Origin: Ignavibacteriota bacterium
Lineage (GTDB): Bacteria; Bacteroidota; Ignavibacteria; UBA10030
Direction: 5' to 3'
NCBI GenBank assembly: GCA_003170475.1
Contig: PMZI01000032.1
Span: 1-33,572 of the forward strand
DNA: 33,572 nt
The stretch's first letter is position 1. Every line of letters begins with the position of its first letter. The translations under genes and the position numbers were made by a program. Shown here one piece after another: positions 1 to 33,572 of this stretch. Below the pieces are notes generated by a model, which was not told the origin of the DNA, did not search any database, and saw only the letters and a list, made by a program, of their open reading frames with translations.

Positions 1-250
1 GCCGTTCCGACAAGACTGAAAGACACGGGAGGGTTTCCCGCACAAGAGAAGGGCGGTTCCGCTCTCTGAATCCCGCTCATAAGCGGAATCCAAGAGCGGG
101 AGATTCTCAAAATCACTGCCACTCACAAGAGCGGTTCGTGGGTGATTTTGGAACAAGGGGTCGCGGACAAATCTGCGTTTTGTGCATCCCGACGTTCCTT
201 GTCGGGACCGCCTGCCCGACGAAGTGAAACAAAGCGGGCGGTTCCGACAA
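1..250. repeat. Cluster of short inverted repeats (hairpin island)
   Basis: No convincing gene lies here. The stretch holds consecutive hairpin-forming inverted repeats: arms at 26-30/36-40; TCCCGCTC at 71-78 with GAGCGGGA at 94-101; AAAATCAC at 109-116 with GTGATTTT at 142-149; CCCGAC at 188-193 with GTCGGG at 201-206; and a longer imperfect pair at 199-218/235-250. The last two share bases, so they are alternative folds. The motif GTTCCGACAA occurs near base 4 and again at 241-250. This looks like a REP/MITE-type intergenic repeat or a structured leader upstream of the GroES-like gene. No T-tract supports a terminator. Confidence 0.5.
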
Positions 251-275
251 TGGAATTTCGAAATCCGCGATGTGA

Positions 276-677
276 GTGAGGGTGAACGTGGAGATTAAAT
301 CTCGTAAGAAAATCATTCTGGTAGGCGACAAGGTGCTGATTGCGCCCGACGCCGAGTCAGAGCGTTCCAATCACGGCCTGTATCTGCCTCCGGGAGTCAA
401 GGAGAAAGAAAAGGTCAACAGCGGCGTCATCGTGCAGGTCGGTCCCGGTTACGCGGTCCCCAATCCGCATTTTCTCGACCAGGAACAATGGTCGACCTCC
501 CAAAAGGATCCCATCAAGTACATGCCTTTGCAGGCAGAAGAAGGCGACTACGCTCTGTTCCTCCGCGATTCCGGAATTGAGATTGAGTACGACGAGCACA
601 AATATCTCATTGTCCCGCACTCGGCCATCCTGATGCTCATCCGCAGAAGTGAATTCGTTCAAGGACTGGAAGAGTAG
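276..677 (+). CDS. GroES-like (chaperonin-10 family) protein
   Basis: The 133-residue product resembles the chaperonin-10 fold. It has an N-terminal strand ending in KVLIAPD, a mobile-loop-like stretch with GLYLPPG at about residues 36-42, a VNSGVIVQVGPG strand at about 47-58, and a C-terminal part carrying GDYALF and HKYLIVPHSAIL. Classical GroES is about 95 residues; here about 35 extra residues sit between the VGPG turn and the second half (around HFLDQEQW to PLQAEEG). No groEL is nearby, so this is probably a divergent paralogue rather than the housekeeping co-chaperonin. The start is a GTG at 276; in-frame GTGs at 282 and 288 are alternatives. The next gene begins 8 bases after the stop, suggesting one transcript. 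Confidence 0.75.
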   Translation: MRVNVEIKSRKKIILVGDKVLIAPDAESERSNHGLYLPPGVKEKEKVNSGVIVQVGPGYAVPNPHFLDQEQWSTSQKDPIKYMPLQAEEGDYALFLRDSGIEIEYDEHKYLIVPHSAILMLIRRSEFVQGLEE

Positions 678-685
678 GGAAAGCA

Positions 686-949
686 GTGCAGCGCGACCTT
701 CGGCTCTTTAGCCACGAAAACCTCCTCGAGCAGTTACAGAGCGCGGAATACCGAAACGGATACTACATCCTCGAGTTTTACGCTGAACAACACAAACCCT
801 CACCCGCTCAAACCGCTACAATCGAAATCTTCTATTTATACCCCTCCGGCGGTACGCTGAGGGACACCAATTTCCAGCTCCTTTTCTATGATTCGCGCTA
901 CGACACCTATCGCGGATTCACACATCCACATCTGAATATCACGAAATAG
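686..949 (+). CDS. Small conserved-looking hypothetical protein
   Basis: This 87-residue protein is not recognised. It starts with GTG, preceded by a weak GGGAAA ribosome site, 8 bases after the GroES-like gene. It has no signal peptide, membrane segment or cysteine. It is rich in aromatic residues (Tyr and Phe), with alternating hydrophobic stretches such as YYILEFYAEQ and ATIEIFYLYPSGG that suggest a small beta-sheet domain. Tight spacing and sensible composition support it as a real gene co-transcribed with its upstream neighbour. Function unknown. Confidence 0.55.
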   Translation: MQRDLRLFSHENLLEQLQSAEYRNGYYILEFYAEQHKPSPAQTATIEIFYLYPSGGTLRDTNFQLLFYDSRYDTYRGFTHPHLNITK

Positions 950-1063
950 TCCTTGTATCGCTCAGGAATGATGGGGTGATGTGGGAACGATTTCGGACAG
1001 CTTTTGTTTTCAAAGGTATCAAATGATTTAGCTGAAGGGTTCATTTTCCGAAGGGAACTGTCA

Positions 1064-1498
1064 ATGTATGATATCCTCATCAAGCAAATGAGAGATGAAG
1101 TGACGCGTCTTGGTGCTCAGGAATTGCGGACGCCTGCGGAGGTCGATGAAGCGCTCTTGAACACGAAGGGAGTCACACTCGTTGTCGTGAACTCAACGTG
1201 CGGCTGTGCAGCCGGTGCATCCCGTCCGGCGCTCGCCAAAGCGCTTCAACATTCTGTCGGTCCGGACAAAATTGTGACGGTCTTTGCCGGCCAGGACAAA
1301 GAAGCAACAGCCCGGGCGCGCGAATACTTCACCGATCAACCGCCGTCATCTCCGTCCTTCGCGTTTATGCGCGGTGGAAAGTTCGTTCACATGATTCATC
1401 GTTACCAAATTGAAGGTCACACGACCGATCAAGTTGCCGCGACGCTGACCCAGGCTTTTGAGAAACTCTGCGTTACCGAGACAAAGTCGGCGGTTTGA
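1064..1498 (+). CDS. Bacilliredoxin (BrxA/BrxB, YphP/YqiW family)
   Basis: The 144-residue thioredoxin-fold protein matches the usual length of bacilliredoxins, which remove bacillithiol from S-bacillithiolated proteins or act as thiol-disulfide isomerases. The family's CGC active site is visible as STCGCAAG, with Cys46 and Cys48. The typical N-terminus MYDILIKQMRDEV and the C-terminal SPSFAFMRGGKFVHMIHRYQIEG strand-helix are present. I chose the ATG at 1064, although the frame is open from 1004, because GAAGGGA lies just upstream and the family starts at MYD. The extra 20 residues lack a signal sequence and look untranslated. An intrinsic terminator follows directly. Confidence 0.88.
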   Translation: MYDILIKQMRDEVTRLGAQELRTPAEVDEALLNTKGVTLVVVNSTCGCAAGASRPALAKALQHSVGPDKIVTVFAGQDKEATARAREYFTDQPPSSPSFAFMRGGKFVHMIHRYQIEGHTTDQVAATLTQAFEKLCVTETKSAV

Positions 1499-1521
1499 AG
1501 TCATAACGCTTGGACAAGAGA

Positions 1522-1554
1522 AGCCCATATCAGTGGTTCTGATATGGGCTTTTT
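1522..1554 (+). terminator. Rho-independent terminator after the bacilliredoxin gene
   Basis: A perfect 12-bp stem, AGCCCATATCAG at 1522-1533 paired with CTGATATGGGCT at 1539-1550, closes a 5-base loop and runs into five T residues (1550-1554). It sits 24 bases after the bacilliredoxin stop and most likely ends the 276-1498 operon. Confidence 0.9.
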
Positions 1555-1885
1555 GCTAGATCTCGTTGTTCCTCACCGGCACAACGCCTTCGCTTCCGTT
1601 GTCCTCTCAAACGAGCCTGCGCCACGACGGAGTCAGTCAGGCTTTCTGACTCCTGCTCGCCCTCATTGCCCTAGCTGTTTGTCAATCTTCTCCACGTGGT
1701 GGCTATAAAGGGGCATGTGGCTTCGAGTCCACACTTACGCCCTCCTCCATCCGATCCTGGGAGCCGCGCGCCTTCGTTTTTCTCACACAAACACGCTTTG
1801 TTGTCACGCACCCTGTTGGCATCAAAGTTGAAGATCCTTCGAAGAGAAACACTCAATCAGACAAATTTTTCTCGGAGGAACGGAT
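1555..1885. other. Gene-free stretch before the cupredoxin lipoprotein
   Basis: No credible coding region was found in these 331 bases; overlapping short reading frames on both strands lack ribosome sites and protein-like composition. It holds an 8-bp inverted repeat, GGAGTCAG at 1629-1636 with CTGACTCC at 1646-1653, without a T-tract, and a degenerate sigma-54-like site at 1817-1832. A strong ribosome site GGAGGAA lies at 1875-1880, just ahead of the next gene. Confidence 0.5.
1817..1832 (+). promoter_or_regulatory. Degenerate sigma-54-like promoter (TGGCAT-N5-TTGAA)
   Basis: TGGCATCAAAGTTGAA has the correct spacing for a -24/-12 promoter and shares TGGCATC with the better site at 9029. However, the -12 element reads TTGAA, so the nearly invariant GC is lost. 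It lies 54 bases upstream of the cupredoxin ATG. Weak candidate. Confidence 0.2.
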
Positions 1886-2266
1886 ATGAAGGATACCTTG
1901 CGTTGGATTTTGCTTCTCGTGGCTGTCGCTGGACAGATTGAACTTGGGGGATGCAGCAATTCCTCCAGTCCCTATTCCAGCTCCTCAGGAAGCAATTCGG
2001 GGAATAACACAACTGCCAAGCCTAACACCGTTGCGCTGAACAACATGTCCTTCGGTCCGTCCACCCTGACGGTTGCGAAAGGCACCACAGTGACATGGCA
2101 GAACAACGACGGGATCTCGCACACCGCAACAAGCGACCTTGGGACGTGGGACTCCGGAAATATTCCGCCGGGCGGGAGCAAGAGCGTCACGTTCAACACC
2201 GTGGGGTCATTTCCATACCATTGCACAGTTCATCCGATGATGACCGCAACGCTCATCGTGCAGTAG
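1886..2266 (+). CDS. Cupredoxin (plastocyanin/amicyanin-like) lipoprotein
   Basis: This 126-residue exported blue-copper protein has a hydrophobic signal peptide ending in a lipobox (LGGC, lipidated Cys23). A Ser/Gly/Asn-rich linker (about residues 24-46) follows, then one cupredoxin domain. The type-1 copper ligands are His79 in GISHT and the cluster YHCTVHPMM, giving Cys113, His116 and Met119, with the Cys-x2-His-x2-Met spacing of amicyanin. The protein should be membrane-anchored and shuttle electrons or bind copper in the periplasm or at the surface. The start at 1886 is set by GGAGGAA six bases upstream. It appears monocistronic, with a 141-base gap to the next gene. Confidence 0.88.
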   Translation: MKDTLRWILLLVAVAGQIELGGCSNSSSPYSSSSGSNSGNNTTAKPNTVALNNMSFGPSTLTVAKGTTVTWQNNDGISHTATSDLGTWDSGNIPPGGSKSVTFNTVGSFPYHCTVHPMMTATLIVQ

Positions 2267-2407
2267 AATTGCGATCGTGGGAAATCATCATCGAGAGAGA
2301 TAGAGTGAGACTTTGATCATGCCGGCTGGAATACACTGTTCGTGACTTTTTCTTGAAGTCGGAGCTGTTCATGTGTATTCCACAGCTCACATTAGCAGGA
2401 GCCTTCA

Positions 2408-3364
2408 ATGCAGTTTAAATCAAGTATGCCCGGCGCCATGATGACCACGTTGCAGCGTGACATATTATGCACTGTGGCATACTTCGACATTTTCGATCAT
2501 CCTCTTCGACTGAGCGAAATTCATCAATATCTTCCTCTGCAAGGCGTCACGCTGGATGCTCTTGAAGCTGCCTGCTCCGTCGAGCCATTGAGAAGTCGGC
2601 TCTCCAAGATCGAAGATCACTATTTCTTAGAGAGCAAGTCTGAGAAGCTTGTTTCCGATCGACGGATCAAAGAGCGGCGGGCGCGTTGGATGTGGAAGGC
2701 AGCGATCGTGATGTCTCACATCATCAGGCGCATCCCATTTGTCCGCGCAGTCTTTGTGTCGGGCGAGCTTTCGAAAGGCGTCGCCAGCAAACATTCGGAC
2801 ATCGACTTCTTCATCGTGACTGCGGAAAACCGGGTCTGGATTTGCCGGACGGCCTTTGCCGTCTTCAAGAAGATCTTCCTCTTTAATCGGAAGAAATTCT
2901 TCTGCTACAATCTCATTGCTTCCGAGCGTCATCTTCAGATTCGAGACAGAAACATCTACACAGCCGTTGAAGTCGTTACTGTCAAACCGCTCTTCAATGA
3001 AAATCTCTATGAGAGATTCATCAGGGCGAATTCCTGGACTGTGCAGTATTTTCCAAACTCAAAGAACTCACTCCGACCATCGAGCCGTGCAATTCCGGTT
3101 CCATTCCTCGCCGAAAAAATACTGAGTGCCGTAGTCGCTTCTGATGCGTTCGATGCTCTCGATCGTTGGCTGCTCGAAAAGTGGAGGTCGATCTGGAAAG
3201 AGCGGTATCAGGAATTGGCTCCGGGAGAACTGGAACACAGATTTCAGTGCCGACGGAATATCTCAACTGCATATGTCGGCGATTTCCTGCATAACGTTAT
3301 GGAGAAGTATCGGCATCGGCTTGATCACTACGGCATCGTTCACGCCAATCAGTTCGTGGCTTGA
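2408..3364 (+). CDS. Nucleotidyltransferase-domain protein (Pol beta superfamily)
   Basis: The 318-residue protein carries an N-terminal region of about 90 residues resembling a winged helix (TLQRDILCTVAYFDIFDHPL onward). It is followed by a nucleotidyltransferase core: VSGELSKG at 118-124 and the metal-binding pair Asp131/Asp133 in SDIDFFIV. The third position of the usual GSxxxG loop is Glu rather than Ser. The conserved-looking TAVEVVTVKPLF further on may give the third carboxylate. The C-terminal 100 residues are basic and helical. It should transfer a nucleotide to an unknown acceptor in the cytoplasm. AGGAG upstream fixes the start. Neighbours do not reveal the substrate. Confidence 0.75.
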   Translation: MQFKSSMPGAMMTTLQRDILCTVAYFDIFDHPLRLSEIHQYLPLQGVTLDALEAACSVEPLRSRLSKIEDHYFLESKSEKLVSDRRIKERRARWMWKAAIVMSHIIRRIPFVRAVFVSGELSKGVASKHSDIDFFIVTAENRVWICRTAFAVFKKIFLFNRKKFFCYNLIASERHLQIRDRNIYTAVEVVTVKPLFNENLYERFIRANSWTVQYFPNSKNSLRPSSRAIPVPFLAEKILSAVVASDAFDALDRWLLEKWRSIWKERYQELAPGELEHRFQCRRNISTAYVGDFLHNVMEKYRHRLDHYGIVHANQFVA

Positions 3365-3663
3365 ACAACCCCATGTCTCTGATCATTTCGAACGTTGCTT
3401 CTGCTTCAGCTCGCCGCCCGCACAAGACTCCCCACAAGACTCCAACCTTTGCCTCCAGACATTAAAGAGACACGCAAGGGAAAGAGCCGTCGGGTCCGCA
3501 ACGCAACGATGAAAGATTCTCTCTCTTGTGATCAGACAGGAACTCTGCGATGTGGACTCTTGTCTGCTACACGGTAGAGACGGACTCTCCTGACGATTGG
3601 TTGATTATGAGTTCAAAATTGGTTAATTGTAGACCAATCATGGATTCGTGGAGAGCACCGCTT

Positions 3664-4392
3664 ATGATTGACGTCAGACAGGGAGTAATAGGATCACCCC
3701 TCTTATTGGTGGCCTTTTTGATGATGAATTCCGGATCTCCCCTGTTTGGGCAGGAAGCTCTAAGAATGGGGGAAATACGAGGGAAAATTACAATAACAAA
3801 GAGCGAAGACGACATTCAGAAGCCGCCGCCGGTCGACCGTTACAGCACTCATCGGCTCGCGCCCACGAGCATGTCCGGTGCAGGGATGTCATCGTCCGCA
3901 GTGAAGTTGTCCGAAAGAGCTGTTATCTATCTCGAAAGCCAAAGCAGCAAGGCGCAAAATTTCCAACCTCCGACGGCACACCCCATTCTTGACCAGCGGG
4001 ATCTCGCATTTCACCCGCAGGTTCTCCCCATTCTCGTCGGGACAACGGTTGAATTTCCGAACAAGGACAACCTCTTTCATAATGTTTTCTCGTATTCTTC
4101 ACCGAAAGAGTTTGATCTCGGTCGTTATCCCACCGGAGAATCCAAGTCTATCCGATTTGACAAAGCAGGGATTGTCCGCGTCTATTGCGACATCCATTCT
4201 CACATGAACGCTACTATTCTGGTGCTCGAGAATCCGTTTTTCGCGATCCCGGACGACGGAGGAGCGTATGTCATCAAAAATGTTCCCAATGGTACGTACA
4301 TCGCGCGCCTTTGGTTCGGCCGGGACCTCGCCGCCAGCCAGAGCGTCAGCATCAAGAATGGCGAATCAGTCTCCGTCAACTTCACCTATTGA
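3664..4392 (+). CDS. Secreted cupredoxin with C-terminal carboxypeptidase-regulatory-like domain
   Basis: The 242-residue exported protein has a signal peptide (residues 1 to about 30, ending near LFGQ) and a cupredoxin domain at roughly 110-190. Predicted copper ligands are His139 (LFHNVFS), Cys175, His178 and Met181 (YCDIHSHM). A short beta domain follows, containing GGAYVIKNVPNGTY, typical of carboxypeptidase-regulatory/SdrD-B-like modules. Related proteins are often annotated as methylamine-utilisation or plastocyanin-like. The frame is open from 3550, but ATG 3664 follows GTGGAGAG and begins the signal peptide. The porin gene starts 9 bases after the stop, so the two are probably co-transcribed and may act together at the cell envelope. 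Confidence 0.82.
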   Translation: MIDVRQGVIGSPLLLVAFLMMNSGSPLFGQEALRMGEIRGKITITKSEDDIQKPPPVDRYSTHRLAPTSMSGAGMSSSAVKLSERAVIYLESQSSKAQNFQPPTAHPILDQRDLAFHPQVLPILVGTTVEFPNKDNLFHNVFSYSSPKEFDLGRYPTGESKSIRFDKAGIVRVYCDIHSHMNATILVLENPFFAIPDDGGAYVIKNVPNGTYIARLWFGRDLAASQSVSIKNGESVSVNFTY

Positions 4393-4401
4393 GAAGTCAC
4401 T

Positions 4402-5517
4402 ATGAATCGAATCCTGGCTGTGCTCATTCTTCTGGTGGCTCTTTGCGTCCAAGGTCAATCACAGGTGCAGGCGAGCGGCGAGGCCTCGACCTATGTTCTG
4501 AAAACAGCGCAAACTACAAGTCCCCGGGCAACGAACAACGGGAACCCGACTTTTGGATGGCGATTCGATCTTTTTCTCGATGCCAAAGTGACTGACAAGG
4601 TCTTTGTTCTCGTCGACACGCGGGCGCTGCCTGATGAGGTCATCAATTTCGATTATGTGGCGTTGCGTATTGTTAATCTGGCGGACCTGGGATTCAATTT
4701 CCAGATGGGAAAGTTCGATATGCCTTTTGGGAATCTCGCCGATCGCCGGTTTGCGACGAAAGATTTTTTGTACGGCTTACCGTTGATCTATGAATATCGC
4801 ACATCACTTCCCGACCAGGTTGCTACGCGGGCGGACGTGCTTGGCAGTCGCGGGAAGGGTGTCGGGATGCGCCTCATTGATTTGGGTGTCTATGATATTG
4901 GCGCCATGGTCTACGGTGATGCCGGGAAGGCCCATTATGCAGTGGCCGTAGCGAATGGGACCATTAGTTCCACGTACGTGCGACACCTCAACGACAATTC
5001 AGACTTCAACAAGATTCTTCGATTTGCCTACACGCCCATCATAGGACTCACGCTCGGTGTGTCGGCCGCAATGAGTGCATACCTCAGCGACGAAGGCAAG
5101 CCTTTGCCGCGTGATCAGGGAAGTCTACACTATCAACAGTTGATCGGAGACGTCGATGTTGAATTCAGTAGGGAACGATTCCTGTTCAACGGTGAGGCAG
5201 TCTATAGCAAGTGGACGGTTCCGTTTGAAAATGAAGACACCGACCTGTCGGCCTTCGGGTACTACGCTGAAGCAAAATACACATGGTTCCCCCGCTTCTA
5301 CACAGCAGCCCGCGTCAGCGGATTGGTCTTCTCTCGCGTGCAGCTCGAAGGGATCTCTCCCCGGTGGGATAACAACCTGGTAGAGATCGAGGCCGGTGTC
5401 GGATATCACCTTGACCGCAGCACGCTGGTGAAGTTGGTGCGCAGGGAAACCCGAACGCTCGAAGTCATAGGCCCGAAAGATAATCTCACGGTCCTTCAAC
5501 TTGCGGTTGCATTCTGA
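4402..5517 (+). CDS. Outer-membrane beta-barrel porin-like protein
   Basis: The 371-residue protein begins with a signal peptide of about 25 residues (MNRILAVLILLVALCVQG, ending near QVQA). It then shows alternating amphipathic strands, many aromatic girdle residues, and a C-terminal Phe (LQLAVAF), all typical of outer-membrane barrels. Motifs such as FNFQMGKFDMPFGN resemble phosphate-selective or general OprO/OprP-like porins. It directly follows the secreted cupredoxin, so a role in passage or sensing of a metal or small solute is possible. Specificity cannot be read from the sequence. Confidence 0.75.
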   Translation: MNRILAVLILLVALCVQGQSQVQASGEASTYVLKTAQTTSPRATNNGNPTFGWRFDLFLDAKVTDKVFVLVDTRALPDEVINFDYVALRIVNLADLGFNFQMGKFDMPFGNLADRRFATKDFLYGLPLIYEYRTSLPDQVATRADVLGSRGKGVGMRLIDLGVYDIGAMVYGDAGKAHYAVAVANGTISSTYVRHLNDNSDFNKILRFAYTPIIGLTLGVSAAMSAYLSDEGKPLPRDQGSLHYQQLIGDVDVEFSRERFLFNGEAVYSKWTVPFENEDTDLSAFGYYAEAKYTWFPRFYTAARVSGLVFSRVQLEGISPRWDNNLVEIEAGVGYHLDRSTLVKLVRRETRTLEVIGPKDNLTVLQLAVAF

Positions 5518-5632
5518 CCGGCCGGCGAAGCCCCATTCCTTTTCATCGAACTCGTTTTCTGGTTGCGGCAAAAAATCTTCTCGCCCGGTCCCATATTCAA
5601 CGTAAACACAGAACGGTGGACTCTCGAAGAGC

Positions 5633-7492
5633 ATGAAATTCCGGCACAAAATACTCCTGTCGATTTGGGGCGTCGTACTCAGCTTGCTGGTGATCACGTT
5701 CTTCATTATTAATTACTGGACGCGAAGCCGAATTGAAGACGCATTCTCCGAGGAACTGCGCAGTAATCGATCGACGCTCAACGGCATCGTTGGACTCGAA
5801 GCAGAGATTCTGGCCCGTGGTTGTCAGGTCATTGCAGAGTCGCCCCGGCTACGAGCGGTTGTGGAACTTCAGGATCCCAAGACAGCATATCAGCTCTCAC
5901 AGGAGCTCAATCAAACCATCGTGAGTGATCTCTTCGTGCTGACCGATAGAACCGGCAGACCGCTGGTTGAGATCATCTCTGGTCAGAAAGGGGAATGGAT
6001 CGTCGCAGGACAACAATCGATTCAACAGGCGCTCAAATCTATCTCTGCGACGGACGTGTGGGCGTTAGGCGGCAAGGCATTTCATGTAGCCTCGGTTCCG
6101 CTTGTTGTGGATCGCGACATGGTGGGCACGCTGACACTCGGTTTTGCCATCACGGATGAAGAACTGGCAAGGTTGAAGCAATGGACGAATAAGACTGAAA
6201 TCCTTCTCGCCCAACATCAAAAGGTTGTCCTCTCGACGCTGGGATTGAAGGAGCAGGGTGATCTGATTGCCGCGCTCGACGCAGCAGGCATTCTGAATGC
6301 ACGGCATGGAGTGGATTCGGCAGGGCCAGTGTTCAAGCTGAAGGTTGCAGATGATGTCTACCTGGGAACGGTGTACCAGTTGAGCGCTCAAAACTCCTCG
6401 GCTGAGCCCATCCAGTATTTGATTATGAAATCGACCCACCGGGAAATCTCCAGATCGCTCAATCCGATTCTCGGGACATTTGGATTCATTTCGCTGCTCT
6501 TTCTTGTACTCACCACGATCATCGGGTATGCGATTGCTGGTGGTATTACCAGGCCTATCAACAAGCTTGTTCGGGGCACCACCGAAGTCGCCAAAGGCAA
6601 CTATGGTTTTGTCATCTCAGTCAGTGGGAAGGATGAACTAAGCTTTCTTGCTCAGCGCTTCGGAGACATGAGCAAATCGCTGAAAGAGAAAATCGATGAA
6701 TTGGGACAATTGAATCAGGACCTGATTAGTCGGAACCGTGATCTCGATGAGACTCTTCAGAAACTGAAAGAAGCCCAGGAAGAGCTTGTGAAAAGCGAGC
6801 GCCTGGCAGCGACAGGAAAACTGACGGCCCAGTTGGCTCACGAAATCAATAATCCCGTGCACAACATCCAGAGTTGCCTGAAAACCAGCCTGGGAAGATT
6901 GCCGAAGGATATTCAGGGGAGAGACCTCATCGAGGTGGCGTATGAGGAGGTTGCCCGCATGTCAAAGTTGACGCGGCAGCTGCTCGACTTCTATCGGACG
7001 TCCTTCGTCCCGGAAGAAATGATGGCCGTCGATCTCAATCGCGTAGTGAACGAGACCGTCCGTGCGTTCGACACCGAACTCTCCAGTGCCGGGATCAGCG
7101 TCGAGCTGAACTTGCAGGAGCCTTTGCATCCCATACGAGGTTCGTCTGACAAACTCAAGCAAGTATTTCTCAATATCATTCTGAATGCCAAAGATGCGAT
7201 GCCCGACGGTGGACTCCTGAAAATCTCGAGTAGCGAATCTGATGGCATGGCGCGGGTTACCATCAGCGACAACGGTGTGGGAATTCCCAAAGAACACATC
7301 GGCAAACTTTTCGACGCGTTCTTCACGACCAAGAGCAAAGTCAGCGGGGTAGGACTCGGTCTCTCCGTCAGCTACGGTATCATCAGCCAGCATCGAGGTA
7401 CCATCAACGTTTCCAGTTCAGCGGGTCGGGGATCGACGTTTACAGTCTCCCTTCCTCTGCAGAACGGCGATCAAACAAACATGACAGCGTGA
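5633..7492 (+). CDS. Membrane sensor histidine kinase (NtrB/AtoS-like)
   Basis: The 619-residue kinase has TM1 at about residues 9-28, a periplasmic sensor region (about 30-275, Cache-like in layout), and TM2 at about 280-302. These are followed by a HAMP linker, a coiled coil ending in KEAQEELVKSERLAATGKL, a HisKA domain with phospho-acceptor His403 (LAHEINNP), and a HATPase domain with N box (NIILNAKDAMP), DNGVGIP and GVGLGLSVS. It autophosphorylates and should donate phosphate to the NtrC-type regulator encoded 7 bases downstream. The sensor ligand is unknown; adjacent porin and cupredoxin genes make an envelope or metal signal plausible. Confidence 0.92.
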   Translation: MKFRHKILLSIWGVVLSLLVITFFIINYWTRSRIEDAFSEELRSNRSTLNGIVGLEAEILARGCQVIAESPRLRAVVELQDPKTAYQLSQELNQTIVSDLFVLTDRTGRPLVEIISGQKGEWIVAGQQSIQQALKSISATDVWALGGKAFHVASVPLVVDRDMVGTLTLGFAITDEELARLKQWTNKTEILLAQHQKVVLSTLGLKEQGDLIAALDAAGILNARHGVDSAGPVFKLKVADDVYLGTVYQLSAQNSSAEPIQYLIMKSTHREISRSLNPILGTFGFISLLFLVLTTIIGYAIAGGITRPINKLVRGTTEVAKGNYGFVISVSGKDELSFLAQRFGDMSKSLKEKIDELGQLNQDLISRNRDLDETLQKLKEAQEELVKSERLAATGKLTAQLAHEINNPVHNIQSCLKTSLGRLPKDIQGRDLIEVAYEEVARMSKLTRQLLDFYRTSFVPEEMMAVDLNRVVNETVRAFDTELSSAGISVELNLQEPLHPIRGSSDKLKQVFLNIILNAKDAMPDGGLLKISSSESDGMARVTISDNGVGIPKEHIGKLFDAFFTTKSKVSGVGLGLSVSYGIISQHRGTINVSSSAGRGSTFTVSLPLQNGDQTNMTA

Positions 7493-7499
7493 GCCATCC

Positions 7500-8909
7500 A
7501 TGGTAGAGCACATTCTGATTGTCGACGACGACAACGCATTTCGCATCGCGACAGTGGCACTTCTCGAAGACCACGGCTTTGCCGTTCAAGTGGCTTCAAA
7601 TGCTGTGCAGGGTCAGAAGATCTTAGAGAAACAATCCTTTGATTTGGTCCTCTCGGATCTCGTTATGGAAGGGATGAATGGGATCGAGTTGCTTCAATGG
7701 ATCAAAGAGCGGTCGCCGGAAACACCGGTCATGATGATTACAGGATTTGCCTCCGTCAAGACTGCCGTGGAAGCGATCAAGCTTGGAGCGTATGATTACA
7801 TCACGAAGCCCTGTGACAATGATGAGCTTCTGATCAGAGTCCGGAGAGTGCTCGAGGACCGGAAGAAAGATCGTGAAATCCGTCAACTGCGCGACGAGCT
7901 TCGCGGGACGTACAGCTTTTCCAACATTGTCAGTCAGAGCGATTCGATGAAGCAGGTGTTTAAATCGGTCAGTCAGGTGGCGGATACGGATGCAACGGTC
8001 CTTGTCCTGGGTGAAACGGGAACCGGCAAAGAAATGCTCGCCAAAGCAATCCACTTCAATAGCTCTCGCAAATTAAAGCCGTTCATCGTTATTACATGCT
8101 CTGCATTGAACGAATCCCTTCTCGAGAGCGAGCTGTTCGGACATGAAAAGGGCGCATTCACCGGCGCGCAGCGACTCCGTGTTGGCAAGTTCGAAGATGC
8201 CGATGGGGGAACAGTGTTCCTGGATGAAATAGGCGACATACCCATCCATCTGCAGACAAAACTCCTGAGGGTTCTTCAGGAGAAAGAGATAGAACGTGTT
8301 GGTGGAAACAGGCCGATACCTGTTGATGTTCGGGTCATCGCGGCGACGAATAAGAATCTCGCGGGAATGGCAAAAAGCGGGCAGTTTCGCGAAGACCTTT
8401 TCTATCGTCTCAACGTTTTTCCCATCCATTTGCCGCCACTCAAAGAACGGCCGGAGGATATTCCACTGCTCACCGAACACTTCGTTCGGAAACATGCCAA
8501 CCTCGGAGGGAGTCGGGTTACAGGAGTAGCTCCCAGCGTCCTGTCGGCGCTTGCCGGTTATCGCTGGCCGGGGAATGTGCGCGAGCTCGAAAACGTCATC
8601 AAGCGCGCACTCATCAAAACTGAAGGAACCGTGATCATTTCAGTCGAGGTACCCGGAGCGGCGCGATCGGGGTCGGCGTCTTCCATCTCATCGCCGGCAC
8701 TCTCCGACAATACTCCATTCAAAGACTATATGAAGTCGATTCTCCAGAACGCGGAGTCCCTGTTCCTGGTCGAGATGCTTGAACGCCATCAAGGAAACGT
8801 GAAAGTTGTGGCAGAGTTGATGGATCTCGATAGAAAGACCGTCTACAAAAAGATCGAAGAATACCACATCGATCTGGCCAAGTACCGTGGTGCAGATGAT
8901 GCACCATGA
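7500..8909 (+). CDS. NtrC-family sigma-54-dependent response regulator
   Basis: The 469-residue regulator has three domains. The receiver (1 to about 120) has acidic residues Asp10/Asp11, phospho-acceptor Asp53 and Lys103. The AAA+ domain has Walker A GETGTGKE, the sigma-54-contact loop GAFTGA, Walker [12 protein letters not shown] and arginine-finger region [12 protein letters not shown]. The C-terminal Fis-type helix-turn-helix ends in [20 protein letters not shown]. The intact GAFTGA motif shows it can remodel sigma-54 polymerase. It forms a two-gene unit with the upstream kinase. A sigma-54-type promoter lies at 9029, and palindromes suited to activator binding lie between 8888 and 8979, so the cytochrome cluster just downstream is its likely target. 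Confidence 0.95.
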
Positions 8910-8979
8910 GGAATTGAATCCCCATTCAAGACGCCTATGTTGATTTTCCTCCCCAGTTTCTGAGTATTCCGCAATTGCG
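8888..8979. promoter_or_regulatory. Palindrome cluster, candidate enhancer (UAS) for the NtrC-type regulator
   Basis: Three perfect dyads occur within 92 bases: TGGTGCA/TGCACCA at 8888-8894 and 8900-8906, inside the last codons of the regulator gene; TTGAATCCCCATTCAA at 8914-8929; and CGCAATTGCG at 8970-8979. They lie about 50-140 bases upstream of the -24/-12 promoter at 9029, the usual distance for sigma-54 activator sites. No T-tract follows the 8914 dyad, so a terminator is less likely. Which dyad is bound is unknown. Confidence 0.45.
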
Positions 8980-9028
8980 TTCTGGTCCTATTTCGCCCCT
9001 TTGAGATGCTTTCTCGAAAACTTCCCTC

Positions 9029-9044
9029 TGGCATCAGGATTGCA
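9029..9044 (+). promoter_or_regulatory. Sigma-54 (-24/-12) promoter
   Basis: TGGCATCAGGATTGCA matches the sigma-54 consensus TGGCAC-N5-TTGCA at all but one specified base (T for C at position 6). The critical GG and GC dinucleotides and the spacing are kept. The expected start of transcription is about 12 bases past the -12 element, roughly 45 bases before the ATG at 9102. It lies about 120 bases after the stop of a sigma-54 activator gene. Confidence 0.6.
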
Positions 9045-9101
9045 TTCTCTTGCTCACGAGTCAATCCACCACTCCATTTTCACTAACACAGAGGTGCACA
9101 G

Positions 9102-9260
9102 ATGGGACGAGTTCTACTCTTTTCCGTTCTCGTATTGGTCCTTGCGTCCATGGGTTTCGGACAAATCCAGGCTGTCGCGCGTCCCAGCGGCGCGTATTTC
9201 TATAGTCTTGCTACGGATGGCGCTCTGGTGCAAACGAAGAAAATGGTCCTGTTGAAGTAA
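9102..9260 (+). CDS. Miniature exported protein: signal peptide joined to a T9SS C-terminal tail end
   Basis: The 52-residue reading frame starts at ATG 9102, with GAGGTG five bases upstream. Residues 1 to about 24 form a signal peptide (MGRVLLFSVLVLVLASMGFG). Residues 29-52, from PSGAYFYSL to TKKMVLLK, closely resemble the final strand of the type-A T9SS sorting domain (pattern SGvYfYrL...tKKmvLlK). Typical cargo has hundreds of residues between these parts, and the full sorting domain is about 75 residues, so the passenger and most of the tail are missing. It may be an internal-deletion remnant or a genuine mini-protein. A sigma-54-type promoter and the cytochrome genes flank it, favouring retention. 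Confidence 0.6.
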   Translation: MGRVLLFSVLVLVLASMGFGQIQAVARPSGAYFYSLATDGALVQTKKMVLLK

Positions 9261-9338
9261 CGCTGTGGAAGATCTTCAATTCGCGGATCGCGCGAGAACG
9301 ACTGAATAGTTTTATTCTCAAACTGAAAAGGATCAAGC

Positions 9339-9761
9339 ATGTTCAACCCACGTTTCATTCTGTCTATTATCGTACTCACGGCAGCAATGGTTATTGCGGG
9401 ATGTTCGGATCAGGGGAGCAATCCTGCGAGCTCCGATCAAGCCGCTCCACCTCCCCCTGTAACTCAAACGGGAAGTGTTTCTTTTCAAATCCAGATCAAG
9501 CCGATTTTCCAGCGTTATGGATGCGCGAGTTGCCATGGAGGAAGCGGAGGACTCTTTGTGCAGACGGTTGCTCAACTCCTGCAGGGGGGTGTCGATGGCC
9601 CCGCCGTCATTAGCGGCAAAGCAGATGCCAGTGTTATCATCAAGAAGCTCTCTGCAAACCCGCCGTTCGGAGATCGGATGCCGCAAGGCGGCCCGTACTT
9701 GCCGGATAGCACCATGCAGGTCATCAAGGATTGGATTAATCAGGGAGCCAAAGATAACTGA
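9339..9761 (+). CDS. Monoheme c-type cytochrome lipoprotein (planctomycete-type domain), copy 1
   Basis: The 140-residue protein has a lipoprotein signal (VIAGC, lipid anchor Cys22), a Pro/Ser-rich linker to about residue 45, and one heme-c site CASCH (Cys62, Cys65, His66). Met114 in FGDRMP is a candidate distal ligand. The domain resembles the small Planctomycete-type cytochrome c domain, whose members end in a KDWINQGAKDN-like helix. It should be anchored in the periplasm or outer membrane and carry one electron. The start follows AAAGGA. It is clearly a paralogue of the next gene, with shared LSANPPFGDRMP and GGPYL segments. It is probably transcribed from the sigma-54 site at 9029. Confidence 0.88.
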   Translation: MFNPRFILSIIVLTAAMVIAGCSDQGSNPASSDQAAPPPPVTQTGSVSFQIQIKPIFQRYGCASCHGGSGGLFVQTVAQLLQGGVDGPAVISGKADASVIIKKLSANPPFGDRMPQGGPYLPDSTMQVIKDWINQGAKDN

Positions 9762-9788
9762 GCATGAGCACATGCGAATGCAGGCAAA

Positions 9789-9899
9789 AGTCAGATTTCG
9801 ATTTTCCCACTCAGAGTGGAAGAGCCGGAGAGATGGGGTGCTGGGAACGACACGTGGGCAAGGATTGTTGAGGGGTTGTCGGGGAGTCGAAATCTGACT
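9789..9899. repeat. 111-bp element bounded by perfect 13-bp inverted repeats
   Basis: AGTCAGATTTCGA at 9789-9801 is repeated in perfect inverted orientation as TCGAAATCTGACT at 9887-9899, between the duplicated cytochrome genes. Partial complementarity continues inward, and a small hairpin (CCACT/AGTGG) lies near 9808-9820. No target-site duplication or transposase is visible. It could be a MITE-like insertion, or an RNA hairpin that stabilises or attenuates the transcript between the two cytochrome genes. Confidence 0.55.
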
Positions 9900-9949
9900 A
9901 TTATTACCAGGGTTAGTCATAACGGGTGTATCAAAGGGGAGTGAACTGA

Positions 9950-10354
9950 GTGCGGTTTCTACGTCTAAGCATGCTCATGGGGGGGATCCTCGCCGTCGGA
10001 TATTTCACCGGCTGTTCCGACAAGGGTGTCAATCCTGTGGACACGATCTCTCCGGTGCCAACGCCGGATGTCTCTTTCATGAACCAGGTCGTCCCATTTT
10101 TCGTCAACTACGGTTGCGACGGATGCCACGGGGGAAACGGCGGACTGGATGTTCAATCGGTCGCTCAACTTCTGCGTGGAGGCATTCACGGTCCAGCCAT
10201 TCTCGCCGGCAAAGCTGATTCCAGCGTCATGGTGAGAAAACTCTCTGCCAACCCTCCGTTTGGCGATCGTATGCCGCGCGGCGGGCCTTACCTTGCAGAC
10301 TCAACAATTCAAATTCTCAAAACATGGATCAATCAAGGAGCCAAAGACAATTGA
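9950..10354 (+). CDS. Monoheme c-type cytochrome lipoprotein (planctomycete-type domain), copy 2
   Basis: The 134-residue paralogue of the preceding cytochrome has a signal ending in a lipobox (FTGC, Cys22), heme site CDGCH (Cys56, Cys59, His60), candidate distal Met108 in FGDRMP, and an ending WINQGAKDN identical to copy 1. The linker is shorter and less proline-rich. The GTG start at 9950 is supported by AAAGGGGA nine bases upstream. Tandem duplication best explains the pair. The two could sit in series as an electron wire or serve different partners. The next gene is translationally coupled to its stop codon. Confidence 0.88.
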   Translation: MRFLRLSMLMGGILAVGYFTGCSDKGVNPVDTISPVPTPDVSFMNQVVPFFVNYGCDGCHGGNGGLDVQSVAQLLRGGIHGPAILAGKADSSVMVRKLSANPPFGDRMPRGGPYLADSTIQILKTWINQGAKDN

Positions 10355-10776
10355 GCAACGAATCGCCTCAATCGACGAAAATCCAAGTTCCATCTCTGCT
10401 TCCACATCTTGTTCTTCTCATTCTGTTTTCGGGAACGATGTTCGCACAGGATACCACAAAGGGGAAGCCACCCACAGACGTATCGTACTCAAAAGATGTC
10501 GCTCCTGTTATCGAAAAGTTCTGTGTGACATGCCATTCAGCGGATGAAGATCATCCGAGTCAGCTTTTTATGGATTCCTACGAGTCACTCATGAACGGGG
10601 GAAAACACGGGAAAGCAATCGTGCCCGGGAATTCCAAGGAGAGTCTTCTTTCTCAGAAGATGGGTGAAGATCCGCCGTTTGGAAAGATGATGCCGCCGCC
10701 GAGAAAGCCGCGGCCGACGGACGAACAAATTGCCCTCATTCGTGCGTGGATTGACCAGGGTGCGAAGAAGAATTAA
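10351..10776 (+). CDS. Exported monoheme c-type cytochrome-domain protein, copy 3
   Basis: The third cytochrome of the cluster has a signal segment (LLPHLVLLILFSGTMFAQ) without a lipobox, and one heme site CVTCH (Cys58, Cys61, His62). A Met-rich stretch GKMMPPPRKPRP follows, and the ending WIDQGAKKN matches copies 1 and 2. I chose the TTG at 10351 because AAGGAG sits ten bases upstream and TTGA overlaps the previous stop, indicating coupling. An upstream in-frame ATG at 10324 lacks a ribosome site and would overlap the previous gene by 31 bases. At 141 residues it should be periplasmic and possibly soluble, perhaps passing electrons between the two anchored paralogues and another partner. Confidence 0.83.
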   Translation: MSNESPQSTKIQVPSLLPHLVLLILFSGTMFAQDTTKGKPPTDVSYSKDVAPVIEKFCVTCHSADEDHPSQLFMDSYESLMNGGKHGKAIVPGNSKESLLSQKMGEDPPFGKMMPPPRKPRPTDEQIALIRAWIDQGAKKN

Positions 10777-10823
10777 GTGCCCTGTCTCTCTGGACGATTG
10801 AATGATGCTTTGAGCGGTGCCTT

Positions 10824-11504
10824 ATGAGTATTGATCGAATTTCGACTACGCTGGTTCACAAGGTCAGACCGCCGGTGACTTCGGGCACAACCAAGGCACC
10901 GGCGCTTGTTCTCCTTCACGGCCGCGGCGCGAACGAAGACGACCTTCTCGGACTTGCCGATTTCCTTGACCCGCGTTTCTTCATCGTGAGCGCACGGGCG
11001 CCCTATCGCTTTGAGGATGGCGCCGGCGGCTACACGTGGTTTGGATTGAAGGAAATTGGGAGCCCGGATCCTCAACAATTTGGCGAATCGTACCGGTTTC
11101 TCGTGCAGTTCATTGAAGATGTGAAGACGGGGTACCCCGTTGATCCGGATCGAGTGTTTCTGCTCGGCTTCAGCATGGGAAGTATCATGTCCTACGCCGT
11201 CGCTCTGACCAAGCCGGCTCTCGTTCGGGGAATCGTTGCGCACAGCGGGTACATCCCGGAACATGCCTCGCTGCAGTTTTCCTGGACCCAACTTGCATCG
11301 CTCTCCGTCTTTGTTGCTCATGGCCTTTTTGATCCGATTATTCCCATACAGAAAGCGCGTCGTACAAGGGAACTGCTTTTGCAGACCGGCGCAGATCTCA
11401 CGTATAAGGAGTATCCCATTGGTCACACGATCAGCGAAGAAAGTCTTTCGGATCTGTCGCAGTGGCTGGAGAAAAAGCTTGATGTTCCAGCGGATATGAA
11501 GTAG
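10824..11504 (+). CDS. Alpha/beta-hydrolase carboxylesterase (phospholipase/carboxylesterase family)
   Basis: The 226-residue cytoplasmic serine hydrolase belongs to the family of E. coli YpfH and bacterial carboxylesterases. Visible features are the oxyanion region LLHGRGANEDD (30-40), the nucleophile elbow GFSMGS with Ser117, Asp170 in HGLFDPIIP and His201 in PIGHTIS. Length matches the family, and no signal peptide is present. It probably hydrolyses short acyl esters; the substrate is unknown. The gene starts 47 bases after the last cytochrome, and the ribosome site is poor. Co-transcription with the cytochromes is possible but not required. Confidence 0.88.
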   Translation: MSIDRISTTLVHKVRPPVTSGTTKAPALVLLHGRGANEDDLLGLADFLDPRFFIVSARAPYRFEDGAGGYTWFGLKEIGSPDPQQFGESYRFLVQFIEDVKTGYPVDPDRVFLLGFSMGSIMSYAVALTKPALVRGIVAHSGYIPEHASLQFSWTQLASLSVFVAHGLFDPIIPIQKARRTRELLLQTGADLTYKEYPIGHTISEESLSDLSQWLEKKLDVPADMK

Positions 11505-11506
11505 AT

Positions 11507-11559
11507 TCTTCACGCACCGCAGACCGTTGAATCCACCTTTTTCCGTGCGATCGTGAAGA
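11507..11559 (+). promoter_or_regulatory. Hairpin enclosing the methyltransferase start codon
   Basis: TCTTCACG at 11507-11514 pairs with CGTGAAGA at 11552-11559, and CAC at 11515-11517 can pair with GTG at 11545-11547 across a small bulge. The GTG start at 11553 is buried in the stem. This could limit translation of the methyltransferase. No T-tract marks it as a terminator. Confidence 0.35.
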
Positions 11560-12467
11560 AGCCCACGCGTAAGAAAACTTCCACCTCTGCATTCGGCACT
11601 TCCGGTCGAAGAAGCCACGATTCCTCTCGGTTCTACAAGAGCCGTTTGTACGATCCCCTTAGTCAAAAGCAGTCTGTTTCCGTCTCCGAAAACTCTATCC
11701 CTTCCACGATCCTCGATCGGGTTCTCTGCAAGAGCAGCGAATCGATGCAGGAGTTGTCGGACAATTCCGTTCATTTGATGATCACGTCCCCGCCGTACAA
11801 TGTTTCCAAGGAATACGATGAAGACCTGACGTTGGGGGAATATCGGGAGCTTCTGCGTCGCGTCCTCCGCGAAACGCACAGAGTCCTGGTGGAAGGTGGC
11901 AGGGCGTGTGTGAATGTCGCAAATGTCGGCCGGAAGCCGTACATCCCTTTTCATGCCTTCATCGCGGAGGATATGATTGAGCTCGGGTATTTGATGCGCG
12001 GTGAGATTATTTGGAACAAAGGCGGTAGTGCCGGGCCATCGACTGCCTGGGGAAGCTGGAAATCCGCTTCCAATCCGACGCTTCGCGATGTTCACGAGTA
12101 CATTCTGATTTTCTCGAAGGGGAGTTTTGCGCGCAAGAAAGAAGGGAAGAAGAGCACCATCGAGAGAGACGAATTCCTGGAATTCACCAAGAGCATATGG
12201 ACATTTTCGTCTGAGTCTGCCCGCCGTATTGGCCATCCGGCGCCGTTTCCTCTGGAACTTCCGCGCCGCCTTATTCAGCTGTACAGCTTCGCAGGGGATG
12301 TCGTGCTCGACCCATTTGTGGGAAGCGGCTCAACATGTATCGCCGCACTCGAGTCAAAACGCCACTTTATCGGCTATGAGAAAGACCGCGGCTACGCGAA
12401 CCTGGCGGAACGACGGATAGAGGCTTCTGCGGACACTCTGAAGACCCGGAAGACGACAAAGGATTGA
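11553..12467 (+). CDS. Orphan beta-class DNA methyltransferase (SPPY-type, N4-cytosine or N6-adenine)
   Basis: The 304-residue methyltransferase has catalytic motif IV TSPPYN (Ser79-Tyr82) ahead of the SAM-binding motif I DPFVGSGST (from Asp253), the order of beta-class enzymes. SPPY is most usual in N4-cytosine methylases, although some N6-adenine enzymes share it. The first 60 residues are basic and low in complexity. No restriction endonuclease or specificity subunit is adjacent, so it is probably a solitary regulatory or protective enzyme. The GTG start has no Shine-Dalgarno sequence and lies in the 3' arm of a hairpin (11507-11559). The C-terminus overlaps the longest reading of the next frame. 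Confidence 0.87.
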   Translation: MKKPTRKKTSTSAFGTSGRRSHDSSRFYKSRLYDPLSQKQSVSVSENSIPSTILDRVLCKSSESMQELSDNSVHLMITSPPYNVSKEYDEDLTLGEYRELLRRVLRETHRVLVEGGRACVNVANVGRKPYIPFHAFIAEDMIELGYLMRGEIIWNKGGSAGPSTAWGSWKSASNPTLRDVHEYILIFSKGSFARKKEGKKSTIERDEFLEFTKSIWTFSSESARRIGHPAPFPLELPRRLIQLYSFAGDVVLDPFVGSGSTCIAALESKRHFIGYEKDRGYANLAERRIEASADTLKTRKTTKD

Positions 12468-12559
12468 AAACGGCTGAGATTCGATGTATATTTTCAGAGA
12501 TGATGATTGAGTTCGCCCCATATCAGTCCAACCGTCGAAATGATACTCTGGTACCTCTT

Positions 12560-13744
12560 ATGAAGACAAAAACTGCGCTGAACGTTGTTCTTGCCGCGCT
12601 TCTTTGCGGCGTTTTTTCGTGTTCACAGCCCCAGCATGCGGCCTCCCAGGTCACCACGGCAATCGACTCGCTCAAGGCGCACTACGCGCCTGATCGTCGG
12701 GTCGCTGTCTTCGATGTTACGTGCGTTCAACAGGGGAGTGTCGTCATCCTCAGGGGAGAAGTCGACAATCCGAAAGCGAAAGAAGATGTGATGAGTCTGG
12801 TTCACAGGAGTCTTGGCGGCCAGACCATCGACAGTCTGAAGGTCTTGCCGGATCTGGAACTCGGCAACAACCGCTTCGGAATTGTTTCCGTCAGCGTCGG
12901 CAACGTTCGCACCTCGCCGAGGCATCAAGCTGAGATGTGTACGCAGGCAATGATGGGGATGGTTGTGAAGATTCTGAAAAAACGCGGCGGGTGGTTTTAC
13001 GTTCAACTGCCGGACAAGTACCTCGGGTGGTTGGAAGAAAGCGCGATGCAGGTGACGACCGAAGCGGGTGTGGAATCGTGGAAGTCCGACACAAAGCTGA
13101 TTGTCAAGACAATCTTCACGTTTGTGCGTCAGCATCCGAGTTCATCGTCGCAACCGGTGAGTGACGCGGTCGCTGGCGTGCTAATGAAGCAACTGAACGG
13201 TACAGGTTCCTGGGTTGCCGTGGAACTCCCTGATGGCCGGAAGGGCTTTATTGAACGATCCTCTGTTGATGAATATGCCCACTGGAAGAAGACGCGCAAG
13301 CTCACGCCGGAAAACGTTGAGGCTACAGCGAAATCTCTCATTGGAATTCCTTACCTCTGGGGAGGAACATCACCGAAGGGGATGGACTGCTCCGGTTTTG
13401 CCAAGACCGTCTTCAGACTCAACGGATTGGAACTTGCCCGCGATGCCGACCAACAAGCTGACGGTGGAGAGGTGGCAGAAAGCGGTAGTAATTTTGAAAA
13501 CCTGAAGAAGGGAGATCTGTTGTTCTTCGGTCGAAAGGGGAGTGCAGACCGGCCCGAGCGCATCTCCCACGTAGGAATCTACCTCGGCAAGAAAGCATTC
13601 ATCCACACGCCCGGCGGGGCCGGTGTACAGATCAACAGTTTTGATGCTTCAGCGCCGAACTACAACGAGTACGAGCTCAGGCGGTTTGTTCGTGCCCGCC
13701 GATACATCGGTACACAACCGGTTGCGGAAGTGCCGAAGAATTAG
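12560..13744 (+). CDS. NlpC/P60 (C40) endopeptidase with SH3-like domains, exported
   Basis: From ATG 12560 the protein has 394 residues. It has a signal peptide (MKTKTALNVVLAALLCGVFS) with a lipobox-like VFSC, a region of about 90 residues with BON/SH3-like strands, and two SH3b-type segments (around TSPRHQAEMC...GWFYVQLPDKYLGWLEES and SWVAVELPDGRKGFIERS). The C-terminal NlpC/P60 domain carries catalytic Cys277 (MDCSGF), His337 (ISHVGIYLG) and His349 (FIHTPG). Related enzymes such as YkfC cut gamma-D-glutamyl-diamino acid bonds in murein peptides. The convergent neighbour is a dipeptide epimerase, which supports this substrate. The longer frame from 12464 overlaps the methyltransferase and lacks a signal at its start. 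Confidence 0.87.
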   Translation: MKTKTALNVVLAALLCGVFSCSQPQHAASQVTTAIDSLKAHYAPDRRVAVFDVTCVQQGSVVILRGEVDNPKAKEDVMSLVHRSLGGQTIDSLKVLPDLELGNNRFGIVSVSVGNVRTSPRHQAEMCTQAMMGMVVKILKKRGGWFYVQLPDKYLGWLEESAMQVTTEAGVESWKSDTKLIVKTIFTFVRQHPSSSSQPVSDAVAGVLMKQLNGTGSWVAVELPDGRKGFIERSSVDEYAHWKKTRKLTPENVEATAKSLIGIPYLWGGTSPKGMDCSGFAKTVFRLNGLELARDADQQADGGEVAESGSNFENLKKGDLLFFGRKGSADRPERISHVGIYLGKKAFIHTPGGAGVQINSFDASAPNYNEYELRRFVRARRYIGTQPVAEVPKN

Positions 13745-13877
13745 AGAGACAGACGTCGTTGTTGGAACTTGGACGTTCGGCATTGGTCATTCTCCGCGCT
13801 GGGCGAGATGAGAAGCACGAGATTCTCCTGGACAATTTCCAACGCCCAACCCCAATACTGAATTCCGAAGTTGTGTC

Positions 13878-15017
13878 TCACGACAGCTTCTTTACCCCAA
13901 TGCCTGGCCGGTCCGTCAGCGTCACTTTCCCGTCGATCACTTTTGTCCCGTCAAACACATCGTTGCTGATCAGCAGAGCTCCGTCGAGGTCGGCGTAGTC
14001 GACCATCGGAGACAAATGCGATGCGGCCGAAATCGCGCACGACGTTTCCGTCATGCATCCCATCATCAATTTCAATCCGAGAGACCGCGCGAGAATGATC
14101 ATCTTGTGCGCTTCCCGCATGCCCGTGCACTTCATGAGCTTGATGTTGATCCCTGAATACACTCCAACCGCCTTCTTGACATCCGAGAGACGTTGCACTC
14201 CCTCATCGCCGAAGATGGGCAACGGACTGTGTTGCGTCAGCCAGGCGAGGTCGTCGACCTGTTCCTTCGGCATCGGCTGCTCGATGAAGACCACGCCCTT
14301 CTCCTTCAGCCAGTACGCCATATCAAGGGCAAATTGTCTGTCCTTCCAACCCTGATTGACATCGGTCGTGATGGGTGTGTTGGTGACGGACCGGATCGTC
14401 TCGATAATCATCTTGTCGGTATCGCGGCCAAGTTTCACTTTCAGGATTTTGAATTCGGCTGCTTCCTTTGTCTTTTGACGGACGACCGCCTCTGTATCGA
14501 TGCCGATGGTGAAGGAGGTGTAGGGAGTGGCGGACTTTTTGAATCCCCAGATGTTGTACCATGGTTGTCCCATCAATCGCCCGATCAAATCGTGAAAAGC
14601 GATATCCACCGAAGCCTTCGCTGCCGGATTCCCGGGAGCGATGGCGTCAATGTCCGCGAGGATCGTCTCAAGTTCGAACGGATTTTCATACTTGCTCAGA
14701 TCGACTTTTGCGAGAAACGTTGTCGCAGTCTCGTGCGATTCTCCGAGGTAGGGAGGCATCGAAGCCTCACCGTAGCCCACGACCCCGTTGTACTCAATCT
14801 CTGTCAGGACAACCGGTGTCGTGCTGCGTGAACTGTTCGCGAGAGTGAAAACGTGCTTGAGCTCGAGCGTGTAGGGGCGAAAGCGAAGTTTCATATGGGC
14901 ATTCTTTTGCTGTGGTGCAATCAAGTTCTCCGCATGTAAACCGGTGAATCCGCCTGCGAGGGATGCCCCGGCAAGAAGGGATGATGCTTTGAGAAACTCC
15001 CGACGATCGTGGGTCAT
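13878..15017 (-). CDS. Dipeptide epimerase (L-Ala-D/L-Glu epimerase type, enolase superfamily), Tat-exported
   Basis: The 379-residue protein starts with a twin-arginine signal (DRREFLKASS, hydrophobic to about residue 28). The enolase-superfamily barrel follows: KxK lysines Lys193/Lys195, metal ligands Asp219 (TTDVNQGW), Glu246 (IEQP) and Asp271 (GDEG), and the opposite-face Lys293 (NIKLMK). The C-terminal DxD pair Asp343/Asp345 is the motif with which dipeptide epimerases hold the free amino group. It should interconvert the Glu centre of L-Ala-D/L-Glu or a similar dipeptide, unusually outside the cytoplasm. AAGGAG precedes the ATG. The convergent NlpC/P60 peptidase could supply the dipeptide. 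It is the only confident minus-strand gene. Confidence 0.9.
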   Translation of the reverse strand: MTHDRREFLKASSLLAGASLAGGFTGLHAENLIAPQQKNAHMKLRFRPYTLELKHVFTLANSSRSTTPVVLTEIEYNGVVGYGEASMPPYLGESHETATTFLAKVDLSKYENPFELETILADIDAIAPGNPAAKASVDIAFHDLIGRLMGQPWYNIWGFKKSATPYTSFTIGIDTEAVVRQKTKEAAEFKILKVKLGRDTDKMIIETIRSVTNTPITTDVNQGWKDRQFALDMAYWLKEKGVVFIEQPMPKEQVDDLAWLTQHSPLPIFGDEGVQRLSDVKKAVGVYSGINIKLMKCTGMREAHKMIILARSLGLKLMMGCMTETSCAISAASHLSPMVDYADLDGALLISNDVFDGTKVIDGKVTLTDRPGIGVKKLS

Positions 15018-15197
15018 GGAAACTCCTTATCATGAAGTGATTGAGAGCCGTCACAAGGTATGGAAAAGGGGACTCATTTTCAAAGCACTGGGGTCGTTGT
15101 CTTTGGAACGGGGGGGGGAACGAATTCTGCGACAGATTTGCTTTCAATGGGGGCAGTTTGTACCTTGTTTTAGAATGCATCTTGATCATGGTGAGAG
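15018..15197. promoter_or_regulatory. Divergent intergenic region with a G9 tract
   Basis: This 180-base region separates the minus-strand epimerase from the plus-strand response regulator and should hold promoters for both. On the minus strand, TTTG, then 20 bases, then TACCTTGT resembles the Bacteroidetes -33/-7 promoter (TTTG, N19, TAnnTTTG) upstream of the epimerase. A run of nine G residues occupies 15110-15118. Confidence 0.35.
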
Positions 15198-15575
15198 ATG
15201 AAAGAAAAGAAGAAACAGATCCTTGTCGTTGATGACGAACCCTCCTGGCTCAAGAGCATGGCGATCATGCTTCGGAAGGAAGGGTACCAGGTCAAGGAAG
15301 CGCAGAGTGCAGCTGAGGCGCTCACGCTCCTCATCAAATATCGGCCCGACCTCATCGTCAGCGATTTGACTATGCCGGATATGAATGGTTTCGATCTGCT
15401 GGACAGGATTAAGAAGCAGCCTACAATTTCGGGGACACCCGTGGTCTTCCTTTCAGCGATTGATGATTTCTACGCAAAGAAAGTTGCCCGCGAGCTCGGC
15501 GCCAAAGCTTGTCTCCCCAAGCCCTACGACAAGAACGACATGGTGTCGATCCTCAAGCAGTACCTCCCGCGTTAA
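15198..15575 (+). CDS. Single-domain response regulator (CheY-like)
   Basis: The 125-residue receiver-only protein has acidic pocket Asp12/Asp13 (VVDDEP), phospho-acceptor Asp56 (IVSDLTMP), Ser87 at the Thr/Ser switch position and Lys108 (LPKPYDK). With no output domain, it probably acts through protein-protein contact or as a phosphorelay intermediate. The hybrid kinase gene begins 87 bases downstream on the same strand and is its likely partner. The ATG at 15198 is preceded by GGTGAGAG. Confidence 0.93.
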   Translation: MKEKKKQILVVDDEPSWLKSMAIMLRKEGYQVKEAQSAAEALTLLIKYRPDLIVSDLTMPDMNGFDLLDRIKKQPTISGTPVVFLSAIDDFYAKKVARELGAKACLPKPYDKNDMVSILKQYLPR

Positions 15576-15662
15576 CCACATCCCGCGATTGCTCGAACTA
15601 CGTTGACTTGCTATTGATGCACCGTGTTGCTACTTTTTCGGTGTTCATTTTGACCCCCAACG

Positions 15663-17885
15663 ATGAAACTCTCAAAACTCTTGAAATTCCGTACCTCCCT
15701 GGGCCCTGTTGAGCAAGCACAGGTCGTGGCTTCCGTTGTCGTGGTTGTGTCGTTGGCAACCATCGTCAGCATTCGCGTCTTCACGTACGGGAACAGGCTG
15801 GACTGGCTGCTGTTCGGTAGCGTGACCAGCGTTGGTGTCCTGGGTTTCATCAACGTCTTCTTCACGCTGAAATACGGCCGGCAGCTTGAAGAGCAGAAAC
15901 GCGAACTGATGGCGCTCAATACCATCGCAGAAGCGGTCAATCGCTCTGTCGGCATGAAGATCCTCCTTCGGGAGTCGATCCGCGAAGTTCGCCGGCTGCT
16001 CGATGTGGACTACGGCTGGATTTATCATCTGGAAAGTGGAAAACTCATCCTGCGTGCTGCGGAAGGGGCAGAACCGCCTCCTTTCACGATCATCGAGCCG
16101 AACACAGAGATGGAGAACGAAGATATTCAATGGGTGCGTTTGCCGCGATCGAAGCTGAAGCCGCGCCGATGGGAAACAAAGGAAGAGTGGAACTACGGCG
16201 GATTCGGTTCGTGGGCCTCCGTTCCCATTATCATGAAGGACAAGTTCGCGGGAGCCATTGTCGTCGCGAGCATCGAACGCAAGGCGATCTTGCCGAAACA
16301 ATTGAACCTGATGGGAGCTTTCTCCAATCAGATCGGTGTCGCTCTGGAAAATGCAACGCTGTTTGAACAGCTCCGAAAATCCGAAGAACGCTACATGGAT
16401 CTCTTCGAACATTCGCCCGATATGTATCATATCGTCAATCGCGAGGGAATTATTATCAGCTGCAATCAGACGGAAGCAGAGCGCCTTGGCTATCGCAAGG
16501 ACGAACTCGTCGGTCATACGCTGCTGACGTTCTATCCCCCCGAGAGCCATGCCGCTGTTCAGAGCCTCATCGCCGATGTGTTCGAGAATAATCGCGAGGT
16601 ATCCGGTCACGAACAACAAGTGGTGACAAAAGCCGGCGAGATCGTCGACGTCAGTGTTAGCACGTCCATCGTCTTCGACGAATCGCGAAAGCCCGCTTTC
16701 ATTCGTATCGTAACGCGCGATATCACGGAGAAGAAGAAACTCGAATCAAAAATCTTTCACGCTCAGCGCATCGACAGTATCGGAAACCTCGCCGGTGGCA
16801 TCGCTCATGATTTCAACAATATTCTCACTTCCATTCTCGGTTCGACCGCCATCATGAAGAGGAAGATGAGGAAGAACAATCAATGGTTCCATTTCGCCGA
16901 TATCATCGAGACCGCTGCAAAGCGCGGAGCGGGCTTGACGCGCCAATTGCTGACGTTTGCCCGGAAGAGTACTCCGCAGTTTCGGCCTATCATTGTGAAC
17001 GATATCATCGAGGAGACGCTCGGTCTGTTTGAGCGAAGTACGGATAAAAGTATTGCCATCAAGAAAGAATTGACCAACGATCTTGCCATCATCAAAGGAG
17101 ACGACGGTCAACTCCAGCAGGCCATTCTCAATCTCCTGATCAATGCGCGTGATGCCATGCCCAACGGAGGGACCATCACCATCCGCAGTCAGGCTCTGAA
17201 CCCCGATGTCCGCGCGGCCAGCGTCTTCGGCGAGGCCAAGGCCGGCGAATTTGCTTCGGTCGCTATCCGCGATGCGGGGGCCGGCATGTCCCAAGCCGTT
17301 CAGCAGAGGATCTTTGAACCTTTTTTCACGACGAAGGACAAGGGAACGGGGCTGGGGCTTTCTGTAGTCTACGGTGTTGTCAACTCGCACGGAGGTTTTA
17401 TCACGGTGCAAAGCGATGTCGGCAAGGGGTCGCAGTTTACGATGTTCTTCCCCTTGGTTGCCGACAGAGAGAAATTCCAACGGAGTTTGAAGGAACAGCG
17501 GTTGAGACATGGAACCGAGCGCGTTCTGGTAGTTGATGACGAGGAGCACGTTCGCGAGATGATCTGCCGGATGCTGGACAATCTTGGCTATCAAGTGGAA
17601 TTTGTGGAGAGCGGCCAGGAAGCGCTTGATCTCGTGAACAAGAAGGAACTGTTCGACCTGGTCATTCTGGACATGAACATGCCGACGATGAGCGGAAAAG
17701 AAACCTTCTTCAAGTTGAAAGAAATCAAACCCGACCTGAAAGTTGTCATTTCGACCGGTTACAGCAATGCCAGCCTGGAACCAACCCCCTTGAATGATCT
17801 TGTCGACGGGTTTCTCCAGAAACCATATCAGATGGAAGAATTATCGAAAGTGTTGCGTGATGTGTTCGACGAAAAGGAGGATTAG
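15663..17885 (+). CDS. Hybrid sensor histidine kinase (TM-GAF-PAS-HisKA-HATPase-REC)
   Basis: The 740-residue protein has two membrane helices (about 20-40 and 48-68), a short coil and a GAF-like domain (about 85-240). Next come a PAS domain starting at SEERYMDLFEHSPDMYHIV (about 245-360), a HisKA domain with His382 (GIAHDFNNIL) and a HATPase domain (LLINARDAMPNGG, GTGLGLSVVYG). The C-terminal receiver has Asp670 (LVILDMNMP). The DFNNIL H-box with attached receiver is typical of NtrB-like hybrid kinases. It probably passes phosphate to its own receiver and the preceding single-domain regulator. No DNA-binding partner is adjacent, so the final output is unknown. Confidence 0.93.
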   Translation: MKLSKLLKFRTSLGPVEQAQVVASVVVVVSLATIVSIRVFTYGNRLDWLLFGSVTSVGVLGFINVFFTLKYGRQLEEQKRELMALNTIAEAVNRSVGMKILLRESIREVRRLLDVDYGWIYHLESGKLILRAAEGAEPPPFTIIEPNTEMENEDIQWVRLPRSKLKPRRWETKEEWNYGGFGSWASVPIIMKDKFAGAIVVASIERKAILPKQLNLMGAFSNQIGVALENATLFEQLRKSEERYMDLFEHSPDMYHIVNREGIIISCNQTEAERLGYRKDELVGHTLLTFYPPESHAAVQSLIADVFENNREVSGHEQQVVTKAGEIVDVSVSTSIVFDESRKPAFIRIVTRDITEKKKLESKIFHAQRIDSIGNLAGGIAHDFNNILTSILGSTAIMKRKMRKNNQWFHFADIIETAAKRGAGLTRQLLTFARKSTPQFRPIIVNDIIEETLGLFERSTDKSIAIKKELTNDLAIIKGDDGQLQQAILNLLINARDAMPNGGTITIRSQALNPDVRAASVFGEAKAGEFASVAIRDAGAGMSQAVQQRIFEPFFTTKDKGTGLGLSVVYGVVNSHGGFITVQSDVGKGSQFTMFFPLVADREKFQRSLKEQRLRHGTERVLVVDDEEHVREMICRMLDNLGYQVEFVESGQEALDLVNKKELFDLVILDMNMPTMSGKETFFKLKEIKPDLKVVISTGYSNASLEPTPLNDLVDGFLQKPYQMEELSKVLRDVFDEKED

Positions 17886-17924
17886 TCGTCGCTCGCTTTC
17901 CTCGCTGCGTCTCCTTCGTAATCG

Positions 17925-17953
17925 TTGCAAATCGGTGAAATAATCGGTACCAT
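17925..17953 (+). promoter_or_regulatory. Candidate sigma-70-type promoter for the RodZ-like/ligA pair
   Basis: TTGCAA at 17925-17930 and TACCAT at 17948-17953 are separated by 17 bases and lie 51 bases upstream of the RodZ-like ATG at 18005. Both hexamers deviate from consensus and promoter rules of this phylum vary, so support is moderate. Confidence 0.3.
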
Positions 17954-18004
17954 TTTTCGACAAAACTCAACCTTCCTTACATCCTCAACCCAAAGCAGCA
18001 CAGT

Positions 18005-20847
<2,843 letters not shown>

Positions 20848-20877
20848 GAAACCGACGAAAGAACAGAAGAGAACTCC

Positions 20878-21417
20878 ATGTTTGAACATACCCGTTTGCG
20901 TGTCGGAACTTCCTATGCGCAGTTTCACTTTCGGTCGACGCGAGAACCTGTCGTCCGTTTTACGGAAGCGATTTCTGTTGCGAAACAGCCGATTGTCTTT
21001 CTTCCGGAGATTCCGGAAGAAGCATCTGCCGTTGACATGGTGCTGAAGTTTTTTGTGCAGCGGTTTCACACAAGCAAGGTAACGTTAGTGGCGCGAAAGG
21101 AGATTTTGTCCAGACTACCCGACCACCGTTCCTTCCCGCTTGTCACGTTCAGTGCTGAGGAGCTCAACGTGTGGTACCTCCCGAAGTCGGATTTGCTTCG
21201 AAAGGTGAAAAAGAGTACATTCGACGTAGCATTTGACCTGAATATTCGCGTTGCGTTGCCGAGTTCGTTTCTTTGTCGCGCGTCGCAAGCCCCGTTGCGA
21301 ATAGGATTTGTGAAACCGAACGCAGACTGTTTCTACAATTTCCAGGTTCAAACCGGACCGTCAAACAATTGTGTCCAAGTATACTCACAGCTGTTGAAGT
21401 GCATCGAAATGTTTTAG
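20878..21417 (+). CDS. Small glycosyltransferase-9-like (DUF6913-like) protein
   Basis: The 179-residue protein looks like the N-terminal Rossmann half of heptosyltransferase-type GT-B enzymes. It has alternating strands and helices (PIVFLPEIP, VTLVARKEI) and STFDVAFDLNIRVALPSSFL followed by ASQAPLRIGF, a pattern shared with GT9 proteins and the Bacteroidetes DUF6913 family. The C-terminal nucleotide-sugar-binding half is absent, so catalysis is doubtful. It may be a non-enzymatic relative. It starts 30 bases after ligA with GAAGAGA upstream. Family assignment is tentative. Confidence 0.5.
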   Translation: MFEHTRLRVGTSYAQFHFRSTREPVVRFTEAISVAKQPIVFLPEIPEEASAVDMVLKFFVQRFHTSKVTLVARKEILSRLPDHRSFPLVTFSAEELNVWYLPKSDLLRKVKKSTFDVAFDLNIRVALPSSFLCRASQAPLRIGFVKPNADCFYNFQVQTGPSNNCVQVYSQLLKCIEMF

Positions 21418-21478
21418 ACGTTCGAATCAGCACGACGAACAACGATCCGTCAGCGCACAATGGCAAGAGGAGGACGCC

Positions 21479-21811
21479 ATGCAATATGAAGTGAAGAAAA
21501 ACGGTGAAGCGACGATTCTCAAAGTGAAGGAGCGGAAACTTGACGCGAGCGTCTCACCGGAATTGAAGGGGGAGTTCCTCGTCCTGTGCAACGGGCAAAC
21601 GAAGAATCTGGTCATTGATCTGAGTGAGGTGGAATTCTGCGACAGCAGTGGCCTCAGTGCGCTCCTGATTGCTGAACGGAAGATGAGAGAAAACGGAGGA
21701 GTCGTGAAGCTGGCCGGACTCCAGAAAAAAGTTCTTGCATTGATTCGCATTTCCCGCCTGGATCGTGCCTTCCGCATCCATGATACGGTTGCGAAGGCGC
21801 TGAAGTCGTAG
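21479..21811 (+). CDS. STAS-domain anti-sigma-factor antagonist (SpoIIAA-like)
   Basis: The 110-residue STAS domain includes the characteristic LVIDLSEVEFCDSSGLSALL segment. By analogy with SpoIIAA, Ser57 of DSSG is the phosphorylated switch residue. Such proteins release sigma factors or other partners by binding an anti-sigma kinase when unphosphorylated. No RsbW-like kinase or PP2C phosphatase is present, so its partner lies elsewhere. A strong GAGGAGG ribosome site precedes the ATG, suggesting high expression, as usual for antagonists. Confidence 0.9.
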   Translation: MQYEVKKNGEATILKVKERKLDASVSPELKGEFLVLCNGQTKNLVIDLSEVEFCDSSGLSALLIAERKMRENGGVVKLAGLQKKVLALIRISRLDRAFRIHDTVAKALKS

Positions 21812-21890
21812 ACGCAGCAGCCTGAGTTGTCTGCCGCACCGGCAGTTGAGTGTAACCCACGAATTCATAACCCTTCCGCAGGAGTCCCTG

Positions 21891-23354
21891 TTGGGTTTCC
21901 ACACCATCGATTACGTCATTCTCGTCGTGTACCTCATCGGCATTGCCGTTCTGGGTATTCTGCGCGGCGGAAAACAGACATCGACGCGCGATTATTTTCT
22001 CGGCCGCGATGAAATCCCCTGGTGGGTTGTCTGCTTCTCTATCGTCGCTGCCGAAACGAGTACTCTCACATTCATCAGCATCCCCGGTCTCGCGTATCTC
22101 ACGAACATGAGTTTCCTCCAGGTGACGGTGGGCTACCTCATCGGCCGAATTGTCATCAGCTTCGTCTTCCTGCCGGCGTACTACAAAGGCGAGCTTTCAA
22201 CCGCCTATGCGTTCCTTGAACGGCGATTTGGAATGAAAACGAGGAGCTTTGCGTCCCTTGTCTTTCTTTTCACGAGACTGGCAGCAGAGGGCGTACGCCT
22301 GTTTGCCTCCGCCATTCCCCTGAAATTCATTCTCGACATCAACTATCCGACGGCGATTCTTATCATCGCCGCCATCGCTCTGCTCTATACGTACATCGGC
22401 GGGGTTCGCGGGATCCTGTGGGTGGACGCGTTGCAGATGGTGATCTATCTTGGCGGTGCAACTCTCTCGGCGATCTTGCTCATTACAACCGCTGACGGGG
22501 GATGGGCAGGCATCACCCAGAGGGCGTTTGAAGCCGGTAAATTCCAGATCATCAACCTGGGTTTCGACAGTAGTTTCTGGTCTTCCCCGTACACACTTTT
22601 GGGCGGACTCATCGGAGGTGCGTTCCTCTCTATGGCGTCGCACGGGACCGACCACCTCATCGTCCAACGAGTGTTGACGACAAAGTCGCTCGCCGCAAGC
22701 CGAAAGGCGATGATCGGCAGCGGCATCATCATCATCTTTCAGTTTGCCCTCTTCCTGATCGTCGGTCTCCTCCTGTATGGTTACTACAACGGAGCTACGA
22801 TCGCGCAGCTGGGCCTGCTCCGGGCTGACGAGATATTCCCAAGATTCATTACACAGGGGCTCCCCTCCGGCGTCGCAGGGTTTGTCATCGCAGGTCTCAC
22901 TGCTGTCGCACTCTCAACGCTGGCGGGTTCCATGACCTCCATGGCGTCGTCGACAGTGATGGATCTCTACAAGCCTTACTTCGGCAAGAATGTTACGCCT
23001 CAGCGTGAACTGTTCCTGTCACGACTTGTCACCGTGGGATGGTCATTCGCACTCGTGGGCTCCGCTTTGTTCTTCATGAACACGACGCAAACGGTGGTGG
23101 AGCTTGCATTGAGCATTGCATCGTTTACGTACGGAGGTCTTCTGGGAACATTCCTTCTGGGCGTGCTCTTCAAGAAGCCGACCCAGGAAGATGCGTTGGC
23201 CGGCTTTGTAGCAGGGATCTTCATCATGATTACCGTCATTGCTCTCAAGCTCGTGGCCTGGACATGGTTCACGGTGATCGGAGTTTCCGCGACATTGATT
23301 GTCGGCAATGTTCTGAGCATGTTGAGCAAGCGCACAAGCACCGAGCGCCTGTGA
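21891..23354 (+). CDS. Sodium:solute symporter (SSS family)
   Basis: The 487-residue integral membrane protein has roughly 13 hydrophobic helices. The opening TM1 (IDYVILVVYLIGIAVLGIL), the RDYFLGRDEIPWWVV loop and FSIVAAETSTLTFISIPGLAY are hallmark SSS features. Later segments include SHGTDHLIVQRVLTTKS and FVIAGLTAVALSTLAGSMTSMAS, the latter with the sodium-site serines/threonines. It should import an organic solute with Na+; specificity is unclear. I chose TTG 21891 because GCAGGAG lies six bases upstream. The frame stays open back to a TTG at 21846 that lacks a ribosome site. Confidence 0.92.
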   Translation: MGFHTIDYVILVVYLIGIAVLGILRGGKQTSTRDYFLGRDEIPWWVVCFSIVAAETSTLTFISIPGLAYLTNMSFLQVTVGYLIGRIVISFVFLPAYYKGELSTAYAFLERRFGMKTRSFASLVFLFTRLAAEGVRLFASAIPLKFILDINYPTAILIIAAIALLYTYIGGVRGILWVDALQMVIYLGGATLSAILLITTADGGWAGITQRAFEAGKFQIINLGFDSSFWSSPYTLLGGLIGGAFLSMASHGTDHLIVQRVLTTKSLAASRKAMIGSGIIIIFQFALFLIVGLLLYGYYNGATIAQLGLLRADEIFPRFITQGLPSGVAGFVIAGLTAVALSTLAGSMTSMASSTVMDLYKPYFGKNVTPQRELFLSRLVTVGWSFALVGSALFFMNTTQTVVELALSIASFTYGGLLGTFLLGVLFKKPTQEDALAGFVAGIFIMITVIALKLVAWTWFTVIGVSATLIVGNVLSMLSKRTSTERL

Positions 23355-23379
23355 CGTTGAACAAGATCGTAGCTACACC

Positions 23380-24324
23380 ATGAAAAAGAAACGCGTCATC
23401 GCCGTGCCCGTGAAGGAGAAAGAGGATCTCAAACTCGACAGTGAGATCCGGCAGTACTTCAATTTCCTTCGCCTCGACAAAGGCTCCTCGCAGCACACGC
23501 TCCACTCCTATCAGTTCGACCTCGCGAAGTATCGCGCCTTTCTTGTCAACCAGAATATCATCGCCTCCAAAAAGGTCACAGAGGAACATCTCAGCGGGTT
23601 CTTGAAGGACCTTGTTCAGAAACGCCTTTCACCACGAAGCGTGGCGCGGATCCTCTCTGCTGTGCGTGGATTCCATAGGTTTCTGGTAGGAGAAGGACTG
23701 GGCGATAATGATCCCACAGAGAATATCGATACTCCTAAACGGTCGAAGACTCTCCCGGGTGTACTTTCGGTAGCTGAGGTAGACGCAATTTTGAAGCAGC
23801 CGGACACGCGAAAGCCCCTCGGAGTTCGCGACCGCGCAATGCTGGAGGTTCTCTACGCAACCGGAGTGCGGGTTTCTGAGCTCACGAATCTCAAACAGTC
23901 AAATTTGATGTTCGATTCGGAGTTGATTCTGGTCTTTGGCAAAGGCTCAAAGGAGCGTCTTGTACCGATTGGTCCATCGGCAATCGATTGGGTGACAACG
24001 TATCAGCGGGAAGTGAGGATTCAGCTTGCAAAGGCGGGACGTTCGCAGGATGTAGTGTTTCTCAACTTTCGGGGGGGAAAACTCTCACGCGCGGCAATAC
24101 GGGATATGGTCGTGAAGTACGCCCGCGCGGCAGGGATCAAGAAGGAGATTCATCCTCATACATTTCGGCACTCGTTTGCCACTCATCTTCTGGAAGGGGG
24201 CGCTGATCTTCGTGCCGTCCAGGAAATGCTCGGTCATGTCGATATAGCCACGACACAAATCTACACCCACATCGACCGCGAATACCTCAAAGAAGCACAT
24301 CGGACATTCCATCCTCGGGCCTGA
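23380..24324 (+). CDS. Tyrosine recombinase XerC/XerD-type
   Basis: The 314-residue recombinase has an N-terminal SAM-like core-binding domain (about 20-110) and a complete catalytic domain: Arg164 (TGVRVSEL), the GKGSKERLVP beta-hairpin lysine, His260-x-x-Arg263 (HTFRH), His286 (LGHVDI) and nucleophile Tyr295 (YTHID). Length and HSFATHLLEGGADLRAVQEMLGH match chromosomal Xer proteins that resolve dimers at dif rather than phage integrases. The gene lies among housekeeping genes with no attachment-site repeats seen. Whether it is XerC or XerD cannot be told here. An N-terminal lysine-rich extension of about 18 residues is slightly unusual. Confidence 0.92.
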   Translation: MKKKRVIAVPVKEKEDLKLDSEIRQYFNFLRLDKGSSQHTLHSYQFDLAKYRAFLVNQNIIASKKVTEEHLSGFLKDLVQKRLSPRSVARILSAVRGFHRFLVGEGLGDNDPTENIDTPKRSKTLPGVLSVAEVDAILKQPDTRKPLGVRDRAMLEVLYATGVRVSELTNLKQSNLMFDSELILVFGKGSKERLVPIGPSAIDWVTTYQREVRIQLAKAGRSQDVVFLNFRGGKLSRAAIRDMVVKYARAAGIKKEIHPHTFRHSFATHLLEGGADLRAVQEMLGHVDIATTQIYTHIDREYLKEAHRTFHPRA

Positions 24325-24613
24325 CGTCTATATTCGACGCGCCCTCCTGCAAAGTCCATTTCGTTCACTTGATTCTCAATGATCATCCGTCCTCTCGCGG
24401 ATCCCCGGAGAATCACTCTGAGTGAGCGTATTCTCTCTACAAAGGTCGTGCCAAACAAATCGGCTTGAATTTCGTGAGATTTTTCGGTAAGTAGTTCTAT
24501 CCGTCACGGTTTGCCTTCGTGGAGTCATCCTTGGCGGGAATTTCACTGGAAGCGTATCGTTCGAGCAAGAGAGCTTGTTCCTGTTGTCTGTCCTGAATTG
24601 AGATAATTGTTTT
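24325..24613. other. Intergenic region upstream of the DUF1611-lysA-asd block
   Basis: This 289-base stretch has no supported gene; minus-strand frames across it have poor composition and run into the DUF1611 gene. It probably holds the promoter of the downstream amino-acid block, but I could not identify convincing -35/-10 or sigma-54 elements, a riboswitch or a terminator for the xer gene. Confidence 0.4.
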
Positions 24614-25663
24614 ATGAATCGTAGAATACTCGCCTTGGCGGAAGGCAGGTTCAGTCCGCTGAAGTCCAAGACGGCAAACGGCGCGATTGCGTATCTCACG
24701 AGTGAAGTCATAGGGGTCGTTGACAGCACCAAAGCCGGCATGACGTCCCAACAGGTGCTTGGCTATGGCGGCGACATTCCAGTTCTCCGCAATCTGGAAG
24801 AAGGTCTTCGTCTCCAACCGACGCACATGCTGATCGGCATCGCACCTCCCGGAGGGCGCTTGCCGGAGATATGGCGGGACCTCATTCGCGAGTCGATCAA
24901 AGCCCGACTCCACATTCTCAGCGGGCTCCACACGATTCTCTCCGACGACGCTGAGTTCACAACGCTGGCAAGGGAATACAATGTCAGCATCACAGATTAC
25001 AGAAAGATTGCTCCCGAATCTGAGGTAGTGGCAAAGGGCACGTGGCGAAATCGGAGAGCCAACGTCATCCTCACTGTCGGTACAGACTGCAACATCGGGA
25101 AAATGACGACGATTCTGGAGATTCAAAAGGACCTTGTGCAGCGCGGGGTGAAATCGGATTTCGTTGCCACCGGTCAAACGGGAATGATGATCAGGGGCAG
25201 GGGAGTCGCTGTCGATTCACTCATCGGCGACTACATCGCAGGAGCAATAGAATTGGAAATCGACCGTTCTGTGGCGGAAGGCTATGAGTACATCCTTGTC
25301 GAAGGACAGGGTGCCCTGACGCATATGGGGTATTCGAGCGTCACGCTGGGGCTTCTTCACGGAACAATGCCGGATGCCATGATCCTTTGTCATCAACCAA
25401 CCCGATTGAAAGATGACTACGGTTTGGTTCTGCCCGGATTGAAAAGCATTATCGATCTTCACGAAGGGATTGTCAGGTTTTTCCGTGAAACAAAAGTCAT
25501 CGCTATCGGACTGAACTCTGTGGGCCTCTCTGATGAGGAGTCACAGGCGGCGGCAGAGCGTATCACCCAAGAAACCGGTCTGCCCACCGTCGATGCGTTT
25601 CGATTCAGTCCTCAGAAGCTGACTGACGCGCTCATTGGGTATTTTTCGACAAAAGGTCATTGA
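24614..25663 (+). CDS. DUF1611-family P-loop protein (DgcN-like)
   Basis: The 349-residue protein belongs to DUF1611. It has an N-terminal Rossmann-like part (residues 1-140, THMLIGIAPPGGRLP) and a C-terminal P-loop domain with the variant Walker A VGTDCNIGKMTT (155-166) and EGQGALTHMGYSSV. A family member, DgcN, has been described as an N-acetyltransferase acting on D-glutamate, working with an enolase-superfamily racemase (DgcA). A dipeptide epimerase related to such racemases is encoded about 10 kb upstream in this window. The role here is inferred. The stop overlaps the frame of lysA and the genes are probably coupled. Confidence 0.82.
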   Translation: MNRRILALAEGRFSPLKSKTANGAIAYLTSEVIGVVDSTKAGMTSQQVLGYGGDIPVLRNLEEGLRLQPTHMLIGIAPPGGRLPEIWRDLIRESIKARLHILSGLHTILSDDAEFTTLAREYNVSITDYRKIAPESEVVAKGTWRNRRANVILTVGTDCNIGKMTTILEIQKDLVQRGVKSDFVATGQTGMMIRGRGVAVDSLIGDYIAGAIELEIDRSVAEGYEYILVEGQGALTHMGYSSVTLGLLHGTMPDAMILCHQPTRLKDDYGLVLPGLKSIIDLHEGIVRFFRETKVIAIGLNSVGLSDEESQAAAERITQETGLPTVDAFRFSPQKLTDALIGYFSTKGH

Positions 25664-25680
25664 TCGAAGGAAGGAATACT

Positions 25681-26943
25681 GTGGAAGGATTTCGTTACCA
25701 AGACAACGAACTGTACTGCGAGGATGTCGCGCTGCATGAGCTTCCGGAAGAATTCGGAACGCCGCTCTACGTGTACAGCAAGAACCAAATTATCCAAAAC
25801 TATCGCGCGATCGAAGAACCCCTCAAAGACCTCGATCACGTCGTCTGCTATGCGTTGAAGGCGAACGCCAATCCGGCGATCCTCAAGATTCTCGCACAGG
25901 AAGGAGCCGGTGCTGACGTGGTTTCGGGCGGCGAGCTGTACCTTGCGCTCAAAGCCGGTTTTCCGCCGTCCAGGATCACGTTTGCCGGAGTCGGGAAGAG
26001 GGACGATGAAATAGAATACGCGCTGAAGAGCAACATCTTCACGATCAATGCGGAGTCAGCGCAGGAACTTCAGGTCATATCGCGTGTCGCTCTTCGCCTC
26101 GGTGTGAAAGCGCGGGTCACCTTGCGTATCAACCCCGATATTGATGCCCAGAGCCATCCGTATATTACCACTGGCTTGAAGCAGAACAAGTTCGGCATAC
26201 CTGCCGAAGAAGCAGTAGGCGTTTTCAAGTTTGCCGCAACGATGCAGAACCTTGAAACCGTTGGAGTGCATGCCCACATCGGCTCCCAGATTACGAAAAT
26301 CGAACCCTTCGTGGAAGCAGCCAATTTCCTTACTCGCTTCGTCACATCCCTGCGGGAAGCCGGAATGCCGATCAATCACATTGACTTTGGAGGCGGATTT
26401 GCGGTGCAGTATCTGAATGTCTTGACTCACGAAGCCCTGCCTGTTGAGCCGGACAACGCCGTTGTTCCACCTCTACGTCAATACATGGAAGCGCTTGTTC
26501 CCGTGCTGCGTGAATCAGGTTGCTCAGTCTGGTTTGAGCCCGGGCGGTCTATCGTGGCAAATGCAGGAGTCCTGCTGACAAAGGTCCTCTACACCAAGGA
26601 AAATGGGGCGAAGAAGTTCGTCATCGTCGATGCCGGGATGAACGACCTGATTCGACCGAGCCTTTACGGCGCTTACCACCAAATCGTGCCGCTGAAGCTG
26701 CAGACATACGAGCACGAACATGCTGATGTGGTTGGACCGATCTGTGAAACGGGAGATTTCCTCGCCCGCGATCGCGTCCTCCCGAAATCAAAGCGGGATG
26801 ATTATCTGGCTGTGATGACGACCGGCGCGTACGGGTTTTCCCTTGCTTCCAATTACAATGCCCGGCCAAAGCCGGCAGAGATCCTGGTGAACGGAGATCG
26901 TGTGCGTGTCATCCGGGAACGGCAAACAATAGATCAGCTCTAG
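25681..26943 (+). CDS. lysA: Diaminopimelate decarboxylase LysA
   Basis: The 420-residue PLP enzyme converts meso-diaminopimelate to L-lysine, the last step of the DAP pathway. The PLP lysine is Lys60 (VVCYALKANAN). Also visible are the HIGSQ phosphate-binding strand, HIDFGGGF, EPGRSIVANAG and the partner-subunit motif GPICETGDFLA with its catalytic Cys. The C-terminal YGFSLASNYNARP is typical. GTG 25681 is preferred over the TTG at 25660 because GAAGGAAGG lies six bases ahead of it. asd follows after 22 bases, so two lysine-pathway enzymes share a transcript. Confidence 0.96.
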   Translation: MEGFRYQDNELYCEDVALHELPEEFGTPLYVYSKNQIIQNYRAIEEPLKDLDHVVCYALKANANPAILKILAQEGAGADVVSGGELYLALKAGFPPSRITFAGVGKRDDEIEYALKSNIFTINAESAQELQVISRVALRLGVKARVTLRINPDIDAQSHPYITTGLKQNKFGIPAEEAVGVFKFAATMQNLETVGVHAHIGSQITKIEPFVEAANFLTRFVTSLREAGMPINHIDFGGGFAVQYLNVLTHEALPVEPDNAVVPPLRQYMEALVPVLRESGCSVWFEPGRSIVANAGVLLTKVLYTKENGAKKFVIVDAGMNDLIRPSLYGAYHQIVPLKLQTYEHEHADVVGPICETGDFLARDRVLPKSKRDDYLAVMTTGAYGFSLASNYNARPKPAEILVNGDRVRVIRERQTIDQL

Positions 26944-26965
26944 AACAAGATAAGCGAAAAGGACG

Positions 26966-27958
26966 ATGAAGCGCTACAATGTGGCAGTCGTAGGAGCAAC
27001 CGGCCTGGTCGGACGGACCATGATGCGGGTGCTGGAAGAACGGAACTTTCCGGTGGACCAGTTGTTGCCGCTGGCTTCGGAGCGGTCCGTGGGAAAGGAA
27101 GTCTTGTTCCACGGAAAGAAGATCCCTGTCCGGAAGCTCGAGGCTGACAGCTTCAACAATATTCAGATTGCACTGTTCTCGGCGGGCGCGAGTGTCAGCA
27201 AAGAGTTTGCGCCTCATGCGGTCGAAGCCGGGACGGTCGTCATCGACAATAGCAGCGCGTTTCGGATGGACGCCAACGTTCCGCTCGTAGTCCCTGAAGT
27301 GAATCGCGCGCAGGTCTTCGCTCATCACGGCATCATCGCCAACCCGAACTGCTCCACCATTCAAATGGTTGTCGTGCTCAAACCGCTTCATGACCGGTTC
27401 AGAATCAAGAGAGTCGTGGTGTCGACCTATCAGTCGGTGACCGGAGCCGGCCAGCGGGCAGTGAGCCAGCTCGAAGATGAACTTGCCAAACGGCCGCTCA
27501 GAGAAAAGAAGTTTCCTCATCCGATCGCGTTCAACTGTCTTCCTCACATCGATGTGTTCTTCGATGACGGCTATACGAAGGAAGAGGTGAAGATGAAACA
27601 GGAGACCGTGAAGATTCTGGGTGAAATGATCGCAGTCACGGCTACGACGGTGCGCGTCCCTGTGATGGGGGGACACAGTGAATCTGTGAACATCGAGTTC
27701 GAGAAGTCATGCAGCGTGAAAGAGGTGCGTGACATCCTGAAATCTGCCCCCGGAGTTGTGGTGCAGGACGATCCCGCCAACAACGTCTATCCCATGCCGA
27801 TCAATGCCTTTGACAAAGATGATGTCTTTGTGGGGAGGATTCGGATGGATGAGACCATTCCTCATGGGATCAATCTCTGGATCGTTTCGGACAATATCCG
27901 AAAAGGTGCGGCGACAAATGCCGTGCAGATTGCCGAAGCGTTGATTGCGAACTCGTGA
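26966..27958 (+). CDS. asd: Aspartate-semialdehyde dehydrogenase
   Basis: The 330-residue enzyme reduces aspartyl phosphate to aspartate semialdehyde with NADPH, the branch point to lysine/DAP, threonine and methionine. The NADP-binding VVGATGLVGRTM is at 8-20. Active-site Cys129 (NPNCSTIQ), Gln156 (STYQSVTGAG) and His237 (VMGGHSES) are all present, and length is standard. It lies between lysA and a copper-binding lipoprotein gene. Its product feeds both LysA upstream and the methionine enzyme downstream. Confidence 0.97.
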   Translation: MKRYNVAVVGATGLVGRTMMRVLEERNFPVDQLLPLASERSVGKEVLFHGKKIPVRKLEADSFNNIQIALFSAGASVSKEFAPHAVEAGTVVIDNSSAFRMDANVPLVVPEVNRAQVFAHHGIIANPNCSTIQMVVVLKPLHDRFRIKRVVVSTYQSVTGAGQRAVSQLEDELAKRPLREKKFPHPIAFNCLPHIDVFFDDGYTKEEVKMKQETVKILGEMIAVTATTVRVPVMGGHSESVNIEFEKSCSVKEVRDILKSAPGVVVQDDPANNVYPMPINAFDKDDVFVGRIRMDETIPHGINLWIVSDNIRKGAATNAVQIAEALIANS

Positions 27959-27977
27959 ATGTTGGAGAGGAAACGTG

Positions 27978-28328
27978 ATGATGGAACGATACAGAACCGT
28001 TGTGCTGATTCTCGTCTTTGTCCTGGTTACTCTCGCCGGATGCGGCCGTCAGGAAAAAAGTGAGAGCAAACCCACAAAGTATCATCATCTCAGGGGGCAG
28101 ATTGTTGCTCTCGATCCAGCCTCAAGCCTCATCACCATATCCCACGAAAAAATCCCGAACTTCATGGAAGCAATGACGATGTCGTTTAGCATCAAAGACA
28201 GCGCCTTGTTCCGTGGTGTTGAGGTGGGGGATTCTGTCCGCGGTGTCGTTGCAGTCCAGCGTCCCGAGATATGGCTCGACAGTCTTACGGTCTTCTGGAA
28301 AATGCCGTCATCGGGACCATCGCTCTAG
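27978..28328 (+). CDS. CusF/CopK-like copper-binding lipoprotein
   Basis: From ATG 27978 (GAGAGG seven bases upstream) the protein has 116 residues. It has a lipoprotein signal ending in TLAGC and a small OB-fold domain with the Met-rich metal site FMEAMTMSF, then LFRGVEVGDSVRGVVAV, as in CusF-like Cu(I)/Ag(I) chaperones. It should bind copper in the periplasm or deliver it to an exporter or cuproprotein. No CusA/B/C genes are near. It sits oddly between asd and a methionine-synthesis gene. The longer frame back to 27945 overlaps asd and is less likely. Confidence 0.83.
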   Translation: MMERYRTVVLILVFVLVTLAGCGRQEKSESKPTKYHHLRGQIVALDPASSLITISHEKIPNFMEAMTMSFSIKDSALFRGVEVGDSVRGVVAVQRPEIWLDSLTVFWKMPSSGPSL

Positions 28329-28383
28329 AACTCGCAACTTTCTTGATTCATCCACGACATTCGATTGAGCTCTGGAGAAACGT

Positions 28384-30225
28384 GTGAAGCTTGACTTCCG
28401 TCAAAGGATAAAGGAAGGTCCCATTCTGTGCGATGGGGCCATGGGGACTTTGCTGGACATGTATGGGTCCGGCGAACGTCCGCATGAGATTCAAAACGTC
28501 AAGCATCCGGAACTTGTTGCCCGCATCCATCAGGAATATATCGATGCCGGTGCCGAGATCATCGAGACCAACACTTTTTCCGCCAACCGGTTTCGCCTTT
28601 CTCAGTTTCATCTCGAGGATCGCTTGAAAGAGATCAATCGGGCGGGAGTCGAAATCGCCCGCCGGGTCGCGGGTGACCGCGTGTACGTTGCTGGATCGGT
28701 GGGGCCGACGGGAAAACTTCTGGAGCCAATCGGAAAAATCAGGCTTTCCGCCGCCCGCGATTCCTTCAAAGAACAAATCGAAGTTCTCCTGGCTGCCGGT
28801 ATCGACCTTCTCATCCTGGAAACGTTCGTCAGTCTTCATGAGCTCGATGAAGCCATTGACGCCGCGAAGGAACTCACATCGATACCGATCGTCGCTCAAA
28901 AAGCATTTGCCGAAGACGGTTCCATCCTTTCTGGATCTTTTCCTCTCGAAGTTGTCGAACATTTGTTGAGCAAAGGTGTCGACGTTGTCGGTGCAAACTG
29001 CACAGTGGGACCGCAACGGATGTTCAGCATTATCCGGGCGATGTACAAGGATGGGGTAATCCTCTCTGCCCAGCCGGCGGCAGGAATCCCGACGTTCCAG
29101 GATGGCCGATCCGTCTATCACACGACACCGGAGTATTTGGCGACATACGCGCGAGAACTTCTACAATCAGGAGTAACGCTGATAGGTGCTTGTTGCGGAT
29201 CGACACCTGCACACATCAAAGCGATGCGCAAGGCTCTTGATGAAATGGCAGGAAGTCTTCCGTCAGTTGCCGTTCCTCCCGAGGTCTCCTCTAAGACAAG
29301 AACGATTGTCGAATCCGGTGCGCCCGCACCATCGGACGCAGAAGGAAACCGTTCCGAGTTTGCCCGAAACCTCGGCAAGAAATTCCTCGTCACGGCGGAA
29401 CTTGACGTCCCGCGTGGTCTCGATATGTCATCAGTCATCGAGGGAGCGCGTTATCTTCACCGGGCTGGAGTGGATGCCATCAACATCACGGATGGTGCCC
29501 GTGCCCGTCTCCGGATGAACTCCATTGCTCTTTCCCATCTGATGCAACGTGATGTCGGTATTGAGGCGATGACGCACCTGACAACGCGCGACCGGAACAT
29601 GATCGGGCTGCAGTCGGAGTTGCTTGGCGCCCACCTGCTCGGTGTACGGAATATTCTCTGCATCACAGGCGATCCGACGAATGTTGGAGACTATCCTCAA
29701 GCGACATCCGTGCACGACATTGATTCGATCGGATTGATTCGCGCGGTGAAAGCCATGAACAAGGGGCTCGATCTCATGGGGAACAGTCTTGAGCAGAGAA
29801 CGTCGTTTCTCATCGCGTGCGCGGCAAATCCCATGGCTGAAGATATGGATCGCGAAATCGCCCGACTCGCGCGAAAAATCGAAGCAGGAGCAGATGTCGT
29901 CTTCACTCAGCCGATTTATGAGATGCGTACCCTCGAGCTGCTTGCGAAGCGTGCTGAGCAGTGGCACGTTCCGATCATATTGGGAATACTACCGCTCCGG
30001 AGTTACCGGCATGCCGAGTTTCTCCATAACGAAATTCCCGGCATGGCGATCCCGGAAAACATCCGAGAGTCGCTCCGTTCCGCCGGGAACAAAGCGCCAG
30101 CGCTGGGAGTTCAGATCACGAAGGATTTTCTCCGCACGGCAAAGCATCTTGTCTCCGGTGCGTACCTCATGCCCCCCTTCAAGAAATACGACGTCGTCCC
30201 CCAAATCCTCGAAGCCCTTGAGTGA
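28384..30225 (+). CDS. Bifunctional homocysteine S-methyltransferase / 5,10-methylenetetrahydrofolate reductase
   Basis: The 613-residue fusion has an N-terminal homocysteine methyltransferase barrel (1 to about 290) with zinc cysteines Cys206 (GANCTVGP), Cys270 and Cys271 (GACCGSTP). The C-terminal MetF-like flavin domain (about 325-610) carries AELDVPRGLD, LRMNSIALSHL, THLTTRDRN, ILCITGDP and VVFTQPIYE. The layout matches B. subtilis YitJ: it makes 5-methyl-THF and methylates homocysteine, or salvages methionine. The GTG start has GGAGA upstream. The gene lies 55 bases after the copper lipoprotein and close to asd, consistent with a methionine/lysine block. No SAM riboswitch was recognised. 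Confidence 0.95.
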   Translation: MKLDFRQRIKEGPILCDGAMGTLLDMYGSGERPHEIQNVKHPELVARIHQEYIDAGAEIIETNTFSANRFRLSQFHLEDRLKEINRAGVEIARRVAGDRVYVAGSVGPTGKLLEPIGKIRLSAARDSFKEQIEVLLAAGIDLLILETFVSLHELDEAIDAAKELTSIPIVAQKAFAEDGSILSGSFPLEVVEHLLSKGVDVVGANCTVGPQRMFSIIRAMYKDGVILSAQPAAGIPTFQDGRSVYHTTPEYLATYARELLQSGVTLIGACCGSTPAHIKAMRKALDEMAGSLPSVAVPPEVSSKTRTIVESGAPAPSDAEGNRSEFARNLGKKFLVTAELDVPRGLDMSSVIEGARYLHRAGVDAINITDGARARLRMNSIALSHLMQRDVGIEAMTHLTTRDRNMIGLQSELLGAHLLGVRNILCITGDPTNVGDYPQATSVHDIDSIGLIRAVKAMNKGLDLMGNSLEQRTSFLIACAANPMAEDMDREIARLARKIEAGADVVFTQPIYEMRTLELLAKRAEQWHVPIILGILPLRSYRHAEFLHNEIPGMAIPENIRESLRSAGNKAPALGVQITKDFLRTAKHLVSGAYLMPPFKKYDVVPQILEALE

Positions 30226-30722
30226 AGTGTTAGGAGTTTGTATGCCGAGCAGACACAAGGATATCCTCGCAGGGGTTCTCCGGTGTTTCTGCAATCATTC
30301 CTTTGAACAAAACTTCCCGCGTATTCACGAATCTAACAATAGATCCCCGGGATTGTTCCCATTCTCAAGAATGATTTGCGTGAATTCCTTTGTTCCCGCA
30401 GAGATTCTGTTGGCATCGATATTGCCGTGTGATGCTTTGTGAGCACCGTGGATTTCCATGGAAGTGTTGACGAAAAAGGGGCGCACGCGGGATATTGTGC
30501 AATTCGTGCTGGCAGGATAGTAGCATCAGATAAACTTCAAAATCTCTGGTCGGGAAGCAATTCTGTAGCAATAGCGGTGAATCCGCTTCAACGTTTGCAG
30601 TACCATCTCCTCGCAACTCTCTGTCCGTCAAGCTCGGCCTCGTCTTACCCTTTGTACTATTTCGTTCTTCCTCTTGTTGGCGCGAGAGTACGGCGACACC
30701 GTATATCGAGAGATAAATAGAA
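30226..30722. other. AT-richer gene-poor stretch with a sigma-54-like site
   Basis: No firm gene was found in these 497 bases. A 66-codon frame at 30241-30442 has AGGAG five bases ahead of its ATG but an unconvincing, Cys-dotted composition; a GTG frame at 30439-30720 is similarly weak. It holds a CATTCT-CA-AGAATG dyad at 30360-30373 and the sigma-54-like TGGCATCGATATTGCC at 30411-30426. Base composition is lower in GC than the flanking biosynthetic genes, fitting an inserted or decaying segment. Confidence 0.45.
30411..30426 (+). promoter_or_regulatory. Sigma-54-like promoter (TGGCAT-N5-TTGCC)
   Basis: TGGCATCGATATTGCC keeps the GG and GC dinucleotides and spacing of -24/-12 promoters and shares TGGCATC with the site at 9029. 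Position 6 is T and the last base is C instead of A/T. It lies about 300 bases upstream of the pentapeptide-repeat gene, which would give a long leader, so its target is uncertain. Confidence 0.35.
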
Positions 30723-31304
30723 ATGGACCAGACATTCATAGACAATCGGACTTTCGACCGAGTTGATTTCAGGGAACACCCTCTGCAAAAGGGTGAGTAC
30801 GACAAATGCAGCTTTGACAGCTGCGACCTTTCGAGTGTTGACCTTTCTGAAATGAAGTTTGTTGGGTGCCGGTTTGTTCACTGCAACTTGAGTTTAGCCA
30901 AATTGTCAAAGACTGCATTACGAGGTATTATATTCAAGGACTGCAAAATGGTGGGGCTTCATTTTGACACCTGCAATGAGTTTGGGCTGTCGTTCAGTTT
31001 TGAGAATTGTTTCCTCATGCATTCGACATTCTATCGGACAAAAATCAAAAAGACAACCTTCAAGAACTCGCAGCTCCATGAAGTAGATTTCACCGAATGT
31101 GATCTCACAGGTTCAATGTTTGATCATTGCGATCTGGAAAGAGCCATGTTTCAAAACACGGTCATTGAGAAAGTCGACTTTCGGACTTCGTACAATTATT
31201 CGATTGACCCCCAAGTGAACAGAATAAGGAAAGCCGTATTTTCGATACCTGAGATCGTTGGGCTCCTGGACAAATACGACATTACGATTGACAAGGCGGG
31301 TTGA
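30723..31304 (+). CDS. Pentapeptide-repeat protein (Qnr/McbG-like fold)
   Basis: The 193-residue protein consists largely of pentapeptide repeats (A/C-x-L/F-x-x) from about residue 9 to 160, for example CSFDSCDLSSVDLSEMKF and VDFTECDLTGSMFDHCDL. These form a right-handed quadrilateral beta helix. A short C-terminal segment, NYSIDPQVNRIRKAVFSIPE to LLDKYDI, caps the helix and is common in this family. Some relatives mimic DNA and protect gyrase from quinolones or microcin; others have unknown roles. Length is similar to Qnr, but function cannot be assigned. Codon and base use look more AT-rich than the neighbouring biosynthetic genes, hinting at acquisition. Confidence 0.88.
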   Translation: MDQTFIDNRTFDRVDFREHPLQKGEYDKCSFDSCDLSSVDLSEMKFVGCRFVHCNLSLAKLSKTALRGIIFKDCKMVGLHFDTCNEFGLSFSFENCFLMHSTFYRTKIKKTTFKNSQLHEVDFTECDLTGSMFDHCDLERAMFQNTVIEKVDFRTSYNYSIDPQVNRIRKAVFSIPEIVGLLDKYDITIDKAG

Positions 31305-31404
31305 CTTGCAACCTGAATTGAGATCCTGACGGAAAGAACTTCCTGGGAAACGAACGAAACCAGTACAATGAACGCCGGCGTTTAACAAACAACGGAAGGG
31401 ACTG

Positions 31405-31713
31405 ATGTCTACTGAACCAAAGAAATCAACCTCGCATCCGAGCGATGATAACCGCTTCAAACTGCTGGATCGTGCAATCACCAAGCATCAATCCAGCGGC
31501 GATGCCCTCATAGAGATTCTTCATGTCGCCCACTTGAGGGTTGATTCATTGGCGCGAGCTTACGGATCGCACATCCTTACGCCCCAAGCTCTTCTCGATG
31601 CATCGTATCAGCTTTATGGCTGCCATCCGGAGCGAGCAGATCATGTGGAAATTCCTGCCAGCGACTTTTCGTTTTGGAAAACCATCTCCCCCCGGGATCC
31701 GCGCTCATGTTGA
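31405..31713 (+). pseudogene. NuoE/HoxE-like N-terminal fragment (complex I or hydrogenase 24-kDa subunit remnant)
   Basis: The first 48 residues, including NRFKLLDRAITKHQ and SSGDALIEILHVAH, strongly resemble the N-terminal helical part of NuoE/HoxE 2Fe-2S subunits (HoxE pattern: RFK.LE...KHQY..DALIEVLH.AQ). The expected continuation (GYLP..., SRVYGVATFY, and the four 2Fe-2S cysteines) is absent. The remaining 54 residues diverge and contain only two Cys. A GGAAGGGA ribosome site precedes the ATG. It is best read as a truncated or decayed gene, though a small intact protein using the helical part cannot be excluded. No other nuo or hox genes are near. Confidence 0.5.
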
Positions 31714-31971
31714 ACAGATCGTGCGAGAGTTTCCTCAGATAGCGGATTCAGTGATCGCATGCTGGAAGACCTCACGCCCAATATAAGCCCCCTTTGTCCT
31801 TTTTTGCCAATCGATCCCTGTATGCCGGGACCAAGCGTCTGATTCTGCATTCCTCTTCAATCTGTCATTTCCTCGACCGAATTCGACAATATTCTTGATT
31901 TTCGCACTTGTATTCGTGATATTCTTGCGAATATTCGACCATTCCACTTCAACCGTTGCGCCGCATCCTTG
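31714..31971. promoter_or_regulatory. AT-rich upstream region of the DUF5916 gene
   Basis: This 258-base region has no credible gene. Near its end, ATATTCTTG occurs twice (about 31889 and 31919), and the perfect palindrome CGAATATTCG lies at 31928-31937, about 35 bases before the proposed start. These may be part of a promoter or operator. No clear ribosome site precedes the ATG. Confidence 0.35.
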
Positions 31972-33572
31972 ATGATCCTCGCACGCTGCATGTTGGTCCT
32001 GCTTTTCGTTTGTCCTCTCGTTGAGAGCCTGTCGTTCGGTCAAAACAAGGCGAACTTGGGGCGCGCGCTCACGGCGGTGCGCACCAACGGTTCGATCAAG
32101 ATCGACGGCCGGTTGACGGAACCTGTGTGGCAGCGCATAGGTGAGACCGGCTTCGTGCAACGCACACCCGACGAAAATTCTCCGGCATCGCAGAAAACCG
32201 AAGTGCTTGTGGCTTATGATCAAAGTGCGCTGTATGTGGCCGTTAAGATGTTTGATACCCGCCCGGACTCGATCGTTGGCAGACTCGCTCGCCGCGATCA
32301 GGATTCTCAGTCAGATCTCGTGATGATAGGGATTGACGCTGCGCATGACAAAAGGACGGGGTACTATTTTGGCGTCAATCCGGCTGGGTCCATTCAGGAC
32401 GGAACATTGTCCAATGACACGCAGACGGATAATAGTTGGGATGGTGTCTGGGATGTTGGCGTCAGGATGGAGTCGTGGGGGTGGGTCGCGGAATTTCGCA
32501 TTCCGTATTCGCAGCTTCGCTTTCCGAAGCATGACAAATATGTATGGGGATTTGAAGTCTATCGATTCATCCAACGGAGAAACGAAGAATCATACCTTGT
32601 GTACTATCCACGGACTGATCGGATGCGCGTCTCCCGATGGATCGATCTCGAGGGCATCGAGGGAATCAAGCCGCCGTCGCGCATCGAGCTCCTTCCGTAT
32701 GCAGCCGCCACGGGAAAGTTTCTCCAACAACCTCCGGTCGATGCCTTCAACTCTGGTCGCACCGATCCTTTCAAATTTCAGCGAGACTTTCCGATGACTG
32801 TCGGGGCTGATGCAAAGATCGGTCTTGCAGGAGATGTGACGCTCGACTTGTCCCTGAATCCAGATTTTGGCCAGGTGGAGGTGGATCCCGCCGTCGTCAA
32901 CCTCACCGCGTATGAAGTCTACTATCAGGAAAAAAGACCCTTCTTCATTGAGGGGTCGAACATCATGAGCTTTGGTCGTGGCGGCGCTGCATCGCTTCAG
33001 GACTTTTTCTGGAACGACCCAAACTTCTTTTACAGCAGAAGGATAGGGCGGGCTCCTCAAGGGTTCGTTACGCATGAAGGATTTCAGGATATCCCCGATC
33101 GAACTGCGATTCTCGGGGCGGCAAAACTGAGTGGAAAAATAACCAACTCATGGTCCTTCGCGGCATTGACGGCTGTGACCGACAGGCAGTTTGGCCAGGT
33201 GGACTCGGCGGGGATTCGGTTCAAGGAGGAGGTGGAGCCGCGCACGTTCTATGGTGTCGTCAGAACACAGAAAGAATTCAACGATGCCCGACAGGCGATC
33301 GGAATGATCGCCACCGTTGTCGAGCGCAATGTCAATGACCAGGGCTTGATGGGTATTGTCAACAATCAGGCAGCTTCGCTTGGTGTGGACGGCTGGACGT
33401 TTCTCGATCGCGACAAAGTGTGGGTCGTGACGGGCTGGGCTGGTGCTTCGTATGTGTCCGGGAGCAAGGACCGGTTGCTTGATCTCCAGCGCTCGCCCCA
33501 ACATTTTTTCCAACGCCCTGATGCATCCTATCTCAGTGTTGATCCCAATGCGACCTCTCTTCTGGGATGGGC
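31972..33572 (+). CDS. DUF5916 protein with N-terminal CBM9-like domain (partial, runs off window)
   Basis: An uninterrupted frame from ATG 31972 to the last base gives 533 residues without a stop. A signal peptide (MILARCMLVLLFVCPLVES, ending near SFGQ) precedes a carbohydrate-binding-family-9-like beta domain: IKIDGRLTEPVWQR, VLVAYDQSALYVAVKMFD and GWVAEFRIPYSQLRFP, to about residue 210. Then comes the DUF5916 region with LSLNPDFGQVEVDPAVVNLT and the hallmark QEKRPFFIEG, leading into strand-rich sequence expected to form an outer-membrane barrel. Full members are often 700-900 residues, so the C-terminus is missing here. Function of the family is poorly defined; envelope localisation is the safe inference. 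Confidence 0.9.
   Translation, partial: MILARCMLVLLFVCPLVESLSFGQNKANLGRALTAVRTNGSIKIDGRLTEPVWQRIGETGFVQRTPDENSPASQKTEVLVAYDQSALYVAVKMFDTRPDSIVGRLARRDQDSQSDLVMIGIDAAHDKRTGYYFGVNPAGSIQDGTLSNDTQTDNSWDGVWDVGVRMESWGWVAEFRIPYSQLRFPKHDKYVWGFEVYRFIQRRNEESYLVYYPRTDRMRVSRWIDLEGIEGIKPPSRIELLPYAAATGKFLQQPPVDAFNSGRTDPFKFQRDFPMTVGADAKIGLAGDVTLDLSLNPDFGQVEVDPAVVNLTAYEVYYQEKRPFFIEGSNIMSFGRGGAASLQDFFWNDPNFFYSRRIGRAPQGFVTHEGFQDIPDRTAILGAAKLSGKITNSWSFAALTAVTDRQFGQVDSAGIRFKEEVEPRTFYGVVRTQKEFNDARQAIGMIATVVERNVNDQGLMGIVNNQAASLGVDGWTFLDRDKVWVVTGWAGASYVSGSKDRLLDLQRSPQHFFQRPDASYLSVDPNATSLLGW

Follow-up and report, generated by a model that had tools for sequence, protein, structure and literature searches.

The window considered here is the whole 33,572-nucleotide stretch of contig PMZI01000032.1, which belongs to a draft assembly of an Ignavibacteriota bacterium (G000; 85 contigs, 96% complete). 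Between a response regulator gene and a run of cytochrome-c-like genes it holds a 52-codon open reading frame, and the features of this locus are as follows.

5633-7492, forward strand: histidine kinase (dCache_3, HAMP, HisKA, HATPase_c)
7500-8909, forward strand: NtrC-type response regulator with receiver, sigma-54 interaction and Fis-type HTH domains (PF00072, PF00158, PF02954)
9029-9044, forward strand: sigma-54-type -24/-12 site TGGCATCAGGATTGCA, the sole exact pattern match in the window
9090-9096, forward strand: ribosome-binding-like AGAGGTG, read from the sequence
9102-9260, forward strand: 52-codon frame, open from ATG to TAA, translation MGRVLLFSVLVLVLASMGFGQIQAVARPSGAYFYSLATDGALVQTKKMVLLK; the predicted 52-residue product includes the stretch QIQAVARPSGAYFYSLATDGALVQTKK
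9102-9170, forward strand: retained 5' end, start codon and signal-peptide-like head, codons 1-23, MGRVLLFSVLVLVLASMGFGQIQ
9165-9173, forward strand: putative deletion junction at about codons 22-24, where head homology stops and tail homology starts
9171-9257, forward strand: retained 3' end, last 29 codons, strands beta6 and beta7 (Motifs D and E)
9258-9260, forward strand: stop codon of the 52-codon frame
9339-9761, forward strand: cytochrome-c-like gene 1 (PF07635, 24.5 bits, cut-off 22)
9950-10354, forward strand: cytochrome-c-like gene 2 (PF07635, 26.0 bits), a paralogue 60% identical to gene 1
10324-10776, forward strand: PSCyt1-type cytochrome gene 3 (PF07635, 39.5 bits)

An earlier note on this DNA had described the frame as a signal peptide joined to the last strand of a T9SS sorting tail, with a ribosome site before its start, a sigma-54-type promoter upstream and no passenger. 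The 52-residue frame with its signal-peptide-like head and T9SS tail end was found at 9102-9260 as described, as were the ribosome-site-like AGAGGTG and the sigma-54-type site, and nothing lies between head and tail that could be a passenger. The tail is indeed the end of a type-A CTD (46.5 bits), but it comprises two strands, beta6 and beta7, and not the last one only. The hydrophobic head is a putative signal peptide, judged by eye and by homology with the heads of intact genes in related genomes. Motif D (GxY) is present as SGAYFY and Motif E (a basic residue with a hydrophobic end) as TKKMVLLK, the motif names being those used in sections of PMC11969387. The Motif B/L-beta3-beta4 loop and the cleavage region are absent.

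To score the tail we used a profile of 26 sorting-domain tails from the same genome, the ones whose end conformed to a simple pattern among the 29 loci L002-L030. The frame reached 46.5 bits, whereas the best other closed short frame, with CTD ends excluded, scored 11.5 bits in a set of 17,349 frames drawn from 148 sources that overlap in part. Since, in addition, a search of the same genome with the frame at E up to 10 returned 50 other hits (the weakest at 1.61), all in frames of 276-2058 codons, a chance resemblance of the tail was ruled out. NCBIfam TIGR04183 aligned to the 52-residue product only over positions 42-70 of 72 (E 0.14, 12.1 bits against a cut-off of 23 bits) and Pfam gave no match to it, so that the frame stays below the sorting-domain cut-off (TIGR04183 or PF18962); the low TIGR04183 score is expected, as the frame is a fragment. 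The genome encodes SprA (1102.8 bits) and PorU (974.9 bits) and should therefore run a T9SS.

Two members of the same genus, G005 and G001, carry a long intact gene at the same spot. In G005 a single 621-codon frame, giving 609 residues from its ATG, matches the mini-frame at both ends: residues 1-33 match at 26869-26967 of contig G005:C137 (E 4.8e-6) and residues 23-52 at 25141-25230, and a cytochrome relative comes next at 24561-24953. In G001 both ends likewise fall in one frame, here of 646 codons and again 609 residues from ATG, with residues 1-34 of the mini-frame matching its head (E 3.6e-4). In the G005 protein a signal peptide is followed by four CHRD domains (PF07452, 397 bits) and then by a type-A sorting domain, matched by PF18962 over 530-605 and by TIGR04183 with 38.1 bits; the G001 protein also has four CHRD matches. 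Gene order in G005 is regulator, sigma-54-type site, gene, cytochrome; in G001 the regulator and the sigma-54-type site precede the gene, the contig breaks just past it and the cytochrome sits at the end of another contig. Compared with either relative, the window lacks 557 codons (1,671 bp). The earlier note had offered a large internal deletion as one origin of the frame and had pointed to flanking homologues with a full-length cargo gene as the place to look; the 609-residue gene in G005 and G001, intact and with the same two ends, supports the deletion, and the missing passenger is accounted for by relatives that still hold the whole gene.

Head and tail of the mini-frame could be aligned separately to these genes. 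The head is identical to that of the intact gene at 16 of 23 residues in G005 and 13 of 23 in G001, and the tail at 20 of 29 residues in G005 and, likewise, in G020. The tail corresponds to G005 residues 581-609, the only portion of the sorting domain that is kept. Modelled with AlphaFold2 (mean pLDDT 83, with 53-80 per ten residues over 521-609), the G005 protein has predicted sorting-domain strands at 524-526, 537-544, 548-555, 561-570, 573-580, 587-595 and 598-607, of which the last two lie within the retained part. Head homology stops after codon 22 or 23 and tail homology begins at about codon 24. On the tail side, G001 CAG-TCT-GCC-GCA-CTC-CCA aligns codon for codon with CAG-GCT-GTC-GCG-CGT-CCC in the window, which would place a possible three-base CAG microhomology at 9168-9170. 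The longest exact word common to the two breakpoint regions measures 12 nt in G005, 9 in G001, 7 in G020 and 7 in G007, and the 12-nt word lies away from the junction.

Taken together, the 52-codon frame is most likely what an in-frame deletion left of a T9SS cargo gene with CHRD domains. The product of the parent would have started with a signal peptide, continued with four CHRD domains and ended in a complete type-A C-terminal sorting domain, as do the 609-residue proteins of G005 and G001, and by comparison with them some 557 codons appear to have been lost, from just past the signal peptide to just before beta6. Promoter, ribosome site, start, frame and stop would all have survived this loss, leaving a gene that reads as a signal peptide joined to a two-strand hairpin. 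Its translation, if it occurs, would most likely yield a peptide of about 32 residues sent to the periplasm, which probably does nothing because it is without a passenger, the beta3-beta4 loop (Motif B) and the sortase cleavage region. The main remaining effect of the deletion may be that the sigma-54-type promoter was brought nearer to the cytochrome genes.

The deletion is seen in one assembly of one genome, a draft of 85 contigs, and the organism might instead keep the full gene, its two ends having been joined by the assembler. CHRD genes do lie at assembly breaks in relatives: a contig ends shortly after the gene in G001 and within it in G021, and L099 has an N gap. On the other hand, the breakpoint regions of G005, G001, G020 and G007 have no common word longer than 12 nt, and with the 12-nt word located off the junction a collapse of repeats by the assembler is unlikely. 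A search for PF07452, which found matches in 9 of 32 genomes, returned neither a match nor a first-look candidate in the 85 contigs of G000, where at 96% completeness a gap holding CHRD sequence remains conceivable. We therefore regard an assembly error as improbable.

The earlier note had also raised the possibility of a functional mini-protein acting as a lid, decoy or regulator. Such a protein would be a secreted two-strand hairpin, kept under sigma-54 control and engaging the T9SS, for example its shuttle. Frame, start, ribosome-like site, promoter-like site and stop are all intact, SprA and PorU are encoded in the genome, dN is not raised, the shuttle normally binds the same hairpin and a portion of PMC4804311 was counted in favour. 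The short frame was nevertheless found in no relative examined. It is absent from the five other genomes of the genus that were examined, which have a full cargo (G005, G001), a different one (G002, G004) or none (G003), so that the mini-protein idea received no positive support from them. In the order, a search of 98 genomes at E up to 5e-4 gave 43 matches, none of which, apart from that of the window, was a signal-peptide-plus-two-strand frame; frames shorter than 160 codons were that of the window, an N-split CHRD gene (G071, with the coordinates of L099) and an orphan tail in G091. In a sample of 395 genomes of the phylum, with at most 17 candidates scored per genome, 18 matches reached E up to 1e-4, and of these the window's was the sole signal-peptide-plus-tail frame. 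One short frame of 84 codons, in G142, is a near-whole sorting domain without a signal peptide that lies less than 150 bp from a contig end, and a 183-codon frame in G141 looks like a small complete cargo. Within the genus, the 98 order genomes and the 395 phylum genomes, a conserved small-protein family was accordingly rejected as far as searched, the searches following the sequence of this tail, so that mini-frames with very different tails would escape them.

What has been reported on sorting signals also weighs against a working hairpin. In the sections concerned, PMC11285876 describes the beta3-beta4 loop of RgpB as also needed and PMC11969387 describes natural short CTDs as keeping Motif B with the last two strands; this Motif B/L-beta3-beta4 element is deleted in the window. 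A recent deletion would account just as well for the frame being intact. We hold a functional mini-protein to be quite improbable, and the more elaborate picture, in which the hairpin occupies the T9SS shuttle or outer-membrane step and tunes other export while the locus serves as a cassette site whose tail is kept and whose passengers are swapped or removed, to be very improbable.

For the head, dN was 0.200 between the window and G005, 0.202 between G005 and G001 and 0.294 between the window and G001; the corresponding values were 0.351, 0.345 and 0.321 for the tail and 0.161, 0.134 and 0.191 for the regulator gene. Synonymous differences (pS) came to 0.86 for the tail against G005 and to 0.81 for the regulator, where dS is saturated; dS of the head to G005 was 0.68 on 18 synonymous sites. 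As a measure of age dS is therefore weak. The dN/dS of the frame, which the earlier note had proposed to calculate, does lie below 1, but this mostly reflects time before the deletion. We saw no clear decay: the frame is open, and its tail scores 46.5 bits compared with 21.0-58.7 for the CHRD genes at the cytochrome loci examined. An R precedes the xSG motif (PSG) in the window, where 25 of 26 tails of the same genome have L, V, M, F or I, and this may be one slight sign of relaxation. In a neutral simulation with substitutions only, the frame stayed open in 18% of cases at 0.2 and 2.9% at 0.5 substitutions per site, suggesting that a remnant both old and free of constraint would probably have lost its reading frame by now; greater divergence should also be seen in an old neutral one. 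With the frame intact and dN unexceptional, either the loss is recent relative to the age of the genus or the frame is under constraint, perhaps a weak one.

A role of the frame solely as a translated leader, whose amino-acid sequence would be irrelevant and whose translation would prevent polarity on, or couple to, the cytochrome genes, is most improbable. The frame does stand downstream of the sigma-54-type site and 78 nt ahead of the cytochrome start, with no sigma-70-type promoter between them in a consensus scan whose one hit is at 9876, but co-transcription has no direct support, terminator-like sites in 8880-10400 number 4 against 1.2 expected, two overlapping ones inside the frame (9173-9195) would, if real, argue against read-through, and a leader role is compatible with a deletion remnant and so no full alternative to it. 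The consensus promoter and terminator scan was uninformative.

The surroundings of the frame bear on its history. The sigma-54-type site was found with a pattern that we take to represent the -24/-12 consensus, written to allow C or T at the sixth base; with one mismatch the pattern has 6 matches in the window against 1.08 expected. Sites with at least 10 of 12 consensus bases were detected upstream of the gene in G005, G001, G007 and G002, whereas none at this level was detected upstream of the gene in G020, G060 or the short G004 contig, nor at L096, L097, L100, L102, L103, L105, L106 and L109 (the last being G060); three further hits with at least 10 of 12 bases fell at unrelated places. 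The site is hence a feature of the genus and G007 and not of every CHRD-cytochrome pair, and that of the window was probably inherited from the parent gene. An orthologue of the regulator immediately precedes the intact gene of G005 and that of G001, as well as the G002 gene, and the regulator at 7500-8909 is likely to activate the site at 9029-9044, with the histidine kinase at 5633-7492 as its presumed partner. Cytochrome gene 1 is a recurrent downstream neighbour of the parent, its relatives lying 54-559 bp downstream of CHRD-CTD genes. That this neighbourhood makes simple junk less likely is not a valid conclusion, since the promoter, the regulator and the cytochromes are what surrounds the parent gene in any case. 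Two cupredoxin-like proteins further upstream in the window, at 1886-2266 and 3550-4392, which we recognised by eye from what we take to be cupredoxin motifs, fit an electron-transfer neighbourhood.

A profile search for the cytochrome in named genomes gave 59 loci, of which 38, picked by eye and mainly the better cytochrome matches, were checked for an upstream sorting-domain frame and 21 were left out; some of the 38 are short upstream (120 bases at L093, 139 at L111). At 14 of the 38 loci a sorting-domain (CTD) frame ends 54-559 bp before the cytochrome, and 13 of these are CHRD genes by motif, with Pfam run on L091 and L092 only. L090, which is G004, is the sole one of the 14 with a different cargo, and the CHRD gene of L099 is split by a 2-N gap. 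At L104 and L112 the sorting-domain frame lies only 1.7-2.2 kb upstream, L112 having in addition a CHRD-like frame without a sorting-domain tail; at L116, L119 and L132 it overlaps the cytochrome match itself, and the rest of the 38 loci have no sorting-domain frame upstream. A CHRD-repeat T9SS cargo directly before a PSCyt1-type cytochrome is thus recurrent in Ignavibacteria and other Bacteroidota (13 of 38 loci), the loci of the pair being 9029-10776 of the window together with L091, L092, L094, L096-L100, L102, L103, L105, L106 and L109. As the pair recurs beyond the genus, the locus in the window is most simply the derived state. A search of one literature collection returned no paper joining the CHRD domain with T9SS, Bacteroidetes or a cytochrome.

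The CHRD repeats of the modelled parent protein (L091:2487-4313) have conserved HxH and NxH histidines. Fold matches of the model of this gene product include the Cu,Zn superoxide dismutase chains 6dtk and 1xso, at probability 0.91-0.98 and a TM by target of 0.23-0.44, with complement and macroglobulin proteins matched too; the best-ranked hits of the fold search span most of the chain at a query TM-score below 0.2, which is uninformative. A metal-binding, redox-linked role of the repeats beside the cytochromes is a possible lead.

Within the genus the cargo at this locus varies. In G002 the gene before the cytochrome (L074 1963-2844) has a choice-of-anchor V domain (NF041895, 162 bits) on a sorting domain, and it shares 78% identity with the G004 gene (L076 1067-1996). 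When the G002 protein is compared with G005 and with G001, it matches the CHRD gene of this locus best in each, with 59% and 52% identity, the former over the sorting domain; the CHRD gene ranks first of 77 matches in G005 and of 78 in G001, 79 candidates having been scored of 102 and of 100, respectively. In a tree of 41 sorting domains those of G002, G004, G005 and G001 group with a support of 91/75, below the 95/80 mark, and a related gene of G007 is placed apart from them. Weakly supported as it is, this grouping suggests that the passenger may have been exchanged on a kept tail in G002 and probably in G004. G003 has neither the regulator gene nor a cargo directly before the cytochrome; kinase, regulator and cargo are all absent between an outer-membrane-type gene and the cytochrome (L075 3273-5085). 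At the edge of contig G004:C56 (the high-coordinate end of L076), immediately upstream of the G004 cargo, there is another sorting-domain end (..TESVLTKKMVLLK), so that two cargo genes may be arranged in succession there.

In the six genomes of the genus this locus thus carries a cargo with four domains, another cargo on what may be the same tail, a gutted one or none at all, a spread that shows fast turnover of cargo at one site. As a deletion remnant the frame is well explained. It is a natural case of a T9SS cargo trimmed to the final two sorting-domain strands, which have been discussed as the minimal export signal in Porphyromonas gingivalis, and the retained head and tail are a ready test construct.

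The known comparison system closest to hand is the set of type-A T9SS cargo genes with CHRD domains beside a PSCyt1-type cytochrome, as in G005, G001, G020, G007 and named Ignavibacteria and Bacteroidota. The window frame is like the CHRD genes of G005 and G001 in locus, head, tail, sigma-54-type site and regulator, but none of the four CHRD domains is left in it, and of the seven strands predicted for the sorting domain five are missing. The orphan tail of G091:C70 (L152 2708-2812) is, like the window's, a free-standing frame ending in a sorting-domain tail; it has 35 codons and no signal peptide, adjoins another CTD gene and looks like a broken fragment. With the minimal tail of HBP35, the last 22 residues as presented in portions of PMC3120885, the window tail has the last two strands in common; the HBP35 tail carried a GFP passenger in an experiment, whereas the window tail carries nothing. 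The short CTDs of Prevotella intermedia, which have 43-55 residues and three predicted strands according to the relevant passages of PMC11969387, are likewise reduced sorting domains around the last two strands, but they keep Motif B, a cleavage site and a passenger, of which the window frame has none.
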